IMG/VR virus record: IMGVR_UViG_3300026521_000463
Coordinates: 1-64,000 of that record
Reading direction: 5' to 3' (one strand)
DNA from: a virus
Length of the DNA: 64,000 nucleotides
Below, piece by piece: positions 1 to 64,000 of this stretch. How positions within the stretch are numbered: position 1 is the stretch's first letter; every line of letters starts with the position of its first letter. A model generated the notes under the pieces. The model worked only from the letters and a program-made list of their open reading frames with translations. It was not told the DNA's origin and did no database searches. The position numbers and the translations under genes are program-made.

Positions 1-542
1 TTTGAAGTGAAAAATTCTAAATTTTTCTTATAAAAAATGTTTATATTACTTTTCAGCATATTTTTAGTGTGCTTCAATTTAGAGTCATCTGTTTCAGAAT
101 AATTTGCCAAAAGTTGCAAATCTTTGAATTGTTTATAATAATTTTGAAGTGCTTCAAGTATTTTTATTTCTTCAAGCAAATCTATATCCATAATTGTTAC
201 GGGACTAAAAGTTGCTTTTAAATGAGGCCCCAATTCTTCTGTAATTTCATTTAAAAGTATTTTTGGATTTGAAGAATCTGTTATTTGAACCTTTGCTATA
301 GATTGATATTTCAAATGACCTTTAACCACATCTAAATCTTTTGAAGTCCTAAATGATATAAAATGCTTCCCATCATACCAACTGTCAAAAACCACAGGAA
401 TAACCCCATGTGTGAAAGCATAATCTAGAAAATGTGTAGTTCTTTTTAAAATATCTTTATTCTTTTCCGTTTGTTTAAACAATTTTTTATATTTATTTTT
501 GACCTTTATTTTAAAATCATAAATTAAATCTAATAGTTTCAT
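1..542 (-). CDS. hypothetical protein, 3' end cut by window edge
   Basis: An open frame of about 180 codons starts with ATG two bases after the stop of the upstream gene and runs off the left edge with no stop codon, so the C-terminus is missing. The N-terminus is basic (DFKIKVKNKYKK) and the remainder is a mixed alpha/beta sequence with no recognised motif. It should be cotranscribed with the 207-residue gene upstream. Function unknown. Confidence 0.7.
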   Translation of the reverse strand, partial: MKLLDLIYDFKIKVKNKYKKLFKQTEKNKDILKRTTHFLDYAFTHGVIPVVFDSWYDGKHFISFRTSKDLDVVKGHLKYQSIAKVQITDSSNPKILLNEITEELGPHLKATFSPVTIMDIDLLEEIKILEALQNYYKQFKDLQLLANYSETDDSKLKHTKNMLKSNINIFYKKNLEFFTS

Positions 543-544
543 TT

Positions 545-1168
545 TTATTCCTCATTTGCTAATTCTTTATTTTGAATACATCTATAAAATTCATTATCAA
601 TAAAATCTTTTAATTCAAAAACTTTTTTGTTTTTAGTGTTTCTGATTTTATTTCCTTCAACTCTATAAATTTCATTATCAATAATACAAGCATCACTATC
701 AAAAATTATATTTCCGTTTTTATCTTTGAAACTTGTAGGTATTAAAATTTTATCAATTTTATCTCCTTCTAAAATTTCATCTGGACATTCTTCGCAACTG
801 TATGTAGTATGATATTCTTCCCACTCAAAAATCATTTTGTTTTTAATATCAATAATACCATCATAGATGAAAAATCCTTTTTTATGATATTCATTAAAAT
901 TAAAAATTACAAATTCTCCGAATTTTAGTTCTTTAACATTAAAATCTTTCACTAAAATAAAATTATCATCAAAAATTGAAGTAGGTTTAAAATCCCATCT
1001 ATCAAATTTCTTAAAAATCTCATTTTTTGCCAATAATGTTTTTTCAACCTTATCTAATTCTAAAAGATTTGTTTTTAAAGAATTATTAACATAATGATAT
1101 TTACCTAAATAATTATCTTTTACTTCAAAAAATGATAATGTTTTTCCTCTATAATTTATATATTTCAT
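545..1168 (-). CDS. hypothetical protein (207 aa)
   Basis: First gene of its transcription unit. It follows a TTGACT-17 bp-TATAAT promoter and has the stereotyped leader ending AAAGGATTCACATG. The protein is soluble and acidic with a CEECPDE segment near the middle and many short beta-strand-like stretches. No family recognised. The next gene follows after two bases, implying translational coupling. Confidence 0.75.
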   Translation of the reverse strand: MKYINYRGKTLSFFEVKDNYLGKYHYVNNSLKTNLLELDKVEKTLLAKNEIFKKFDRWDFKPTSIFDDNFILVKDFNVKELKFGEFVIFNFNEYHKKGFFIYDGIIDIKNKMIFEWEEYHTTYSCEECPDEILEGDKIDKILIPTSFKDKNGNIIFDSDACIIDNEIYRVEGNKIRNTKNKKVFELKDFIDNEFYRCIQNKELANEE

Positions 1169-1195
1169 GTGAATCCTTTTTGTTTTTATATTATA

Positions 1196-1224
1196 ATTAT
1201 AACAAAAAAGAAATTAAAAGTCAA
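1196..1224 (-). promoter_or_regulatory. sigma70-type promoter
   Basis: Read on the minus strand: TTGACT, 17 bp spacer, TATAAT. It lies about 28 bases upstream of the ATG of the 207-residue gene. Confidence 0.85.
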
Positions 1225-1267
1225 GTGTTTTCATAATTTTATAAAAGAATAAAATCAAGAAAAAGAA

Positions 1268-1846
1268 TTATAATAATTCTGTAATTTCTTGATATAAGTT
1301 TTCAATATCATTAGATGATAATGAAGTATATTTTGTGAATGAATTTCCTTCTGTGTCATCAAAAACAACAGGACAATTAACAATAGGTATAATTGATTTA
1401 CCTGAATAACTTACTGCTTCTTGAACTTTTGCTCCATTACCGATAACAAGATTAACATTTTCACCTATTCTGTAAAATTTTTTAGGATTAAACTCTTTAA
1501 CTGCTTTTTTATATTCTCTTTTTAAAGCACTTACTATTTTTTTCATTTTACTTGTAGCATCTGAAACATCAAAAAGAATATAAACTTCATCATACATCTT
1601 TACGGCACCAAATACATATCTATCACACCAGCAATTTACAGCATAAACTTCATATCCAGAACTTGTAGTTTCATCAACTACTTCTCCGCCTTCTCCTGCT
1701 TCATCAAGTTTTGAGATAACTTTATCTGCCACACCATCTATTACTTTTTTAACTGCTTCAAATGCTGCATCAGCATCTTGTTTTTCTAAAACTACACTTG
1801 AAACCTTGAATGCTTCATTTATGTTTTCTAAAATATCTTTTAACAT
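1268..1846 (-). CDS. hypothetical protein (192 aa)
   Basis: The last gene of the operon that starts with the 174-residue gene near 3.9 kb, placed 10 bases after the ferritin-like gene. The first 60 residues look helical and Ala/Val-rich. The remainder is alpha/beta with a Cys pair (NCWCDRY) and a possible hydrolase-like strand (VYILFDVSD). No family recognised. Adjacency to a ferritin-like gene is suggestive only. Confidence 0.7.
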   Translation of the reverse strand: MLKDILENINEAFKVSSVVLEKQDADAAFEAVKKVIDGVADKVISKLDEAGEGGEVVDETTSSGYEVYAVNCWCDRYVFGAVKMYDEVYILFDVSDATSKMKKIVSALKREYKKAVKEFNPKKFYRIGENVNLVIGNGAKVQEAVSYSGKSIIPIVNCPVVFDDTEGNSFTKYTSLSSNDIENLYQEITELL

Positions 1847-1856
1847 TTTTGTCCCC

Positions 1857-2348
1857 TTACTTTTTTGATTTTATTTCTTTTAAAACTGCTTTAAGACTGC
1901 TTTCATTATAAGGAATTTCTCCGAAAATATATTGTAAGTCATTGAAGTGTTCTACCTCATCCCCCATCATATCTTCAAAAAATTCTTCTAACTCAACTGC
2001 TTTATTTTCTTTTGCAAGTAAAACCATTTCTTTATAATCTTTTCTTGCTTGTTCTTCTAACCCTTGAATGAATTTAACACATTCAACTAAATCTTTAGGT
2101 GTGTATTTAGTTACACCTGTGTCAAAATCAACCAATTCTAAATCATTCAAAAACCCGTGATTGCCAGCATAAGCAACCAATTCAGTAAAATGTTTATATT
2201 CCTCACTTGAATGTTCTAATAATTCTTTTACAACATTCGCAACATCTTTACCTTTAAGTTTATTAGCAATAACAACATAACCTGCTGCTGCACTAATTTC
2301 ATCTCTGATAAATTTATTGAATTTTTCAATTAAAAATTCTTTATCCAT
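1857..2348 (-). CDS. ferritin-like diiron protein
   Basis: A 163-residue all-helical protein with the spacing of ferritin/rubrerythrin-type diiron sites: E17 in the first helix, E50-x-x-H53 in the second, E98/E99 in the third and E131-x-x-H134 in the fourth. Ferritin-like four-helix bundles oxidise or store iron, or detoxify peroxide, in the cytoplasm. The usual length of bacterial ferritins (about 160-170) fits. No rubredoxin domain is present, so it is ferritin or erythrin-like rather than a full rubrerythrin. It sits in an operon of otherwise unknown genes. The diiron fold is fairly sure; the reaction is inference. Confidence 0.75.
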   Translation of the reverse strand: MDKEFLIEKFNKFIRDEISAAAGYVVIANKLKGKDVANVVKELLEHSSEEYKHFTELVAYAGNHGFLNDLELVDFDTGVTKYTPKDLVECVKFIQGLEEQARKDYKEMVLLAKENKAVELEEFFEDMMGDEVEHFNDLQYIFGEIPYNESSLKAVLKEIKSKK

Positions 2349-2357
2349 AATTGTCCT

Positions 2358-2858
2358 TTATTTTTTACATTTCAGATTATAAAATATATCGTTATGTGTA
2401 ATACCTAATTTTTTGTATAATATATTATCTTCTTCCATAACATAATTAGAACATTTTGGTATTTTTTCATAACTTTTTATTTTAAGTGAATTTATATGTC
2501 TGTCATAGTATTTAACATAAAATTCATCTTTATAACTTGTAACCTCACAAGGAATTTCTGTTTTAACACTTTTTACTGTATCTAAATTAAAATTTAAGTA
2601 TAAAGAACTTATTACAATAAACACCATTGAAAATCTTGTTATTCTGCTAAGGTCTTCAGAAAATAAAACTATTGATGCCACTAATAAAATTATAGAAAGT
2701 GTAATCCCTAAAACAATATCAGACACAAAAATTGCAAAAAACCAAACTATTATAAAAAATGTTAAAAGTCCTTTTTCAGAATCTGTCATTCTTTTCTGCT
2801 CGTCATTGAAAAAATAATTTTTTATTTTTTCTAATTTAATTTTTAATTTATTTTTCAT
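2358..2858 (-). CDS. membrane protein, two predicted TM segments
   Basis: The start was moved to the internal ATG (MKNKLKIKLEK) because it has a good GGAGAAT ribosome site; an in-frame ATG 33 bases upstream lacks one. A basic N-terminal region precedes hydrophobic segments (FFIIVWFFAIFVSDIVL and the following stretch). The C-terminal ~80 residues are polar. It overlaps the ITPase-like gene by 11 bases. No function recognised. Confidence 0.7.
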   Translation of the reverse strand: MKNKLKIKLEKIKNYFFNDEQKRMTDSEKGLLTFFIIVWFFAIFVSDIVLGITLSIILLVASIVLFSEDLSRITRFSMVFIVISSLYLNFNLDTVKSVKTEIPCEVTSYKDEFYVKYYDRHINSLKIKSYEKIPKCSNYVMEEDNILYKKLGITHNDIFYNLKCKK

Positions 2859-3408
2859 TTTGATATTCTCCTTCCCATTTTGGTATATCACTTATTTTTA
2901 TTTTTTTGAATTTTTTATTCTTTTTAATTGCTAATAATGCTTTGTGTCTTGCTGAAAAGTCATCTTTTCTTCCTTCTTCATCTAATTTTGCTAAATTTTG
3001 TGAAAATGTTATATAAAAGTATGGGTCAAATCCATATCCTCTTATTTTTCCATCAACTTTATATGGGTTTCCAATTGTTCCTTCATATGTTCCTCTATAT
3101 AAAGTGATATATTCTCCGTCATTATAAGCAAAAGTAACAACCCATTTTGCTCTCTTTCCTAGGTATTTGGGTAAATTGTCAATCATCCATTTAATTTCAA
3201 CCAATTCTTCCCATTTTCTTTTATTTTTAATTTCAAGAATTGTGTCTTCAATTACAAATCCTTTTCCTGCTTCAAGTGCTTTATATATTGCTACTTCTTC
3301 ACTTGTTCCTTTTACTTCTCTTAAATCTTTACCTTTTATAATTTTTGCTTCAGGCAAAACTCTTTTTATTTCTTTAATTTTAAATTCATTTGAAGTTGTA
3401 AAAATCAT
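2848..3408 (-). CDS. Ham1/RdgB-like non-canonical purine NTP pyrophosphatase
   Basis: Resembles the ITPase family, which hydrolyses dITP/XTP to the monophosphate and keeps deaminated purines out of DNA. Visible family marks are the N-terminal substrate loop TTSNEFKIKEIK (4-15), the acidic metal site ED (54-55), GYGFDPYF (124-131, usually GFGYDPIF) and SARHKAL (152-158, usually SHRxKAL). The last motif has His and Arg displaced, so specificity may differ. Length 186 is normal. In a phage it could sanitise the pool or remove a host nucleotide that competes with a modified one; that role is inference. Confidence 0.75.
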   Translation of the reverse strand: MIFTTSNEFKIKEIKRVLPEAKIIKGKDLREVKGTSEEVAIYKALEAGKGFVIEDTILEIKNKRKWEELVEIKWMIDNLPKYLGKRAKWVVTFAYNDGEYITLYRGTYEGTIGNPYKVDGKIRGYGFDPYFYITFSQNLAKLDEEGRKDDFSARHKALLAIKKNKKFKKIKISDIPKWEGEYQNEK

Positions 3409-3431
3409 GTGTATCCTTTTTGTTTAATTTT

Positions 3432-3956
3432 CTAGATATTATATAATTGAAAATTACTGTTAACCTGAGTATCATCTATAACAATTTGCCCGTATTTTTC
3501 AACTTCAAAAATATATTTAATCGTGCTAACACTTGTTCTCGAAGTTGCTGAAATATACTCATCATAGATTTTTTCCATTTTAGTGATTTTTAAACCGTTT
3601 TCATACACTTCTTCTAAATTATGGTAAAATACACTTGACAATTCTTCTTCTAATTTTGGAACTATTGTTATAGGAACCTCAACTTCAATCTTAAAAAATG
3701 GATATAAAATACCCTCATCAATACTTCTTTTATATTCTTTATAAAATTTTTCGTAATCTTTGAATTGAGTTTTTGAAATTACTTTCTCAATTCTGTTTTT
3801 AACTCTTTTACTATCTCTATTATCATAATATAAATTTTCATCTGCTTCTGCTATAAGTGAAAACAAGTCGTATGAAACATACCCTCCTAAAAAACTCATA
3901 ACCATTTGTTTAGTAATTTTATTGTATTCAATTTCTTTTAATGTTTTAAATTTCAT
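3432..3956 (-). CDS. hypothetical protein (174 aa)
   Basis: Promoter-proximal gene of a five-gene operon (membrane protein, ITPase-like and ferritin-like genes downstream), with the standard GGATTCACATG start. Charged alpha/beta protein with an N-terminal helical region and a C-terminal beta-rich part. No family recognised. Confidence 0.7.
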   Translation of the reverse strand: MKFKTLKEIEYNKITKQMVMSFLGGYVSYDLFSLIAEADENLYYDNRDSKRVKNRIEKVISKTQFKDYEKFYKEYKRSIDEGILYPFFKIEVEVPITIVPKLEEELSSVFYHNLEEVYENGLKITKMEKIYDEYISATSRTSVSTIKYIFEVEKYGQIVIDDTQVNSNFQLYNI

Positions 3957-3982
3957 GTGAATCCTTTTTGTTTCTTTTTATA

Positions 3983-4011
3983 ATTATAACAAAAAAGGAG
4001 GAAGAAGTCAA
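3983..4011 (-). promoter_or_regulatory. sigma70-type promoter
   Basis: TTGACT, 17 bp, TATAAT on the minus strand, directly upstream of the 174-residue gene. Confidence 0.85.
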
Positions 4012-4031
4012 GTGTTTTTAAAATTTTTATA

Positions 4032-4976
4032 TTAAAATAAAGAATTTTTTTCTTGATTTAAATTTGTATAATTATAATTTTTATGAGCATAAATCTTTTC
4101 TTGAACTATTTTTCTGCTTATATCATTTTTTCCTTTCTGATATATTATTTCATAATCTTTATGCTCAAGATTGTATTCCGAGATGATACATTTATTTTTT
4201 GAAATAAAGTCATTAAAAAGATTAAAATTAAAATCGGAATTGTATCCACTTGTATTTTGATATGGAGGGTCCAAATAAATTATTGAGTTTTTTTCAAAAT
4301 TTTTAAAATCAAGATAACTTTTATTATGGAATTCTATTTTTTTATTTTTTATATGTGGTAAAGTTTTTGCTAATAAATTTATGTTATTGATATGAGCAAC
4401 TAAATTTCTTCTTGGTGGCATAAAAGGTTTTAATACTTCATAAAGTTTTAATTTTTTCTTTTGCACTTCATTATCATTTTTTGGCATCCCCATTTCTATA
4501 ATTTCATTTAGATTGACATCCCCGTAAAACTTTTTAATATTCTCAATATGTTTCTCGTCATTATGAATTATAACATAATGAAGACTTCTTTTAATGTCTT
4601 CAATTTCTTTACTATAAATATATCCACTCCCGTCATTTCCAAAACTGTAACATCTTTCAAAAAATATCTTATCTATTTTATCTTTAGGTTTATCATTTCT
4701 TCCATAAAAAGGTTTATAGAATCTCTCAAAAAATTCTTCTTCACTTGTATTTTTTAAAAACATTACAAAATCAAATAAATTTTTATCTAATTCATTATAA
4801 ATAACTTTTTTAACATTTGGGTTTTGAGCAATTGAAAAAGATACACTACCTCCTCCTCCAAATAAATCATAAAGGATAATATCTTTAGGTTGAACCTTTT
4901 CAAAAATTTCATTTAAGTTTTTTATAAGTTTTCTTTTGCTTCCTTTATATGGTATTCCTACTGCTTTAATTTTCAT
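4032..4976 (-). CDS. D12-class DNA adenine N6-methyltransferase (copy 1)
   Basis: Dam/D12-type methylase that transfers a methyl group from SAM to adenine N6 in DNA. The AdoMet-binding end shows PYKGSKRKL (9-17) and LFGGGGSVS (39-46); the catalytic motif DPPY is at 236-239 in the canonical YLDPPYQNTSGYN context. At 314 residues it is longer than E. coli Dam because of a mid-protein insert. It is the last gene of an eight-gene operon. It is clearly paralogous to a second methylase about 8 kb away, sharing the GSKR, CYSFGN, KSYLDFK and DPPYQNTSGYN blocks. Target site unknown. It could protect phage DNA from restriction. Confidence 0.9.
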   Translation of the reverse strand: MKIKAVGIPYKGSKRKLIKNLNEIFEKVQPKDIILYDLFGGGGSVSFSIAQNPNVKKVIYNELDKNLFDFVMFLKNTSEEEFFERFYKPFYGRNDKPKDKIDKIFFERCYSFGNDGSGYIYSKEIEDIKRSLHYVIIHNDEKHIENIKKFYGDVNLNEIIEMGMPKNDNEVQKKKLKLYEVLKPFMPPRRNLVAHINNINLLAKTLPHIKNKKIEFHNKSYLDFKNFEKNSIIYLDPPYQNTSGYNSDFNFNLFNDFISKNKCIISEYNLEHKDYEIIYQKGKNDISRKIVQEKIYAHKNYNYTNLNQEKNSLF

Positions 4977-5178
4977 TTACAATCCTATAAACTTTTTTAT
5001 TATAATGTATTTCATTCTTAACACATTTGCCGTTCGTTGTATTATATTCACAACACTTGACTTTGAACTTGTCAGGTAAAGCAAGTGATATTAAACCATA
5101 AAAAGCAAGTGTAAGAATAAAAACCAATAAAACATTTAAAATAAAATTTACCTGTTTATCATATCTACTTTGGAACAT
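4966..5178 (-). CDS. small membrane protein with Cys-containing tail
   Basis: 70 residues: a basic start (MFQSRYDKQ), one hydrophobic span (FILNVLLVFILTLAFYGLI), then a polar tail with three Cys (KCCEYNTTNGKC). It overlaps the start of the downstream methylase by 11 bases. Could be an inner-membrane protein with a periplasmic disulfide-containing tail. Function unknown. Confidence 0.65.
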   Translation of the reverse strand: MFQSRYDKQVNFILNVLLVFILTLAFYGLISLALPDKFKVKCCEYNTTNGKCVKNEIHYNKKVYRIVNEN

Positions 5179-5179
5179 T

Positions 5180-5575
5180 TTAATCCTCGCAGTAACTTAT
5201 TGATATTACAAAATCTTCAACTTCAAAATAATGATAACCATATTCTTTGCTATATTTTTTAAAATCCAAATCATTAGATATAATTATTTCATTGTTATCT
5301 ACTTTAATGATAATTTTTGTTAAGTCATCGTCAATTTCAATATCTTGAATATAATCATCTTTAATGTCTGGATATAAAGGTTTATCATTTAATGTATAAA
5401 AATTTACATAGCAATTTTGCTTTAATAATTTATACATTTTATTCATCCATTTTTCTTTAAATGGATTATTTAAGTTATGTAATGCTTTTTTATACTCTTC
5501 TTTTGCTTGCAAATATTTTTTATACTCAACTTCTTTTTCTTTTAATTCATTTTTTAATAATTCTAATTTACTCAT
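5180..5575 (-). CDS. hypothetical coiled-coil protein (131 aa)
   Basis: The first ~45 residues form a highly charged heptad-like helix (LELLKNELKEKEVEYKKYL). The remainder is acidic beta-strand-like sequence. It stands one base before the next gene in a tightly packed operon. No family recognised. Confidence 0.7.
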   Translation of the reverse strand: MSKLELLKNELKEKEVEYKKYLQAKEEYKKALHNLNNPFKEKWMNKMYKLLKQNCYVNFYTLNDKPLYPDIKDDYIQDIEIDDDLTKIIIKVDNNEIIISNDLDFKKYSKEYGYHYFEVEDFVISISYCED

Positions 5576-5576
5576 T

Positions 5577-5855
5577 TTAATCCTTTAATTTTATACTATT
5601 TATTCTTTCTACAATAAAATCAATAATTGTATTTTTATATTTTTTGATAACAATTATATCAAGTAAAAAATAAATTGCTAAAATAATACCTACAGGAAAA
5701 AGAGCAGCAAACAAAAAAGCAGTAACCAATACCACCAAAAGAGTATCAGAATTAAAATCTGACGGATAATCATTTAACGATTCTTGATATCTAATATCAA
5801 CTATTAAAAGAAATGTTAAAACAAAAAACAAAATAAACCATATTATAAAAAACAT
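5577..5855 (-). CDS. small membrane protein, two TM segments
   Basis: The start is placed at MFFIIWF because AAAGGAGAGAAA precedes that ATG; an upstream in-frame ATG at 5897 has no ribosome site. There are two hydrophobic spans, one at the N-terminus and one near the middle (FLFAALFPVGIILAIYFLL), and a basic C-terminus. Function unknown; holin-like topology is possible but unproven. Confidence 0.65.
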   Translation of the reverse strand: MFFIIWFILFFVLTFLLIVDIRYQESLNDYPSDFNSDTLLVVLVTAFLFAALFPVGIILAIYFLLDIIVIKKYKNTIIDFIVERINSIKLKD

Positions 5856-5865
5856 TTTCTCTCCT

Positions 5866-6531
5866 TTATTTTTTAGGAGCAAGTTTTCTAAATTCACTTG
5901 CTAACTCATTATATCTAAATACTTTTTTAAAAGTTGAAATTATATCATCCCATTCTTTATTGTATTTATAAATCATTTTTATTTTTTTGTAGTCGTCATT
6001 TAATTGACTTACAAATTTATCCATTTCAAAATCTTCTTTGTATTTTGCTAAAGCAATTCCAAACTTCAAAATTCTAATACAATGAAATAAAGATTTATAA
6101 CTTTTTCTCAATTCAATTTCAGAATTGAATTTTGGATATTCTATTGTATATTTCTTTTTTGCTTTTACAAGACTATTATTATATTTTTTTGAAAATGATT
6201 TTCTCAATTTTGATAAATCAAATTTAAAATACGAAGGGTTATAATTCACTATTCCGTCTGAAAAATATAATGCCATTGCCATCTCTTCGTGTTCCCATAA
6301 TAGTTCTTCAAATGTTCTTTTACTTATAACAATAACATCTTTTTTATAAGTGTTACCATTATAAACATTTTCAAAAGTATAATTTTCATTTATTTCTTTA
6401 AAACTATCTACGATAACTACAAAGTCTATATCCGATTTTTCGTCCATTGTTTTCCATAACAACGAACCCCATTCATAACAACCAACTAATCTATCATAAT
6501 TATTCTTTTTCAAAAATTCATAAAAATTCAT
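5866..6531 (-). CDS. MNT-type nucleotidyltransferase
   Basis: Contains the polymerase-beta superfamily signature GS-x(n)-D-x-D: GSLLWKTMDEKSDIDFVVI, with the two metal Asp in SDID near residue 40, then a helical C-terminal part rich in Lys. Such proteins transfer a nucleotide to proteins, RNA or small molecules (for example MntA-type AMPylation of a HEPN toxin). The start is set at the internal ATG (MNFYEFLKK) preceded by GCGAGG. It overlaps the small gene upstream. The second nucleotidyltransferase at 7.5-8.5 kb belongs to another family. Substrate unknown. Confidence 0.65.
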   Translation of the reverse strand: MNFYEFLKKNNYDRLVGCYEWGSLLWKTMDEKSDIDFVVIVDSFKEINENYTFENVYNGNTYKKDVIVISKRTFEELLWEHEEMAMALYFSDGIVNYNPSYFKFDLSKLRKSFSKKYNNSLVKAKKKYTIEYPKFNSEIELRKSYKSLFHCIRILKFGIALAKYKEDFEMDKFVSQLNDDYKKIKMIYKYNKEWDDIISTFKKVFRYNELASEFRKLAPKK

Positions 6532-6700
6532 AATAACCTCGCTTTTTTGCTTCATCTCTGATTGCTCTTGCTCCAGATTTTAGCAAAACATCATTATGGT
6601 CTATATATTTTTTGTAAAATGTTTTTAATTGAAGTTTCAAAAAATTATCACTCCAATAACTTGGGGGATATTCTATTTTATCATAATTCTTATCTTTCAT
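6518..6700 (-). CDS. small hypothetical protein (60 aa)
   Basis: A short polar helical protein (ending ARAIRDEAKKRGYYEFL) lying immediately before and overlapping the MNT-type nucleotidyltransferase by 14 bases. By position it could be a partner of that enzyme. No family recognised. Confidence 0.6.
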   Translation of the reverse strand: MKDKNYDKIEYPPSYWSDNFLKLQLKTFYKKYIDHNDVLLKSGARAIRDEAKKRGYYEFL

Positions 6701-6701
6701 T

Positions 6702-7289
6702 TTAATCCCTTAAAAAATTATGAAGTCTTAACATTGGTGGATTATAAAGATTGTCTCTATCATAAGCATCTAATTGAATTAAATCTTTTTCAATGTCTTT
6801 AAGTGTTAAAGGATGTAACGATATGTATCTAACTTCACTTTGCCAAGACATACAACTTCTCTCAAAAGTTTTAAAAGAAAATATAAATACTAATTCGTCT
6901 CTTTTAATATCCATAAATGCTGTTCTTCCGTCAGGAACTAATTTATCTGTAATAATGAAAATATACTTAAAAAATATAACCTTTTTAATTGTTTTTTTAT
7001 TTTTAGAATAAATATCATTAAAAAAATCTTCAAAGTCATTTTTTAAAAAAGTAATAAATTCATTTTCATTATCAAAAAACATTCTTATTTCTCTTTTTGT
7101 GAAGAGTTTAAATGCATTATTTTTTAAACCTTTTCTTATTCTCTTAGCATAACTTTTTAGGTTGAAATTTTTCTTTTCAATTTCATCTAACACCAAATCA
7201 AAAACTACTCTGTCAAATTCCCCGTCAAGCAATTTATAAATCAACCTGTGTGAAGTTGATTGCTTTAATTCTCTTAAACTTATTTTCAT
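6702..7289 (-). CDS. hypothetical protein (195 aa)
   Basis: Basic N-terminal half rich in Lys/Arg helices, then a beta-rich region ending LYNPPMLRLHNFLRD. Possible nucleic-acid binder from charge alone. Second gene of the operon that leads to the D12 methylase. Not recognised. Confidence 0.7.
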   Translation of the reverse strand: MKISLRELKQSTSHRLIYKLLDGEFDRVVFDLVLDEIEKKNFNLKSYAKRIRKGLKNNAFKLFTKREIRMFFDNENEFITFLKNDFEDFFNDIYSKNKKTIKKVIFFKYIFIITDKLVPDGRTAFMDIKRDELVFIFSFKTFERSCMSWQSEVRYISLHPLTLKDIEKDLIQLDAYDRDNLYNPPMLRLHNFLRD

Positions 7290-7298
7290 GTGAATTCC

Positions 7299-7466
7299 TT
7301 ATATTTTTACAAAAATTTTGATGTCATTTTTAAATTTTTCAATAAATGCAGGGCAACATTCCGCATTTGATTTATCACATTCAGAACAATCACAACCTTT
7401 ACATTTAACTATAAAATCTTTAAAATTATCTTTTTCTTCAAATTTAATTTCTTTAAAATTTTTCAT
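7299..7466 (-). CDS. Cys-rich small protein (55 aa)
   Basis: A short frame begins at an ATG with the stereotyped AAAGGATTCACATG leader just downstream of a strong promoter, which supports it despite its size. The centre is Cys-rich (CKGCDCSECDKSNAECC), enough for a zinc or Fe-S site. It is the first gene of the operon that continues to the D12 methylase. Function unknown. Confidence 0.65.
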   Translation of the reverse strand: MKNFKEIKFEEKDNFKDFIVKCKGCDCSECDKSNAECCPAFIEKFKNDIKIFVKI

Positions 7467-7499
7467 GTGAATCCTTTTTGTTTTATTTCTTACATTATA

Positions 7500-7528
7500 A
7501 TTATAACAAAAAAGAAAAAGAAAGTCAA
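7500..7528 (-). promoter_or_regulatory. sigma70-type promoter
   Basis: TTGACT, 17 bp, TATAAT on the minus strand. It heads the operon running from the Cys-rich peptide to the first methylase. The -35 lies over the 3' end of the upstream gene. Confidence 0.85.
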
Positions 7529-8529
7529 GAACAAAATTCTTTTTTAAGTAATTTCATAAACATTTTTTCTAATTCATTCCAATTTGCTTTTTTAGGTAAA
7601 TTTTCTTTTGCCACTTCTTGAAGTTTTTCAAAATTTGCGAACTCAACTTCCATTCTTTCTTCTAATTCTTCAAGTGTAAATTCTAAATTTCTGATTTTTT
7701 TAAGTTCCTCAGCATTTTCTAATGGGAATTTTAATTCTTTTTTAACAATTAAATCTCTACCTTCTTCTAAAAGTCTAAATAAATGAAGGAAAAATTTAGC
7801 ATCAAATCCTACTGTTTTCCATTGCTCTGCTCTATGACTTGAAGTGGCGATTTTTTCTTTCATCATTTTGTTTGCTTTTTTGATAAATAAATTTCTCGGA
7901 AATGTTAAATTACTTACAACGATTCCATCTTTCTTAAATAAATGTTTAAAAGGTGCGAACTCATTGTGATGTTGAATTTCTCCTACTGTCATAACTCCGT
8001 CGTGATTTTCAAGGAATTTTTCAAGTGTTTCTTGTAAAGCAATTAAATCTTTGTAATTTACTGCTTTGTTTTTACCTTTTTTCATTTGACTTTTAGCATA
8101 TCCCATAAATGAATGAAATACTCTTTGATTGATAAATAACTCGCTGTTATTTTGAAATTCCTCAAATTCAGGTGTATTGAATACAACTGCTTCAGGATTT
8201 GTGTGAGAAAATAGCAATTCCACAATGTTTGGATTTACATCCCCTGCTAATTTTAAAAATTTTTTTAACTCATAAACTTTACAATCTAATGCTTCCTTTG
8301 TATTTTTACCACTCTCATCTTTCACAACATCTGACAAATCAACTTCTTCAACATTTTTGAAACCTAAGTGAAATTCAGGATTTGCTAAGAATACACCTAA
8401 AAAGTCTGTATCTGATTCAGGTGTATTTGTCCCGTATAATTGACTACCACTCTTTGTTAAAAATAATAATCTACCAAAAGGTTTAATTCTTTCTTCAACC
8501 ATTTCTAAAATTTCTTTGTTTGTTCTCAT
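7525..8529 (-). CDS. YcgL/RlaP-type predicted nucleotidyltransferase (COG3541)
   Basis: Starts with the COG3541 signature: GSQLYGTNTPESDTDFLGV with GS at 28-29 and the metal aspartates D40 and D42. A long helical region follows in which NP-x-hh-E-LLF and GYAKSQ-type segments fit the family. At 334 residues it has full family length. These proteins are common in phages, are placed in the nucleotidyltransferase superfamily and have been linked to RNA repair or ligase-associated functions; the substrate is not known. Monocistronic, with its own promoter carrying a perfect TTGACA. Confidence 0.75.
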   Translation of the reverse strand: MRTNKEILEMVEERIKPFGRLLFLTKSGSQLYGTNTPESDTDFLGVFLANPEFHLGFKNVEEVDLSDVVKDESGKNTKEALDCKVYELKKFLKLAGDVNPNIVELLFSHTNPEAVVFNTPEFEEFQNNSELFINQRVFHSFMGYAKSQMKKGKNKAVNYKDLIALQETLEKFLENHDGVMTVGEIQHHNEFAPFKHLFKKDGIVVSNLTFPRNLFIKKANKMMKEKIATSSHRAEQWKTVGFDAKFFLHLFRLLEEGRDLIVKKELKFPLENAEELKKIRNLEFTLEELEERMEVEFANFEKLQEVAKENLPKKANWNELEKMFMKLLKKEFCS

Positions 8530-8559
8530 GTGTTTCCTTTTATTTCTTTTTACATTATA

Positions 8560-8588
8560 ATTATAACTAAAAATTTTTTAGTTGTCAA
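8560..8588 (-). promoter_or_regulatory. sigma70-type promoter
   Basis: TTGACA, 17 bp, TATAAT on the minus strand, upstream of the YcgL-type gene. It overlaps the 3' end of the preceding small basic gene. Confidence 0.85.
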
Positions 8589-8745
8589 GTGTATAAATAC
8601 ATTTTCTTAAATTTTCTTTCAAAACTCTTCTTCTACTTCTTTTTGCTTTTTGAATTCTTTTTCTTCTATTTTTTCTTGCTTTATTATTTCTCCATTTATA
8701 AATCAAATCATCATTATAAATTTCTATTTTAATCTCAGGTCTCAT
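8578..8745 (-). CDS. small arginine-rich basic protein
   Basis: The start is set at MRPEIKIE, which has AAGGATAATA in front; the longer frame from 8772 has no ribosome site. The 55-residue product has a dense basic centre (WRNNKARKNRRKRIQKAKR), as in small nucleic-acid-binding proteins. Cotranscribed with the gene just upstream. Function unknown. Confidence 0.6.
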   Translation of the reverse strand: MRPEIKIEIYNDDLIYKWRNNKARKNRRKRIQKAKRSRRRVLKENLRKCIYTLDN

Positions 8746-8761
8746 TATTATCCTTTGGAAA

Positions 8762-9046
8762 TTATTTTTCAAAAGTTTTTAAAAACTCTTCAAATAAAAA
8801 TGTTCCTTTTAAAGGACTCTCATCTAAAACTAAATGGTGCTTATGTTCTGGAATAACATCGTATTCACTTGCATAATTAAATTCTTCAATTTCACCTACT
8901 CTATATGCTTTATCACCTTCATAGCATACATCTTCATTTTCAAAAATACATAAAAATTTATTGTCTCCATTTGGTATTTTTATAAATGAAGCATATTCTC
9001 CATATCCTAATGCTGCATTTGATTGTATTATCATTAAATCTTTCAT
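8762..9046 (-). CDS. hypothetical protein (94 aa)
   Basis: First gene of a two-gene unit with promoter and standard leader. Acidic, beta-rich sequence (FIKIPNGDNKFLCIFENEDVC). No recognised family. Confidence 0.65.
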   Translation of the reverse strand: MKDLMIIQSNAALGYGEYASFIKIPNGDNKFLCIFENEDVCYEGDKAYRVGEIEEFNYASEYDVIPEHKHHLVLDESPLKGTFLFEEFLKTFEK

Positions 9047-9077
9047 GTGAATCCTTTTTGTTATATTTTATATTATA

Positions 9078-9106
9078 ATTATAACAAAAAAGGAAAAGAA
9101 AGTCAA
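9078..9106 (-). promoter_or_regulatory. sigma70-type promoter
   Basis: TTGACT, 17 bp, TATAAT on the minus strand, ahead of the 94-residue gene. Confidence 0.85.
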
Positions 9107-9114
9107 TCATTTTA

Positions 9115-9420
9115 TTAACTTCTTTTCCATTTTTTTAATTTTTCAATAAGATAAATAACACTATCAGCAGTGCCCCTATCATTTATGAAAGGTAAAGTTC
9201 TTAGCAAAATGTCTATAACTTCATTACTTTCCATTTCAAAAATTTCAGAAAGTAATCTCTCTTTAAGATTGTATTTTATATTAAGTTTTGCTAATGAAGT
9301 GTAATCTATTGAAATTTCAGGATTATTCGCGATAGACATTTGAAGAGTTTCGGACTTCATTTTCCCTTCAATAATTTTAATTCCGTTGTAACCTATCTTT
9401 TCTGTAAATTCAATTTTCAT
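9115..9420 (-). CDS. hypothetical protein (101 aa)
   Basis: The start is placed at MKIEFTEK; an in-frame ATG 27 bases upstream gives a longer frame inside the neighbouring gene. Short alpha/beta protein with a helical C-terminus. Last gene of its operon and overlapping the upstream gene by 11 bases. Function unknown. Confidence 0.6.
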   Translation of the reverse strand: MKIEFTEKIGYNGIKIIEGKMKSETLQMSIANNPEISIDYTSLAKLNIKYNLKERLLSEIFEMESNEVIDILLRTLPFINDRGTADSVIYLIEKLKKWKRS

Positions 9421-9640
9421 TTTTTCTTCTTTGAATTTCATTAGCAATCATAACTTGAAGTCTAAACAAAACTTCATCTGGCATATTTTCAATTACCTTT
9501 TTATCTATATCTTCATAAATACCCACTAATGTTTTTGAAACCAAATCCATACCTTGAAGATGAGGTGTAGTTATTGCAAATGCTGTTTCGTTACCAATTT
9601 TAATTGTTTCAAATCCATAATTTATTTTTAAATCTTTCAA
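9410..9640 (-). CDS. hypothetical protein (76 aa)
   Basis: Small acidic protein with a beta-rich start (YGFETIKIGNETAFAITTPHLQG) and a helical end. It overlaps genes on both sides by a few bases, which is typical of translational coupling in this operon. Not recognised. Confidence 0.6.
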   Translation of the reverse strand: MKDLKINYGFETIKIGNETAFAITTPHLQGMDLVSKTLVGIYEDIDKKVIENMPDEVLFRLQVMIANEIQRRKNEN

Positions 9641-9963
9641 TCTTTTCTCCTTATTAAATGACGATATTTTTCTTTTAATCTACTAAAATCTTTCTCTTGC
9701 TTTAATACAGGAATTTTTAATCCTCTTTTTTTGAACTCGCTAAATGCTTGGCATTCAAGAGCAGATATTGAATGCAAGATATATTTTGACTTGATATAAT
9801 TCAATCTACATCCGCCATCTTTTAAAGATTGTTTGACTCTCAACCAAATATGCTTGAAAAGAAATATCATTTCATATCTTTTATAAATATCTTCTTCTGC
9901 TATTATTTTATCTCTAAAATCTTTTAAATCCATTTTTAAATCTAATAAAACTCCGTAATTCAT
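9637..9963 (-). CDS. helical protein, paralogue of the 22.2-22.6 kb gene
   Basis: 108 residues, predicted mostly helical and basic. It shares a pattern with the 152-residue protein at 22.2 kb: an E-M-x-F-x-x-K block, R-V-K-x-S, I-S-x-L-E and a terminal EKDF-x-x-L-x-x-K. This suggests an old duplication within the phage. No outside family recognised. Confidence 0.6.
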   Translation of the reverse strand: MNYGVLLDLKMDLKDFRDKIIAEEDIYKRYEMIFLFKHIWLRVKQSLKDGGCRLNYIKSKYILHSISALECQAFSEFKKRGLKIPVLKQEKDFSRLKEKYRHLIRRKD

Positions 9964-9973
9964 TTTAAGTCCT

Positions 9974-10492
9974 TTAATTTATAATAATGTATCTTTTTGG
10001 ACTTTTTAATCCCATTTTATACAATACTTTTATATATTCATTTAAGTATTTTATAATTTTATTAGCAATATTTGAAGTCATTTGGTCTAATCTAACATTT
10101 ACATTGCTTTTCTTAGGACAAATAGTATCTATTGTCATAGAATGGATGTTATATTTTTTCATAATATCATTTCTGATATTTTCTTTAAAAAGAACTTCAT
10201 CAAAAACTTTTTTAACTTTTTTAGGTTCTACTATTTTTACACCTTTACCTTGCATAAGCAATTTTAAGATTAAGTTTTCAATATAATACCCATTTATTTT
10301 AAACGGAAAAGTTTCAGCATAATTCTTTGCTTTAATTCTTATTCCAGATTTTTTAAGTGAAACTATCACAAAATTATTACCTATATTTTTTAATCCTACA
10401 GCAAATGTTTTGTCGTTGTTATCAATTATATTAAACATTTCATCAGAAAATTGTTCTTTAAATAATTGAAATTTTAATTTTTTAGTATTCAT
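9974..10492 (-). CDS. hypothetical protein (172 aa)
   Basis: Basic (Lys-rich) alpha/beta protein. Middle gene of the seven-gene operon starting near 11.3 kb, 10 bases before the next gene. No motif recognised. Confidence 0.65.
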   Translation of the reverse strand: MNTKKLKFQLFKEQFSDEMFNIIDNNDKTFAVGLKNIGNNFVIVSLKKSGIRIKAKNYAETFPFKINGYYIENLILKLLMQGKGVKIVEPKKVKKVFDEVLFKENIRNDIMKKYNIHSMTIDTICPKKSNVNVRLDQMTSNIANKIIKYLNEYIKVLYKMGLKSPKRYIIIN

Positions 10493-10502
10493 TTTTTCTC
10501 TC

Positions 10503-10586
10503 CTATCTTATTTCTAACCAATCGTGCAACCACATAGCAAATAAATAGGTTGCGATTAACACCCATAAAAGTTGTATATAGCACAT
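10503..10586 (-). CDS. possible 27-residue membrane peptide
   Basis: A tiny frame with AAAGGATTTTT directly before its ATG fills an otherwise empty gap in the operon. The product is a single hydrophobic span rich in Trp and Leu (YIQLLWVLIATYLFAMWL) with a short polar tail. Comparable one-span peptides are common in phage genomes. Needs expression evidence. Confidence 0.4.
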   Translation of the reverse strand: MCYIQLLWVLIATYLFAMWLHDWLEIR

Positions 10587-10595
10587 AAAAATCCT

Positions 10596-10985
10596 TTAAC
10601 CAGCATTGAAACTTGCGACGATTTGACCTAACTCTACATCTTCAAGTGCTATCCCTATTTTTGATATTTTACTATCCAAATAATCCTTACCCATATCTTT
10701 TTCAATAAAATCTTTGACTTCATCTTCATTATAAGCACAATAAACAGCGCTATCGTATGTATCATAACCTGTAATCGTAGTCTCAACTAAAAATAATGAT
10801 TTTATCAAATCACTTTCTTCAAAATTTTTAACTCTTTCATCTAAAAATTTGTCAATATCAGCATAAAATTCGGCAATATATTTATAATCAAGAGTCAATT
10901 CAACTACTTCTTCCTTATTGAGTTTTTTATCAGATAATAATTTATATTCATTATCATCTATTTCATATTTATAGAAGTATTTCAT
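10596..10985 (-). CDS. hypothetical protein (129 aa)
   Basis: The start is set at MKYFYKYEID because AAAGGAGGAATT precedes it; a longer in-frame start lies inside the upstream gene. Acidic soluble protein with a helical middle and a C-terminal strand region. Second gene of its operon. Unknown function. Confidence 0.65.
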   Translation of the reverse strand: MKYFYKYEIDDNEYKLLSDKKLNKEEVVELTLDYKYIAEFYADIDKFLDERVKNFEESDLIKSLFLVETTITGYDTYDSAVYCAYNEDEVKDFIEKDMGKDYLDSKISKIGIALEDVELGQIVASFNAG

Positions 10986-10995
10986 AATTCCTCCT

Positions 10996-11271
10996 TTAAT
11001 ATGAAATTTTTTCAATTTCATAAATATCTAATCCGAATGTTTCACTAAATGCTACTCTTATTTCATCTTCAATATCTTTTTTAGAAATAAAAGTCATTGT
11101 TATTGAAGGCATTGCTCCGTTATAAGCATCAAAATAACATTCATATCCTTCAACATAAGATATTAAAACTCCTTGAACCATCATAAGTTCTTTAAATTTT
11201 TTTTCTAATTGATATAAGTTATAATTATCTTCCATTCCTTCGATATTTTCGCTCCATACTCTATATTTCAT
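10996..11271 (-). CDS. hypothetical protein (91 aa)
   Basis: First gene of a seven-gene operon, with strong promoter and standard leader. Small alpha/beta protein with several aromatic residues (CYFDAYNGAMPSITMTFI). Not recognised. Confidence 0.65.
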   Translation of the reverse strand: MKYRVWSENIEGMEDNYNLYQLEKKFKELMMVQGVLISYVEGYECYFDAYNGAMPSITMTFISKKDIEDEIRVAFSETFGLDIYEIEKISY

Positions 11272-11307
11272 GTGAATCCTTTCTACTTTATTTCTTTTTA
11301 CATTATA

Positions 11308-11336
11308 ATTATAACAAAAAAGGAAACAGAAGTCAA
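11308..11336 (-). promoter_or_regulatory. sigma70-type promoter
   Basis: TTGACT, 17 bp, TATAAT on the minus strand. The TGA of the -35 is also the stop codon of the DUF1653-like gene upstream. Confidence 0.85.
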
Positions 11337-11506
11337 GTGTTTTGACTTATCTCTTTAAATTTTTTATAGAATTCATCTTCACTTCTGACAAATTTCAAGT
11401 TGCCATCCGTATAAATAACAGCATCCACCCACTTGTCATTCACTTGTATTTTACACTTATCTAATAATGTATAAATTTTATTATTACGATAATGCTTGTA
11501 TTTCAT
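11333..11506 (-). CDS. DUF1653-like small protein
   Basis: A 57-residue frame begins KYKHYRNNKIYTLL and contains AVIYTDG and FVRSEDEFYKKF. These correspond to the conserved blocks of the DUF1653 family (xYRHFKGNxYxVL, VVYxxLY, WVRPxxMF). The family has an SH3-like small beta fold and unknown function, and is frequent in phages. Its TGA stop is embedded in the -35 box of the next promoter. The assignment is by motif pattern only. Confidence 0.6.
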   Translation of the reverse strand: MKYKHYRNNKIYTLLDKCKIQVNDKWVDAVIYTDGNLKFVRSEDEFYKKFKEISQNT

Positions 11507-11979
11507 TATTCACCTTCTAAAAATTTTGATATCTGATATTCAATAAGTTTTTTTGTGAAGTCATTAAGTATTTCTTCAATATCAACATCTATCTCATCAT
11601 TAACATTCTTATTAAGATTTGTCAATTCATCTAAATTTCTTTTAAACTTATCTTTCAAATCTTCAATGTTTTCATCAGTCGCAACACCATTTTCTAACTT
11701 TCTTTCAATGTCTAAAATTTTATTAAATTCTTTTTTCATTTTTTCAATATCAAATGGTATTTTAACGACTCTCTTCTTGACTTCTCTATTAAGCATCTCA
11801 TTGATATATCTTTCAAACATATCTTTATCAGCACCTGGTATTTTTAAACCATTTAAACCTGAATCATAAGGCAAATTCAATTCAATAGGTATTTCAACTT
11901 TTGAATTAAGTAACACTTTAATTTCTAGATAAGTGCTTAAACTTCTTATATCTTTATCTATTTTTGAAACTAATTCCAT
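11506..11979 (-). CDS. hypothetical protein (157 aa)
   Basis: Acidic, strongly helical C-terminal two-thirds with coiled-coil character (FKRNLDELTNLNKNVNDEID). The N-terminal part has PIELNLPYDSGLNGLKIPG. It shares one base with the start of the downstream DUF1653-like gene. No family recognised. Confidence 0.65.
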   Translation of the reverse strand: MELVSKIDKDIRSLSTYLEIKVLLNSKVEIPIELNLPYDSGLNGLKIPGADKDMFERYINEMLNREVKKRVVKIPFDIEKMKKEFNKILDIERKLENGVATDENIEDLKDKFKRNLDELTNLNKNVNDEIDVDIEEILNDFTKKLIEYQISKFLEGE

Positions 11980-11998
11980 TTTTTTCTCCTTTTAATTT

Positions 11999-12208
11999 TT
12001 ATGAAAATATAAATGTGTCAATAGGGAATAACAAAAAAGCACCTATAACCTGAACGATAATCAAGTGAATGTATTCCTGATATTTTGACGGGCAACAATC
12101 ATATTTTACAAGAAAATACAATGGTGCCATCATTATAAAAGCACTTAAAATCCATCTTAGAAGATAGATAAAAAATGTAACACTAAAATACATACTAAAA
12201 TAATCCAT
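11999..12208 (-). CDS. small membrane protein, two TM segments
   Basis: 69 residues with hydrophobic spans near FIYLLRWILSAFIMMAPLYFL and LIIVQVIGAFLLFPI and a short polar loop with two Cys (YDCCPSK). It overlaps the downstream end of the second methylase by 14 bases. Function unknown. Confidence 0.65.
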   Translation of the reverse strand: MDYFSMYFSVTFFIYLLRWILSAFIMMAPLYFLVKYDCCPSKYQEYIHLIIVQVIGAFLLFPIDTFIFS

Positions 12209-13169
12209 TTTCTTTCCTTGAAATTTTATTTAATTCTTTTATCAAATCTTTATGAGCATAAATTTTTTCAGTTGCGACACCACCTATATTCCTTTTTATT
12301 TTTTCAAAAATCATTTTATAATCTTTATGCTCGAGATTATATTCAGAAACATAACATTTATAGGTTGATAAAAATTCATTTAATTCTTCAAAATTGAATT
12401 CAACATTATAACCACTTGTATTTTGATAAGGTGGGTCTAAATAAATAAAAGCATTATCTTCAAAATCCTTGAAATCAAGATAACTTTTATTATGAAATTC
12501 TATCTTTTCATTTTTAATAAAAGGTAAAACTTTATATAAAAGGTTCGTATTGTTAGCGTGCTGCAACATACATCTTTTAGATGGTATATAAGGTTCTACT
12601 ATTCCTTGTAATTTTATTTTTTTGAGTTGAAACTCTTCCATATTTTTAGGAATGCCCATTTCTAAAATATCATACATTTCTGGAATAACTTTTATTTCCT
12701 CCTGAAATTTATCAATTATTTTCTTATCATTGTCTCTAATTATTAAATGATAATACTCTTTCATTTTTTCATTATGTTTTCCGTAGATATAACTATCTCC
12801 CCCATTTCCAAAACTGTAACATTTTTCAAAAAATATCTTTTCGTATTTATCTTTGAACTCATAATCTCTTCTGAAGAAAGGTTTCATAAATCTTTCATAA
12901 AATTCTTCTTGACTTATATTCTTTAAAAACATTATGAAGTCAAACAAATCTTTGTCTAATTCATTATAAATAACTTTTTTAACATTCGGATGCTGTGCAA
13001 GTGAAAAAGAAACACTTCCTCCGCCACCGAATAAGTCATAAACAATAACATCCTGTCCAACCAAATCCTTATGATTTTCTAAAACTTTATTTAAGTGTGG
13101 TATAAGTTGTCTTTTACTCCCTTTATAAGGGACACCTACTGCTTTAACTTTATATTTTAAATCTTTCAT
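12195..13169 (-). CDS. D12-class DNA adenine N6-methyltransferase (copy 2)
   Basis: Paralogue of the methylase at 4-5 kb. PYKGSKR (14-20), LFGGGGSVS (47-54), CYSFGN and DPPYQNTSGYN (DPPY at 245-248) are all intact, so an active SAM-dependent adenine methylase is expected. The middle region, likely the target-recognition part, is the most diverged between the copies, so a different recognition site is plausible. It lies in the operon starting at the zinc-binding gene near 14.1 kb, among small membrane proteins. Confidence 0.9.
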   Translation of the reverse strand: MKDLKYKVKAVGVPYKGSKRQLIPHLNKVLENHKDLVGQDVIVYDLFGGGGSVSFSLAQHPNVKKVIYNELDKDLFDFIMFLKNISQEEFYERFMKPFFRRDYEFKDKYEKIFFEKCYSFGNGGDSYIYGKHNEKMKEYYHLIIRDNDKKIIDKFQEEIKVIPEMYDILEMGIPKNMEEFQLKKIKLQGIVEPYIPSKRCMLQHANNTNLLYKVLPFIKNEKIEFHNKSYLDFKDFEDNAFIYLDPPYQNTSGYNVEFNFEELNEFLSTYKCYVSEYNLEHKDYKMIFEKIKRNIGGVATEKIYAHKDLIKELNKISRKENGLF

Positions 13170-13170
13170 T

Positions 13171-13461
13171 TTAATCCTTTATACTGCACTTACAAGGAGG
13201 AAATAAATAGTGTCTATATCCGTCTGTAAAATAAAAATATCCATCTACAAATTTTGAATTAGATTTATTTATTTCAATATAGTAGTTTCTATCAAAACAC
13301 TTAAAAGTTTTACCTTTTTGAAAATCATTTAAAATTTTTTTATCTGAATTTGAAAAAATAAGAATAAGCATTGTTATTATTACTAAAAATGCAGCAACAA
13401 TTGATAAGGTTTCTTTATCCATTTTGAATTCATTTTTCCTATTTAAAAAGTCGTATTTCAT
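13171..13461 (-). CDS. membrane-anchored small protein with Cys motif
   Basis: 96 residues: a basic N-terminus, one hydrophobic span (TLSIVAAFLVIITMLILIF) and an exposed domain with one Cys in the middle and PPCKC at the end. It overlaps the upstream gene by 4 bases. Function unknown. Confidence 0.65.
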   Translation of the reverse strand: MKYDFLNRKNEFKMDKETLSIVAAFLVIITMLILIFSNSDKKILNDFQKGKTFKCFDRNYYIEINKSNSKFVDGYFYFTDGYRHYLFPPCKCSIKD

Positions 13462-13652
13462 CTTATTCCTTCTAATTTGTTATTTATTTCATTTAAAAGT
13501 CGTGTTTGTTTTTCCATAACTTCCATTTTTAATTTTTCAATCTGAGCATTCATTTCAATTTTTTGCTTTCTTGTTTTATAGTCAAGGTAAGCACTAAAAA
13601 ATAAATAAGTGAATAACATTATTATAAAAATATACCCTGTATAACATTTCAT
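13458..13652 (-). CDS. single-TM coiled-coil protein (64 aa)
   Basis: N-terminal hydrophobic span (YIFIIMLFTYLFFSAYL) followed by a charged heptad helix (MNAQIEKLKMEVMEKQTRLL). This is the layout of lysis accessory proteins (Rz/LysB-like) but also of many unrelated phage membrane proteins, so no lysis role is assigned. Confidence 0.6.
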   Translation of the reverse strand: MKCYTGYIFIIMLFTYLFFSAYLDYKTRKQKIEMNAQIEKLKMEVMEKQTRLLNEINNKLEGIR

Positions 13653-13662
13653 AATTTTCCCT

Positions 13663-14136
13663 TTAATGATTTAATAATTCTCTTCCATATTTTTCTTTAA
13701 ATAGTCTTTTGATTTCGTCTCTATCTGTAATACCATTTAATTCCATATCTGTCATAAAACATTGCTCTTCTTCACAATTTTGACAAATTTTTACTTGCAC
13801 TCCATTTTCTTCCCATTCATCATAAATAGGTGAATGATTGCATCCACAAAAAGAACAAGTTTCATAAGTTTCATATTCTTCATTTTCAACTTCATCTTTA
13901 TAAACTAATTCTCCGTTTTTAAGAGTTACATCATTTTCAAAATATCTTTCATCTAAACCGTGTTCTTCAATAATTTCATTAAAACATTCTTCACACATAA
14001 GAGTTATTTCATTGAATTTATATTCATCTAAATTATCTAAAACACTAAACCCTTTAATCGACATCGCATAAACTATTTTACTATTTTTATTCCCACAAAA
14101 ATCACATTTTTTGTTTTGTGTTTTTAATTCTTTCAT
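13663..14136 (-). CDS. zinc-binding protein with multiple CxxC knuckles
   Basis: 157 residues with several metal-binding pairs: CDFCGNK near residue 13, CEEC near the middle, CSFCGCNH near residue 94 and CQNCEEEQC. The first and third resemble the ClpX-type C4 zinc-binding domain (CSFCGK), so a DNA- or protein-binding adaptor is possible. First gene of its operon, with strong promoter. Function inferred only as zinc binding. Confidence 0.65.
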   Translation of the reverse strand: MKELKTQNKKCDFCGNKNSKIVYAMSIKGFSVLDNLDEYKFNEITLMCEECFNEIIEEHGLDERYFENDVTLKNGELVYKDEVENEEYETYETCSFCGCNHSPIYDEWEENGVQVKICQNCEEEQCFMTDMELNGITDRDEIKRLFKEKYGRELLNH

Positions 14137-14167
14137 GTGAATCCTTTTTGTTTTATTTTACATTATA

Positions 14168-14196
14168 ATTATAACAAAAAAGGAAACAGAAGTCAA
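14168..14196 (-). promoter_or_regulatory. sigma70-type promoter
   Basis: TTGACT, 17 bp, TATAAT on the minus strand. The -35 abuts a short palindrome (AAGTAAA-A-TTTACTT on one strand, 14195-14209) that also covers the stop of the Nudix gene. Confidence 0.85.
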
Positions 14197-14203
14197 GTAA
14201 ATT

Positions 14204-14614
14204 TTACTTAAATTTCCAAAATCTTTGTAGAATTGAAGTGATAATTTTGGATTGATTATAAGATATTTTAGGCAAGTTACTTACATTAAACCATTCTAAG
14301 CAATAAATTTCTCTATTTGGAAAATATGAATAGTCAATATCTTTATCATTAAAATTGACAAAAAATAATCCTACATCTTTTTTCTTATTTTTCTGTAAAA
14401 TGAAGTCTTCTAACTCATTTTTATTTAATTTGATATTTATCTCTTCCTCAACTTCACGAATGGCACATTCTTCAATCGTTTCATTATCTTCAATCTTACC
14501 TTTAATGAAATCATAAACTTCAAAATGCTTATTCGTTTTTGCAAGTAGAATTTTGACTTCATTATTTTTAAAATCTATTTTATAAGGTATAATTCCATAA
14601 CTTTTTTCTTTCAT
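14204..14614 (-). CDS. Nudix hydrolase
   Basis: Contains a full Nudix box at 39-61: G39-x5-E45-x7-RE-x2-EE, read as GKIEDNETIEECAIREVEEE. It follows a typical first strand (YGIIPYKI). The box coordinates Mg2+ and catalyses hydrolysis of a nucleoside diphosphate linked to another moiety. The 136-residue length matches a minimal Nudix domain. Substrate cannot be read from sequence; T4 NudE (Ap3A, ADP-ribose) is a precedent in related phages. Last gene of a three-gene operon. Confidence 0.85.
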   Translation of the reverse strand: MKEKSYGIIPYKIDFKNNEVKILLAKTNKHFEVYDFIKGKIEDNETIEECAIREVEEEINIKLNKNELEDFILQKNKKKDVGLFFVNFNDKDIDYSYFPNREIYCLEWFNVSNLPKISYNQSKIITSILQRFWKFK

Positions 14615-14623
14615 AATTGCCCT

Positions 14624-14809
14624 TTATTTTAAAATGACAACTACTGCTCCGACTATACCTAATAATTGTGGTAATGTTAAAGAACCAATCATAACAGGAC
14701 CTATAATAAGAGTTATAATAAACCCTATAAAATATCCAAGTCCAAAACCAATCATAACTGAAATTATCGCAATTGTCATAAGTAATAATCCTAATTTTAA
14801 AATATCCAT
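14624..14809 (-). CDS. hydrophobic Gly-rich membrane protein (61 aa)
   Basis: Nearly the whole protein is hydrophobic, with a GFGLGYFIGF glycine pattern and two likely spans. Located between a secreted-looking protein and the Nudix gene. Function unknown. Confidence 0.6.
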   Translation of the reverse strand: MDILKLGLLLMTIAIISVMIGFGLGYFIGFIITLIIGPVMIGSLTLPQLLGIVGAVVVILK

Positions 14810-14818
14810 TTTATCTCC

Positions 14819-15253
14819 TTAATTTTTAATTCTTTCTATGCTATCTTTACATTTAATAACACTATATTTGCCACCATCTGAACTGTATCCGCCTACTAAA
14901 ACTAATGAACCCCCTGCTGAAGATGAACTCTCAATTCTAATTTTTTTAGGTTCAAGATATAAAACTTCAACATTTCCATTTTGATATGCTTTAAAAGTTA
15001 TTTCATTTATTAAACCATTATAGCACACTTCACCTTTAGCAACAACAGTATTTTCTCCAAAATCTAAATGATTTTCTTGTCTTTCAAAAATAGAAATTTT
15101 ATTTTTGTTAGCAAATTCATTTAAAAGTCTATTTTCCTGTTTTAATACATCCGGATTTTCGTTTGCTTTATCTGCCCCCATAACAATAAAAAACGGCGAT
15201 AAAATAGCAAATAAAATAAATAACCCTGTAAGTTCTCCTCTAAATTTTTCCAT
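14819..15253 (-). CDS. membrane-anchored exported protein (144 aa)
   Basis: N-terminal anchor or uncleaved signal (LTGLFILFAILSPFFIVMG) followed by a beta-rich domain containing a Ser/Gly stretch (SSSSAGGSLVLVGG) and a Cys near the end. Probably in the inner membrane facing the periplasm. First gene of its operon. Unknown function. Confidence 0.65.
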   Translation of the reverse strand: MEKFRGELTGLFILFAILSPFFIVMGADKANENPDVLKQENRLLNEFANKNKISIFERQENHLDFGENTVVAKGEVCYNGLINEITFKAYQNGNVEVLYLEPKKIRIESSSSAGGSLVLVGGYSSDGGKYSVIKCKDSIERIKN

Positions 15254-15301
15254 GTGAATCCTTTTTGTTATATTTGAATTTTTATTTCTTTTTACATTAT
15301 A

Positions 15302-15330
15302 ATTATAACAAAATAATTTTTAAAAGTCAA
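15302..15330 (-). promoter_or_regulatory. sigma70-type promoter
   Basis: TTGACT, 17 bp, TATAAT on the minus strand, upstream of the exported 144-residue protein. Confidence 0.85.
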
Positions 15331-15336
15331 GAAGAT

Positions 15337-15630
15337 TTATTTATAATCTTCAATAAATCTTTTAAAATTAAAATTTGTTTTATAATCAGATGAAATATAT
15401 TTTAAAGAATTTATTTTATACTTTTTAAAAAAATTATCTAATCCTGTTTTTATAATTATATATTGAAAAGACATTTCTTTTCTTGGTGCTGCTTCATCAA
15501 TTACAATTCTTACAATTTTACCTTTTAGGTTTTGCTTTTTTGTGGGATGAGGAAAATAAACCTCGTCACCTAATTTGAAGTTAGCAAACTCGCCAACCAA
15601 TCTTTTAGATTGCGACCATTCATAAAACAT
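15337..15630 (-). CDS. hypothetical protein (97 aa)
   Basis: Small basic beta-rich protein (FKLGDEVYFPHPTKKQNLKG) of SH3/KOW-like appearance; nucleic-acid or protein binding is possible. Last gene of the operon that includes the Thg1-like gene. Not recognised. Confidence 0.65.
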   Translation of the reverse strand: MFYEWSQSKRLVGEFANFKLGDEVYFPHPTKKQNLKGKIVRIVIDEAAPRKEMSFQYIIIKTGLDNFFKKYKINSLKYISSDYKTNFNFKRFIEDYK

Positions 15631-15648
15631 TTTTTCTCCTTAACTATT

Positions 15649-16284
15649 TTACTCATCTGAAATAAATGTAATCATTTTTCTTTCTAACATTTCATCTAAG
15701 AAATAATCTACAGATTCAATTAAGTCTTTTTTAATTTTATATTTATACCCGTATTTTAAAACTTTATTATGATTAAACAAAATTGTAAATTCAGAATGAT
15801 TTATCTTCGCAACCACATACTCATCTGTAAAAATTAAACTTATATGCTTTATCTGGTCTTTTTTAAGTTTTAAAACTTCAACCTTTTCTTCTTTAACAAA
15901 CATTTTTTCAAGTGTGAAATGATTTCTATAAATAAACCCTAAATAGTTATCGTCATAATTCTCGTCCATTAAATGATAAGTAGGAATTGCCCAAATCATA
16001 GGAAAAGTCATTTCATCCATATGAATTGTTTTTTCTTCGTTATTAAGGTCAATTATAATACCATTATCACGGAGTTCTTTTAAATTGAACTCCGTGTATC
16101 CTTCATCTGTAATCTTTAAAATATGTCTATAACTATATTCTAAATTGTCATAAAGAGTTTTGTATAAATCTTCAAAATTCTCAAAAACAAGTATTGAAGA
16201 ATGTTTTATAAGTTCTTTGGGCATTGACTTTACTATATCAACTAATTCCCCATCACTATTGAATTTTACAACTTTTTTTGCCAT
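15649..16284 (-). CDS. hypothetical protein (211 aa)
   Basis: The start is set at the ATG of MAKKVVKF, which has AAGGAATGAAA in front. Alpha/beta protein, acidic, no motif recognised. The coding region contains a perfect 10-bp inverted repeat (reported separately) that is unusually G+C-rich for this genome. Confidence 0.65.
   Translation of the reverse strand: MAKKVVKFNSDGELVDIVKSMPKELIKHSSILVFENFEDLYKTLYDNLEYSYRHILKITDEGYTEFNLKELRDNGIIIDLNNEEKTIHMDEMTFPMIWAIPTYHLMDENYDDNYLGFIYRNHFTLEKMFVKEEKVEVLKLKKDQIKHISLIFTDEYVVAKINHSEFTILFNHNKVLKYGYKYKIKKDLIESVDYFLDEMLERKMITFISDE
16068..16096. repeat. perfect 10-bp inverted repeat inside a gene
   Basis: CACGGAGTTC, a 9-base spacer, then GAACTCCGTG. The arms are 60% G+C in a gene that is around 30% G+C. 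It would form a stable hairpin in the mRNA of the 211-residue gene. Confidence 0.8.
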
Positions 16285-16293
16285 TTTCATTCC

Positions 16294-17439
16294 TTACCAT
16301 CTACAACTTTCTTCAAGCAATTCTGCTTTATACTCCATATCCGTTTCATCATTTGTCATTTTTACTTCTTTATTGCTTTTAACCCTTTCAGGTGTTTTTA
16401 AAGGTTGTGTAACTTGAAATAATTCAACCCAATCAATAAGTTTGCTTTTATTCCAAACATTTTGACAATAAGCATATAACATCTCAGGATTTGTAATAAT
16501 TTCATCATCTTGTAAAACAATCAGCATTTGATAAACAAGTTCTTTTAAAAGGTTGAACGACTTCACAACTTTTGGATTGTAGTCTAATCCTATCTTTTTA
16601 AGTAAATCTCTTGTATCTTTCGCTCCTAAAAATTCTTGAAGTTTTTTATCTTCAATAATGCTAAATACTTCTTTATAAAGTTTTAAAGTTTCTTCTGTAA
16701 TTTTTAAGTTTAGTCCAGCAAATACTTTATTTGTTTTTACTGCTAATTCTTCACTTGCTAAAATTAAGTTGTCAATACTTACATCTTCAACTTTTTTACT
16801 TCTTAAATTTTTTGCTAAAATAATACTATTGAAATCACTCATTACAAGTCTAAAATCTAAAGCATCGTTTATGAAACCAACGATTGACGGCACAACTTCT
16901 GTCTTGATATTGTCAATAACTTTGTGTCTTTTTGGCAATAAACTTAAATTAAAATCTAATGCTGCTAACTGCTCAGGAACATCAAGTTTTGCCACAAGTT
17001 TATAAACATTTACAATTTCATTACTTGCAGGTTCTTCTAATTCATTCATTCTTTGCTCTAATAATTCAAGAATTTTCTTACCTATTTTTTCAGCACCTAA
17101 ACCACTTAACATAGACATCTCAATAAAGTTGATAACATTTTCCACATTTAATTTTGTTTTACCCGTAACTGTCAATTCAACATTTGAAATTTCTTTAGGA
17201 AATTCAGGTAATTTCACTTGAATACTTTTTCTATTAAGTTTTTTAATTGCTTCCTGTAATTTAGCAGTGTTTAATTTTTTGAAACCGAATAAAGAACTTA
17301 AATCATTTTTATCAAAATATCTTAAATCTGATAAATCAGTAACTTCTTCATTTTGTAAATTTTGGATAATTTCTTTGACTTTTTCTTCTTTAACTTTTAT
17401 ACCAGCACTTTCTAATAATTTTAATAATTCATTTTTCAT
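16294..17439 (-). CDS. large hypothetical helical protein (381 aa)
   Basis: Almost entirely helical. The first ~70 residues resemble a SAM-like or helix-hairpin domain (LLESAGIKVKEEKVKEII, then DLSSLFGFKKLNTAKL). Later parts are Leu-rich with no catalytic motif. Good Shine-Dalgarno (AAGGAGAAATT). Its length and central position in the operon argue for a real role, but none can be assigned. Confidence 0.7.
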   Translation of the reverse strand: MKNELLKLLESAGIKVKEEKVKEIIQNLQNEEVTDLSDLRYFDKNDLSSLFGFKKLNTAKLQEAIKKLNRKSIQVKLPEFPKEISNVELTVTGKTKLNVENVINFIEMSMLSGLGAEKIGKKILELLEQRMNELEEPASNEIVNVYKLVAKLDVPEQLAALDFNLSLLPKRHKVIDNIKTEVVPSIVGFINDALDFRLVMSDFNSIILAKNLRSKKVEDVSIDNLILASEELAVKTNKVFAGLNLKITEETLKLYKEVFSIIEDKKLQEFLGAKDTRDLLKKIGLDYNPKVVKSFNLLKELVYQMLIVLQDDEIITNPEMLYAYCQNVWNKSKLIDWVELFQVTQPLKTPERVKSNKEVKMTNDETDMEYKAELLEESCRW

Positions 17440-17476
17440 AATTTCTCCTTGATTTTTAAGTAAATTTATTTTTAAA

Positions 17477-17707
17477 TTAAAATGAAAAGATAACTATATA
17501 ACTACCAAATACCATTAAAAACAATATAAAATAAAAAATATCCTGAGAAAGATATGATTTATTTTTTATATCATTTTTTAATTCTTTTCTTGAAAATTTT
17601 AAAAACTCTTCAAGAAGTGAAAAAGTCAATGCAAAAGCATGCAAAACTAATGGCACGATTATAAAAATTACAATAAGTAAATGGATTATAAAAAATAATA
17701 ATCCCAT
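17477..17707 (-). CDS. small membrane protein, two TM segments
   Basis: Hydrophobic N-terminal region (LLFFIIHLLIVIFIIVPLVLH) and C-terminal span (DIFYFILFLMVFGSYIVIF) separated by a charged loop. It shares its first base with the end of the Thg1-like gene. Function unknown. Confidence 0.65.
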   Translation of the reverse strand: MGLLFFIIHLLIVIFIIVPLVLHAFALTFSLLEEFLKFSRKELKNDIKNKSYLSQDIFYFILFLMVFGSYIVIFSF

Positions 17708-18522
17708 TACTCATCCTCACTTCTGAATTCTTCTTCATTGATATACTTATCAAATAATTCTGATTTATAATCTTCAAGTAATTCACTCCAAGTTCTTATT
17801 CTGCTTCTTTCAACCACACCACTTGCTGTTTCTTTCATATAAAGTTCTTTTTTACAAAATGTCCCATACTTAAACCATTCAGGACTCTCTCCAAAACTTT
17901 TGTCTGTTTTTTCATAAGTCAATGCAATTTGCTCATTTGCTGTTTTACCTTGTAGTTCTTTATGACTACAATATGCTTGAGCAAAACCTGTTTTGGCATT
18001 TCTAAAAACATCGTGATTTCTCCACTTGAAATTATCAAAAACTTCTTTAAGTGATTCAACACCATAAACTCTGGCATCAAAAAATGCTTCAAATCTTTTA
18101 CTTATAAGTGTATCCAGATATTTCAAATCCCATCCGTAATCTTTATAATGAATAGTTTCAATTTCCCAAAAAGCATTAAATTCTTTTGTGGCAAATGCCG
18201 ACAATAGACTTGCCATTTTTTGAGTTCTACCAGCAAAAGGATGTGTTTGTTTTTCATTTTCAGGTTTTGGAAAATAAAGCGTAATTTCATCAGAACCTGT
18301 GAAACCTAGATTGGCATTAAATTTATCTACTAATGCCACCATTGTATTAACCATAACTTTACCTAAAATTTCATCGTAAGGTTTTCTCAATTTTTTAGTG
18401 AATTTACTAAATTTATGACCATCAAGTCTAACAATAATGTGATTCCAGGGTGCTATAACTGTTTCAAAACTTTTTTCAATCTGTTTAAATTCATAATTTC
18501 TATTTATAATGTTTTCTTTCAT
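17707..18522 (-). CDS. Thg1-like 3'-5' nucleotide polymerase
   Basis: Matches the tRNA-His guanylyltransferase family: IIVRLDGHKFSKFTK with metal Asp at 34, LGFTGSDEITL with the second metal pair D78/E79, and FDARV and W-R-x-x-D-like segments further on. The family adds nucleotides in the 3'-5' direction, either G-1 on tRNA-His (Thg1) or 5'-end repair of truncated tRNAs (Thg1-like proteins). The eukaryotic HINNLYNT motif is absent, favouring the repair-type branch. About 271 residues. The start was chosen at ATG after AAGGAGTGAAA. Confidence 0.85.
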   Translation of the reverse strand: MKENIINRNYEFKQIEKSFETVIAPWNHIIVRLDGHKFSKFTKKLRKPYDEILGKVMVNTMVALVDKFNANLGFTGSDEITLYFPKPENEKQTHPFAGRTQKMASLLSAFATKEFNAFWEIETIHYKDYGWDLKYLDTLISKRFEAFFDARVYGVESLKEVFDNFKWRNHDVFRNAKTGFAQAYCSHKELQGKTANEQIALTYEKTDKSFGESPEWFKYGTFCKKELYMKETASGVVERSRIRTWSELLEDYKSELFDKYINEEEFRSEDE

Positions 18523-18531
18523 TTTCACTCC

Positions 18532-18912
18532 TTATGCTTTATACAATTCAATCAATTTTTGTAAAAATAATAATCTATGATAACAATACCATTTGCTATT
18601 GATATATGCTAATTCACTTCTAATTGCTTCCTCTTCAAACATTTCATCTTTAAAATTAACTTCATATTTATAGTCAATTGTTTTTAATAAATAATCTACT
18701 GCTTTTTCATTTTTAACAAGTGCTTTTTTGAACTCATCAAAATTGAAATTATCATTTTCAAAATAAAAATCATTAAACATCTTATATAATAAGTATCTAT
18801 AATAATCTGTCTTTGGATTTGTAAAACCATAATTCTTTTCTTTAAAATATCGTTTTACAATTTTTTCTCTTAAAAGTTGTAACTCTTTTTTCTTGTTTTT
18901 AACTTTTTTCAT
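18532..18912 (-). CDS. hypothetical helical protein (126 aa)
   Basis: Charged helical protein with many Tyr/Lys (YRYLLYKMFNDFYFENDNFN). Located immediately upstream of the Thg1-like gene in the same operon, so a functional link is possible but unproven. Not recognised. Confidence 0.65.
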   Translation of the reverse strand: MKKVKNKKKELQLLREKIVKRYFKEKNYGFTNPKTDYYRYLLYKMFNDFYFENDNFNFDEFKKALVKNEKAVDYLLKTIDYKYEVNFKDEMFEEEAIRSELAYINSKWYCYHRLLFLQKLIELYKA

Positions 18913-18932
18913 TTCAATTCCTTCATGTGATT

Positions 18933-19133
18933 TTAGTGTAACGAATGTCTTAGATGTAATTTATGTGTTCTATGAATTTTTTTATTTTTTTCAACTTTTT
19001 CTGTCTTAGTATTCTTGTTTTTATCTTTCTCTTTTTGATAGACAGGATAAAAAATTACACTCATTGCTGAAACTAAAAACAATACTATAATCATATCTTC
19101 AAGTTTAAACTCTTGTTTTTTGTTATTTACCAT
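18933..19133 (-). CDS. single-TM small protein with basic His-rich tail
   Basis: 66 residues: one hydrophobic span (DMIIVLFLVSAMSVIFYPVY) followed by a very basic tail ending with several His (RTHKLHLRHSLH). First gene of the operon, directly behind a strong promoter. Unknown. Confidence 0.6.
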   Translation of the reverse strand: MVNNKKQEFKLEDMIIVLFLVSAMSVIFYPVYQKEKDKNKNTKTEKVEKNKKIHRTHKLHLRHSLH

Positions 19134-19167
19134 CTTTGTTCCTTTTTGTTTTATTTCTTACATTATA

Positions 19168-19196
19168 ATTATAACAAAAAAGGAAAAAGAAGTCAA
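19168..19196 (-). promoter_or_regulatory. sigma70-type promoter
   Basis: TTGACT, 17 bp, TATAAT on the minus strand. It heads the operon that contains the Thg1-like gene. Confidence 0.85.
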
Positions 19197-19206
19197 TAGT
19201 TTTTTA

Positions 19207-20172
19207 TTATTTTATATAACTTTTAACTCTTTTGAAGTATAAATCTTTATCATACTTTTTCCATTTTACAAACTCATATCTATCTAAAATACTTTTAAGT
19301 CTATCTGGGTCTGATTTTCTCATTGAACTATAAGACCAATTTCTTTTTTCAAGTGTATTTCTTGTATAAATGAAACCATTTTCAAACTTCGCTTCAAGTC
19401 CTATAAACATTTCTGGAAATCTTGGATAAAACTCATTAAAATCTTTTATAGTGTTACCTTTTTCATCAAATGCTTTAAATGTAAAATCTCTATTTGTCCT
19501 ATAACCTTTTTTCTGAGATATAAAACCTTTAACGACTTCACCTTTATCTTTGTCATAAAATTTCACTAATTCAACTTCTCCAGGATTATAAGAACTATCA
19601 AACAAAAATTCTGTGTAAAATCTACTTATTTTTTCTTCAGAAATAGATTCATTTAACTCTTTACTAATATCTTTTGCACTTGAAACGATTTTAAAAAATA
19701 AATAATCTAAATCATTGTCATAGTTTCCAAATAGTCTAACTTTTTTACCTTTTTTATCCTTTAAAAATCCTAAAAAATAATACTCGGCACCACACTTAAA
19801 TTGATATTTTCTTCCTCTTTTTTCATAAGTTATATCTTTAAGACTCATTTTACTCTCAACCATAGAACCATATTTTCTAATCCATTTTTCATAATCTTCT
19901 TTTGAGTAAAGTTTTCTATCTTGTCCGATTATCCATTCACCTTTAAGTTTTAATCCTTCTATTTCAGCATTATAAGTTCTTAGAAGATATAATAAAGTGA
20001 ATACATTACAACCACTTATCTTTTGCTTCAATTTTTCACTATAATAAGTTATATCTGAATTTGAGTTATAACTCTCAGGTAAAATTTCCCAATCGTCAGA
20101 TAAAGCAGGTGTTATCTTTTTCTTTCTACTTGTAAATTCCTTAAAAAGTTTTGGATTTATTTGACAATACAT
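19207..20172 (-). CDS. hypothetical protein (321 aa)
   Basis: The start is at ATG after TAGGAGTGAAA; a GTG six bases upstream is less likely. Basic alpha/beta protein with many Tyr/Lys and no recognised catalytic motif. Last gene of a seven-gene operon. Nucleic-acid binding is possible from charge only. Confidence 0.65.
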   Translation of the reverse strand: MYCQINPKLFKEFTSRKKKITPALSDDWEILPESYNSNSDITYYSEKLKQKISGCNVFTLLYLLRTYNAEIEGLKLKGEWIIGQDRKLYSKEDYEKWIRKYGSMVESKMSLKDITYEKRGRKYQFKCGAEYYFLGFLKDKKGKKVRLFGNYDNDLDYLFFKIVSSAKDISKELNESISEEKISRFYTEFLFDSSYNPGEVELVKFYDKDKGEVVKGFISQKKGYRTNRDFTFKAFDEKGNTIKDFNEFYPRFPEMFIGLEAKFENGFIYTRNTLEKRNWSYSSMRKSDPDRLKSILDRYEFVKWKKYDKDLYFKRVKSYIK

Positions 20173-20180
20173 TTTCACTC

Positions 20181-20336
20181 CTATTTATATAATCTTTTTT
20201 CTATCTTTTTACCTAATTTAACTTTTGATTTGTTACCAAAATAGATTAACTCATTCATTTTGTTTGTTAGCATATCGTAATAATTACTTGCTCTTGTAAC
20301 TTTTAAAATTTCTAATTTATTCATTTTTAAACTCAT
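20181..20336 (-). CDS. small basic protein (51 aa)
   Basis: The ATG overlaps the upstream stop codon (TAATG) and follows AAGGAGTGCT, a strong translation signal. Short basic helical protein (NKSKVKLGKKIEKRLYK at the end). Function unknown. Confidence 0.55.
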   Translation of the reverse strand: MSLKMNKLEILKVTRASNYYDMLTNKMNELIYFGNKSKVKLGKKIEKRLYK

Positions 20337-20797
20337 TAGCACTCCTTAACTATTTTTAGGAAATCCTTTTCAATATCTTCTTGGATGTCTTTAATAACAT
20401 CTCCATCAATGTAGTCATATAAAGTGCTTGCTAATTTTTCAACTAATTCAACTTTATCTTTGCCAATTTTTTCAACTTCTTTATCATATTCTAATTGATA
20501 AATTCTTCTATAATGACTTCTCGCTTCATCATATCTTTTTAAATCATCATTATATCCTGCTTCATCAAATCTTTCATCTACTTTATATAAATCTATAAGT
20601 TGCCTTGTTTTGAGGTCATAACCTTTATATTTACTTTTCATAACTTCATTATCTGCTGTTATAAAATTCGGAAAATCACACTTGATAAATGTATGATTTT
20701 CTTTTGAAGGTCTCACTCTTTCAAACTCTCCGATTCTGCTCACTACAATCTTATCAATAAAATCTAAAATCATTTTTGCTCCTTTTATATCATCCAA
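20336..20797 (-). CDS. hypothetical acidic helical protein (153 aa)
   Basis: Charged, mainly helical. The C-terminal third is acidic (DGDVIKDIQEDIEKDFLK). It is coupled to the next gene through a TAATG overlap. Not recognised. Confidence 0.65.
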   Translation of the reverse strand: MDDIKGAKMILDFIDKIVVSRIGEFERVRPSKENHTFIKCDFPNFITADNEVMKSKYKGYDLKTRQLIDLYKVDERFDEAGYNDDLKRYDEARSHYRRIYQLEYDKEVEKIGKDKVELVEKLASTLYDYIDGDVIKDIQEDIEKDFLKIVKEC

Positions 20798-20937
20798 CTT
20801 GTATTAACAATCTCATCTGTTTTTGAGTTGTCTTTTTTAAACTTTTTTCTATCTTCATCTGTAATTTTCATATCTTTCGGTAACTTGATACCTGCTGATT
20901 TTGTTAAAAGTTTTCCTATAAGTTCTAATAATTTCAT
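20785..20937 (-). CDS. small hypothetical protein (50 aa)
   Basis: A frame that fills the gap between its neighbours, with ATG after GGCGGAAAT and a 13-base overlap with the next gene. Sequence MKLLELIGKLLTKSAG followed by a polar tail; the N-terminus is an amphipathic helix. Unknown. Confidence 0.5.
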   Translation of the reverse strand: MKLLELIGKLLTKSAGIKLPKDMKITDEDRKKFKKDNSKTDEIVNTSWMI

Positions 20938-20946
20938 ATTTCCGCC

Positions 20947-21180
20947 TTAAATTTTAAAACATTTTGTTATTTTTAATGAAGGAACGCCATAGCAATATTC
21001 TATAAAACATTCTTTATTATAATGTTCTTTAATTATATTTTTTGCTTTCGTAATCTCTTCTTCAATTTGTTTGTCTGTCATTTTTGTATAAACGGAAAAA
21101 TTATATTTTTCCTCAAAATACTTTTTGAACTCTTCAATATATTCCTCAGGTGTTTCAGGTAAATTTGTGCTTATATTCAT
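20947..21180 (-). CDS. hypothetical protein (77 aa)
   Basis: Acidic start (LPETPEEYIEEFKKYFEEKY) and a C-terminal strand region with two Cys. Part of the operon starting at 22.0 kb. Not recognised. Confidence 0.6.
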   Translation of the reverse strand: MNISTNLPETPEEYIEEFKKYFEEKYNFSVYTKMTDKQIEEEITKAKNIIKEHYNKECFIEYCYGVPSLKITKCFKI

Positions 21181-21207
21181 TTTATCCCTTTTATTGTCTT
21201 TTATGAC

Positions 21208-21438
21208 TTAAAAGACTTTTGTTAAAAGCATCATAAACATTGAAACCATATTAAACATATAAGTTTCATTACAAAAAGTCGGATTTGTATATTGTCTATA
21301 AAGTTTTTCAACTTCACTTTTTCTAATTTTAATGTTCGCAACTCTTTCTGATTGTTCTATTTCAGCATCTCTTAAAAATGTTTTTGAATTTACTTTTTTT
21401 AAATTAAGTTTTGTTTCTGAGTTATATAAAAATTTCAT
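21208..21438 (-). CDS. hypothetical protein (76 aa)
   Basis: Basic N-terminus and a hydrophobic methionine-rich C-terminus (YMFNMVSMFMMLLTKVF), possibly membrane-associated. Follows the 192-residue gene. Unknown function. Confidence 0.6.
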   Translation of the reverse strand: MKFLYNSETKLNLKKVNSKTFLRDAEIEQSERVANIKIRKSEVEKLYRQYTNPTFCNETYMFNMVSMFMMLLTKVF

Positions 21439-21466
21439 GTGATTTCCTTTTATTTTAATTTTGAAA

Positions 21467-22045
21467 TTAAAGTGCTGTTCTAAGCACTTTATTTGTTTTT
21501 TTAAGTGTTTCTCTCAATTCTTTAACATCTAAAATAACTTCATTTTCTTTTAGATAGTTGAATAAAACTTCAATAACACTATCAACCATTTTATCATCTC
21601 TATAAGATAATTTTTCTTTTAATTTAGGTAACATTGAAGTTGTTACTCTAACAGGTTTATAAGTTGTTATTCTTTTTTCAAATCCATCTGTTCCCCAAGC
21701 AATTTCTGATAAGTATTCTACTGCTATATTCAAGTCATAACAATTTTTTTCAACTAATAAGTCAGCGAATGCGACAAAACCTGTCATTCTCGCTCCGATA
21801 TATTTTAATAACTCTCTGTTATCAACATTATAAGGATTATTTATTAACTCTCTAACTTGCCATTGAGGTCCTTCAAGACCATTTTTGTCATCTAATACAA
21901 CTTTTCCCATAAGTTGCCAACCTTTGTTTCTGCTATTTTCCCAAAAACCATCACTAAATTGTCCGAATAATTCATAATCTAAAATACTTTTTACTCTTTT
22001 GTCGTCAGTATGAATTGTAGTTTTTTGTTTTTCAAATCTTCTCAT
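21467..22045 (-). CDS. hypothetical protein (192 aa)
   Basis: The start is set at MRRFEKQ, which has the stereotyped AAAGGATTCACATG leader; an upstream ATG in the same frame lies within the promoter. Trp-rich N-terminal half (FWENSRNKGWQLMG) and helical C-terminal half. First gene of its operon. Not recognised. Confidence 0.7.
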   Translation of the reverse strand: MRRFEKQKTTIHTDDKRVKSILDYELFGQFSDGFWENSRNKGWQLMGKVVLDDKNGLEGPQWQVRELINNPYNVDNRELLKYIGARMTGFVAFADLLVEKNCYDLNIAVEYLSEIAWGTDGFEKRITTYKPVRVTTSMLPKLKEKLSYRDDKMVDSVIEVLFNYLKENEVILDVKELRETLKKTNKVLRTAL

Positions 22046-22081
22046 GTGAATCCTTTTTGTTTTATTTCTTTTTACATTATA

Positions 22082-22110
22082 ATTATAACAATAAAATTTT
22101 AAAAAGTCAA
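22082..22110 (-). promoter_or_regulatory. sigma70-type promoter
   Basis: TTGACT, 17 bp, TATAAT on the minus strand. The -35 directly touches the hairpin that ends the previous unit. Confidence 0.85.
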
Positions 22111-22139
22111 GTAAATTCAAAAAATTTTTTAAAATTTAC
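22111..22139 (-). terminator. hairpin terminator candidate
   Basis: Arms GTAAATT and AATTTAC flank an internal AAAAAATTTTTT, giving a long A+T stem just past the end of the 152-residue gene. The right arm runs straight into the TTGACT of the next promoter. A U-tract is weak, so termination is plausible but not certain. Confidence 0.5.
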
Positions 22140-22171
22140 CTGAAATTTAAACTTAAATTAACCTTAAACTT

Positions 22172-22630
22172 TTATAGACATTTTAAGAAATTTTTAAGTT
22201 TAGTTCTGTCTTCAATTGAAATGTTTAGAAAATTTCTAATGTATTCGTCAATGTGTTTTTCAAGTTTTAACAGGTTTTCAATTTCATTAAAATACTTTTT
22301 ATGCTTTTTGAATAATACTTCAAAATCTTTTTCAACTTTATAAAATGGTCTTTTAATTTTATTTCTTCTTAAATAGTTGATTATTTTGCTTTCAAGTGAT
22401 GAAATATCTCTATGAAGATAATCTAAAACCTTACAGGTATCAAAATTTTGCTTTTGATATGAAACTTTTACTCTTCTAAGAAGTGTTTTGATAATAAATA
22501 ACATTTCAAGTGCTTTTATTTTATTTTTAACATCTTTGCTCTTTTCAAGATTTTTTATTTTTTGGATAGAAAGATTATATTCTATCGCTTTTAACTTGCT
22601 GAGCAATTTATAATTTACTTTGAAGTCCAT
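22172..22630 (-). CDS. helical protein, paralogue of the 9.6-10 kb gene
   Basis: 152 residues, basic and helical with coiled-coil segments. It shares E-M-L-F-x-x-K, RRVK-x-S, IS-x-LE and KVEKDF-x-x-L with the 108-residue protein near 9.8 kb. Monocistronic with an atypical leader containing a small palindrome. Function unknown. Confidence 0.65.
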   Translation of the reverse strand: MDFKVNYKLLSKLKAIEYNLSIQKIKNLEKSKDVKNKIKALEMLFIIKTLLRRVKVSYQKQNFDTCKVLDYLHRDISSLESKIINYLRRNKIKRPFYKVEKDFEVLFKKHKKYFNEIENLLKLEKHIDEYIRNFLNISIEDRTKLKNFLKCL

Positions 22631-22643
22631 CTTTTCTCCTTTA

Positions 22644-22654
22644 ACCCACTGGGT
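22644..22654. repeat. short palindrome in 5' leader
   Basis: ACCCA-C-TGGGT lies between the -10 element and the ribosome site of the 152-residue gene. It is G+C-rich against an AT-rich background, so it could be an operator or mRNA hairpin. Confidence 0.4.
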
Positions 22655-22673
22655 AAGAAATATATTCTTTTTG

Positions 22674-22685
22674 ATTATAATTATA
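22674..22685 (-). promoter_or_regulatory. -10 element without -35
   Basis: TATAATTATAAT-type core on the minus strand, ahead of the 152-residue gene. No TTGAC-like box is found 17 bp upstream. Confidence 0.45.
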
Positions 22686-22732
22686 CAAAAAAATTCTTTA
22701 GAAATCTTTTCTTAAAAACATATCTTATCTGC

Positions 22733-22969
22733 CTAGATTGATTTTATTTCAATTTTAAACATTTTGATAAAATCTCTAAAAGATTTCTTCTTAAATTCTT
22801 CTGTTCCGATAAAACCTTTTTTGAGATAATGATTGAATGTTTCTTTAACCAATAATTTTTTTGCAATTCTTTTTGCTTTATTGAGATTTTTTGCTCTTAT
22901 TGTAATTGACACATCTTCAACCAAATCATAAAAACGATGAGATTTGTCCCAAGTGATTGTAAAAGTCAT
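22733..22969 (-). CDS. hypothetical protein (78 aa)
   Basis: Small basic alpha/beta protein (FTITWDKSHRFYDLVEDVSI, then Lys-rich helices). The pattern ITIRAKNLNKAKRIAKKLL suggests a ferredoxin-like small domain. Last gene of its operon. Unknown. Confidence 0.6.
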   Translation of the reverse strand: MTFTITWDKSHRFYDLVEDVSITIRAKNLNKAKRIAKKLLVKETFNHYLKKGFIGTEEFKKKSFRDFIKMFKIEIKSI

Positions 22970-22971
22970 TT

Positions 22972-23253
22972 TTACTTCTTTGGATTTTTAACTATAATGC
23001 TAAAATCACAACCTGCGCCACCTAAACCAGCATATTCAATATCAAATGCATGAAAAACTTCATCAAATAATTCATTCATTGCTTTCTCGTCAAGAGTAAT
23101 TTTTTGAGGTTCTATTTCAATCCATTCATTTTTACCATCCGTTTGGATTTTATTGAATATATGATAATAGTTTAAAAACTTTTGAATTGCTTCAAATCCA
23201 TTAAATAACCCATAATCTTTTAAGTATAATGTCTCGTGTATAATTGCTTTCAT
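22972..23253 (-). CDS. hypothetical protein (93 aa)
   Basis: Alpha/beta protein ending with a Gly-rich AGLGGAGCDFSIIV segment. Two bases separate it from the downstream gene. Not recognised. Confidence 0.6.
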   Translation of the reverse strand: MKAIIHETLYLKDYGLFNGFEAIQKFLNYYHIFNKIQTDGKNEWIEIEPQKITLDEKAMNELFDEVFHAFDIEYAGLGGAGCDFSIIVKNPKK

Positions 23254-23296
23254 GTGAAATCCTTTTTATTTTTTATAATTCAAAAAGAGTTATTTG

Positions 23297-23506
23297 TTAA
23301 GATAACTCTTTAAATTCAACGATTTTGTTATCTTCAATTATCGCTCTATAAACTCTATTGTGGTCTATTAAAAAAGCAGTATTGTCGTCAGGTCTTACAA
23401 AAACTGTTTCTTTTGAAGTCATTCCACTTGATAAAGTATATCCCCTATCGATGTAATTTTTCATCATATCTTTTTTAATGTCCATTTCATTTATATTTTT
23501 TGTCAT
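23297..23506 (-). CDS. hypothetical protein (69 aa)
   Basis: First gene of a three-gene operon with its own promoter and an AAAGGAGACGAAA ribosome site. Small polar protein with strand-rich C-terminus. Unknown. Confidence 0.6.
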   Translation of the reverse strand: MTKNINEMDIKKDMMKNYIDRGYTLSSGMTSKETVFVRPDDNTAFLIDHNRVYRAIIEDNKIVEFKELS

Positions 23507-23534
23507 TTTCGTCTCCTTTTTATTTTATATTATA

Positions 23535-23563
23535 ATTATAACAAAAGAAAAAAGATTTGTCAA
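23535..23563 (-). promoter_or_regulatory. sigma70-type promoter
   Basis: TTGACA, 17 bp, TATAAT on the minus strand. It marks the boundary after the eight-gene host-interaction operon. Confidence 0.85.
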
Positions 23564-23599
23564 GAAGTTTTGTAAATTTTTTTGTAGATTTTTAATGAT

Positions 23600-23800
23600 T
23601 TATCTGTAGATTTTTATTCCGTAGTAGTGTTTTGAAGTAGTATTTATCTCACTTCCTATAAATTTACCACTTCCAACAGATTGTGGAGTGAAGTGAAAAC
23701 AAGTTTTAGCAGTTGAACCTTCAAGGAGAAGTCTTGAATTATCACAATAAAGTCTTTCTGAAGCAGACAAAAAAGTAAAAAGAAATAAAATTAAAACCAC
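23600..23800 (-). CDS. small secreted protein
   Basis: 66 residues with a signal-like start (MVLILFLFTFLSASERLYC) and a beta-rich remainder with two Cys. It overlaps the 3' end of the longer secreted protein by 10 bases. It looks like a fragment or partner of a larger surface protein. Last gene of the 28.4-23.6 kb operon. Function unknown. Confidence 0.6.
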   Translation of the reverse strand: MVLILFLFTFLSASERLYCDNSRLLLEGSTAKTCFHFTPQSVGSGKFIGSEINTTSKHYYGIKIYR

Positions 23801-24318
23801 GATGAATTCCCATTATCTGAATCATCAGAGCCAGAAGTATCTTTTTTTCTTATTAAAATGTATATATTACTTTTTTCTTTTATCATTTTCTTATTTTCAA
23901 CTGCTTCCAATTGAATTATGAAACCTCTATTTTGTCCTGTGTTACCATCCGATTTTATTTCAATATCAAGTGTCGCACCTGTATCACCTGATTTTATAGT
24001 AATGTTTTTATCTAACTTTGTATAGTCAATTCCGTCTTCAGCAGATAAAGAAAATGTTTTACAATTTATAGTAATATCATCTGGCAACTTTTTTGAGATG
24101 TTTATGTCTATTGTTATATTTGTATCTTCGTCAGGGGTGTCCGTTTTGACTTGACTTGCAATGATTGAAGAACGGTCAGTAGAAATGAAGTATGAAGTCA
24201 TCGTGCCTGGTATTTCAAGATTCCCTTTATCATCAAGGTTGAGGGTGGTATAACCATCATACTCAACCCTGTATCCAAACAATAAAGTAAAATGAAGTAT
24301 AAGATATAAAAATTTCAT
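23791..24318 (-). CDS. secreted protein with Calx-beta-like repeat
   Basis: Signal-like N-terminus (KFLYLILHFTLLFGYRV). Around residues 85-145 the sequence FSLSAEDGIDYTKLDKNI then IKSGDTGATLDIEI follows the Calx-beta pattern (GxDY, then LTFxxGxTxxxIxVxI) found in large bacterial adhesins. A Ser/Asp-rich tail closes the protein. It is probably exported to the periplasm or surface. The origin may be a host adhesin; role in infection is inference. Confidence 0.65.
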   Translation of the reverse strand: MKFLYLILHFTLLFGYRVEYDGYTTLNLDDKGNLEIPGTMTSYFISTDRSSIIASQVKTDTPDEDTNITIDINISKKLPDDITINCKTFSLSAEDGIDYTKLDKNITIKSGDTGATLDIEIKSDGNTGQNRGFIIQLEAVENKKMIKEKSNIYILIRKKDTSGSDDSDNGNSSWF

Positions 24319-24320
24319 TT

Positions 24321-24776
24321 TTACTCCTTTGTCAAATAATGTTCTTTATAGTAATTAACAATTTTTGAAAAAATTGCCATATTAGGTGTATATCTATCAT
24401 TTTGTAATATAGAACAATTTTTAATAAATTCCTCCATTTTACAATTTGATTTTTCTATACACTTGATATAAGTTATTGCCATTGCTACAGCAGCACTTCT
24501 GCTCTCTCCTGCATCACAATGGATTATAAGATTATCTTTTTTTGAAAATTCTATAATTTTTTTAATAGTTATATCATCAATATCATCTTGGAAATATATT
24601 TTTATATAACTATTAAATTTTTTATAATCTTCATCTGTAATTAAATCATCGTCTGAAATTGAAATAAGATTATATTTAGATGTATCTTTACCAAAAATAA
24701 GTAAAGACATAACTTCAAATTTTGAAATTATTGCTATTATATATTCATTAGATGAAGTATTAAAAAGTTTTAGCAT
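24321..24776 (-). CDS. dual-specificity/tyrosine phosphatase-like protein
   Basis: Contains the cysteine phosphatase signature HC-x5-RS: HCDAGESRSA at 86-95, with nucleophile C87 and phosphate-binding R93, after a hydrophobic strand (NLIIHC), as in DSP/PTP enzymes. A general-acid Asp may lie in the preceding acidic segments (DDIDDIT). At 151 residues it is the size of a minimal DSP. It follows the FliM-like gene after 26 bases in the same operon. Substrate could be a phosphoprotein or a phosphorylated nucleotide or RNA end. Confidence 0.75.
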   Translation of the reverse strand: MLKLFNTSSNEYIIAIISKFEVMSLLIFGKDTSKYNLISISDDDLITDEDYKKFNSYIKIYFQDDIDDITIKKIIEFSKKDNLIIHCDAGESRSAAVAMAITYIKCIEKSNCKMEEFIKNCSILQNDRYTPNMAIFSKIVNYYKEHYLTKE

Positions 24777-24802
24777 TTTTTATCCTTAGGTTTTATAGTT
24801 AT

Positions 24803-25381
24803 TTAACCCTTCCCTATTTTATACTTCTTTTTTTCATTTATACAAATAATCCCATCAATAGGAATATCTATATCAACTTTATAATAAGTATTTTTCCCTT
24901 TTAAGTTGTAATCACTTTTGATTTTTATTTGTGGATAAGTGTCATTCTCTATTCCTAATTCTTTTAATAAATTATCAAAAATTACCTTTGCCCCGTCTAT
25001 TGAATTGTCGTCAATGGTATTATCAGGTTTAGGTGTTCCTGCAAGCATATAATCCATCATAGCATTCATCAATTCTATTGAAACTAAAATTTCTACTTTT
25101 TTTATTTTTAGAGCATAATAGCAATTATATTTATGAATTTTTTCATCAATTCTATAATAATTTATATCTCCTGCTCCACACATATTTTTAAAAATATCAT
25201 ATAATCTTCTAATGATATTATGAGGTGTTAAAAGTGTTTTCTCTTTTTTTGCTTTCAAATCATCTTCTTCAACTACTTCTAAAAGTGCATTTATTTCCTC
25301 ATCTGAAAGGATTCTTTTAGATAAATCTTTTGGTATAGTGTAATCTGTCTCGTCAAAATGCTCATTAAAATAATCTACCAT
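24803..25381 (-). CDS. FliM/FliY-like protein with CheY-binding motif
   Basis: Residues 24-40 (RILSDEEINALLEVVEED region) closely match the N-terminal CheY-P-binding motif of flagellar switch protein FliM (ILSQEEIDALL), including the EVV-acidic continuation typical of Campylobacterota. Residues 95-185 (SIELMNAMMDYMLAG, then a helix and GIICI-type strands) resemble the CheC-like FliM/FliY middle domain. The protein is 192 residues against about 330-360 for FliM and lacks a C-terminal FliN-like domain. A mimic that binds CheY-P or the motor is inferred. It overlaps the upstream gene by 7 bases, indicating coupling. Confidence 0.7.
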   Translation of the reverse strand: MVDYFNEHFDETDYTIPKDLSKRILSDEEINALLEVVEEDDLKAKKEKTLLTPHNIIRRLYDIFKNMCGAGDINYYRIDEKIHKYNCYYALKIKKVEILVSIELMNAMMDYMLAGTPKPDNTIDDNSIDGAKVIFDNLLKELGIENDTYPQIKIKSDYNLKGKNTYYKVDIDIPIDGIICINEKKKYKIGKG

Positions 25382-25668
25382 TTTATACCTTTAATTAAGT
25401 TTTCTCTAAACTTATATTTTATTTCATCTTTTCTTCTGTGATGTTTATTTTTGCCTTCAAGTTTTTGAACTTTTATCATTCTATTATATTCAATTTTTGA
25501 TTGCCCTATATTAAGTAACTTCCAAACTTCGTATCTCGTCATTACAGATTTTTTCAAGTTTCTTCTATAACTCCTAAAAGAGTGTAAATCATCAAAAAAT
25601 GATGATTTAGAAATCCTTAGAACTGATAAATTTCTCCACTCTTTAAAATTCCATTCTAGAAAACTCAT
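25375..25668 (-). CDS. small basic protein (97 aa)
   Basis: The start is set at MSFLEWNFKEW just after the stop of the hydrolase gene; a longer frame from 25698 has no ribosome site. Very basic, with Arg/Lys/His clusters (SFRSYRRNLKKS, KNKHHRRKDEIKYK). Possible nucleic-acid binder. Coupled to the FliM-like gene by overlap. Not recognised. Confidence 0.6.
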   Translation of the reverse strand: MSFLEWNFKEWRNLSVLRISKSSFFDDLHSFRSYRRNLKKSVMTRYEVWKLLNIGQSKIEYNRMIKVQKLEGKNKHHRRKDEIKYKFRENLIKGIKW

Positions 25669-25669
25669 T

Positions 25670-26365
25670 TTATTTCTCGTCATAAATTGAAGTGTCAATC
25701 ACATCTTCAACTTTTATTTCTTCATCTGTGTGATAGAATTCCCATTCAATTCTTTCATTTTCAAGTAATTCAAAATAAACAGAATTGAAGTCATCTTTGC
25801 AGCAATGTATGCTGTTATGTGATAAACCTCTGCTAAAATCGTGATAAACTTTTATTTTATCAATTAAAATATGCTTTTTGATAACTTCAAGGATATTAAC
25901 ACTTGCCTTGGTATCTCCGCTTATTAAAAAGTTACCAAAAAATGAATATAACCCATAACAATTAAAAGGACCGTGATTGACTCCAATAGCAGTCATTCTC
26001 AACTCTGTTTCATTCATTGTCTTAAACTCAACCATCTCAACAGGAACATTCTGCCCATTCACATAAATTGAATTAAATTTACCTTTAAAAATATCTTTTA
26101 ATTCTTCAATAACTTTACTTCCAGAGATTACAATTGTTTTTAAACCTCTAACAAAATATCTGAAATAGATAAGTCTTTCAAGGTCTGAGATGTGGTCTAA
26201 ATGGGTATGACTTATGAAAATATAATCTATATCTTCATCTTTAACCTTTTGAAAAATGCCGTGCCCGCAATCAAATAAGATAGTTTCACGACCTTCAATT
26301 AAAAAAGCACTTGACACTTCACTAAAAGCACCACCATTTCCTAATTTTGTTATTTTAGTTTTCAT
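25670..26365 (-). CDS. metallo-beta-lactamase-fold hydrolase
   Basis: Carries the MBL signature HTHLDH at 53-58 after the strand-Asp LFDCG (30-34). Further metal ligands are likely in VNHGPF and in the SGDT segment, with a later His (HDFSRG/HNSIHC). The layout resembles RNase Z or phosphodiesterase-type members (about 230 residues) that cleave RNA or cyclic nucleotides. The same operon contains a TerD-domain protein and the FliM-like gene. Substrate unknown; anti-signalling cleavage of cyclic nucleotides is a possibility only. Confidence 0.8.
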   Translation of the reverse strand: MKTKITKLGNGGAFSEVSSAFLIEGRETILFDCGHGIFQKVKDEDIDYIFISHTHLDHISDLERLIYFRYFVRGLKTIVISGSKVIEELKDIFKGKFNSIYVNGQNVPVEMVEFKTMNETELRMTAIGVNHGPFNCYGLYSFFGNFLISGDTKASVNILEVIKKHILIDKIKVYHDFSRGLSHNSIHCCKDDFNSVYFELLENERIEWEFYHTDEEIKVEDVIDTSIYDEK

Positions 26366-26594
26366 CATTCTCTTCTTTATAGTTGTATTCTTTAAGATTT
26401 ACAAAAAGTAGTGTTTTGTCACTGAAATCCACTTGTCCTGCATCAATGTCTTCAATTGTTTTTTCTTTTGTATTTACTTTGCTGATAATACAAAATACCT
26501 TTATCCCAAAATTAACTTGTGTCTGAGGTTTTGCTACAATAATTTCATTAACTTCTGGTCTATCTAAAACTATACCTAAATCTTTTAATACCAT
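26355..26594 (-). CDS. hypothetical protein (79 aa)
   Basis: Beta-rich acidic protein placed between the TerD-domain gene and the MBL hydrolase, overlapping the latter by 11 bases. No motif recognised. Its position suggests it works with one of these. Confidence 0.6.
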   Translation of the reverse strand: MVLKDLGIVLDRPEVNEIIVAKPQTQVNFGIKVFCIISKVNTKEKTIEDIDAGQVDFSDKTLLFVNLKEYNYKEENDEN

Positions 26595-26605
26595 TTTAAC
26601 TCCTT

Positions 26606-28438
26606 TTAAGAAACAAGTTCTAAAAGTAATCCCATCTCTGGGTTTCTTAAATCTAAGATTCTTGTTTCTTCATCTTTCTCAATTTCTTCAAGTTCTAAAT
26701 CGTTGATATATAAGTAAGAGTTAAGTTGTCTTCTTAACATATCTTCAATTCCTGACGGGTCTCTGTCTGAAACTTGCCCTGCTTTGTTACTTGCTAAGAA
26801 ATAAAATGTATCATTATCAATAACCCCAATAGTTTCTTCTCTATCTTTAGGTTTAATATATGTCTCGAATATAATTTGACTTTTTTCTAACATTCTATTT
26901 TCAGCAACATATTCAGCATCACCTATGAAAAATTTATAATTTAATTCAGGGTGTGTTCCCGTGAATAGGTTTACCTTAACATTATACAGGTTTTTTGTAT
27001 TGAATTTTAACAATTCAGTTGCTCCATTTGGTCTTGGAGCATCTGTAATATCACCTGAATAAACCACACTATCACTTGCCCAATCTCTATTCCATCCAAT
27101 TTTAGCAACACTATTTGTAGCACTTAAATCTAAATCCACTCTATTTCTATGCGATTCTTCATCAAGGTCAAGGTTATACCAATGAATACCAACCACAGGA
27201 TTATTTACGATTTTAACTTTACTTCCAAAAGGAAAATTACCTACGAACTTTTTACCACTCTCAGGAAATGCTACTTTGATATTATCTTCAAGTCCTATTA
27301 TTTTGATATTGCTTTCTTTTAGTTTTTTATTTAACTTTTTAGAAAGTCTTTTAATAATAACTTTTCTAACCATTTCAAGATATTTATTGCTTACTTTTTT
27401 GTCATAAGTGTCTATAAATGTTTTGCCATTTCTCACTTGATATTGGATTAAATCACCTTTATCTGTTAAAAGTCTTGTATTTACTGCTCTATAAAGTTTT
27501 AAAATATAACTAATGTCCATATCTTTGATAATTGACTTGATTTCATTTTTTGAAAATTCTTTAGATGTAACCATTAAGTAATCTGCTGTTTTTACAGGTT
27601 TATGATGTTTTTTAGACATTCTTGAAATTTTGTTTATAATACTTCTATTATTTGGATTTTTCATCATTACAAAAATTTCTTTATATCTATTGAAAATCTC
27701 AGCAAAAGGTTTATATCCATATAATTCAATGTGATTTTTTAGGTCTTCTGTCAAGTCATATCTCGCAACTAACTCTTGGAATGCTCTATTTTTAACAAAT
27801 GGGATATGATATCTGTTAGCAATCATTCTAAAAAAATCTTCACCTTTTGCAGGAACTTTTGCTATATCTAATACAGAAATTTTTAAGTCTTTATTTCCTA
27901 TATTCCATTTTTGGATAGTATTATATTTTTCTTTAATACTTCCTTCAAGTTTTTCAGATAAAATTTCAGAAATTTCATATACTAAATCACTATCTAATGC
28001 GATATTTTGAGTAATAACTTGGAATAATTTTTCAAAAAATTCATCCTCACTCATCACATCAATTGTTTTAACTTCATATCCATCTAAGAATTCTACTACA
28101 CTCTCATCAAAATCTGTAGGTCTTGCACCTGTTAAGTAGTGAAAAATTTGATAAAAAATTCTTGTCCCTTCAACTTCACTTCTAATAACTTCATCCCATC
28201 TTTTGAAGAATGTTTCTCCTAATTCATTGTTTGAAATGTTATACATTGAAACTACATCAACTGCCGTATTTAAGCATTTGTTACTCATTTCTGAAAAATC
28301 AAAATAAACACCTTTAGCAAATAAATCCATAGCATATCTATTTAGTGTTCTTTCTTCTAAGTCATTTGTTCCACTATCTTTAACAACACTATTAAATAAT
28401 CTCATCGCCACTTTTTGTTTTAATAAGCAATTTTTCAT
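26606..28438 (-). CDS. large protein with TerD-like C-terminal domain
   Basis: 610 residues. The N-terminal ~430 are helical with basic patches (NKISRMSKKHHKPVK; RLSKKLNKKLKES). Residues ~430-530 contain HWYNLDLDE, RVDLDLSATNS and VVYSGDITDAPRPNGATELL. This matches the TerD-type calcium-binding domain as found at the end of the MXAN_6230/SCO0854-type large proteins of Ter stress systems (RVDLDLS..SGDxTxAPxPxGAxE). Ter systems act in chemical stress and phage defence. Here it would be a phage copy, perhaps to counter or exploit that pathway. First gene of the eight-gene operon. The domain call is by eye. Confidence 0.6.
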   Translation of the reverse strand: MKNCLLKQKVAMRLFNSVVKDSGTNDLEERTLNRYAMDLFAKGVYFDFSEMSNKCLNTAVDVVSMYNISNNELGETFFKRWDEVIRSEVEGTRIFYQIFHYLTGARPTDFDESVVEFLDGYEVKTIDVMSEDEFFEKLFQVITQNIALDSDLVYEISEILSEKLEGSIKEKYNTIQKWNIGNKDLKISVLDIAKVPAKGEDFFRMIANRYHIPFVKNRAFQELVARYDLTEDLKNHIELYGYKPFAEIFNRYKEIFVMMKNPNNRSIINKISRMSKKHHKPVKTADYLMVTSKEFSKNEIKSIIKDMDISYILKLYRAVNTRLLTDKGDLIQYQVRNGKTFIDTYDKKVSNKYLEMVRKVIIKRLSKKLNKKLKESNIKIIGLEDNIKVAFPESGKKFVGNFPFGSKVKIVNNPVVGIHWYNLDLDEESHRNRVDLDLSATNSVAKIGWNRDWASDSVVYSGDITDAPRPNGATELLKFNTKNLYNVKVNLFTGTHPELNYKFFIGDAEYVAENRMLEKSQIIFETYIKPKDREETIGVIDNDTFYFLASNKAGQVSDRDPSGIEDMLRRQLNSYLYINDLELEEIEKDEETRILDLRNPEMGLLLELVS

Positions 28439-28476
28439 TCATTCTCCTTTTATTTATCATGTGATTTACATTTATA

Positions 28477-28505
28477 ATTATAATAAAAAATTTTGAAAAA
28501 GTCAA
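28477..28505 (-). promoter_or_regulatory. sigma70-type promoter
   Basis: TTGACT, 17 bp, TATAAT on the minus strand. It heads the eight-gene operon with the TerD-domain, MBL, FliM-like and phosphatase genes. Confidence 0.85.
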
Positions 28506-28513
28506 GGACTTTT

Positions 28514-28921
28514 TCATTTTTTCTTAAAAAAGTTTATAAGTTTTGAAGGTATTGCTTTAAAAGCATTATTTTTAGGTTTATCTTCAACACTTTTATCTTC
28601 ACTTACCTCAACTTTTTCTACTTTTTCTTTTGGTATTTCATAAAGTGCAACTTCTTTAATTGAATTTACTTTATTTTTAGTTGATTTGTCATCAAAAAAT
28701 CTCACATTAAACTTTTTAGTTACTTCATTCCATTCCTTATGAAGTTTTAAAATGTCTATATTTTCGTCTAACTCTTTCCATTTAATGCTTGAAAAAACGA
28801 ATTTTTGAGGTTCAATTTTTTGGAGTTTTTCTTTAAGATTATTTTTTTCAATATAATCTAATAATACACTTTCCTTGATGATTTTCTTTTTTTCTAACCA
28901 TCTTGTGAAAATTACTTCCAT
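28514..28921 (-). CDS. hypothetical protein (135 aa)
   Basis: Charged protein with a helical N-terminal half, an acidic linker (VEKVEVSEDKSVEDKP) and a basic amphipathic C-terminal helix (AIPSKLINFFKKK). A separate -10-only promoter and a hairpin upstream suggest it is transcribed alone. Unknown. Confidence 0.65.
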   Translation of the reverse strand: MEVIFTRWLEKKKIIKESVLLDYIEKNNLKEKLQKIEPQKFVFSSIKWKELDENIDILKLHKEWNEVTKKFNVRFFDDKSTKNKVNSIKEVALYEIPKEKVEKVEVSEDKSVEDKPKNNAFKAIPSKLINFFKKK

Positions 28922-28959
28922 AATTATCCTTTTTATTTTATTTAAACAATTTTTATGAA

Positions 28960-28969
28960 TAATTATAAA
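28960..28969 (-). promoter_or_regulatory. -10 element without -35
   Basis: TTTATAATTATT core on the minus strand, about 40 bases upstream of the 135-residue gene and past the hairpin. No TTGAC-like box. Confidence 0.35.
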
Positions 28970-29002
28970 TCATATCCAAAAAACCTCAAAAATTCTTATA
29001 AA

Positions 29003-29027
29003 TGCTAAGGTCAAAAAAACCTTAGCA
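29003..29027 (-). terminator. hairpin terminator candidate
   Basis: Stem TGCTAAGG / CCTTAGCA (8 bp) with a 9-base T-rich loop. It covers the stop codon of the 166-residue gene and is followed by T-rich sequence. Confidence 0.6.
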
Positions 29028-29522
29028 GTCAAAAAATTCAACAGTTACTTCTGTTTCACTTTTATATAATTCGCCTCTATAATTTTCATATTGAGTTGAA
29101 CTGCTAACATAAGCATTTCCTTCTTTTTTGAAAACTTCACTCTCTTCAACCTTAAATTTGCTATCATCAATAAAAAATGTTTCTTTAACAGTTCTTCTTG
29201 CAATTGTTTTTAAGTTGTCATCTGGACTTTTTAACTCTGTAATTGATTCAAAACTCGTTTCATTTGTTACAGGATGCTCATATCTTTTTGAAGTTTCAAC
29301 ACTTAAATACTCTTTTTCTAAATTGAAAAATTTCTCTTCTGCTAAGTCAAATCTTTCTCTCATACTTGTAAAAGCATCTATTTCAATATCATCTTTTTCA
29401 TTTACTTCTTTTTTAACATCTTCTTCTACTTCTGTAATATCTTGTAAGTTGATATCTACTCCAAATATTCTTGAAAAAACATCACTTAAAACATCTAACC
29501 CTTCAATTTCATTACTTTTCAT
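29022..29522 (-). CDS. hypothetical protein (166 aa)
   Basis: The start is set at MKSNEIEG with AAGGAGAATGATA in front. Acidic, beta-rich in the C-terminal half. It overlaps the end of the co-chaperonin gene by 11 bases; by position it might be a client-related or capsid-folding factor, but nothing in its sequence shows this. Confidence 0.65.
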   Translation of the reverse strand: MKSNEIEGLDVLSDVFSRIFGVDINLQDITEVEEDVKKEVNEKDDIEIDAFTSMRERFDLAEEKFFNLEKEYLSVETSKRYEHPVTNETSFESITELKSPDDNLKTIARRTVKETFFIDDSKFKVEESEVFKKEGNAYVSSSTQYENYRGELYKSETEVTVEFFDC

Positions 29523-29844
29523 TATCATTCTCCTTATTTTCTTCATCCAAACTTTCTTTAAAGTCTGCTTCATTATTGATACCTAAAACTACTTCATCAG
29601 GAATCAATACATATTTTTCACTATTAAGGATTATAGGTGTCCCTGCTCCTTTTTGAATAGTGATAATATCATCTTCACAATACTCTAAACCTTTTGCAAC
29701 TCTAATTATCTTAACATTTTCAGTAAATGAGACAGTTTTTGTAGTTGCCAAAATAATACCTGATTCAGATTTAACTTCATCTTCTTTTTCTGCTTCACGA
29801 AGGCAAAGTAACATTTTATTTTTTGGTATAAAATTAGGTTTCAT
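29512..29844 (-). CDS. GroES-like co-chaperonin
   Basis: 110 residues aligning with the GroES pattern: N-terminal IPKNKMLLCLREA (strand), ESGIILATTKTV in place of the mobile-loop GGIVLTGSA region, VKIIRVAKG, then DDIITIQKGAGTPI and VLIPDEVVLGI. GroES caps the host GroEL; T4 gp31 is the phage precedent, needed to fold the capsid protein. The tail beyond residue 95 is acidic and extra. The phage probably redirects host GroEL. Confidence 0.75.
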   Translation of the reverse strand: MKPNFIPKNKMLLCLREAEKEDEVKSESGIILATTKTVSFTENVKIIRVAKGLEYCEDDIITIQKGAGTPIILNSEKYVLIPDEVVLGINNEADFKESLDEENKENDNEK

Positions 29845-29873
29845 TTATCTCCTTTTTAATTTTTTTATTTATA

Positions 29874-29885
29874 ATTATACTATTT
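29874..29885 (-). promoter_or_regulatory. -10 element without -35
   Basis: GTATAATTATAAAT core on the minus strand, about 30 bases before the co-chaperonin gene, with no -35. Confidence 0.4.
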
Positions 29886-29910
29886 TTAGAAAAGAAAATT
29901 AACTAATCTC

Positions 29911-30894
29911 TTAAAAAATATATTCTATTTCATAAACACTATCATCTTCACCTAATAGTGGTAATTCAAATCCTCTTCCCATATCACTCCAAAGATAAAA
30001 TAAATTTTTATCTCCTCTTTTTTTGTTTCTTTTTTCTAATTCATCTAATCCAATAAGTGAGACATACATTTTTGTATTAAAATTCTTATTGAAAAATTTT
30101 CTTCTGCTTTTTATAGACATATTTGTTCTATCAACCACAAAATCTTTTCTTGCTTTTAGTAATTTCCCTTTTTTAACTTCAAAAAGTTTATCTATCTCTT
30201 TATGGTCTTCTTTAGATAACTTTTTCCAAATCTCATTATAATCCGTTTCATTGAATTTATCTTTTCCGTATTCAAGTAAAATATCATCTCTACTTAACAC
30301 ATGAAGTCCGTTGAGATTTTCTTTTATATAAGTTGATTTACCACAACCTGGTAACCCTATAAATAAATGGATTGTAGGTTTATTAGGGTCTTTTTTAGGC
30401 ATTTCAATCTTTTCTAATTCAACTTTTACATCCCTTCCTTCTTGGTCTTCAAAACATATATTTCCTGCAGTGTCATATTTTCTGAACTCATATAAATTTT
30501 TTAAAAGTTTAAGATTATGTTTAAAGTATTGTCTTATTTGTCTTTCACTTTTTTGCCATAATGCTCCGTGATAATTTATAGTATAAAGGATATCTATATC
30601 CTCAACACTCAAATAACCTTTATCACCCATTAAGTAATCAATTGCTATTAAAGTTGAAAAATGCTCGTGTCCTGTATATAATACTCTTCCATTTTCATTT
30701 ATAAATTTTGAAACAGGTTTTCCTAAGTCGTGTAATAAAGCAACTTTTTTCATAAATTCACTTTTTGCTTGACTAAAAACCATACAAGTATGACTCCAAG
30801 TGTCATCCTCAAGATGATATGTCTCACTTGGCACAATTGTATTTTTTAAAACATTCATATAATCTTTTTTAACTTTTAAAAATAATTCTTTCAT
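29911..30894 (-). CDS. HD phosphohydrolase fused to polynucleotide-kinase-type P-loop kinase
   Basis: Residues 27-160 form an HD domain: H27, LLHDLGKP with HD at 55-56, GHEH at 75-78 and a later Asp. Residues 172-327 form a P-loop kinase: IHLFIGLPGCGKST (P-loop 180-188), SRDD (201-204) and VVDRTNMS, the pattern of the T4 Pnk kinase domain. T4 Pnk pairs its 5' kinase with a HAD 3' phosphatase; here an HD domain takes that place. RNA or DNA end healing is plausible, together with the Thg1-like protein and ligase. It heads its own operon. Confidence 0.8.
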   Translation of the reverse strand: MKELFLKVKKDYMNVLKNTIVPSETYHLEDDTWSHTCMVFSQAKSEFMKKVALLHDLGKPVSKFINENGRVLYTGHEHFSTLIAIDYLMGDKGYLSVEDIDILYTINYHGALWQKSERQIRQYFKHNLKLLKNLYEFRKYDTAGNICFEDQEGRDVKVELEKIEMPKKDPNKPTIHLFIGLPGCGKSTYIKENLNGLHVLSRDDILLEYGKDKFNETDYNEIWKKLSKEDHKEIDKLFEVKKGKLLKARKDFVVDRTNMSIKSRRKFFNKNFNTKMYVSLIGLDELEKRNKKRGDKNLFYLWSDMGRGFELPLLGEDDSVYEIEYIF

Positions 30895-30924
30895 GTGGAT
30901 CCTTTTTTGTTTATTTTTTATATT

Positions 30925-30953
30925 ATTATAACTTAAAAATTTTTATTTGTCAA
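30925..30953 (-). promoter_or_regulatory. sigma70-type promoter
   Basis: TTGACA, 17 bp, TATAAT on the minus strand, ahead of the HD-kinase gene. Confidence 0.8.
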
Positions 30954-31377
30954 GTGAATTAACAATCCATTCACTTGCTTTTATAATACCTTCAATTTCA
31001 GAACTTGCTTCACATTCAAATAAAACATCTGTATCATTTAGAATTTTAGAAGTAGAATATACTAAAAAGTCTTTAATAACATAAACATCAAATTCTGTCA
31101 ATTCTTTATTAAAACAATCTGTTAAAATGTTATAACCATTTCTAAATGCCACCCCTTTACACTTGAAAGCAAATTCAAAAATACTCATCTCTTTATAAAA
31201 ATCTTGCTTAGTATTGTAATAATCTTCTGACAAATGTTTATTAAATTCTGTCTTATGTAATTCATTAGGAGTGCAATGAAACTTACAAATCATTCCACCA
31301 TCATCTTCAATCGTAATATATTCAATAAACTCTTCATTTATGTCCATAATTTTACTAAATAATTTTTTACTAATCAT
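30943..31377 (-). CDS. hypothetical protein (144 aa)
   Basis: Acidic soluble protein with several Cys, transcribed alone from its own promoter. Its 3' end overlaps the next promoter. No motif recognised. Confidence 0.65.
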   Translation of the reverse strand: MISKKLFSKIMDINEEFIEYITIEDDGGMICKFHCTPNELHKTEFNKHLSEDYYNTKQDFYKEMSIFEFAFKCKGVAFRNGYNILTDCFNKELTEFDVYVIKDFLVYSTSKILNDTDVLFECEASSEIEGIIKASEWIVNSLDK

Positions 31378-31403
31378 GTGAATCCTTTTTGTTTTATATT
31401 ATA

Positions 31404-31432
31404 ATTATAACAAAAATGATGAAAAAAGTCAA
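31404..31432 (-). promoter_or_regulatory. sigma70-type promoter
   Basis: TTGACT, 17 bp, TATAAT on the minus strand, ahead of the 144-residue gene. Confidence 0.85.
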
Positions 31433-31439
31433 TAGTTTT

Positions 31440-32582
31440 TTAGACTTTTTTCAAAATAAAACAAGATTCATATCTCTCAATCGATTGATTAGAATCCCTT
31501 CTCGTTTCAATACTTTTAGGTAAAATCTTTATTTCTCTAATGAACTCAAATTTTTCTTTTGCTATTTCAAGTAAATCTTGACCTATCATTTTACCATCTA
31601 TCTGTCTTGAAATTACAAATGAATATATACCACCTTTATTAAGTGCATTAAATGAATTTTCAACTGTTTTTCTCCAATACTTATCTAACCATTCTTCATA
31701 AGTCGGATAAAGATTTATACTTTGTAAATCCCCGTTATAAGATTCTAAATCAAAATAAGGAGGGCAAAAGAAAACAATATCATAATCATTATCTATAACT
31801 TCATCCATTCTTTCAGATGGAATACAAAATGTTTTAAGTTCTGGCAACTCATCAAACATACTCTCAGGTTTATGTAATTCAATACAATTTTTTAAAACAT
31901 TTTCTTGGACATCTATTATATGATATTTATTGACTTTATCTTTTAAAGGTGATTTGTCAATTGCTATCACAGGAGAACACCAACTTGCTGTGGGAATTAA
32001 AACATTTACTTTTTCCTTATTAACCATTCTATATACTTCATCTAAAAGAGTGTAATAAGTATTAGGTGAAAAAATTGAAGGCAACATTATAACTGTTTTT
32101 AAAGTAGTTGAAAAAGGTTTATATTCTCCTTTAATACTTTTTGAAAAAACAGATGGCATTGTGATAGACCTCATATTTTTACCTGTTTCAAGCGATGCTT
32201 TATATTTATCAAAAATTGTAGGATTATTTTTTGATGAACTTTTTAAAATATCTACGAGATTTATATTTCTTAAAGTGCTAGGTGAATTAGGTTTAATAGT
32301 TACCATATCATCTTTAATTTCAAGTTTTTCAATAGGTTTAAATTCTTTATAAGTAAAATAAGTATTATAAAATTTTCTTAAAGTTTCTTTATCATTTAAA
32401 AAATTGTAAAACCATTCATAAAAAGCATTCAAATCATTTTTAAAATATACCTTTCTGACATCATTGTCATCTAATCTTTCCCATAATTTTGCTAAATTTG
32501 GAGTTTTTTTGAAGTCGTCAAGTGATAAAGGAGTGATATCCTTAAAAAGAATATCTATAAAATCATCAAATGAATGAATCAT
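31440..32582 (-). CDS. class I DNA methyltransferase (CPPY type)
   Basis: 380 residues. The C-terminal half has a Rossmann SAM-binding part and the catalytic-type motif FFCPPYFDLESYNGD, where CPPY stands in for the NPPY/SPPY/DPPY of amino-DNA methylases, then an EEWLDKYW block and SFVIS strand. This arrangement is seen in phage DNA methylases. Cys as first motif residue is unusual and may change activity. It is the last gene of the operon that starts next to the DNA ligase. The target is unknown. Confidence 0.65.
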   Translation of the reverse strand: MIHSFDDFIDILFKDITPLSLDDFKKTPNLAKLWERLDDNDVRKVYFKNDLNAFYEWFYNFLNDKETLRKFYNTYFTYKEFKPIEKLEIKDDMVTIKPNSPSTLRNINLVDILKSSSKNNPTIFDKYKASLETGKNMRSITMPSVFSKSIKGEYKPFSTTLKTVIMLPSIFSPNTYYTLLDEVYRMVNKEKVNVLIPTASWCSPVIAIDKSPLKDKVNKYHIIDVQENVLKNCIELHKPESMFDELPELKTFCIPSERMDEVIDNDYDIVFFCPPYFDLESYNGDLQSINLYPTYEEWLDKYWRKTVENSFNALNKGGIYSFVISRQIDGKMIGQDLLEIAKEKFEFIREIKILPKSIETRRDSNQSIERYESCFILKKV

Positions 32583-32890
32583 TTTTCTACCTTTATGTTT
32601 TTGTAGTTATTTGCTTTTAAATATATTTCCATTTTTTGAGGATAATGTTTTTGTAATTCATACATCATAAAATCTTTTTGAGGTGTAAATAATATAAATA
32701 CACCACCTATAAATAATGCTATAAAAAGTTTTTTTCTTGCTTTAAATGCTTCTTTCAAATCTCCATTTTGATAAAAAATATAATCATATAATTCAAAAAT
32801 GATAAATCCTCCAACTAAAAAAACAGCAAAGAAAACGACCACAACTGAAATATCTAAAACACCAGCAAACCATAATAAAAATTCAAACAT
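32579..32890 (-). CDS. membrane protein, two TM segments (103 aa)
   Basis: Two hydrophobic spans (FEFLLWFAGVLDISVVVVFF with continuation, and KLFIALFIGGVFILF) and a polar tail. Size and topology would suit a holin, but no endolysin is nearby, so no lysis role is assigned. It overlaps the methyltransferase start by 4 bases. Confidence 0.65.
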   Translation of the reverse strand: MFEFLLWFAGVLDISVVVVFFAVFLVGGFIIFELYDYIFYQNGDLKEAFKARKKLFIALFIGGVFILFTPQKDFMMYELQKHYPQKMEIYLKANNYKNIKVEK

Positions 32891-33211
32891 TTATTCTCCT
32901 TTTAATCTTTCAATAATAGCATCGTATCTTTGCAGATTATCACTTTTACCAATTTTTGCTGTCCTTCTTAAACATTTTACAAAAATAATCATATATTTTG
33001 TATCTAACTTTCCTTTAATCTCTAAGTCATTATCAAAAATTTTTTCAACTCTGTTTTTGAATGTTTTAAAAGTTGAACCTTCAAAATATACAGGATAGGA
33101 TTTATAAAACATTTCCAAAACTTTATCAAAACCACCTAATGTTTGTGATAACATACCTTTAACCATAAACAAGAAATTTTCTTGTCCTTCTGTTAAATTA
33201 TTTCTTTTCAT
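32891..33211 (-). CDS. hypothetical protein (106 aa)
   Basis: Basic helical protein with no recognised motif, coupled by a 4-base overlap to the YqeY-like gene upstream and abutting the membrane protein downstream. Confidence 0.65.
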   Translation of the reverse strand: MKRNNLTEGQENFLFMVKGMLSQTLGGFDKVLEMFYKSYPVYFEGSTFKTFKNRVEKIFDNDLEIKGKLDTKYMIIFVKCLRRTAKIGKSDNLQRYDAIIERLKGE

Positions 33212-33621
33212 TTTTGTTCCTTTAAATTCGCAAAAATATCTTTAAGCATTGAACTTGCTTTTTTCATATCAATATCTTGTCTTCCTTTTAACTCTTTCAT
33301 ACACTCTCCAAAATTTTTACCACTTGAAACCAAATCGTGCAGAATAGTCGTCAATTCGGCATCTGATAATTGTTTAGGTAAAATATCATCTGCTAATTTC
33401 TTTAGAAAATTTAATTCATTTTCAGCATCTACCCCATTTTTGATTGAGTCTTCAACTTGTTTGATAGACTTTTTTAATCCGTCAATAATAAATAAATCTG
33501 GATTTGGGTCCTTTGGGTTTTTATCTTTTGCTAATTTTTCTATCGTGTCAATTAACATCATAATATAATTTTTATTTTCTTTATCTTTCATTCTCATAAT
33601 TTTTAATTCTTTAAAAGTCAT
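33208..33621 (-). CDS. YqeY/GatB-tail-like protein
   Basis: 137 residues resembling the YqeY family: a helical N-terminal part with IKQVEDSIKNG, then AENELNFLKKLADDILPKQLS (family: ExExLxILxxYLPKQLS) and a C-terminal helix set containing MKELKGR (family: MGxLMxxxKGR). YqeY shares the tRNA-binding tail domain of GatB amidotransferase. Function in phages is unknown; a tRNA-related role is inferred from the fold. Confidence 0.65.
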   Translation of the reverse strand: MTFKELKIMRMKDKENKNYIMMLIDTIEKLAKDKNPKDPNPDLFIIDGLKKSIKQVEDSIKNGVDAENELNFLKKLADDILPKQLSDAELTTILHDLVSSGKNFGECMKELKGRQDIDMKKASSMLKDIFANLKEQK

Positions 33622-33634
33622 TTTCTTCTCCTTT

Positions 33635-33883
33635 TTAATATGGGTGAATTTTATTTAAAACTTCTTGAAGTTCTTCAACCATTTTATTAACTTTTGATTT
33701 CACTTGATATTCATCTTCAAATTCTTGAGCATCAAATAAATTGTGATTATACATTTTTACATCAATAGTTTTATATTTAATCTCATTTAATAAGTTACCA
33801 ACTGCCACACCTATCAAAAACAATTCTTGATGATTTAATTTCAACTTGATATTATTCATCTCATCTTTAACTTTTATTTTCAT
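33635..33883 (-). CDS. hypothetical protein (82 aa)
   Basis: Small helical protein with an EELQEVLNKIHPY end. In the ligase operon. Unknown. Confidence 0.6.
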   Translation of the reverse strand: MKIKVKDEMNNIKLKLNHQELFLIGVAVGNLLNEIKYKTIDVKMYNHNLFDAQEFEDEYQVKSKVNKMVEELQEVLNKIHPY

Positions 33884-33952
33884 CTCTTCTCCTTTGTCAA
33901 TTTCATTTTACATCTAACGATTTTCATACCATAATGTAAAGCAGAATTTACA

Positions 33953-34018
33953 TTATGAAGTATGCCATATAAGAAGTATTATATTCAATACAATTAAAAG
34001 GAATAAAAAAGTATTCAT
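33953..34018 (-). CDS. possible 21-residue membrane peptide
   Basis: A tiny frame with GGAAGAAA before its ATG encodes a hydrophobic span (NTFLFLLIVLNIILLIW) in the 140-base gap after the ligase gene. Weakly supported by position alone. Confidence 0.3.
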   Translation of the reverse strand: MNTFLFLLIVLNIILLIWHTS

Positions 34019-34027
34019 TTTCTTCCT

Positions 34028-35380
34028 TTAATTTAATTCTTTAGCACTTTCTTCAATTTCAAAACATTCATTTAAAGTATTTGAAGTGTCTTTATCTTCT
34101 CTAACTTCCACAAATCTCGGATGTAAAACACTAAATGTTCCATTTGAATTTTCGCTTATTCCAGAACATTTAATAGTAACAATTTTTCCGATTAAATTAT
34201 CTCTATTTTCTGTTAAATAGTCCATAATTGCTTCAGGAATGCCACCAGCAGTTGTTTTTAATTTTCCGTCTGCCGTTTCACATACAACTCTATTAACAAA
34301 ATTTTCATATTTTGTTCCTGCATTTCCGTTTAGTAAATCTGTAATAACAAGGTCTAATTCAATTTCTAACTTGAATTTCATTTGACTATTAGGTTTCCCA
34401 TCTTCCCAAATACTATCTGTATCTTTTAAGATTATACCTTCTTCGCCATTATCTTTTGCTTCTAAATAACTATTCATAATTTCTTCATAAGTTGAAACTT
34501 CTTTATATTCAACTAATCCAATTTTAGAGTTGTTCTTGTGAAATTCAATTAAATCTTTTCTTCTTTCATATAAAGGTTTTTCATATCTACCTTCTTGCCA
34601 TTTGTCAAGTGGTATAATATCCCAAGCAACCATATGAATTTTGTTAAGTGCTTCATTAGGTGTAATACCATAATTTTTTATAAAGTTTTCTACATCTTTT
34701 TGTTTTGAACCTTTTTCAATAAGTTGCTTTAATGAATTTACTAACCCATTGGCAATATATCTGTTAAAACCTTCAACTAAAATCTCACCTGTTACCACAA
34801 GATTTTTTGCTTCAATACCCTCGAATGCTTTTTCAAGAAATAATTTTTTACCACTTCTCGCAAGAGTTTCAACTCTACCATTCTCATCAAAAATTAAATT
34901 GCAAAATAAACCATCATATTTTATTTCTGAATATAATTTTTTACCTATCATTTTTTGAAGTTTTTTCTTATTGAAACTTATTGCTCCCATATAATTTATT
35001 GTAGGGATTAAATTTTTATAAACTTTATTTATAAGTTTAGTATTTATACCAACCTTCATATCTTTTGCTAAAATTTTATCAAGAACAATAGCATCTCTTT
35101 CATTTAATTTGCTTCTTAAAATAGTTACCATATCAATTGCTGCATTACCTGTAACTTCTCTATTTTTTAGTTGGTCTAAATAGTCAAATACTGCTTCAAG
35201 TTGAAACTCCCCTGAAAATGTTTTTCCTTTTGGATACTTTTTAATGTTAAAAGTATAAAACGGATTGTAAGCATAAAATAATACTTTTCTAAATAATTCA
35301 TTATCATTTTCTTTTAAAATAACTTGTTTTTGATTTGTGCTATTTTCATTTTTTAATTTTTCTAAAATTGATAATATCAT
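34028..35380 (-). CDS. ATP-dependent DNA ligase (T4 gp30-like)
   Basis: Nucleotidyltransferase ligase with adenylation Lys in KYDG (154-157), followed by motif III-like VVTGEIL, motif IV EGIILKD and motif V QMKFKLE. An OB-fold end contains KIVTIKCSGIS and LHPRFVEVRED. 450 residues against 487 for T4 gp30. It seals 5'-phosphate nicks in dsDNA during replication and repair using ATP. The N-terminal ~130 residues correspond to the DNA-binding domain. Coupled to a tiny upstream gene by an ATGA overlap. Confidence 0.9.
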   Translation of the reverse strand: MILSILEKLKNENSTNQKQVILKENDNELFRKVLFYAYNPFYTFNIKKYPKGKTFSGEFQLEAVFDYLDQLKNREVTGNAAIDMVTILRSKLNERDAIVLDKILAKDMKVGINTKLINKVYKNLIPTINYMGAISFNKKKLQKMIGKKLYSEIKYDGLFCNLIFDENGRVETLARSGKKLFLEKAFEGIEAKNLVVTGEILVEGFNRYIANGLVNSLKQLIEKGSKQKDVENFIKNYGITPNEALNKIHMVAWDIIPLDKWQEGRYEKPLYERRKDLIEFHKNNSKIGLVEYKEVSTYEEIMNSYLEAKDNGEEGIILKDTDSIWEDGKPNSQMKFKLEIELDLVITDLLNGNAGTKYENFVNRVVCETADGKLKTTAGGIPEAIMDYLTENRDNLIGKIVTIKCSGISENSNGTFSVLHPRFVEVREDKDTSNTLNECFEIEESAKELN

Positions 35381-35514
35381 TTTAACTCCTCTAAAATTTT
35401 TTTAAGTCTTTTTCTTTCCATATAAATATACACTTGCTCATTAAAATTTGTAGTAGTGTTTAAATCTACTTTTAACTTTTTCAGCATCAATCTAATTTTT
35501 TGTTTTTCCGTCAT
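35377..35514 (-). CDS. small basic helical protein (45 aa)
   Basis: Promoter-proximal frame with AAAGGATTCGCATG, the same leader as other first genes except for one base. Highly charged helical peptide (QKIRLMLKKLKVDLN, MERKRLKKILEELK). Its stop overlaps the ligase start (ATGA). May serve mainly to couple translation of the ligase. Confidence 0.6.
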   Translation of the reverse strand: MTEKQKIRLMLKKLKVDLNTTTNFNEQVYIYMERKRLKKILEELK

Positions 35515-35545
35515 GCGAATCCTTTTTATTTCTTTTTACATTATA

Positions 35546-35574
35546 ATTATAACATATAAAAAATAAAAAGTCAA
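35546..35574 (-). promoter_or_regulatory. sigma70-type promoter
   Basis: TTGACT, 17 bp, TATAAT on the minus strand, heading the ligase operon. The -35 touches the hairpin of the previous unit. Confidence 0.85.
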
Positions 35575-35604
35575 GTAAATTTTAACTTTTTGTTAAAAAT
35601 TTAC
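35575..35604 (-). terminator. hairpin terminator candidate
   Basis: Long inverted repeat GTAAATTTT(T)AAC / GTTAAAATTTAC with an A-rich loop, covering the stop codon of the 66-residue gene. It is followed by TTGACTTTTTATTTTTT, which is both U-rich and the next -35. Confidence 0.6.
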
Positions 35605-35793
35605 CTGAATGAATTTATAGTCATATCCTGAATTATCTTTTTTATTGACACTATAAATCTTTTCTTCATCGTCGTCAATAATTTCAAAATCATAACCTTT
35701 TTGATATAACTCTTTAGCAGTTTCAATAGCATCTTCTAAAATATCAAATTCTTCCTTGAATTGTGCTATATCATTTCTATATATTAAAATCAA
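35593..35793 (-). CDS. hypothetical protein (66 aa)
   Basis: Small acidic protein (FEIIDDDEEKIYSVNKKD). Last gene of the operon beginning at 40.7 kb, placed one base after the P-loop NTPase. Unknown. Confidence 0.6.
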   Translation of the reverse strand: MILIYRNDIAQFKEEFDILEDAIETAKELYQKGYDFEIIDDDEEKIYSVNKKDNSGYDYKFIQVNF

Positions 35794-35794
35794 T

Positions 35795-36319
35795 TTATCC
35801 TCCTATAAAATTTTCTAATAATTGAATGACTTCTTCTTCATTATCGCAAATATAATAATTGTCTAATTCATTCATTATTTTTTCTCTAATCAAATCATCT
35901 AATTTTTTTGCTTCTTCTTCATTTTGAAGTCTTCCGTGTGGATTAAATTCACAATTTCTTCTTAAAAAAATATCAACTGTCATAAAATCATCGTGTTTAT
36001 GAAGTAAATAATCTTTAAGTTTTTCGTCATTTGTATAAACACTTCCTAACAAAAATGGACTATCAGTAATTATGATATATTCATCTTCTTTAAAACCTTT
36101 ATCTTTATAATACTTATCAACTCTCCAAATTCTATGATATTGACTTGCTGATATAAAAAATTGGTCTTGTAGTTTTTTGAGTGATTCCTCATAAACTAAA
36201 TCTTTGGCATATTCAGTTACCAATTCAATCTGTTTATTAAGTTTTTTGAAGTGATTAAACACTCCTGCTGCCGTAGTTGATTTTCTACAACCAGGTCCTC
36301 CATATAAATTTACTATCAT
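35795..36319 (-). CDS. P-loop NTPase/kinase with altered Walker A
   Basis: 174 residues starting directly with a strand and P-loop: MIVNLYGGPGCRKSTTAAGVF. The usual GxxGxGKST has Arg in place of the last Gly. A Walker B/DSP-like segment (IIITDSPFLLGSVY) and a lid region with Arg (FLRRNCEFNPHGRLQ) follow, as in small NMP-kinase-like or NadR/AAA_28-type phage ATPases. The phosphoryl acceptor is unknown. The Arg substitution may weaken nucleotide binding. Confidence 0.65.
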   Translation of the reverse strand: MIVNLYGGPGCRKSTTAAGVFNHFKKLNKQIELVTEYAKDLVYEESLKKLQDQFFISASQYHRIWRVDKYYKDKGFKEDEYIIITDSPFLLGSVYTNDEKLKDYLLHKHDDFMTVDIFLRRNCEFNPHGRLQNEEEAKKLDDLIREKIMNELDNYYICDNEEEVIQLLENFIGG

Positions 36320-36338
36320 TTTTATTCCTTTGATGATT

Positions 36339-36749
36339 TTATTTTATCAATTCAACTAAACAATTCTTTCCATATTTTTGAATTGTTTCCTTTACAGATT
36401 TAACATTTATTTCATTTTTAAGATTTTTAAACCTTGTAGGTTTATCAATTGATTCTAATTCTAATCTTGCTGCTTTTTTGATATTATGTGGCAATTCAAC
36501 TTCAACATAAAATGAACCTTTGACTCTTAAAGTAAAATTCATTTCAGTTAAGTAATTAGGTAACACTTTTTCAACTTGTAAATTTGGATAAACTTGTTTT
36601 AGTGAAGCAACATAATTTTCCTTAACTTTTTTAAGAGCAATATCAATCCTGCTTTGGAAATTAGAAATTGTATTGTCAAGCATTTGTAAAAAATCTTTTG
36701 AATCTATTTTTTTTGATTCATCAAGATTGTAGGTCATTTTTAATTTCAT
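36339..36749 (-). CDS. hypothetical protein (136 aa)
   Basis: Basic protein, long helical N-terminal half (DNTISNFQSRIDIALKKVKE), then beta strands. No family recognised. In the 40.7-35.6 kb operon. Confidence 0.65.
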   Translation of the reverse strand: MKLKMTYNLDESKKIDSKDFLQMLDNTISNFQSRIDIALKKVKENYVASLKQVYPNLQVEKVLPNYLTEMNFTLRVKGSFYVEVELPHNIKKAARLELESIDKPTRFKNLKNEINVKSVKETIQKYGKNCLVELIK

Positions 36750-36758
36750 AATTGTTCC

Positions 36759-36911
36759 TTATTCTTTTTTCTCAAATCGGGGTTGAAATGAAGTTAAGAA
36801 ATTTTCAATATTCTTAACTCCTTCTTTAACATCTTTCAATTCATAAGCAACTTTTTTAGCAATTTCTTCAACTATTGCTTTTAAAAGTTCCTCATTGTTT
36901 TTATATTCCAT
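36759..36911 (-). CDS. small helical protein (50 aa)
   Basis: Frame coupled to the upstream gene by a TAATG overlap. Acidic amphipathic helix (EELLKAIVEEIAKKVAYELK). Unknown. Confidence 0.5.
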   Translation of the reverse strand: MEYKNNEELLKAIVEEIAKKVAYELKDVKEGVKNIENFLTSFQPRFEKKE

Positions 36912-37108
36912 TAACTATCCACATTTTTTGTAAATTCTGCTTCAATGTTATTAAAAGCAGTATCTCTTTTATCAGTATCATCATAAACTTCCGTAGATGT
37001 TTGCCCGTTTGAGAAAGTGAATTTTATTTTATCGTCATCTAATTTCTCATATTTTGAGATAAGTGTCATCGGATAAAGTTTGTCATTTGTTCTTACATAA
37101 ATTATCAT
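36911..37108 (-). CDS. hypothetical protein (65 aa)
   Basis: Small beta-rich protein (MTLISKYEKLDDDKIKFTFS) with an AAAAGGATTATA site. Unknown. Confidence 0.6.
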   Translation of the reverse strand: MIIYVRTNDKLYPMTLISKYEKLDDDKIKFTFSNGQTSTEVYDDTDKRDTAFNNIEAEFTKNVDS

Positions 37109-37150
37109 TATAATCCTTTTGTTTTTATTTAATTAAGATTCCGACCAAAA

Positions 37151-37681
37151 TTAAAATTTCTGAGGTGTATAGTCGTGTAATTCCACACTAAAATTTATAT
37201 GATTTGGTAAATTGACAATTCTGTTATGTGTGTGCCCGTGGAAAATTAAATCATATTCATTTTCCTTTAATCTAGAAATATAATCATATAAATCTTTTTT
37301 ATATTCTTTTTTTAATTCAAGAGGATAATGAGAAAATAAAATTTTTTTATCCCCAAGTGTCAGAATCATATTATCTAAAACTTTATCAAATCCAATATCT
37401 AAATAAAATTGATTTGATTCTTTATCGTGATTTCCTCTTATAAGAATTTTTTTACCATTTAATCTATCCATAATTGCCTTATAAGCATCTTTTTTTGTTT
37501 TATATCTTTTATCCCAACCAATGGCAAAATCACCTAAATGAACCACAAAATCATCTTTTTTAACAACTTCATTCCATTTTTTTATAATGTATTCATTCAT
37601 TTCATCTGAATTATTAAAAGGTCTATCACAATAATTGATGATATTATTATGATAAAAATGTGTGTCTGAAATTAAAAACAT
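37151..37681 (-). CDS. calcineurin-like metallophosphoesterase (MJ0936/YfcE-type size)
   Basis: Full set of phosphoesterase motifs: ISDTHFYH (D-x-H near residue 5), GDFAIGW, IRGNHDKE (GNHD/E), SHYPLE and GHTHN. They chelate a two-metal centre that hydrolyses phosphomono- or diesters. The 176-residue form with DTHFYHNNII and the FND-type segment matches a phage/bacterial family annotated as phosphoesterase of unknown substrate. A second, unrelated metallophosphoesterase lies 1.2 kb away. Confidence 0.85.
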   Translation of the reverse strand: MFLISDTHFYHNNIINYCDRPFNNSDEMNEYIIKKWNEVVKKDDFVVHLGDFAIGWDKRYKTKKDAYKAIMDRLNGKKILIRGNHDKESNQFYLDIGFDKVLDNMILTLGDKKILFSHYPLELKKEYKKDLYDYISRLKENEYDLIFHGHTHNRIVNLPNHINFSVELHDYTPQKF

Positions 37682-37938
37682 TACATACCTTTTATAATTT
37701 TGTGGTGTGTCCCATCAGTCATAGCATTATCAATGATAAACTTAACAACATCAAGAGCAGTATCAAATTCTTTATCAGGTGTATGGTAATTCCAAGTAGT
37801 GTGATTTGAATATCTGAATTTAACAATATATCTACCTTTTTGATTTCTTAAATCATTTTTTCTTGAAATTTTGATATAACATCTTAGACCATCTGGTGTG
37901 ATAAATTCAGTATATCCTTTTTTACAATTTTCAATCAT
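37681..37938 (-). CDS. hypothetical protein (85 aa)
   Basis: Basic, beta-rich small protein (GLRCYIKISRKNDLRNQKGR) overlapping the phosphoesterase start by one base. Possible nucleic-acid binder from charge. Unknown. Confidence 0.6.
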   Translation of the reverse strand: MIENCKKGYTEFITPDGLRCYIKISRKNDLRNQKGRYIVKFRYSNHTTWNYHTPDKEFDTALDVVKFIIDNAMTDGTHHKIIKGM

Positions 37939-37957
37939 TCTTTTCTCCTTATTTTTT

Positions 37958-37970
37958 TATAATTATAATT
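37958..37970 (-). promoter_or_regulatory. -10 element without -35
   Basis: ATTATAATTATAA core on the minus strand, ahead of the 85-residue gene. No -35 box visible. Confidence 0.4.
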
Positions 37971-37991
37971 TATTTTTAATAAAAAATTAAC

Positions 37992-38846
37992 TTATTCTGG
38001 GCATTGAAATTTAAACATTTCTTTCCATTTTACTTGCGGGTCAATCGCATTGCCATCGTCGTCATAATAACAAGTTACAATCCCTGTCTCAGGGTCAAGA
38101 TTGGCATATTTTTGATTGTATCTTTTTTCTGTAAATAAACCAAGACTATCGTTATGAATTATTATTTTTGCTATAAATTTTTTTGATGATTTAATAGTAA
38201 ATTCAAAATCTTCATTATATTTATCCACAAAAACTTTATAAAAAGGATAATCTGGTAGAGTTGGCAAAACCTCTTCGACAGGTGGTGGCGGAGGAAGGGG
38301 TGGTAACGATGGGTCTGGCGGTGGTGCCGGATTTGGGTCAGGAATAATACCTAATAAAATTAAGATATCATCTTCGACTCCTTTTGCTTCAGGTAAAAAT
38401 TTGTTATAAAAAGCATCAATATCTTTAATTTTTATTTTTGAAATAAAATCAATAGTTACTTCTTTTTCAATAAAACCTGTAGGCGGGACATATTGGGAAT
38501 AATCTTTATCATAAATCATAGGAAATTCACTCAATGGAGGAAATTTTGCTTCTTTTTCAATTATAGGGTCGCCATCAACTTTCCCACCTATCTCACCTAT
38601 TTTAGTATCGTTAAATTTTAATCCTTCAATATCAAGATTAGCATTATATTCGTGTGAAATTTCTTCAAAAAATTCATCCATACCTTCTTCAAAAACAGTT
38701 TTACAATAATCAGTAAATGATTTGAAGTCGCAACCTGTTAAAATGTTTTTACCATTAGGAGATTGTATATAGTCATTATCAATCCATTTATGATAAGCAA
38801 CTTTTAAAGGAGTTTTAAAGTATTGATTTAAGACCATTTTATCCAT
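37992..38846 (-). CDS. proline-rich linker protein (284 aa)
   Basis: Two domains joined by a striking Pro-rich linker around residues 170-195 (PDPNPAPPPDPSLPPLPPPPP). The N-terminal part is helical, the C-terminal part beta-rich with FKFQCPE at the end. The linker DNA is far more G+C-rich than its surroundings. The gene lies close to the PAAR gene, so a virion (baseplate or tail) role is possible. Start chosen after GGGGAGGGCAATAA. Confidence 0.65.
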   Translation of the reverse strand: MDKMVLNQYFKTPLKVAYHKWIDNDYIQSPNGKNILTGCDFKSFTDYCKTVFEEGMDEFFEEISHEYNANLDIEGLKFNDTKIGEIGGKVDGDPIIEKEAKFPPLSEFPMIYDKDYSQYVPPTGFIEKEVTIDFISKIKIKDIDAFYNKFLPEAKGVEDDILILLGIIPDPNPAPPPDPSLPPLPPPPPVEEVLPTLPDYPFYKVFVDKYNEDFEFTIKSSKKFIAKIIIHNDSLGLFTEKRYNQKYANLDPETGIVTCYYDDDGNAIDPQVKWKEMFKFQCPE

Positions 38847-39586
38847 TTATTGCCCTCCCCTAAAAATATCTTATCCTTTTCAATTTTTAAGTAATTATCA
38901 TCCATCTTAAAATTTCCTGAATTTATATAAATACTCTTGGGAAATTTTTTGTAGTCAAATTTATGTGTATGCCCTAAAATAACCACATCATTTTCTGAAT
39001 GTTTTAAAAATTCTTTAATAATATCATCTTCTGAATCACTAAATTTATCATAAAGAGTATTAAACATTTTTTCAGATTTTTTCACTTGCATAAAAGGTTT
39101 TAATAAAATGCTTATTTTAGAACTCAACCAAGCAAAAAATTTATATATCAATCCTTCAGATTTTTCTAATGTTTCAAAACTTGTTTCTTCGGAACAATTG
39201 TTCCCATGTGTGATAAAACATTTTGCTTTGCCATTTTCAATAATTACTTCTCTAAGATTATTACCTATAAGTCTCAATCCAAAATCGTGATTTCCTAAAA
39301 TTAACAAAACATTATCGTGAGATATCAACTCATCTAAACCTTCATAAAAATCTATGATTTTTTGAATTTTTTTGATGTTTTCTTCAGGTGTTACCGTGAA
39401 GTCGTCATATTTCCATATTTCAAGTGTATCTCCATTTAAAATAATTACATTTTCATCTTTTAATTTATTTAGATATTTTATTATTTTTTTATTTGTATCT
39501 TCATTTGAAAAACCGATATGTAAATCTGAAAAAACATATATTGTTTTTGATGTGTTTATTACTTTTTGTTTATCCTGCATTAACAT
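38828..39586 (-). CDS. calcineurin-like metallophosphoesterase (LpxH-like layout)
   Basis: Motifs in order: FSDLHIGF, ILNGDTLEIW, LILGNHDFG, FITHGN and ILGHTHKFD. The pattern DLH...GDxxExW...GNHD...HG...GHTH is that of LpxH/UDP-diacylglucosamine hydrolase-like and YkuE-like enzymes. A hydrophobic or helical insert lies in the middle (IYKFFAWLSSKISILLKPF). Substrate not known. Its start overlaps the PAAR gene; ATG chosen after AAAGGAAGTGCGA. Confidence 0.8.
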   Translation of the reverse strand: MLMQDKQKVINTSKTIYVFSDLHIGFSNEDTNKKIIKYLNKLKDENVIILNGDTLEIWKYDDFTVTPEENIKKIQKIIDFYEGLDELISHDNVLLILGNHDFGLRLIGNNLREVIIENGKAKCFITHGNNCSEETSFETLEKSEGLIYKFFAWLSSKISILLKPFMQVKKSEKMFNTLYDKFSDSEDDIIKEFLKHSENDVVILGHTHKFDYKKFPKSIYINSGNFKMDDNYLKIEKDKIFLGEGNKWIKWS

Positions 39587-39860
39587 TCGCACTTCCTTTC
39601 GCTAATGCCCCACCACAATCTATAGGGTCGCCTATTCTCGCTAAAGGTTTACCTTCAGCAAACACACTACCACTTCCTGCTGCTATTGCTCTGCCGTGTG
39701 GTGGCGAAGGACAAGACCCTGAATGAGGTTCTAATGTATCTCCTTGTCTTGCGACAGGTTTTCCATTCACAAAAACACTACCTGCTCCAGCATTTATATT
39801 CGTTGTAGGAAAACATCCGTGTCCTGCACCAGCGTCACCTAATCTTGAAACAGGAGGCAT
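39570..39860 (-). CDS. PAAR-domain spike-tip protein
   Basis: 96 residues with PAAR repeats: MPPVSRLGDAGAGHG, INAGAGSVFVNGKPVARQGD and AAGSGSVFAEGKPLARIGD, with His/Cys residues (HGCF, HSGSC, IDCGG) to hold a metal ion. PAAR proteins cap the tail-spike trimer of myoviruses (T4 gp5.4) and T6SS VgrG, sharpening the tip that pierces the outer membrane. This is one of few structural genes in the window. Its DNA is more G+C-rich than its neighbours. Confidence 0.92.
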   Translation of the reverse strand: MPPVSRLGDAGAGHGCFPTTNINAGAGSVFVNGKPVARQGDTLEPHSGSCPSPPHGRAIAAGSGSVFAEGKPLARIGDPIDCGGALAKGSANVNAG

Positions 39861-40220
39861 TTATACCTCCACGAACCCAATGTGCTCAAACACATTGATT
39901 TTTTCAACTTTTTTATCATATTCAATCTCTTTACTAACTCTTTTACTGAATGAATATACAGGTGTAAGGTCGTGTCTTTTTAATTCTCTTTCTAAAATAG
40001 ACATAAAAAATGGCGCTCCGCCAATAAGCACTTTATCTACTCCATAAGTTATTGCCATAACTGATAAGTATTCTGCTCTTTTTATCATATCTTCAATTGT
40101 AGGTATTTCATCAAATGTTAGCATTGATTTAATTGTTTCTTTTTCTTGAGGTTCAAACACACCTGCTTCAATTTGTGATTGAGTAGCATTGTGCTGTGTA
40201 AGATTTAAAATGTTTTCCAT
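39861..40220 (-). CDS. conserved phage/plasmid-type hypothetical protein (119 aa)
   Basis: Starts with ILNLTQHNATQSQIEAGVFEP and continues through a helix into KVLIGGAPFFMSILERELK, TPVYSFSKRVSKE and VNVFEHIGFVEV-type ends (here KINVFEHIGF). This combination looks like a widespread uncharacterised Rossmann-like family in phages and mobile elements. No function is known to me. It ends one base before the PAAR gene. Confidence 0.65.
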   Translation of the reverse strand: MENILNLTQHNATQSQIEAGVFEPQEKETIKSMLTFDEIPTIEDMIKRAEYLSVMAITYGVDKVLIGGAPFFMSILERELKRHDLTPVYSFSKRVSKEIEYDKKVEKINVFEHIGFVEV

Positions 40221-40229
40221 AAAAACTCC

Positions 40230-40679
40230 TTATATATTAAATTTGATAATACTATCAACTGTATCTGAATGTAAAATAAATCCTGGCATTTTTTCAAAAT
40301 CTTTGATTTGTTTTCTGCATTTATAAACAATTCTTTTTATTCTTTTAATTGTATCTTCTTTATATTCATTATAAGTAACAACAGCATCAAAATAAACAAA
40401 TCCGTTTTCATCAATTTCTTCTATTTGAATTGAATATATATTATCTACTTCATTTAATAAAACTTTTTCAAATCTTCTTTTTGCTTCAATTATAACTGAT
40501 TTTGAAATCATATCTTTTTCAATAGCAAATGGATAAATACTATATGCTCCACTCATATAAGTTGAATATACATCGCTAAATCCACCTTTTCTGAAAGGTT
40601 CAACTATTTTATCCGTAAAAACTTTTTCAGTCATTTTATCAAGTTTTAAAAGTGTTTTTATAATTTCAATTTTATTCAT
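40230..40679 (-). CDS. hypothetical protein (149 aa)
   Basis: First gene of the long operon that includes PAAR and the phosphoesterases. Basic alpha/beta protein without recognised motif. Has the stereotyped leader. Confidence 0.65.
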   Translation of the reverse strand: MNKIEIIKTLLKLDKMTEKVFTDKIVEPFRKGGFSDVYSTYMSGAYSIYPFAIEKDMISKSVIIEAKRRFEKVLLNEVDNIYSIQIEEIDENGFVYFDAVVTYNEYKEDTIKRIKRIVYKCRKQIKDFEKMPGFILHSDTVDSIIKFNI

Positions 40680-40709
40680 GTGAATTCCTTTTTATGATTT
40701 TATATTATA

Positions 40710-40738
40710 ATTATATCATTTTAAAATAAAAAAGTCAA
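40710..40738 (-). promoter_or_regulatory. sigma70-type promoter
   Basis: TTGACT, 17 bp, TATAAT on the minus strand, ahead of the 149-residue gene. Confidence 0.85.
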
Positions 40739-40739
40739 G

Positions 40740-41057
40740 TTATCCTAACTGTTTTTCGTTTTGTTTTTCGTGTGCTGCTATCAATTTTTCATCTATCTCT
40801 TTTAATTCTTCAAGTGTAACTTCTTCATCAAATAATTCTTTCATTAAAATCTTAACATCCTCATTATCTGGACATAAATCACCAAGTTCTAATAATATCA
40901 TTTTACAAACCTTTACATTCATAATTGTTTCCATTTCAAATTCATCTGCTTCAAGAAACTCAATTTTTTCTTTAAGTCCAAAATGTAAAGTTTTTAATGC
41001 TTCAGTAACAGTTAAAACTTTTATTTTTATTATTTTATTTGATAATTCTATTTTCAT
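40740..41057 (-). CDS. hypothetical protein (105 aa)
   Basis: The start is set at MKIELSNK after AAAAGGAATCACATG; the longer frame starts inside the promoter. Acidic helical protein ending in AAHEKQNEKQLG. Transcribed alone. Unknown. Confidence 0.65.
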   Translation of the reverse strand: MKIELSNKIIKIKVLTVTEALKTLHFGLKEKIEFLEADEFEMETIMNVKVCKMILLELGDLCPDNEDVKILMKELFDEEVTLEELKEIDEKLIAAHEKQNEKQLG

Positions 41058-41087
41058 GTGATTCCTTTTCATTTTATTTATAATATA

Positions 41088-41116
41088 ATTATAACACAAA
41101 AAAGGATAAAAGTCAA
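41088..41116 (-). promoter_or_regulatory. sigma70-type promoter
   Basis: TTGACT, 17 bp, TATAAT on the minus strand, ahead of the 105-residue gene. Confidence 0.85.
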
Positions 41117-41122
41117 GAGATT

Positions 41123-41380
41123 CTAGATTGAATCTAATGAAATTCCTAATTCTTGTTCTAATTCATACTTTTTAATTATTTGCCATAAAGTATCTTTCAT
41201 TTTTAAAAAGTCATAATTTTTTACTAATGGCGCATTAACTTCAATACCTTCAACAATTTTATTTTCTGTTTCTTCAAGAGATTTTATATTTTGATGAAAA
41301 TAATCAATTTGTAAAAAATCTTTAATAAAAGCACCTTCAGATTCATTTTCAGAACAAACTAAATAATCTAATTTTAACAT
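41123..41380 (-). CDS. hypothetical protein (85 aa)
   Basis: Acidic small protein (SENESEGAFIKDFLQIDYF). Last gene of the operon with the primase-helicase and Cas4-like nuclease. Unknown. Confidence 0.6.
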   Translation of the reverse strand: MLKLDYLVCSENESEGAFIKDFLQIDYFHQNIKSLEETENKIVEGIEVNAPLVKNYDFLKMKDTLWQIIKKYELEQELGISLDSI

Positions 41381-41854
41381 TTATTTATCCTTAAAATAAT
41401 TACAAATTTCAGATTTTAATTTTTTGAAATCTTTATCACTCAATTTTATAGTCTTACTTTTTTTATCAAAATTTTTAGGTTTTGAAACTATTGCGGATGT
41501 TACATATCCATTACTTTTTGTAATAACAACATTTTCAAAAAATACATTGTAACCTATATTAAAAAGATATTCAGTGTTACCAAATAATTTTGCTTCAAGT
41601 AATCCAAGGTATTTATCTTCAATTTTACAATCACTTAAATCAATTGTGAATACTGACATTTCGCTCTCAGTAAATCCTAAATTATCTTGGACATTTTGTA
41701 AAAATCTTTTATTGACAAGAAAAGCAGTAAATGTTTCTTTATCACTTTCTTTATTTGTAACAATTTGTAACACTTCATAACCCCTACGGATATATGAAGC
41801 AATGTGATTTGCTAACTCTCTTGATGTTTTTGCTTGTATATCATAGATTAACAT
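41381..41854 (-). CDS. hypothetical protein (157 aa)
   Basis: Alpha/beta protein that abuts its downstream neighbour with no gap and follows the primase-helicase after one base. A beta-strand pattern (MLIYDIQAKTSRELANHIAS) opens it. No motif recognised; a replication accessory role is possible from context. Confidence 0.65.
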   Translation of the reverse strand: MLIYDIQAKTSRELANHIASYIRRGYEVLQIVTNKESDKETFTAFLVNKRFLQNVQDNLGFTESEMSVFTIDLSDCKIEDKYLGLLEAKLFGNTEYLFNIGYNVFFENVVITKSNGYVTSAIVSKPKNFDKKSKTIKLSDKDFKKLKSEICNYFKDK

Positions 41855-41855
41855 T

Positions 41856-44372
41856 TTAATCCTTTTTTAATTTGTTAAAAAATTTCATTATAAATGGACT
41901 CAATTTATATGACTTTCCGTATCTTTTATAACCTATCAATCTTAAAAATTTCTTAAATCTATCATTTTTTAGTTCTTTTTCAGAATATTTATCTTTCAAT
42001 TGTATTGACTTAAATTGACTAAGCAATTCTAAGTTGTGAATATAACTTTTATTTAAGTTATTTGCTAAACTATATGAAATAAGATTTTTTATATTATCGT
42101 TTAAGAACATTTTAAGGTAATTGAACTTCATAAGAATTTTTTTATCTCTTTTACTTATATTTAATAATTCAATTATTTCATCTTTATCAAGTTCTACAAA
42201 AATTTTATTGATAGAATTATAAAATTCATTATAATCCGTTTCAAGTTTTAAGTCAAATTCAAAAGTTGATAAATCTTTTAACACTTCAATTTTTTCTTTG
42301 AATTCTTTTTCTTCTTCTTGTTTCAGTGTTTCTCTAATCTGTTTTAAATCATATTTTTTAGTCAATGTATCTATTTCAATAGTTTCATTTTCAAACTGTT
42401 CTTTTAATAAAATCTTAAAAGTTAAAAGTGGATTGGTATTAAATAAATTTTCCATATAAATTTTTTTAAGAGTCCATTTACCAAACTTGCTAAGTTTTAA
42501 ATTAGCATAAGAATCAAATTCAACGAATAAGGAATTTTTTACAAGATATTTATCAAGTTTTTTAACAATATCACTTTCTAATTCTTCGTAGTCAATAATT
42601 CTATTATATCGTTTATTTTTAAGGTAAAAATGAATGTTTTTTGCTTGTCTATTTCTTTTTACTTGCTGTAATGAATTTATAACACTTCCTGTCCCATCTG
42701 AAAAATGAAAATGATGAAATGAATGATTTAATATATTTATTCCTACGGTTATTGTAGGTGTATATATTAACAAATCCCATTCTTCGTGCTTTTCTTTTTT
42801 AAAAAATTCACTATAATCCTCATCTGTTTCACTTGTAATGCAAACGACTTTAAAATCGTTTTCAAAAATTTTTTTAATGACCTTAGCATAACTTTTATTT
42901 GTAGTTGATAAAGTAACTTTTCCATTTTTGTTTTTTAAGGTTGATTCAATAGTATAAATAAACTCATCTAATTCCCTATAAACATAAAGATTTGTCTTAT
43001 CTCTATAAAGATTTTCGTAGTATTCAATCTTTTTTCTTTTAACAAATTCAACCTCTATTCCTGTTAAAAAAGCATCCATAATCAATAAAGGTTTTTTGAA
43101 ATTTTGTAAGATATAAAAAAATTTAAGATTATTATAGTTACCATAATCGCCTAAATTAGATTGACTATGCTCAACAAGAGATAAAAATTCATCAACTATA
43201 AAAAAGTCAAATTGCTTTAAATCATATTTATACAATGATTCAAATTGACAAATTAAACTATCTCCCTCAAAATACTTATCTTGATTGTATAATTTAAAAT
43301 GAGGAAATTTTTCCTTATATTCTCTTGCAAGTGTTACTCTGTTTGTAATGATTAAACATTTTTTATCTTTTTCTAAATGTTTTATGAAATTTGTCTTACC
43401 TGTCCCCATTGCTGATTTTACAAAAATAACTTTATCATCTTCTAATTCTATTTTACCAAAAGTATCTTCAATTTTATCTATATCAATATATCTTTGATTA
43501 AATACTTTTTTATTTTGAATAGGTGCGAATATCTTATCTTGAAATTCATTTAAAATTCTTTTTTGATTGTATTCTTTAAATTCTTTTGTATTTTTTATCA
43601 AATCAAAAATTGAAAATGATTTTGCTTTGTTAAAATGATGGCAAAATTGAGGTGAATTTTTATAAATAAAATATCCACCTTTTGTTTTTTCTTTTGGGTG
43701 CTGTAAATTTATCAAGTCCTCTTTTTCAGATTTTATATTAAAACCTAAATTTTCATAAGTTCTTAGACATAATGATAATAAACTATTATCAAAATTTGAA
43801 ACATCAATTTTACTTTCTTCATAATAAAAGTCTAAAACATTGCCACCCTTAAAGGTTATGATTTCATTTTCTTTAAAAGTTGGTGCTTGAACTGAACTTA
43901 TTCTTATTGATGAATAATCAACCTTACAATAATCATTTATTAACTGATTTATATAATCTAATGCCTTCGTTCTGCTAATAAAATTATTATTTCCTATAAA
44001 TTCTATAACACCTTTCATATTGAAGTTATCAACACCATTATAACTTCTACTTTCCCACAGTGAAAAATTAAAATTATTTTTTTGTAAGATTTCAATGATA
44101 TAATCACGATTAAAAGCATTTTTAATTTCATCAAAATCTACAATTATAAAACTAAATTCTTTACATAAAAATTTTTCCATTTCATAATTGTTTCTTTTTG
44201 AAATTGTTCCATTTTCTGAAAATTTAAAACATCCGTTTAATAACCAAAATTCTGAATTAACTTTATAAAAATATTCTAAAGGAATATCCTTAGTATAAAA
44301 TAAAAATTCATTATCTTCGTTACCTAACGGGTGCTTACCTATTCCTTCAGACTTGAAGAATGATAATAACAT
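41856..44372 (-). CDS. probable primase-helicase: AEP-like N-terminus and UL9-like SF2 helicase
   Basis: 838 residues. The N-terminal ~200 contain FIIVDFDEI (possible catalytic D-x-D), a GVIEF strand and RISSVQAPTF, which resemble archaeo-eukaryotic primases. Residues ~300-620 are an SF2 helicase of the origin-binding-protein (herpes UL9) type: VKSAMGTGKTN (Walker A), FFIVDEFLSLVEH (Walker B), TLSTTNKS, YTPTITVGINI (motif V) and QQVKRNRQ (motif VI). The C-terminal ~200 are helical and basic. It may initiate replication. It shares an operon with a Cas4-like nuclease and a DsbA-like protein. The primase part is less certain than the helicase. Confidence 0.7.
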   Translation of the reverse strand: MLLSFFKSEGIGKHPLGNEDNEFLFYTKDIPLEYFYKVNSEFWLLNGCFKFSENGTISKRNNYEMEKFLCKEFSFIIVDFDEIKNAFNRDYIIEILQKNNFNFSLWESRSYNGVDNFNMKGVIEFIGNNNFISRTKALDYINQLINDYCKVDYSSIRISSVQAPTFKENEIITFKGGNVLDFYYEESKIDVSNFDNSLLSLCLRTYENLGFNIKSEKEDLINLQHPKEKTKGGYFIYKNSPQFCHHFNKAKSFSIFDLIKNTKEFKEYNQKRILNEFQDKIFAPIQNKKVFNQRYIDIDKIEDTFGKIELEDDKVIFVKSAMGTGKTNFIKHLEKDKKCLIITNRVTLAREYKEKFPHFKLYNQDKYFEGDSLICQFESLYKYDLKQFDFFIVDEFLSLVEHSQSNLGDYGNYNNLKFFYILQNFKKPLLIMDAFLTGIEVEFVKRKKIEYYENLYRDKTNLYVYRELDEFIYTIESTLKNKNGKVTLSTTNKSYAKVIKKIFENDFKVVCITSETDEDYSEFFKKEKHEEWDLLIYTPTITVGINILNHSFHHFHFSDGTGSVINSLQQVKRNRQAKNIHFYLKNKRYNRIIDYEELESDIVKKLDKYLVKNSLFVEFDSYANLKLSKFGKWTLKKIYMENLFNTNPLLTFKILLKEQFENETIEIDTLTKKYDLKQIRETLKQEEEKEFKEKIEVLKDLSTFEFDLKLETDYNEFYNSINKIFVELDKDEIIELLNISKRDKKILMKFNYLKMFLNDNIKNLISYSLANNLNKSYIHNLELLSQFKSIQLKDKYSEKELKNDRFKKFLRLIGYKRYGKSYKLSPFIMKFFNKLKKD

Positions 44373-44381
44373 TTTTTCTCC

Positions 44382-45131
44382 TTAAAATATATCCAACTCC
44401 ATTTCAGGAGTATCAGCATTCCCATCACATATATTATGCTCAAAATAAGGACACCAATTACAAAAAGTATCTTTTTTAGGAAATGACGACGACATTTCAA
44501 TCATTTCAATAATTTTTTTGACTTCATTTTGAATTTTTTCTTTTTCAGATTTGTCAAATTCAAATGAAATACTTTTATTATGCTCGATAAAATCAAAATA
44601 AAGTTTTGCTTTTTCGGCAGGAAATAGTGATAATGCGACAAGATAGTAGATATATAACTGAATTTTATCTTGATTCTCATTGAATTTTCCTGACTTGTGG
44701 TCTATGATATATACTATCTTTTCATCTTCGTCATAAAACATCAAATCTATAAACCCTATAATATCAGAATCATAGTTATAATCTTTAACTTCTAATGTAT
44801 CAATATCAAGTCCGAATCCTTTTTCAATATATAAATTTTCTTTTGTTTTATAGTATTGAATGTTATCATTTTTTAAGATTTTTTTAAGTTGTTTAAACAA
44901 CTTAGATTTTTCTTCATCATTATAAACCTTAAATTCAAAATCAGCAATTTTTTTGATTTCATCTTTCAAATAAAGTTCTATTCCTTTATGTAAAAACGAA
45001 CCTTTTTCTAAACTCTTATTCATTACAAACGGAGTTTTGATTTTATCTATATATTGAAGTTTGAACCTATAAGGACAATTCTTATAAGTGTTTATTTTTG
45101 AATAACTATAAGGTGAAAATTTTAAATTCAT
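44382..45131 (-). CDS. Cas4/RecB-like PD-(D/E)XK nuclease with Fe-S cysteines
   Basis: 249 residues with RecB-family motifs: YSYSKINTYKNCPYRF (C19), H48 in SFLHKG, D129 in IIGFIDLMF, D144-x-K146 in IIDHKSGK and Q158 in QLYIYYL. Three further cysteines, C224, C227 and C235 (FCNWCPYFEHNIC), complete a four-Cys 4Fe-4S site as in Cas4 and AddB. Cas4-like proteins occur in Campylobacter phages. A 5'-3' DNA exonuclease role in recombination or replication is likely. It sits between the DsbA-like and primase-helicase genes. Confidence 0.85.
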   Translation of the reverse strand: MNLKFSPYSYSKINTYKNCPYRFKLQYIDKIKTPFVMNKSLEKGSFLHKGIELYLKDEIKKIADFEFKVYNDEEKSKLFKQLKKILKNDNIQYYKTKENLYIEKGFGLDIDTLEVKDYNYDSDIIGFIDLMFYDEDEKIVYIIDHKSGKFNENQDKIQLYIYYLVALSLFPAEKAKLYFDFIEHNKSISFEFDKSEKEKIQNEVKKIIEMIEMSSSFPKKDTFCNWCPYFEHNICDGNADTPEMELDIF

Positions 45132-45134
45132 TTT

Positions 45135-45437
45135 TTATTCACCTAAAAGTTTATTTGCTAAATTTTGGACATTGTCATCTTCTTCAAATCTTCTCGCGAA
45201 TAATTCTGCTTCACTATCAATAGGTTTTAATTGTTCTTTTATTTTTTGTTTAATCATTGATAACGCTTTATTAAAATTTTTAACCGTAATACCTTCATCT
45301 TTCAATTCATCTTTAATTGCTTTAATATCCATTTTTAAGTCTTTGATTTCATTTTCAAGACTTAACACCCTAATTGCTCCACTTATTGCTTTTTGAATAT
45401 CTTCTTCTTCCGTTGAAACTATTTTTTCTTCAATCAT
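45135..45437 (-). CDS. DsbA/GapR-like small DNA-binding protein
   Basis: 100 residues. Central coiled-coil and ending resemble T4 DsbA (dsDNA-binding protein) and the related GapR/DUF2312 fold: LKMDIKAIKDELKDEGITVK followed by FNKALSMIKQKIKEQ and an acidic tail. T4 DsbA binds dsDNA near late promoters. It leads the primase-helicase operon. Assignment by pattern only. Confidence 0.5.
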   Translation of the reverse strand: MIEEKIVSTEEEDIQKAISGAIRVLSLENEIKDLKMDIKAIKDELKDEGITVKNFNKALSMIKQKIKEQLKPIDSEAELFARRFEEDDNVQNLANKLLGE

Positions 45438-45459
45438 TATTATCTCCTTAGATTTAATT

Positions 45460-45488
45460 TATAAATAACATTATAATTATATTATAAT
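45460..45488 (+). promoter_or_regulatory. divergent promoter region with T4-late-like TATAAATA
   Basis: On the plus strand TATAAATA (45460-45467), the T4 late-promoter consensus, is followed by TTATAATTATATTATAA (45471-45487). The latter 17 bases recur upstream of the only other plus-strand gene. No TTGAC -35 exists for either strand. Confidence 0.5.
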
Positions 45489-45533
45489 ACCATTCATAAA
45501 TTAACTCTATTAAATAAATTTAAAAGGACACTT

Positions 45534-46025
45534 ATGTCTTATGGTAACATTTATCTAAAATTAAAAAACCAATACAAACATTTAACATCTACTTCAAAAG
45601 TAAAAAATCATCATACTACAACCAAAAAAACAAAAAGAGGTCATCTTTATGGCGATTTTGTTCCTGTAAATGAAGACAAATTTATTATAGTTAAAAACAA
45701 ACAAAATGGCGGAAAAATAAAATATCGCTCTTCTTGGGAAAAGAAATTCCTTGAATGGTGCGATGCTAATCCCAATGTTACTAAAATAATATCTGAAGGT
45801 ATAAAAATACCTTATTATTTTGATGGAAAAGAGAGAAATTATTATCCTGATTTTGTTATAAATTTTAAAAATGAAGTTTTACTTCTTGAAATAAAACCAG
45901 CAAGTCAAGTTGATGACCCTATAAACATTGCTAAATTTGAAGCAGCAAAAAAATTTGCTGAATCAAGAAAAATAAAGTTTTTAATTCTTACAGAAAATGA
46001 ATTAAAAAATCTTATTAAATCATAG
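45534..46025 (+). CDS. T4 gp4-like head-completion nuclease
   Basis: 163 residues on the plus strand. The core reads KYRSSWEKKFLEW (64-75), then KIPYYFDGKERNYYPDFVI with D106 and LLLEIKP with E119-x-K121. This is the TnsA-like PD-(D/E)XK pattern of T4 gp4 (also called gp50), a virion protein that finishes heads and trims or protects DNA ends before tail joining. The N-terminal 50 residues are basic. Being a late gene on the opposite strand with TATAAATA upstream fits T4 biology. Ribosome site AAAAGGACACTT. Confidence 0.85.
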   Translation: MSYGNIYLKLKNQYKHLTSTSKVKNHHTTTKKTKRGHLYGDFVPVNEDKFIIVKNKQNGGKIKYRSSWEKKFLEWCDANPNVTKIISEGIKIPYYFDGKERNYYPDFVINFKNEVLLLEIKPASQVDDPINIAKFEAAKKFAESRKIKFLILTENELKNLIKS

Positions 46026-46214
46026 CATTGCTAAATTACCTTCAACCATAACATCCATTGTTTGAGTTGAACTTTGAGCATCATTTAACGATGTTAAATT
46101 AGGTGTTCTTTGTTTTCCATTTTCAGTCGTTTTTGCTATATTTAATCCACATTTCGGGCATACCATAGCATTGCCCATATCCTTCATAACAGATTTACAT
46201 CTTGGACATATCAT
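46020..46214 (-). CDS. zinc-ribbon protein (64 aa)
   Basis: Begins MICPRCKSVMKDMGNAMVC-PKCG: a four-Cys zinc ribbon (CxxC...CxxC), then a polar tail. The 59-residue gene 270 bases upstream has the same layout, so they are paralogues. Such ribbons bind nucleic acid or an RNA polymerase subunit. It overlaps the end of the plus-strand gp4-like gene by 6 bases (convergent). Confidence 0.7.
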   Translation of the reverse strand: MICPRCKSVMKDMGNAMVCPKCGLNIAKTTENGKQRTPNLTSLNDAQSSTQTMDVMVEGNLAML

Positions 46215-46453
46215 CCTAACTCCTTTATAAAGTTTTTAACTTTGTCTTTAAATTCATTTTTTTTGACACTTGAAACAGTATCAATTGAAAAACCTATAAT
46301 TTCATTTTCATAAGTTTTTAATTTACAATCATAAACTTCTTCAAAATGTTCCGAAATTTTTTCAGCAATTTCAAACATTTTTTCTTCATTTTCATTAAAA
46401 CCTATAAAAATTTCTGCTATATTCATTCTTTCTAATATATTTTTTAAAGACAT
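46211..46453 (-). CDS. hypothetical protein (80 aa)
   Basis: Small acidic alpha/beta protein between two zinc-ribbon genes and coupled to the second by a 4-base overlap. Unknown. Confidence 0.6.
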   Translation of the reverse strand: MSLKNILERMNIAEIFIGFNENEEKMFEIAEKISEHFEEVYDCKLKTYENEIIGFSIDTVSSVKKNEFKDKVKNFIKELG

Positions 46454-46486
46454 TTTATTCCTTTTTAAATGGTAACTACTTCATAA

Positions 46487-46666
46487 TTAAGCAAAAGTGC
46501 CTAATTCAAACTTTTTACCTTGTCTAAGATTATCAACCTTTTCATTTTTTATTTTTTTATTTTTAAAGTCAATCTCAGCACCAACATTAAAACCACAAGC
46601 AGGACAGGTCATTATGTTACCATTAGGAAACATTTCTGTCTTACATTTAGGACATTTTAAATTCAT
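46487..46666 (-). CDS. zinc-ribbon protein (59 aa), paralogue of the next ribbon gene
   Basis: Short frame with an AAAGGTTTAAA site. Starts MNLKCPKCKTEMFPNGNIMTC followed by PACGF, a C4 zinc ribbon nearly superimposable on the 64-residue protein downstream, then a basic tail ending ELGTFA. A plus-strand frame over the same bases is its shadow. Confidence 0.7.
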   Translation of the reverse strand: MNLKCPKCKTEMFPNGNIMTCPACGFNVGAEIDFKNKKIKNEKVDNLRQGKKFELGTFA

Positions 46667-46677
46667 TTTAAACCTTT

Positions 46678-47487
46678 TTAATTATTTAAAACAATTGCAT
46701 CCTTGCTTGAATTATTTTCATTTAATTTCTTAACTATATCTTTAATTGTCGTTTGAGAACATTCACATTTTACAAATTCAGTTGAAATGACTTTTTTGCC
46801 ACCTAAATTTTTTGTTATATTACTTGTAAAATTAAAATAAACAGTATTGTCATCATTTATTTTAATGTTATAAACATTATCAAGATTTATAAATCTGTTC
46901 CCTACTTTTACCCATCTACCATCACTTGTCAATTTAGTAACAAATTCATACAATTCTTTTGAATCCTTAAAATTTTCAATTTCATAACTTGGTCTAACAT
47001 TTTCAACATTTTCTTTATTAGACTCAGTATTTTTAAAATTTAAAATTACACTCAACCTATCAAAATCATATACTATATTATTGATATTCTCAGAATTGTA
47101 GAAATTATTATCTCTTTCTATCCACATTTTTTCTCCTTTTAAGTATTCAATTATTCTTTCATTTTGTCCAGAAACTTTGATATTATAGTTTAAAAATTTA
47201 CTATAAATTCTTTTTTTAGATAAACTTGTCATAAAACAATAATCACCTTTATCTTCATAAAAAGTAATTTTAATAATCTTTTTAAGATTTACATATAATT
47301 TATCGTCAATTTTAAAAAATTGCGATAACTCGTCCTCACTAAAATTATCAAATTGTTTCTGAATATAAATATCTTCGCCCCTAATGTTTATCATTACATC
47401 AAGAGTTGCAGACCACTTATCCCCAAAATGTGTTATCTTGAGAATTTTATCTTTGTTATAAAACTCATTATCCGTCGCTAATTTCAT
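46678..47487 (-). CDS. four-module repeat protein (269 aa)
   Basis: The sequence can be divided into four ~60-65-residue modules, each with an F-Y/I-N-x(4-5)-I-x-x-I core: NEFYNKDKILKI, KLYVNLKKIIKI, NNFYNSENINNI and NRFINLDNVYNI, each followed by beta strands and a helix. Modules 3 and 4 also share a W before the core (MWIE, RWVK). This points to internal duplication. No outside family recognised. First gene of the zinc-ribbon operon. Confidence 0.65.
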   Translation of the reverse strand: MKLATDNEFYNKDKILKITHFGDKWSATLDVMINIRGEDIYIQKQFDNFSEDELSQFFKIDDKLYVNLKKIIKITFYEDKGDYCFMTSLSKKRIYSKFLNYNIKVSGQNERIIEYLKGEKMWIERDNNFYNSENINNIVYDFDRLSVILNFKNTESNKENVENVRPSYEIENFKDSKELYEFVTKLTSDGRWVKVGNRFINLDNVYNIKINDDNTVYFNFTSNITKNLGGKKVISTEFVKCECSQTTIKDIVKKLNENNSSKDAIVLNN

Positions 47488-47560
47488 TTAATCTCTCCTT
47501 ATTTTTACTCGTTATTATTTAAAATAATCTGTTATAAGTTTTGATTAAATGAACTATATA

Positions 47561-47589
47561 ATTATAACAGAATTATTTTAAATTGTCAA
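47561..47589 (-). promoter_or_regulatory. sigma70-type promoter
   Basis: TTGACA, 17 bp, TATAAT on the minus strand, with an unusually long leader of about 70 bases before the repeat-protein gene. Confidence 0.8.
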
Positions 47590-47595
47590 TAGTTT

Positions 47596-49050
47596 TTATT
47601 CAAAATCTCCGAAATCAAAATCATCTTCAGAAGTGTCGTCAAATTTCAAATCTCCCGTTGAATCTTCAGGGACACCAAAACTTGCATTTAATTGACTTGT
47701 CAAATCTGGTAAATTATTGTTATCTATTTCATTGACTCTTTGATTTATTTGTTTTATTCCTGCTTGCTCGTCAATAACACCTTTAAAAGTCATTCTTGAA
47801 AAATCAACTTCTAATAAAACTTTTTCAAGTTTTCCTGTATATCTATTTTTATCTGCTTTTAAAATTATTTGTTTTTGCTGTCTTAACTCTTCATTTGAAA
47901 GCATACTCGCTGCGAAATCTGCTGTAGCAATTACACCGATTGATTCTGAAATGTTTTCCATACCTGCTTCTGTATTGTTATAAGAACTCCTATTCATTTG
48001 AGAACTTGAAATTATTATAATATCATTTTGCTTAGCAAATCCGTGTAACTCTTCAGCAATACTTTTAAAATAAGTGTATGAACCTTGACTTAACTTTGCT
48101 CTCGTTGATTTCATTAAGTTAAGATAATCTATAACAATGTAATCTAACTTGATATTATGCTCATTTTCAATTTCATCTTTTAAAAATTGTAAATCAAAAA
48201 CACTAAACCCTCCCGCGGGATATTCTTTAACAAAAAATTTACCTACATAATCTTTAACCTTGTCATATTTTGATTTATAAACATCCCAAGACATATTATC
48301 AAACTCGTGCAATTGAGTATAAAGAAGATTAGCATCAAACCTTTTTAAAATCTCTGCTTCTTCCATTTCAAGTGAGATATATAAACCATTTTTCTTTTGT
48401 AATGACATACCTGCTGAAACAGCAATTTTTAGCGCAGTTTTCCCTCCGTGAGATGGAGCAAGAAAGAGATTTAATGTTTTGCTCCTAAAACCACCACCTA
48501 ATAAATCGTCAAGAACATTTATTCCCGTTGAAATTTTTCTAAACTCCTCTTGGTATTTTTTGAATCTATTTTCTAAATCATTATGAAATTCTAAACCTAA
48601 ATCTGTGTCAAAATTATAATTTAGTGCCTTTTCAAATTTTACTATTATATCATTTTCAATATCATCTTTTTGTTTTAACTCATCCACACTTTCTAAAATA
48701 GCATCCATCAATGATATTTTTTTGAGATGTCTTTGAGTGAATTGTATTAAAAAATCAAAATTTTTTATATCTTGTTCGTTTTTTAATTCAGTTTTAATGT
48801 AGTTGAATACATTTTGTTTTAAATTTTTATCTAACCCACTCTCCATCATAAAAAGTGCTAATTCTTTGATTGACGGGGATTTTTCAAAATTTTTATGAAA
48901 CTTTTTAATATATTGGTATATTGTCTTAGTTTCTACTTTTTTAAAATTATTTTCTTCTAATTTTGAAAATACTCTAGCAAAATAAGCAGGGTTTTTCAAT
49001 AAATGAAAAATAATAATTTTTTCCCCATCGAGATTGTTTAATTCATTCAT
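47596..49050 (-). CDS. replicative DNA helicase (T4 gp41/DnaB-like)
   Basis: 484 residues. N-terminal helical domain (~1-150), then a RecA-type motor: FRSKTLNLFLAPSHGGKTALK (Walker A), YISLEMEEAEIL, YIVIDYLNLMKS (Walker B), IIISSSQMNR and KADKNRYTG. This is the DnaB-family order. It unwinds the fork as a hexamer, moving 5'-3' with the primase. The C-terminal tail is strongly acidic (TSEDDFDFGDFE), as in proteins recruiting basic partners. It is transcribed divergently from the plus-strand Ntn-hydrolase. Confidence 0.9.
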   Translation of the reverse strand: MNELNNLDGEKIIIFHLLKNPAYFARVFSKLEENNFKKVETKTIYQYIKKFHKNFEKSPSIKELALFMMESGLDKNLKQNVFNYIKTELKNEQDIKNFDFLIQFTQRHLKKISLMDAILESVDELKQKDDIENDIIVKFEKALNYNFDTDLGLEFHNDLENRFKKYQEEFRKISTGINVLDDLLGGGFRSKTLNLFLAPSHGGKTALKIAVSAGMSLQKKNGLYISLEMEEAEILKRFDANLLYTQLHEFDNMSWDVYKSKYDKVKDYVGKFFVKEYPAGGFSVFDLQFLKDEIENEHNIKLDYIVIDYLNLMKSTRAKLSQGSYTYFKSIAEELHGFAKQNDIIIISSSQMNRSSYNNTEAGMENISESIGVIATADFAASMLSNEELRQQKQIILKADKNRYTGKLEKVLLEVDFSRMTFKGVIDEQAGIKQINQRVNEIDNNNLPDLTSQLNASFGVPEDSTGDLKFDDTSEDDFDFGDFE

Positions 49051-49086
49051 ATTGTTTCTCCTTTAAATATATTAAAAATGATTATT

Positions 49087-49106
49087 TTATAATTATATTA
49101 TAAATG
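49087..49106 (+). promoter_or_regulatory. divergent promoter region shared with the gp4-like gene
   Basis: TTATAATTATATTATAA (49087-49103), identical to the 17 bases upstream of the gp4-like gene, with TATAAAT following. It lies between the helicase (minus) and Ntn-hydrolase (plus) starts. No -35 found. Confidence 0.5.
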
Positions 49107-49134
49107 AAATATAAAATTAACCTAAGGAATTTAT

Positions 49135-50154
49135 ATGTGTGTAATAATTGCCAAAAAAATAAAAAATATAAATAATGAATTAGAATGGAATCTTTTTAAA
49201 TTTAGAGACAGGGCATACGACCCAAAATATGTTCTTAAATCATTTATTTATAAAAATGTAGAAGTTTTATATCTTAAAGATAAAAAATCAAAATGGATTG
49301 AAGGAATAAATTCATTTGGAATCACACTTGTATCAGCAGCACTTGATAATCATTCTGATGCTTCAATAGGCGGAGATAATACTTCAACCTTATTCAAAAA
49401 TTATCTGAAAACTGCTAATGAAAGAAATAGTATCATCCTAAAAAGAGCACTAAGACAAACTTCTATAGAAGATGCTCTTGAAGTTCTTGTAGATTCAAAA
49501 TTTATAGGTAATACTTTTTTAACGGACGGAAAAAAACTTTTCAGTATTGAAATTTCAATTCCACAAAAAAAATTATTAAATTACAGAAATTCATCTGAAG
49601 ATTTAGCAAAATTAAAATGGTCTGATTTTAAAGCAAAAATTATGCAAAATCTTGATGAAACTGATTTTAAGGTTTCAGTTAAAGAAGCATCAACTGAAAG
49701 ATTACTTGTTAAAACAAACCATTCAATCCAAATGAAAAATTTAGGATATCGTCCAGAACACAAGGGTTATAAATCAAGTGTTAAAAGAAGAGAAATTGTT
49801 AAGAATTTTATGAAAAATATAAAAACAGATTCAATTGAAAACATTATGTATCTTTTAACAAATCTTGATGACCCAAAACATTCTAAAAACCCTGAATTAA
49901 GACCATTAAGAACAAAAGAAAAAACTTCATTATCAAATAAAGAAAAAGAAAGACATAACATCACTGATTATTATACAACTGATATTTTTGGGTTTTCGCC
50001 TTCTAAAAGAACAATGTATCTTTTACCTATACATTCAAAAACTGAAAAAGGCAATTTTGATAATAAAGAAACTTCGTGTCATTTTGTTACATTAAGCAGA
50101 AGTTTTCTTAAAGAAAACTTATGCGAAATTCTTTATACAGATTTCAACGATTAA
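49135..50154 (+). CDS. Ntn-hydrolase, C45/acyltransferase-like
   Basis: 339 residues on the plus strand, starting MCVIIAKKI. Removal of Met exposes Cys2 as N-terminal nucleophile. INSFGITLVSAALDN, DGKKLFSIE and VKTNHSIQ follow the pattern of the linear-amide C-N hydrolase / acyl-coenzyme A:6-APA acyltransferase (C45) family (GxNxxGLxxxxNxLD, RTNHF). These enzymes cleave or transfer amide-linked groups. The C-terminal ~130 residues are basic and not recognised. It shares a promoter motif with the late gp4-like gene, so late expression is likely. Confidence 0.65.
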   Translation: MCVIIAKKIKNINNELEWNLFKFRDRAYDPKYVLKSFIYKNVEVLYLKDKKSKWIEGINSFGITLVSAALDNHSDASIGGDNTSTLFKNYLKTANERNSIILKRALRQTSIEDALEVLVDSKFIGNTFLTDGKKLFSIEISIPQKKLLNYRNSSEDLAKLKWSDFKAKIMQNLDETDFKVSVKEASTERLLVKTNHSIQMKNLGYRPEHKGYKSSVKRREIVKNFMKNIKTDSIENIMYLLTNLDDPKHSKNPELRPLRTKEKTSLSNKEKERHNITDYYTTDIFGFSPSKRTMYLLPIHSKTEKGNFDNKETSCHFVTLSRSFLKENLCEILYTDFND

Positions 50155-50569
50155 ATTCGTTGTAATTCTCTTGAATTTCTTTTAAAGTTGAATTTTTAAG
50201 ATATTTTAAGTATTTGTATGCCATTTCATCATTTATCTTAAAATACCACTTTACAGCATCAAGATAAACTGACTTTTTAATTTTAGGTTTTGAAGGATAT
50301 CTTATAAACCCAACCCTCCCGAATAACATTTGTAGCAACTCAATAGATTTTTCTTGTGGTATGTTCATCACATTAAATTGATTTAATGTTTCTATAAATT
50401 TTGCTTCTGAACTTAAATGCTGTAAAAGCATATATTCACTTACTTTCTTAAACTCTTCTTTAGATAATTTTCCGTTAAAAAGTTTTTTATGATAATCAAA
50501 CATACCTAATTTTTTCTCTTTCTTAACTTCCTCTTCTTTTTTAGGTTCTTCGTCAAAAAATAATCCCAT
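50144..50569 (-). CDS. clamp-loader small subunit (T4 gp62-like)
   Basis: 141 residues. After an acidic/basic N-terminal tail, the sequence DYHKKLFNGKLSKEEFKK, SEYMLLQHLSSEAKFIETLN and a C-terminal VKWYFKINDEMAYKYLKYL follow the pattern of gp62 of T4-like cyanophages (short helical clamp-loader subunit). gp62 joins four gp44 subunits to load the sliding clamp gp45. It lies in the same operon as the gp44-like gene. Shorter than T4 gp62 (187). The last 11 bases overlap the convergent plus-strand gene. Confidence 0.6.
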   Translation of the reverse strand: MGLFFDEEPKKEEEVKKEKKLGMFDYHKKLFNGKLSKEEFKKVSEYMLLQHLSSEAKFIETLNQFNVMNIPQEKSIELLQMLFGRVGFIRYPSKPKIKKSVYLDAVKWYFKINDEMAYKYLKYLKNSTLKEIQENYNEFNR

Positions 50570-50578
50570 TTGTTCTCC

Positions 50579-51118
50579 TTAAAATAGACTTCCGTCTTCT
50601 ATAATTATATTTTTAAAAATTTTTTCGTCTAATTTCCATTTCATAAATTTCATTAAATAATCTATCTTATCATATATTATTTTTTGAAAAGTGTTTAATT
50701 TTTTATTTTTTAACAAAAAATAAACTGTATAAAAACTTATTTTTCCTTCCTGAAACAATTGAAACACCTCATCTACTTCAATTTTTAAATTATTTTCCAT
50801 CAAAAATTCTATATCTGCTTGAATATATTTTAATGGGTTTTTCATAACATCTTTAAATTTATAGTATTCACTTCTATCCTTTAAATTGTTATGACAATAA
50901 TTAAGAAAAGTTTCAAAATTGCTTGCTGAATACTTATAAGTTACAAAAATAGCAAGCAATGCTATAAATTTTTTTTCATAATTTTTAAAAGGCAATAAAT
51001 AACTACTATAATGCTCAATTGTTTTCTTTGTATATTTTACACTTTTTAATCTTTTATTTATTTTTGAACCTTCATAAATTCTTCTTAGTAATAGATATAA
51101 TTCTAAATCTTCATTCAT
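50579..51118 (-). CDS. hypothetical helical protein in clamp-loader operon (179 aa)
   Basis: Helical, basic N-terminal half, acidic C-terminus. It sits between the gp44-like and gp62-like genes, a place where T4 carries replication and regulatory genes, so a replication accessory (for example helicase-loader-type) role is possible. No motif supports it. Confidence 0.65.
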   Translation of the reverse strand: MNEDLELYLLLRRIYEGSKINKRLKSVKYTKKTIEHYSSYLLPFKNYEKKFIALLAIFVTYKYSASNFETFLNYCHNNLKDRSEYYKFKDVMKNPLKYIQADIEFLMENNLKIEVDEVFQLFQEGKISFYTVYFLLKNKKLNTFQKIIYDKIDYLMKFMKWKLDEKIFKNIIIEDGSLF

Positions 51119-51126
51119 TTTAACTC

Positions 51127-51402
51127 CTAAAAGAATCCTAATCCACTCAATTTATTATCTTTTTGAATTTTTTTACTCATTGCTAAATTTTTAATGACTT
51201 CACTTGCTTCTATATAATCTTCAATATCTTCAACTCTGAAATCATTTTTTTCACAAAATCCTAAAATACCATCAATTATATCAAGTTGTGGATTTTTATT
51301 GAGGAATGAAACTATATTATTTTCTAAAATAGATATAATTTCATCCTTATTTTCGGCAGTCGGGATAATATAAGGAATGTCTTTTAATTTTATAGTTTTC
51401 AT
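51127..51402 (-). CDS. hypothetical protein (91 aa)
   Basis: Acidic helical protein ending KLSGLGFF, a short hydrophobic tail of the kind that can bind sliding clamps (PIP-like LxxLxFF). It follows the gp44-like gene by 7 bases. The clamp-binding idea is inference. Confidence 0.6.
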   Translation of the reverse strand: MKTIKLKDIPYIIPTAENKDEIISILENNIVSFLNKNPQLDIIDGILGFCEKNDFRVEDIEDYIEASEVIKNLAMSKKIQKDNKLSGLGFF

Positions 51403-51409
51403 TTTAACC

Positions 51410-52369
51410 TCAATATACTGACATCAATTTTAATAAAAATGCCATTAAAGTAATTTCTTTATTTTTTGCAATTTTATCCATCTCTTGATATCTCGCTAAT
51501 TCCCCGACAATTCCAGGTTGTTTTTGTGCTGGTAAAAATTCATCCATTTTTTTCCAAAACCAAGTATAAAAATTTGAGGGATTATTAAGTAACATAACCA
51601 TACCTCTTGTAGCACTATAATTTTTTTCTTTAACTTTTTCCATTAAATCTGTAAAAATATCATCCACATCTAAGTTTTGAAGTTTTAATTTTCCATTTAT
51701 AACATTATCTTGTAATGATATTGTCATATTTCTCATAGAAGGATAATGTTTTTTAACAATTTCACCTATATCTTTTTTATCGTATTCAACCCCTTCAATT
51801 TCACAAATATCCATAAGTCTTTTATACATTTTTTTTGCTATTTCATTTTTGTGTTCTTGAAAAATAATATCAAAATCAAAAACTATAAATCTGCTCAATA
51901 AAGGTTCAATAAATCTGTCTTTATAATTTCCTGTAAGAAAAAATCTAACATTTCCTGCATATTGCTCAATCACACCTCTTAAAATATCTTGTGCCCCTGC
52001 ACTTCCTTGACTTGAAGTCGTTAAGTTATCTGCTTCATCTAGAACCAATAACTTTCTTTTACCTTGTGCTGACATCGTGCTTGCAAAACTTACAATTTCA
52101 TTTCTAATAGTTGAAACAGAATTATCTTGTGAAGCATTTATCCATTTCACATCTGAATCCAACTCGTGAATTAAAGCATTAAGCATACTCCCTTTACCTG
52201 TTCCTGGGGTGCTACTAACAAACATTATATTTGGAATGTTACCTTTATCAACATATTCTTGAAATTTTTCCATAAGGTAATCTGGTAAAATAACATCTTT
52301 TAATCTTTGAGGTCTATATTTTTCAACCCATAAGTCGTTAAATTTTTCATTATACACTAAATCTGGCAT
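51410..52369 (-). CDS. clamp-loader ATPase subunit (T4 gp44/RFC-like)
   Basis: 319 residues of AAA+ RFC type: WVEKYRPQRLKDVILP opening, STPGTGKGSMLNAL (Walker A), KLLVLDEADNLT (Walker B, DEAD), FFLTGNYKDRF (sensor 1) and EPLLSRF (arginine finger context). T4 gp44 is 319 residues as well. The enzyme loads the gp45 clamp with ATP. The Walker A Lys is followed by Gly-Ser rather than Thr/Ser, which is unusual. First gene of a four-gene operon. Confidence 0.92.
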   Translation of the reverse strand: MPDLVYNEKFNDLWVEKYRPQRLKDVILPDYLMEKFQEYVDKGNIPNIMFVSSTPGTGKGSMLNALIHELDSDVKWINASQDNSVSTIRNEIVSFASTMSAQGKRKLLVLDEADNLTTSSQGSAGAQDILRGVIEQYAGNVRFFLTGNYKDRFIEPLLSRFIVFDFDIIFQEHKNEIAKKMYKRLMDICEIEGVEYDKKDIGEIVKKHYPSMRNMTISLQDNVINGKLKLQNLDVDDIFTDLMEKVKEKNYSATRGMVMLLNNPSNFYTWFWKKMDEFLPAQKQPGIVGELARYQEMDKIAKNKEITLMAFLLKLMSVY

Positions 52370-52425
52370 TTTTTCTCCTTTGTTTTGATTGATTCATGCA
52401 AATCCTTTTTATGATTTATAATATA

Positions 52426-52454
52426 ATTATAACATAAAAAGGAATAAAAGTCAA
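52426..52454 (-). promoter_or_regulatory. sigma70-type promoter
   Basis: TTGACT, 17 bp, TATAAT on the minus strand, heading the clamp-loader operon. A short inverted repeat TAAATT/AATTTA (52456-52474) joins it to the end of the upstream gene. Confidence 0.85.
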
Positions 52455-52463
52455 GTAAATTGA

Positions 52464-53465
52464 CTAATAATTTATCTTTTGGTATTTTAGATTTTTGATA
52501 ACATTTTGTCTAATATCCGTTTGAATTGTAGTTTTAGATGGGTCATTTTCTTTTTCATTTGTTCCTACACCACTCCAACCTCTATATCCAGGATTAACAT
52601 TAAATGAATCACTTTTATAAGATATATATCTGCATTCATCAATTGTATCATCTGCATCAATTGAAGCAAATTCATTTTTTGATTCAATAAGTGTCATAAC
52701 ATTGTCATCTCCAGAATTAGCGAAATAAATCGATAAAGTTCCTTTTCCGTCAATTAGGTCAAACGACTGCGATGACTTTATATTTGAATTAAATGAAATT
52801 TTATATTCTACATTTGAAGAATTATAATCACTTATATTATCATTGTAATCTAAGGCAAATGCTTTATACTTTTTTAATACACCTTCATTGACATTTTTAG
52901 GAAGTTGTATTGAAAACTTATCAGGACGAATAGCGAAATTGTCCGTGCTGTATTCAATATAATGTTCTGTGTCTTTTTTTAATGTTACATTATAACATTT
53001 TCTGAATGGCGGATATTTTATCAAAACATAATATAAACCTTCATCAAGATTGTCTGTAATTTCCTCAACTTCTTTGAAACCTGTTAAAATTGTAGGACAC
53101 TCAACCTCATTTGATATAAATTCAATTTTATCTTTATCATATTCAAATTTCACTTTTACATTTTTATAAGATTTATCAATCTTAAATGGTAAAAGCGGGG
53201 TATAAGATTTCACTTCGGAAATATTCTTGTCATTTGAAACAAGAACTATTTTTATATTATGGATGTTAAGACATTTTCTTTCAATTTTTAACCAAAATTC
53301 TTTGCCATCAATTTTTGTAGATATACTCGATGCCGAATCTATATTGAATGCATTTAAACATTGATTTGAATCATCTGCTAATGCTTTATCTTTGTCGCTT
53401 GTTTTAAGGCAAGCACCATTTAACCCCAATATAATCAAGGGTATTAAAAATAATAATTTTTTCAT
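52464..53465 (-). CDS. secreted surface-type protein with FAIRP motif
   Basis: 333 residues with a clear signal peptide (KKLLFLIPLIILGLNGAC; Cys at the cut would allow lipid modification, though the lipobox is poor). Mature part is beta-rich and holds NFAIRPDKFSI near residue 185, the FAIRP-x-x-F motif of large secreted DUF6701-type pilus-associated proteins of proteobacteria. Only part of such a protein is present. Last gene of the gp46/47 operon. Role could be receptor blocking, adhesion or superinfection exclusion; inference only. Confidence 0.65.
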   Translation of the reverse strand: MKKLLFLIPLIILGLNGACLKTSDKDKALADDSNQCLNAFNIDSASSISTKIDGKEFWLKIERKCLNIHNIKIVLVSNDKNISEVKSYTPLLPFKIDKSYKNVKVKFEYDKDKIEFISNEVECPTILTGFKEVEEITDNLDEGLYYVLIKYPPFRKCYNVTLKKDTEHYIEYSTDNFAIRPDKFSIQLPKNVNEGVLKKYKAFALDYNDNISDYNSSNVEYKISFNSNIKSSQSFDLIDGKGTLSIYFANSGDDNVMTLIESKNEFASIDADDTIDECRYISYKSDSFNVNPGYRGWSGVGTNEKENDPSKTTIQTDIRQNVIKNLKYQKINY

Positions 53466-53506
53466 AATTTTATCCTTTCAAGGTGTTCGTATAATTATTT
53501 AACATT

Positions 53507-55192
53507 TTAATTTTTTACGATTACACTATACCCTTTATTTTCAATTGTATAGATTTTATTGAAAATATCTTTATTTTTAATGTCTTTATTATGTGTTATT
53601 AAAATTATTTCTTTTTCAGTAAAATTTTTATGAAGCAATTCTAAAATTTCATCAACACCATCTTCGTCTAAACTTCCGTTTATAAATTCATCAAGAAATA
53701 ATATATTAAATGAAATTTTGCTTTTTATTTCACTCAATTTTAAAAAGGCAAATAAAATAGCAATAATTACTCTCATTTTTTGCCCGTTACTTAACGAATT
53801 AAAACTATAATCCTTATTTCTGTAAATTATTCTTTCTTTAAAGAACTTGTCTAATATAAAATTATAGGACATACCTAATTTCTCTAAATATAAATTTATA
53901 TGATAATTCAAAATAGGTATTTGCTCGTCAATTAACTCACCTTTAAGATTATCTTCACTCAATAAAATTTCAAGTTCTTTTAAATCATTTAATTTTTGAG
54001 ATAATTCAATATATTCATCTTTAAGTTTTTTTAATATATCTTTTTTCTCATCGATTAACGATGTATTCACTTCAATTTCTTTAAGATTTTTTATTCCGTT
54101 TATTTTATTTTTTAAGTCAATTATCTTTTTTTCTGCTTCAACCTGTTTGAATTGTTCCATTTTTAAATCGGATAATTTTTGTTTTTCAGTTTCAATTTCT
54201 TTTTGGATAACTTCAAGATTTTTTTCAAAAAATGAGATATTTTCTTTCATTTTTTTGGCAGTTTCAACCTCGTCTTGATAATCAAAATCAAATTTTGCCA
54301 TAATTTCATTTCCACACTTATCACAGACTATTTTTTCATTTTCTGCTTTTTTAAATGCCTTTATATTTATGATATGTTTTTGAATATCATTTTTAAGTCC
54401 TTTTAATTGATTTTCAATTGTTTTTTTCTCAAATAAAAGTTCTTCAAGAGTTGTTTTATCAATCTCAATTTTTTTATCAAGTAATTTTCCAAGATTTTTT
54501 ATTTCATTCTCATAATTAGAAATCAATTCTTGTTTTTTATCAATAATTTCCTGTTTTTGTTTTTTTGCTTTTTCATATTCATTTTGTAAAGTCGTAATAT
54601 CGCTTTTTAAGGTTGAAGTTTTAAAATCATTTTCTTTAATTGACTCTTGAATATATTTTTTATAATTTTTAACTTTTTCTTTTAATTCATTAAAAATTGA
54701 AGTATCTAAAAGAATTTGAAAAACTTGTTCTTTTTCTTTAGGAGATAGTTCCATAAAATTTTTACTATTTGTAACATTTGCACCTAAATATAATAATTGA
54801 TTGAAAATCAATTCATCAAACCCAATCATTTCCTCAAATTTTTTCTGATAATCTTTAGACTTAGCATCCAAATCTAAGATTTTACCATTTACATATATCT
54901 CAAAAATGTTAGGTTTCATTCCTCTCTTGATAAAATATAAATCATCGTTTATCATAAATTCAAGTGTTACTAATAACTTTTTACCAGCAGTATCATTTAT
55001 CATTTCTGCTAATTTAACTTTATTAAGAGATTTACCAAACAGAGCAAAATAAATTGCAGCACCAATAGTTGATTTTCCTTGCCCGTTTTTTCCTGATAAT
55101 AAAGTCAAACCCGTTTCAGAAAATTCAATTGATTGTTCCTTTGAATAGGACATAAAATTTTGTAGTGTCAATTTTTTAAAATGAATTTTCAT
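53507..55192 (-). CDS. recombination nuclease subunit gp46 (SbcC/Rad50-like)
   Basis: 561 residues: N-terminal GKNGQGKST (34-42), long coiled coils on both sides of a zinc hook CDKCG near residue 290, then the C-terminal signature LSNGQKMRVIIAILFAF, Walker B ILFLDEFINGSLD and an H-loop ILITHN. T4 gp46 (560 residues) with gp47 resects DNA ends for recombination-dependent replication. The complex with the SbcD-like protein two genes upstream is expected. Confidence 0.93.
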   Translation of the reverse strand: MKIHFKKLTLQNFMSYSKEQSIEFSETGLTLLSGKNGQGKSTIGAAIYFALFGKSLNKVKLAEMINDTAGKKLLVTLEFMINDDLYFIKRGMKPNIFEIYVNGKILDLDAKSKDYQKKFEEMIGFDELIFNQLLYLGANVTNSKNFMELSPKEKEQVFQILLDTSIFNELKEKVKNYKKYIQESIKENDFKTSTLKSDITTLQNEYEKAKKQKQEIIDKKQELISNYENEIKNLGKLLDKKIEIDKTTLEELLFEKKTIENQLKGLKNDIQKHIINIKAFKKAENEKIVCDKCGNEIMAKFDFDYQDEVETAKKMKENISFFEKNLEVIQKEIETEKQKLSDLKMEQFKQVEAEKKIIDLKNKINGIKNLKEIEVNTSLIDEKKDILKKLKDEYIELSQKLNDLKELEILLSEDNLKGELIDEQIPILNYHINLYLEKLGMSYNFILDKFFKERIIYRNKDYSFNSLSNGQKMRVIIAILFAFLKLSEIKSKISFNILFLDEFINGSLDEDGVDEILELLHKNFTEKEIILITHNKDIKNKDIFNKIYTIENKGYSVIVKN

Positions 55193-55209
55193 TTTTACTC
55201 CTATTATTT

Positions 55210-55491
55210 TTATTTCTCTTTTTTATCTTCTTTATCGTCCTGAGTTGAATCTTTTTCTGAATCATTATTTTCATCTTTAATAAGTTTATATTCAATAATT
55301 TCAGTTAAAGGAAATGAAGTTCTGTTCCCGTGGTCATCAAAAACCCAAAAAGTGTTATCATCGTCATCAATTGAATCTAATTTATACCACTTTGTGTCTA
55401 TTAAAACTTTTACAGGTTTTTCATCAATAAGTAATTGCTTTAATGTTTTCAAATCATTACTATTTATTTCTTCTAAAATTTCTCTAAGCAT
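55210..55491 (-). CDS. small acidic protein between gp47 and gp46
   Basis: 93 residues with a beta-rich middle (KWYKLDSIDDDDNTFWVFDD) and a highly acidic/Lys end (DSEKDSTQDDKEDKKEK). T4 also has small genes (46.1, 46.2, 47.1) near here, but homology cannot be told. Possibly an SH3-like fold. Unknown. Confidence 0.65.
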   Translation of the reverse strand: MLREILEEINSNDLKTLKQLLIDEKPVKVLIDTKWYKLDSIDDDDNTFWVFDDHGNRTSFPLTEIIEYKLIKDENNDSEKDSTQDDKEDKKEK

Positions 55492-55493
55492 TT

Positions 55494-56540
55494 TTATCCT
55501 TCTTCGTTAAATTTTAACACCTCATTTAAGATGCCATTAAGTTTAGGGTCCAATCTCTTTTTAATATATTCAATACCTTTAACTTGAATATCTTCATCAA
55601 GAATTTCCTCTTCTTTTGGGTCATATTTTATATCTATCAACTCGCTTAATTCTGCATTGTTAAAAACTTCAAAATCAAGATTTTTTTGCTTTAAATCATA
55701 TAATATCTCATTATATTTATTATCTTTAGCAGAATTGATATAGACATTAAAAATGTTTTTTTGAAGTATTTCTAAAACATTTTCATTTAATTTATCAAAA
55801 TATATATCTTCACCTAAACCACTTATTACCCAAGGTTTTTTGTTTCTGTCGTCATATTTTAATTTTAAATGCATAGGTGAAATTTCATTTTTTATAAATT
55901 CAATACCTTTATCAGTATCAAGAATATAAAATCCTTTGATTTCACCGTAATCACCCCATTCAAGTTGATAAGGTGTTCCGATATACATAACATTATCCTT
56001 TAATGATTTATTATGATAATGTCCACTGAATACCATTTTTGCTTTTGAAAATGTTTTTATATCTATCTCTCCGGCAATATATTTATCAATATCTTTGAAC
56101 TCAAAATGACCTAAAACAAATTCATTATAATCTTTTGGGATATCTTTTTTACTATCTATTATCCAAGGAACAAGTGTCATATCTTCTAAATCAGTTACTT
56201 CACTTATATTGATAAATTTATCATAAAATTTTTCTAAATGTTTCACTAAACTTACATCACTTCTGTTTCTGAAATATAAATCGTGATTTCCTTGGATATT
56301 ATAAAAAGTGATATTAAATTCTTTCAATAATTCTATAAATTCATTTATAAAATCATTAAAAAAATTTATATCTATAATAGTTCTATTATCAAAAAGGTCT
56401 CCCATTGAGATACATATTTCAATGTCTTCATCTTTCATTTTTTTAAACATTTCACGGAAAAATTCAATTTGATTCTTAAAAATTTTTTTGTTAAAATTCT
56501 TTTTTCCGAAATGTGGGTCACCTACTAAAACACATCTCAA
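55494..56540 (-). CDS. recombination nuclease subunit gp47 (SbcD/Mre11-like)
   Basis: 348 residues with all Mre11 phosphoesterase motifs: VGDPHFGK, SMGDLFDNR, NIQGNHDLY, LGHFEF and FSGHYHNKS. T4 gp47 is 339. It supplies the nuclease active site, two metals, to the gp46 ATPase. The operon order gp47, small gene, gp46 is T4-like. Confidence 0.93.
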   Translation of the reverse strand: MRCVLVGDPHFGKKNFNKKIFKNQIEFFREMFKKMKDEDIEICISMGDLFDNRTIIDINFFNDFINEFIELLKEFNITFYNIQGNHDLYFRNRSDVSLVKHLEKFYDKFINISEVTDLEDMTLVPWIIDSKKDIPKDYNEFVLGHFEFKDIDKYIAGEIDIKTFSKAKMVFSGHYHNKSLKDNVMYIGTPYQLEWGDYGEIKGFYILDTDKGIEFIKNEISPMHLKLKYDDRNKKPWVISGLGEDIYFDKLNENVLEILQKNIFNVYINSAKDNKYNEILYDLKQKNLDFEVFNNAELSELIDIKYDPKEEEILDEDIQVKGIEYIKKRLDPKLNGILNEVLKFNEEG

Positions 56541-56567
56541 TTTAACTCCTTGATATAATTTTTTATA

Positions 56568-56579
56568 ATTATACCAAAA
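56568..56579 (-). promoter_or_regulatory. -10 element without -35
   Basis: GTATAATTATAAAA core on the minus strand, ahead of gp47; no TTGAC box. Confidence 0.4.
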
Positions 56580-56595
56580 AGTAAAATTTTTTTAA

Positions 56596-56685
56596 CTAAA
56601 ATTCTTTAATACCGTATAATATAAAATAATCTATCTCGTTATTTTGTTTTTTCTCGTTCTTAAATAACCTAATTAAAAATTCCAT
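56596..56685 (-). CDS. possible 29-residue peptide
   Basis: Small frame with AAGGGTTTAA before its ATG, in the gap between the 75-residue gene and gp47. Sequence starts MEFLIRLFKNEKKQ. Support is limited to the ribosome site. Confidence 0.3.
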   Translation of the reverse strand: MEFLIRLFKNEKKQNNEIDYFILYGIKEF

Positions 56686-56693
56686 TTAAACCC

Positions 56694-56921
56694 TTATTTT
56701 TGTAATTCAGAAATAGTTTTACTTACAATTGTTTCTAATGTATTTTTAGCAACTCTTCTTGCTGTTTGTCTTGGACACCCTTGTCCTATCAAGTCAAAAA
56801 CGAACTGTGGTCTGAAATAATTTTTTACATCTTCGATGTTCCCATTCCCATTTAACATTTTAACTACTTCATTTCTAATTGCATCTACTAAATTGATTCT
56901 TAAAGTTTCATTTACTACCAT
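56694..56921 (-). CDS. helical protein (75 aa)
   Basis: The start is set at MVVNETLR after AAAGGAAATCACATG; the longer frame starts at 56960 close to the promoter. Helical with a CPRQTARRVAKNTLE basic helix that could contact DNA. Leads the gp47/gp46 operon, so a regulatory role is possible. Not recognised. Confidence 0.6.
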   Translation of the reverse strand: MVVNETLRINLVDAIRNEVVKMLNGNGNIEDVKNYFRPQFVFDLIGQGCPRQTARRVAKNTLETIVSKTISELQK

Positions 56922-56974
56922 GTGATTTCCTTTTTTGTTTATTATATTTTGTAACTTCATCTTGTTACATTATA

Positions 56975-57003
56975 ATTATAACAAAAAAGATTTTAATTGT
57001 CAA
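56975..57003 (-). promoter_or_regulatory. sigma70-type promoter
   Basis: TTGACA, 17 bp, TATAAT on the minus strand, heading the gp47/gp46 operon and 14 bases from a hairpin. Confidence 0.85.
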
Positions 57004-57017
57004 GTATTTTTTTATAA

Positions 57018-57050
57018 AATCTCCAAAAAATTAAAAAATTTCAGGAGATT
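57018..57050 (-). terminator. hairpin terminator candidate
   Basis: Stem AATCTCC / GGAGATT with an A+T-rich loop, followed by TTATAAAAAAATA. It spans the stop of the 95-residue gene. Confidence 0.6.
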
Positions 57051-57318
57051 CTATAAAATTTGAATCTTTTAGAATAGAACCTATTTTATCAGGGTCTAAA
57101 TCTAACTTTTGAATTAAAGAAAGAGTTTTCTCAAGATTTGTTACTCCTTCTAAAAAATTGATATCTGATAATTTTTCAATAATTTCAATAAGTTTTTCGC
57201 TATCAATTTTACCTTTATCAATTTCAAGAAAAGTTGAAAAAGATAAAATATCTTTTACATCATTTTCTAAACTAAGGTAAAATTTTTTATCAAATATCAT
57301 TTTAGTTTTAACTGACAA
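57031..57318 (-). CDS. hypothetical protein (95 aa)
   Basis: Acidic helical protein. Last gene of the topoisomerase operon, overlapping its upstream neighbour by 11 bases. Not recognised. Confidence 0.65.
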   Translation of the reverse strand: MSVKTKMIFDKKFYLSLENDVKDILSFSTFLEIDKGKIDSEKLIEIIEKLSDINFLEGVTNLEKTLSLIQKLDLDPDKIGSILKDSNFIESPEIF

Positions 57319-57787
57319 AGTTACCTCTTAAAATTTTTTCAATCTTATGCTTTTTCATAAGTTCTACATCATTTTGAGATAATCTTTCTTTATCTAATTC
57401 TTTGTCAAATTCAATTTTTACGATTTGTCTAAAAACTTCTTTACCACCAACTTCTTTAACGAATTTTTTTAATTCTTTAATTTTTTCAGGATTGTCATTG
57501 ATATATCTAAGTGCTTCCTCTCTTGAAGTTCTTCCTCTTTGTCCTACAGGACTTTCTCCAAGGTATTGTTCTTTAATTTTTTGAGTTAAAGATTCAGTTT
57601 TAACATCAATACTTTTAGGGTCTTTTTTAGGACCTTTACCATTTTCCCACCATTTATTGATAGCATCAAAAAATTCAGATTTTTGCTCATCTGTCAAATC
57701 GGCAGGTGATTCAGCATTGAATTTTTTTAACATATCAGCAAAAAATTTTCTATAATCTTTTTGTAATTGACTTAATTCTTGTGCCAT
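57308..57787 (-). CDS. hypothetical protein (159 aa), T4-like marine-phage type
   Basis: The opening FFADMLKKFNAESPADLTDE then SEFFDAINKWW resembles a short conserved motif of uncharacterised proteins of T4-like environmental phages. The rest is charged and helical (GRTSREEALRYINDNPEKIK). A virion or assembly role has not been shown. Function unknown. Confidence 0.6.
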   Translation of the reverse strand: MAQELSQLQKDYRKFFADMLKKFNAESPADLTDEQKSEFFDAINKWWENGKGPKKDPKSIDVKTESLTQKIKEQYLGESPVGQRGRTSREEALRYINDNPEKIKELKKFVKEVGGKEVFRQIVKIEFDKELDKERLSQNDVELMKKHKIEKILRGNFVS

Positions 57788-57815
57788 TATATTCCTTTTT
57801 ATATTATTTAAAAAT

Positions 57816-58637
57816 TTAATTATGATAAATAATTTTTATTGATTTAATACAATAACTACCATCTCCAGGATTTGAAAAAGTCAATACCATTTCATCTTCA
57901 ATTTCATTATCAAATGACATAACAAATCCGAAACTATTATTGTATAATGACATTCTATCTGAGTAAATAATTTTATCATTTAAAGTAATAGTATCTGTTT
58001 CAGCATCTTTTGAAATTGAATCAAGTGTTACTATAAAAATATCCATTTTTGAAAAGTTATCATTTTTAGGAATTGTTACAGATGACTCTTCATCAAATCG
58101 TAAAACCCCCATTAAATCTATTTCATTATACAATAAATCTATTTCTTCATTTTCAGGAAAATCATAAACTTCATATTTTGGATAAAATCTATGTTTAAAC
58201 AAAACCATTGCTTCATCTTCAACACCTTCTCCGTTGCCATTTAGAGTAGTATCTAAATATAAAGTGGGGGTAGTCTCAAAAAATGAGGCATATAAACAAG
58301 TTCCCGCACCAGTGTATCCATTGACATAATAATTTTCCCATTTAGGATGTGGTAAATCCAAAATACAAAATTCATTTTTTCCTATAACATCATACCCTTC
58401 GTTGGCACCGTGATTTATCGTATATCTTTTAATATCGCCTTCATCGGATGAAATAATATAATCTTCAGAATCAGGTGACCCGGCAACACCCCAAAGTAAA
58501 AAATGCAATCCTTTATCTTTACATTCAGGTATTGATATTGTTTGTTTATCTAAAAAAAGAAGCATATTATTTTCATCTTTAGAATTCCATTCAATGCTAT
58601 GAATTTCTGATGATGAAGACTTTATCAATTCTGCCAT
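57816..58637 (-). CDS. hypothetical beta-rich protein (273 aa)
   Basis: Beta-rich, acidic, without signal peptide. Contains several Gly/Asp turns (GYTGAGTCLYASFFETTP) and ends in a possible C2 or jelly-roll-like strand set. Could be a virion decoration or carbohydrate-binding protein; nothing decisive is visible. Confidence 0.65.
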   Translation of the reverse strand: MAELIKSSSSEIHSIEWNSKDENNMLLFLDKQTISIPECKDKGLHFLLWGVAGSPDSEDYIISSDEGDIKRYTINHGANEGYDVIGKNEFCILDLPHPKWENYYVNGYTGAGTCLYASFFETTPTLYLDTTLNGNGEGVEDEAMVLFKHRFYPKYEVYDFPENEEIDLLYNEIDLMGVLRFDEESSVTIPKNDNFSKMDIFIVTLDSISKDAETDTITLNDKIIYSDRMSLYNNSFGFVMSFDNEIEDEMVLTFSNPGDGSYCIKSIKIIYHN

Positions 58638-58646
58638 TTTATTCCT

Positions 58647-59234
58647 TTAAAATTCACTTGTATTTTTTTCTTGTGCTTTTTTTCTTTTTGTTTGAGCAAT
58701 CATTTGAAGTATTTCATCAAGATTTTCCTCATCATAATCTTCAATTTCTTCATTTTTTTCAACTTCGCTTTTAGTATGTAATGCTTTAAGTGTCATTTCA
58801 ATGCTATCCATATCAATTTTTTCTTGAATTTTCATAAGCATATCTTCTGTTCTTTCAAATAAGATTCTCGTTGATTGGTAAAGTTGTAACATCTCACCTG
58901 TTTCAAGTTTATCTATCATTCTATCGTCAAATAATTTATCTTCTAATTTTGATAAATAATCTTCAAGAACATTTAGTTTTGCGCTTAACTTTTTAGCAAG
59001 TTGAATCAATTGAAGTGAAACTCCTAATCCTGATAATTTAACTCTTTTAATAAAATCCTTATCAGGAATTTTACCTTTAAAAAGTAGTTCTTCAACAATC
59101 GCATCATCTTCCTTAGTAAGAAGATTTAACGATTTAAAAGTATCTTGGGTTTCATATTTTTCTTCTTCAAAATTACTTAACTCATCGAAAAAGTTTTCTT
59201 CGATGACTTCTGCTTTAATAACATCATTAGACAT
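58647..59234 (-). CDS. hypothetical acidic coiled-coil protein (195 aa)
   Basis: Acidic N-terminus, long central coiled coil (AKKLSAKLNVLEDYLSKLED), acidic tail ending in a Lys/Arg patch (AQTKRKKAQEK). Size and coiled coil could fit a small terminase subunit, but no family motif backs this. Lies after the gp52-like gene. Confidence 0.65.
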   Translation of the reverse strand: MSNDVIKAEVIEENFFDELSNFEEEKYETQDTFKSLNLLTKEDDAIVEELLFKGKIPDKDFIKRVKLSGLGVSLQLIQLAKKLSAKLNVLEDYLSKLEDKLFDDRMIDKLETGEMLQLYQSTRILFERTEDMLMKIQEKIDMDSIEMTLKALHTKSEVEKNEEIEDYDEENLDEILQMIAQTKRKKAQEKNTSEF

Positions 59235-59269
59235 TTTTACCCTTTACTCGTTTTAAAAGTATTTAAAAG

Positions 59270-60667
59270 TTAAGCAGGTAAAATGTTTTTAAGTTCTTCA
59301 AGTTCCTCATTCCAAATATCAAAAATATCTTTATTTTTTAAATCATCATATTGTTTTTGAAGTTTATCTCTTTGAGATAACAATTCATTTATCTTTTCTT
59401 CTGTTAAATTTAATAAATTCATTTGTAGATGTTTTTCAGCAAATTTTATACCTAATTCATTACATTTTTTTAAGATGTTTTCTTTTTTATTTTTATTTAT
59501 AACTATATTATCATCAATTATATTTTGGATAAATTTTATTCTGTCATTTAAAAAGTCAATTTCTTCTTGCCATTTATTAAGTTGATAATCTTTTCTTTTG
59601 TGATAAACTTCAACTCTTTTATTTATAAATGCTTCAAGCAACTCAATTTCATCTTGAAATTCAACTATCTTATTATTTTCATCTATGCAAGTAAAGTTTT
59701 CAGTAACTTTTTTGACTAATTTTAATTCTTTATAAATCTTTTCATCATTTCCTGAATTATACCAATCCATAAGTTTTTTACTACGGATTTCAAATCTAAA
59801 CTCGTCTTTATCACTTAAATCTCTATATGATTGAATAATTTTTCTGTCTTGTAACTTATCAAGTTCTTTAATATAACCTTTTAAAGTGTATCCTATAGGA
59901 ACTTCTGTGATAACTATTTTATTTTTTTCAACTTCAAATTTCCCAAAAATACTAAAAGACCCTTTTGTCATTTCACTTGAAATTGTCCCATTAAAACCAT
60001 TATAACCTGGTAAAATACCATTAGGTAAATTTTTATTTTTGATATAATTTTGTAAAACTTCAATAATTTTTTTGGGTTTTCTTGGTAAGATTTTTTGTGA
60101 AAATCCTAATGATATACCTTCAGAACCATTTACTAAAATTAAAGGAATTACAGGCATATAATACTTGTATTCAACCTTTTCGCCTTCAAAATAATTTTCT
60201 TCTAATACAGGCGAATCTTCACTTCTAAAAACTTTTTTAGCATATTCAGATAAATGACTATAAATATATCTGCTTGCTGCTGGTGCTGGTATAAATCTTG
60301 TCCCAAAACTTCCTTCAGGATGTAAAAGATTTATATTGTTACTCCCTACAAAATTTTGGGCAGTATTCACTAAAACACCTTCAAGAGATTTTTCTCCGTG
60401 AATATAATTTGTGAAGTCAGCAATGTTACTAACTATTCTTGCCACCTTTACTTCTTTTGTGATATTTTTTTCTAAAAATGTATAAAGAACTTTTCTTTGT
60501 GATAACTTCATTCCATCAATATAACTTGCTATTTTTCTAACATTGTCGTAAGAAGCAAATGAAATGTATTCATTTTCTAAAAAGTCTTTAATTGACTTTT
60601 TAGTTTTATCTGTTATACTTGAAGTTTCGTTTTCTGTCATTGCTTCGATTGTTTCTAAAATACTCAT
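59270..60667 (-). CDS. DNA topoisomerase II medium subunit (T4 gp52/GyrA-like)
   Basis: 465 residues. GyrA/ParC-type breakage domain: DGMKLSQRKVLYTF, LLHPEGSFGTRF and PAPAASRYIYSHL with catalytic Tyr134, then EVPIGYTLKGYIKEL and a long coiled coil. T4 gp52 is 442 residues. It forms a transient double-strand break and passes another duplex through it, with ATP used by the partner. The partner-like gene lies 8 bases upstream. Confidence 0.93.
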   Translation of the reverse strand: MSILETIEAMTENETSSITDKTKKSIKDFLENEYISFASYDNVRKIASYIDGMKLSQRKVLYTFLEKNITKEVKVARIVSNIADFTNYIHGEKSLEGVLVNTAQNFVGSNNINLLHPEGSFGTRFIPAPAASRYIYSHLSEYAKKVFRSEDSPVLEENYFEGEKVEYKYYMPVIPLILVNGSEGISLGFSQKILPRKPKKIIEVLQNYIKNKNLPNGILPGYNGFNGTISSEMTKGSFSIFGKFEVEKNKIVITEVPIGYTLKGYIKELDKLQDRKIIQSYRDLSDKDEFRFEIRSKKLMDWYNSGNDEKIYKELKLVKKVTENFTCIDENNKIVEFQDEIELLEAFINKRVEVYHKRKDYQLNKWQEEIDFLNDRIKFIQNIIDDNIVINKNKKENILKKCNELGIKFAEKHLQMNLLNLTEEKINELLSQRDKLQKQYDDLKNKDIFDIWNEELEELKNILPA

Positions 60668-60675
60668 TTTAACTC

Positions 60676-61758
60676 CTAAACTTTATTTATATCTAAACTA
60701 TAATTTTTAAGTAATTCTTTTCTTTTATCACTTTTTTCTTTACTTAACCAATCATCTAAGTCTTTATCATTTTCAACCTTAAATGATATTAACATATTTT
60801 CAAAACCTTCTTTTTCAATAACTTGCCCTAATAATTCAGGTGTATATTCTCCTAAACCTTTCATATATTTTAACTCACCTTTTGAAGTGTCAATCTCATC
60901 ATCAAGTGAAAAATAATAATTTTGAATTTTTTTATTTTTTTGGATTATTATAATAGGTGTTATAAATCTTTTAACTTTTGACAAGTATTCAGGTAAAAAC
61001 TTATAGAAAAATCCTAACAATAAACCAAATATATGATGTCCGTCAGCATCAGCATCTGAAGCAATAATTATTTCTTGATAATTTTCATTTGAAATAATTT
61101 TAAATAACTCACTTAACTCTACATTTTTGTTTAATGCTGAAACATTTACTTCCCAAGCATTTAATGGAACACCTTTTAATTCATAATAACCATTTTCTTT
61201 TCTTCCTAATGAAGGTATCAATCCACCAACTGCTGATGCTCCTTCTCCAATAATCAATCTTTTCTTAAATTGAGTTGCAGGAAGATATTTTTCACTTTTT
61301 ATTTTTTTAGTCGTTTTAGCAAGTTTTTTTAACTCAGCATTCTCTTTTGCTTGTTCTTTAAGTGTAAAATATTCTGTAATACTTAACATTAAATCTTCAT
61401 CTTTGAGTAATTCTCTAACAATTTTATCCCATTTAACACCTTCAAAAACTTTATCCCAAGTTGATTTAGCATTACTTATCTCAATCTTTTCTTGACTTGT
61501 AAATTCAAGTGCAGGGACAAATCTAGCAATAACCATCAATTTTATTTTATTTTTTATATCCGCAGGTTTAATTGTTTTAAATTTTTTAACTAATTTTTCT
61601 CTAATTGGCGGAATAATTTTATCTAAAATATAATTCACTTGCGACCCACCATTTCTCGGGTTTATACCATTTATTATAGACAATTGTGAAAAATCATCTG
61701 TATCATTTGCTTTTATAATAATTTCAAAATTATCTTTTTTTATGTTACCATATTTCAT
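60676..61758 (-). CDS. topoisomerase II large-subunit fragment: transducer and TOPRIM only
   Basis: 360 residues. The start matches the transducer region (INGINPRNGGSQVNYIL; GyrB has a NxIxTxxGGTHxxGF). The TOPRIM domain follows: IIGEGASAVGG, SDADADGHH with the metal Asp triad. The GHKL ATPase domain of T4 gp39 or GyrB (about 200 residues with N-box and GxGxP) is missing, and no frame upstream in the window supplies it. Either the gene is split and the ATPase is encoded elsewhere, or the enzyme differs. Confidence 0.85.
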   Translation of the reverse strand: MKYGNIKKDNFEIIIKANDTDDFSQLSIINGINPRNGGSQVNYILDKIIPPIREKLVKKFKTIKPADIKNKIKLMVIARFVPALEFTSQEKIEISNAKSTWDKVFEGVKWDKIVRELLKDEDLMLSITEYFTLKEQAKENAELKKLAKTTKKIKSEKYLPATQFKKRLIIGEGASAVGGLIPSLGRKENGYYELKGVPLNAWEVNVSALNKNVELSELFKIISNENYQEIIIASDADADGHHIFGLLLGFFYKFLPEYLSKVKRFITPIIIIQKNKKIQNYYFSLDDEIDTSKGELKYMKGLGEYTPELLGQVIEKEGFENMLISFKVENDKDLDDWLSKEKSDKRKELLKNYSLDINKV

Positions 61759-61767
61759 TTATACTCC

Positions 61768-61989
61768 TTATATTGGTAAAACAAGATTTTTATCTTCAAT
61801 TTCATTTAACAATTCTATTACATTTTGTTTCTTTTTAGTGTATAACATTTTACCTAAACATCCAAAACAAAAATGCTGGTCTTCGATTTCAGCATATGTT
61901 AAATTATCACCTGTCCCATCATTATAAAAATAATTAGGTTCTTGTAAAATTACTCCACATTTATCACATTTTTTGACTTCACAAATCAT
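61768..61989 (-). CDS. small zinc-finger protein (73 aa)
   Basis: Two CxxC pairs (CDKCG near residue 8 and CFGCLG near residue 42) make a zinc-binding site. Basic-acidic remainder. Positioned where the missing ATPase half of the topoisomerase would be expected. Role unknown. Confidence 0.65.
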   Translation of the reverse strand: MICEVKKCDKCGVILQEPNYFYNDGTGDNLTYAEIEDQHFCFGCLGKMLYTKKKQNVIELLNEIEDKNLVLPI

Positions 61990-62018
61990 AGGTTCTCCTT
62001 TTTATAATTACTTTTATA

Positions 62019-62031
62019 ATTATACTAAAAA
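62019..62031 (-). promoter_or_regulatory. -10 element without -35
   Basis: GTATAATTATAAAAG-type core on the minus strand, ahead of the zinc-finger gene; no -35. Confidence 0.4.
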
Positions 62032-62036
62032 ATTCA

Positions 62037-63713
62037 TTAAAATAAACTTCTGGAAATTGTTTTGTAATTTTTAAATTCATAAATTTTATATTTATCAGGA
62101 ATTGCTTCAAAAACCAAAATATCATTATTTCTCAGCACTTCATCTATTTCTTTTTTTGTCATAAGCGAAGGAACCAAATCATAACAATTCATTTTATTTT
62201 CTAATGCATAAATAGCAGTATAAATATCAATATCATTTTCTGTAAAGTTGATAAGAGTATCATAATTATCTTTTAGTTTATCTAACTCACTTTTTAAAAA
62301 GTCTTTTGATGCTTTACCAACGACAACTAATCCTTTTTTAAATTCTCTTATATTAAACCATACATAATTATTTTTTTTGCTTAACTTTTTATTCTTTTTA
62401 ATGTTTGTATTACTTTTTGAATCAATTATTCTTCCTCCTAAAATTTTAGCAAGGTCAGAAGTATAATTTTTTCTTGAAGATATTTTTCCTAAAATTTTAT
62501 AATTATAATCAATTTTTTTACAATTACAATTTCCGAATGAATTATTTTTAAAAGGTTTATAATCTACCTCGTGGTGCCATCTATTAAATTTGTATTTTAG
62601 TTTAGTGTATTCAGGATAAGTTTTCCAAAGCATATAAGATTTAGGAAGGGTTCCCTCTTGAAAATAAAACTCATCACTATTACCACCACTTAACACCTGA
62701 GTTGTCATTTTATCACCTATAAACATATTCCATTGAATAGTTGAATACCCATTTGTAAGAACATCAAGTGATAAGATTGTATCTTCATTATAACGACCTC
62801 TCCACCTAAAAGGTATATTATTGCGAATAAGCAACATTGAATAAATTCTTGTATTTTTTACATAAGGTTTATTCTTATTTTTAAACATTACGAAGGTTTC
62901 ATAATTTAAACCACTTATTGCTATATTATCATAATTTTCCATAAACATTTCAGGGAGTGCAAAAATAGATTCATCAATCAAAAAACCTTTATTGTCAGTA
63001 TAAAAGTGGAAATTACGGATATTATCATCTAAAACCCAATGAAATTCATAACCTTCTTTAATTGAAGTTTCCCAAGCAAAATTCCTTGCTGGACCCGGAC
63101 CAGTGGATTTTTCAAGACCATAGTCATCTAATTTCTCATAATCTTCTTTATATTTATTATCAAGAATAATAAGTTCTTCAGGTTTAAAATTTTGAAGATA
63201 TTTATCATATTCTTGTTCTTCGACTACAATGCGGAATTTAACATTCATTGCTGCTAATTTTTTTGCTGTTATACAATTATCCCATCGTCCTTTTGACACG
63301 ATAAATATAGGATATTTTTGCTTAACTTCAAATGAAACTACCTCATCTATATTTTGAATTTCAAGATTTGGATAATAACATAAATAAGTTTTTCTGTTAC
63401 CTGTGAATGGTATTTTAATTTTTTTAAATTTATCTTTATATTTTAAAAAATGTTCTGTGTCTTTAAATTCTAAATCAATCATTTGTTTATAACTTTTTTT
63501 GACACCCCATTTATAGGTCGGAAAATTTATTTTATTAAAAACTTCATCATTATATATTTCTGTAAAAGAATTTTTTGTTTTTAATAAAGATATTTTTTCT
63601 TCATCAACTTTATAATTATAATCATTTTTTAACGGAAAATCTTTTTTAAAAATTTCATCTAATTCATTTTTTACTTCTAAGTTTTTATCATTAACATAAA
63701 CACGGACAACCAT
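62037..63713 (-). CDS. probable DNA-base glycosyltransferase (TET-associated GT family)
   Basis: 558 residues. Residues ~135-370 look like the GT-A fold of TET/JBP-associated glycosyltransferases: YPIFIVSKGRWDNCITAKKL, RIVVEEQEYDKY, STGPGPARNFAWE and the metal-binding-type HWVLDDNI. Such enzymes put sugars on hydroxymethylated pyrimidines in phage DNA. The N-terminal ~130 residues and C-terminal ~190 residues, which hold strands such as KGLVVVGKASKDF, are not recognised. No hydroxylase is in the window. It precedes the topoisomerase genes. Confidence 0.65.
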   Translation of the reverse strand: MVVRVYVNDKNLEVKNELDEIFKKDFPLKNDYNYKVDEEKISLLKTKNSFTEIYNDEVFNKINFPTYKWGVKKSYKQMIDLEFKDTEHFLKYKDKFKKIKIPFTGNRKTYLCYYPNLEIQNIDEVVSFEVKQKYPIFIVSKGRWDNCITAKKLAAMNVKFRIVVEEQEYDKYLQNFKPEELIILDNKYKEDYEKLDDYGLEKSTGPGPARNFAWETSIKEGYEFHWVLDDNIRNFHFYTDNKGFLIDESIFALPEMFMENYDNIAISGLNYETFVMFKNKNKPYVKNTRIYSMLLIRNNIPFRWRGRYNEDTILSLDVLTNGYSTIQWNMFIGDKMTTQVLSGGNSDEFYFQEGTLPKSYMLWKTYPEYTKLKYKFNRWHHEVDYKPFKNNSFGNCNCKKIDYNYKILGKISSRKNYTSDLAKILGGRIIDSKSNTNIKKNKKLSKKNNYVWFNIREFKKGLVVVGKASKDFLKSELDKLKDNYDTLINFTENDIDIYTAIYALENKMNCYDLVPSLMTKKEIDEVLRNNDILVFEAIPDKYKIYEFKNYKTISRSLF

Positions 63714-63715
63714 CT

Positions 63716-63949
63716 TTACTCCTCAATAAATTCATCAACATCAATATGATTATTTTCAAAAATAACTTCTCCGTTTAAAAGCAACATTTCTATATTATCA
63801 TCAGGCAACACTTCAACCCATAATTTATCGTCGTCAGAAGTCAGTACTGAACCGTCAAATGAAGTTATTTTATCTATATTTACATTTTTTACTAATTCAT
63901 GTGATAAAAATTCGTCAAGTGATTTAAATTGTTTTTTAATAAATTTCAT
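63716..63949 (-). CDS. hypothetical protein (77 aa)
   Basis: Acidic, beta-rich small protein (LTSDDDKLWVEVLPDDNIEM). Two bases before the glycosyltransferase. First gene of the last operon in the window. Unknown. Confidence 0.65.
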   Translation of the reverse strand: MKFIKKQFKSLDEFLSHELVKNVNIDKITSFDGSVLTSDDDKLWVEVLPDDNIEMLLLNGEVIFENNHIDVDEFIEE

Positions 63950-63976
63950 TTTTATTCCTTTATGTTTTATAATATA

Positions 63977-63982
63977 ATTATA
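63977..63982 (-). promoter_or_regulatory. -10 element of a promoter cut by the window edge
   Basis: TATAAT in the usual TATAATTATA context on the minus strand. With a 17 bp spacer the -35 would begin at the last base, so it lies outside. Confidence 0.7.
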
Positions 63983-64000
63983 TCAAAAAAGAAAATAAAA

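What the first reader, a model, noticed from the sequence alone, without database searches (positions are those of the whole stretch)
24803..25381. Phage-encoded FliM-like protein carrying the CheY-P binding motif
Seen: residues 24-40 read as ILSDEEINALLEVVEED, almost the FliM N-terminus (ILSQEEIDALL...) with the EVV-acidic continuation I recall from Campylobacterota FliM. The C-terminal 90 residues resemble the FliM/FliY CheC-like middle domain, while the FliN-like end is missing. Known: this motif binds phosphorylated CheY and controls motor direction. Inference: the protein is a decoy that titrates CheY-P, or it enters the C-ring and alters rotation. That could stop motility, block superinfection by flagellum-dependent phages, or change host swimming during infection.
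Basis: partly seen in the sequence, partly recalled or inferred. Interest (0 to 1): 0.88.

Follow-up and report, generated by a model that had tools for sequence, protein, structure and literature searches.

The report
Phage mimic of flagellar switch protein
A virus of (probably) Campylobacter-like bacteria carries a small protein that joins the bacterial motor's own signal-docking peptide to a motor-type domain, so it may catch the host's steering signal and change how infected cells swim; nothing like it was found in any other virus searched here except one sister phage.

Summary
The gene is on the minus strand (24803-25381, 192 aa). Residues 24-40 match the FliM N-terminus of Campylobacterota at 15 of 17 positions; 115 of 117 genomic hits to EEI[DN]ALLEVV are FliM N-termini. 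An unbiased NCBIfam scan gives FliY (7e-6, residues 94-141) first and FliM (residues 23-47) second. A sister phage carries a syntenic homologue that keeps the motif core, plus a paralogue without it. An AlphaFold model of the body, built from these three phage sequences only, matches CheC-like proteins alone in the PDB (ranks 1-28: CheX, CheC, FliY, FliM middle domain). So this is a hybrid: FliM's CheY-P-docking peptide on a CheC-like body nearest to FliY, without the SPOA end, the FliG-binding GGxG loop or the phosphatase residues. It is neither FliM nor FliY nor a CheC/CheX enzyme. Most likely it binds host CheY-P and competes with the motor; that step is inferred. A shared Asp-to-Asn change in the motif could alter affinity. 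No relative in 50,697 phage records or BFVD; two IMG/VR genomes only. New variant of a known kind; interest 0.75.

The parts
24803..25381 (-). Gene of the FliM/FliY-like hybrid protein (192 aa, ATG start)
   Evidence: NCBIfam FliY 7.1e-6 and FliM 0.085; syntenic homologue in a sister phage, L003:12369-12947, 47% identity
25262..25312 (-). CheY-P-docking motif of FliM type, residues 24-40, ILSDEEINALLEVVEED
   Evidence: 15/17 identical to Campylobacterota FliM N-terminus; 40.5 bits against next best 4.9; hhalign FliM probability 88%
24803..25237 (-). CheC-like domain, residues 49-192 (structured part about 53-183)
   Evidence: AlphaFold model m12a222ec6ac3, pLDDT 74.8, pTM 0.75; Foldseek PDB ranks 1-28 all CheX/CheC/FliY/FliM
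24956..25102 (-). Segment that aligns with FliY by sequence (residues 94-142)
   Evidence: hhalign 63% against 4.8% for the next ORF; NCBIfam NF006272
25375..25698 (-). Small ORF (107 aa as listed from TTG) that overlaps the start of the hybrid gene (ATGGTAG) and is conserved at the same place in the sister phage: likely translationally coupled neighbour, function unknown
   Evidence: no Pfam or NCBIfam match
24321..24776 (-). Downstream neighbour: dual-specificity/tyrosine-type phosphatase with HCDAGESRS loop, also downstream in the sister phage; no evidence that it acts on CheY
   Evidence: Pfam DSPc 9.2e-7

Best explanation
The protein is a phage-made mimic of the flagellar switch. Shown by sequence and predicted structure: a FliM-type CheY-P-docking peptide near its N-terminus, a short charged linker, and a CheC-like domain that lacks the parts needed to join the C-ring by the usual contacts or to act as a phosphatase. 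Inferred: during infection it is made in the cytoplasm of a motile Campylobacterota host, its peptide occupies the FliM-binding face of CheY-P, and CheY-P is thereby kept from the motor, so that switching falls and the infected cell's swimming is changed. The CheC-like body either holds the peptide in a dimer or adds a second contact with CheY or the switch.
For: The motif is specific to Campylobacterota FliM and far above chance, and that N-terminal EIDAL motif binds CheY (PMC6946799). Its core is kept in the sister phage (VNALLEVVNEDDLKAKK), where the gene lies at the same place. The body is CheC-like, of the superfamily that includes CheX, which has been solved in complex with activated CheY (3hzh). 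SPOA, GGxG and catalytic residues are absent, which leaves binding as the simplest function. There is precedent for Campylobacter phages acting on host flagella: FlaGrab (PMC7099621).
Against: No binding or motility experiment. Asp12 of E. coli FliM, which salt-bridges CheY Lys119 (PMC7012829), is Asn in both phage proteins while it is Asp in 92 of 92 full-length Campylobacterota FliM, so affinity may be low or of another kind. The sister phage's motif is weaker as a whole (17.6 bits). A paralogue in the sister phage has the domain without the motif, so the domain has some use of its own. The host is inferred from the motif; capsid, sheath and topoisomerase relatives are spread over phages of other hosts.
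Confidence: 0.5

Rival explanations
1. C-ring intruder: the CheC-like domain inserts beside FliM or FliY in the switch and jams or biases the motor, with the motif competing locally for CheY-P.
For: The fold is that of the FliM middle domain and of FliY; sequence nearest to FliY; in C. jejuni FliM and FliY form one module of the ring (PMC6946799).
Against: The same source proposes that this module forms through the SPOA domains, and the phage protein has none. The FliG-contacting GGxG loop, present in 92/92 host FliM, reads AGTP, DEED and DEQK in the three phage sequences. The last helix of the FliM middle domain is missing from the predicted fold.
Confidence: 0.2
2. Adaptor for another response regulator or for a phage process: the CheC-like domain has been recruited for something other than motility, and the motif binds a different receiver domain or partner.
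For: The motif-less paralogue in the sister phage (L003:16414-16824); Asn in place of the key Asp; a strongly conserved stretch of unknown use (KSD[YF]NL.G).
Against: The motif is specifically the Campylobacterota FliM one, including the EVV-acidic continuation, which would be an odd coincidence for another partner.
Confidence: 0.2
3. CheC/CheX-type CheY-P phosphatase brought to CheY by the motif.
For: The fold of CheX and CheC.
Against: The catalytic Glu and Asn of CheC/CheX are not conserved among the phage proteins: at the FliY columns with invariant E96 and N100 they have V/V/Y and N/T/Q. The host's own FliY is also described as lacking active sites (PMC6946799).
Confidence: 0.05
4. Chance resemblance, or a decaying captured fragment without function.
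For: Only two phages carry it; the overall sequence matches are modest.
Against: Motif P about 3e-8; independent support for the body from sequence and structure; 39 invariant columns and intact reading frames kept between phages at 44-47% identity, with synteny.
Confidence: 0.03

Closest known systems
FliM (flagellar motor switch protein), Campylobacterota
   Same: N-terminal CheY-docking motif, 15/17 identical; CheC-like fold behind it
   Different: Motif begins at residue 24 instead of near residue 4; Asp of EIDALL is Asn; body not alignable by sequence; no GGxG loop, no last helix of the middle domain, no SPOA domain
FliY (flagellar motor switch protein), Campylobacterota
   Same: Nearest family by sequence for residues 94-142 (NCBIfam 7e-6, hhalign 48-63%); CheC-like fold; no phosphatase residues
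   Different: Host FliY has no EIDALL motif (0 of 79) but has a SPOA domain; the phage protein is the reverse
CheX and other single-domain CheC-like proteins (including the small CheC-like proteins of Campylobacterota)
   Same: Single CheC-like domain of about 135 residues; Foldseek hits to CheX (1squ, 3hzh, 6vpw)
   Different: Catalytic Glu/Asn missing; carries the FliM peptide; sequence similarity weaker than to FliY (hhalign 14%)
Bacillus subtilis FliY (general knowledge, not tested here)
   Same: Combines a CheY-P-binding N-terminal peptide with a CheC-like domain in one protein
   Different: B. subtilis FliY is an active phosphatase and ends in a SPOA domain
FlaGrab (Gp047) of Campylobacter phages
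   Same: Campylobacter phage protein that acts on host flagella (PMC7099621)
   Different: Binds flagellar glycans from outside; a different mechanism

Membership tests
FliM | N-terminal EIDAL-type CheY-P-binding motif | tested here: met
   15/17 identity, 40.5 bits, P about 3e-8; Asp-to-Asn at the E. coli Asp12 position
FliM | CheC-like middle domain of FliM type by sequence | tested here: not met
   hhalign body against FliM probability 0.7%; no Pfam FliM match
FliM | GGxG loop that contacts FliG | tested here: not met
   92/92 host FliM have it; phage AGTP, DEED, DEQK
FliM | C-terminal SPOA (FliMN_C) domain | tested here: not met
   ORF ends after the CheC-like domain; no PF01052 match in the record
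FliY (Campylobacterota) | FliY-type CheC-like domain | tested here: inconclusive
   Best family by sequence, but 25.8 bits against a curated cut-off of 219
FliY (Campylobacterota) | C-terminal SPOA domain | tested here: not met
CheC/CheX phosphatases | Catalytic Glu and Asn in the conserved helix | tested here: not met
   V/V/Y and N/T/Q at the equivalent columns; placement rests on the FliY alignment
CheC-like superfamily (fold) | Fold with helix-3 strands-helix, helix-3 strands order | tested here: met
   AlphaFold pLDDT 74.8, pTM 0.75; 28 of 28 top PDB matches, best E 4.2e-6, next unrelated 0.36
Phage proteins that act on host motility | Experimental effect on host swimming | not testable with these tools
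   No experiment; FlaGrab is the nearest precedent (PMC7099621)
CheY-P decoy | Phosphorylation-dependent binding to host CheY | not testable with these tools
   Only the motif is shown

The most novel reading that the evidence does not exclude
A virus that steers its host: a phage-encoded hybrid of FliM's docking peptide and a FliY/CheC-like domain takes CheY-P away from (or delivers it wrongly to) the flagellar switch, so that infected bacteria swim in a way that suits the phage. It would be the first known viral CheC-like protein and the first phage protein aimed at the chemotaxis output itself, as far as the searches made here reach.
Probability: 0.45. Interest if true: 0.88.

Novelty: new variant of a known kind. 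Interest (0 to 1): 0.75.

Why it matters
A Campylobacter phage protein is known to bind flagella from outside (FlaGrab), but in the searches made here no paper described a phage protein aimed at CheY or the switch. If true, it shows that a virus can take over the output of chemotaxis, makes the question whether infected cells swim differently directly testable, and provides a small natural CheY-P binder as a tool for Campylobacterota, whose C-ring is unusual. Even if the mechanism is wrong, it is the first viral CheC-like protein by the structure library searched (BFVD).

Tried and rejected
HMMER against Pfam, PHROGs and PDB gave nothing useful. The single-sequence AlphaFold model (pLDDT 43) and its Foldseek search were uninformative. 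HMMER with the three-sequence profile over 298 Campylobacterota genomes put UvrB first (about 1e-3), and UvrB also came second or third in hhalign (about 5%); I take it as chance because UvrB has no tie to either part of the protein. FliM hits in that search were to the N-terminal motif only. I did not add FliM or FliY to the AlphaFold alignment, so that the fold would be an independent test. The CheX control sets were partly built from wrong frames or held too few sequences; the small-CheX comparison was redone with 12 sequences. Records labelled as phages that carry FliM: Microcystis phage MaAM05 has it among murJ, fabI and engB and looks like bacterial DNA; MT835480 is 'unverified' and without annotation; the Listeria contigs were not followed. 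Other viral contigs with the motif pattern were unrelated frames.

Full report
WHAT IS THERE. The gene lies on the minus strand, window 24803-25381, 192 codons with ATG start. The window is part of a 93,352-base IMG/VR virus record that encodes a contractile-tailed phage: tail sheath, major head protein and prohead protease, split topoisomerase II, DnaB-type helicase, DNA ligase and SbcC-like subunit. Its topoisomerase is nearest to Vibrio and then (after uncultured phages) Campylobacter phages (42% and 35%), its capsid to Rhizobium phages and its sheath to Cobetia and Yersinia phages; so it is a deep branch, and these genes do not tell the host.

THE MOTIF. Residues 24-40 read ILSDEEINALLEVVEED. 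The best host motifs share 15 of 17 residues. A profile built from 60 distinct host N-termini gives 40.5 bits, against 4.9 for the next best stretch in six frames of the record and at most 12.8 in 300 shuffles (P about 3e-8). C. jejuni literature states that CheY binds the N-terminal EIDAL motif of FliM (PMC6946799). One difference is notable: the Asp of EIDAL, which in E. coli forms a salt bridge with CheY Lys119 (PMC7012829), is Asn here and in the sister phage, but Asp in 92 of 92 full-length host FliM.

RELATIVES. In IMG/VR one other phage was found with the gene: IMGVR_UViG_3300026484_000284 (L003/G002). There it lies in the same neighbourhood (610-aa protein, small ORF overlapping its start, the hybrid gene, then a phosphatase, a Calx-beta protein and a 66-aa protein; the window's metallo-hydrolase is missing and a 121-aa ORF is inserted) at 47% identity, with VNALLEVVNEDDLKAKK kept. 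A second copy in the same phage, 136 aa at L003:16414-16824, has the domain but no motif. Two designed DNA patterns, one profile-based scan and tblastn of 50,697 phage records and 72,556 plasmids found no further member.

THE BODY. Three lines agree. First, a scan of the NCBIfam library gives FliY (E 7.1e-6, residues 94-141) and FliM (E 0.085, residues 23-47 on profile positions 1-24) as the only two families. Second, hhalign against about 30 families from Campylobacterota loci ranks FliM first for the whole alignment (through the motif) and FliY first when the motif is removed (48%, next 5.5%); conversely, of 67 window ORFs this one is first for FliM (88%, next 2.4%) and for FliY (63%, next 4.8%). 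Third, AlphaFold with the three phage sequences only, residues 49-192, gives pLDDT 74.8 and pTM 0.75 for the best of five models (the other four had 42-54, so only one model found a confident fold). Foldseek of that model against the PDB returns CheC-like proteins at ranks 1-28 (CheX, CheC, T. maritima FliY, H. pylori and Salmonella FliM), best E 4.2e-6, and nothing else below 0.36. TM-scores are about 0.4-0.57, so this is a match of fold, not of detail. No viral structure in BFVD matches at E 0.001.

WHAT IS MISSING. No SPOA domain and no receiver domain is found in the record or in the two related records, all of which may be incomplete. The GGxG loop is absent. The catalytic Glu/Asn pair of CheC and CheX is not kept. 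The final helix of the FliM middle domain is absent from the model. Host FliY has no EIDALL motif (0 of 79), so the combination in the phage is not a simple copy of one host gene.

HOW IT MOST LIKELY WORKS. Shown: motif, fold, absences, conservation between two phages. From established knowledge: the FliM peptide binds CheY-P and this drives switching. Inferred: the phage protein binds host CheY-P and competes with the motor. I give this 0.5. Entry into the C-ring (0.2) is disfavoured by the missing contacts; phosphatase action (0.05) by the missing residues; another partner (0.2) is kept open by the Asn change and by the motif-less paralogue. The host is inferred from the motif to be a Campylobacterote; this was not tested otherwise.

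NOVELTY. The parts are known; the arrangement and its presence in a virus are not, as far as these searches reach. Literature searches for phage proteins acting on FliM or CheY found none; the nearest precedent is FlaGrab, which binds flagella from outside (PMC7099621). Membership in FliM, FliY or CheC/CheX fails on tested features; membership in the CheC-like fold superfamily holds.

Noticed in passing
window 17707-18528 (-): Thg1 family (tRNAHis guanylyltransferase, Pfam 8.2e-26) in a phage with no tRNA gene found in the window; a homologue in the sister phage lies next to the motif-less CheC-like paralogue (L003:16854-17738).
   Followed up: partly
L003:16414-16824 (+): Second CheC-like paralogue, 136 aa, without the FliM motif, in the sister phage; no counterpart found in the window record.
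   Followed up: partly
window 24321-24776 (-): Phosphatase of dual-specificity type with an apparently intact HCxxGxxR loop, conserved in the sister phage.
   Followed up: no
window 23791-24318 (-): Protein with an apparent N-terminal hydrophobic stretch and a Calx-beta-like domain (Pfam 7.1e-6), followed by a 66-aa ORF, both conserved in the sister phage.
   Followed up: no
window 23535-23563 (-): Perfect sigma-70 consensus promoter (TTGACA, 17, TATAAT with TG extension), downstream of this gene cluster and upstream of the ORF at 23297-23506.
   Followed up: no
window 7525-8529 (-) and 29911-30894 (-): RlaP-type nucleotidyltransferase (Pfam 2.1e-22) and an HD-domain/polynucleotide-kinase-like protein: possible RNA repair set.
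   Followed up: no
phages collection, MW495066.1: 'Microcystis phage MaAM05' carries fliM beside murJ, fabI and engB and looks like bacterial DNA recorded as a phage.
   Followed up: partly
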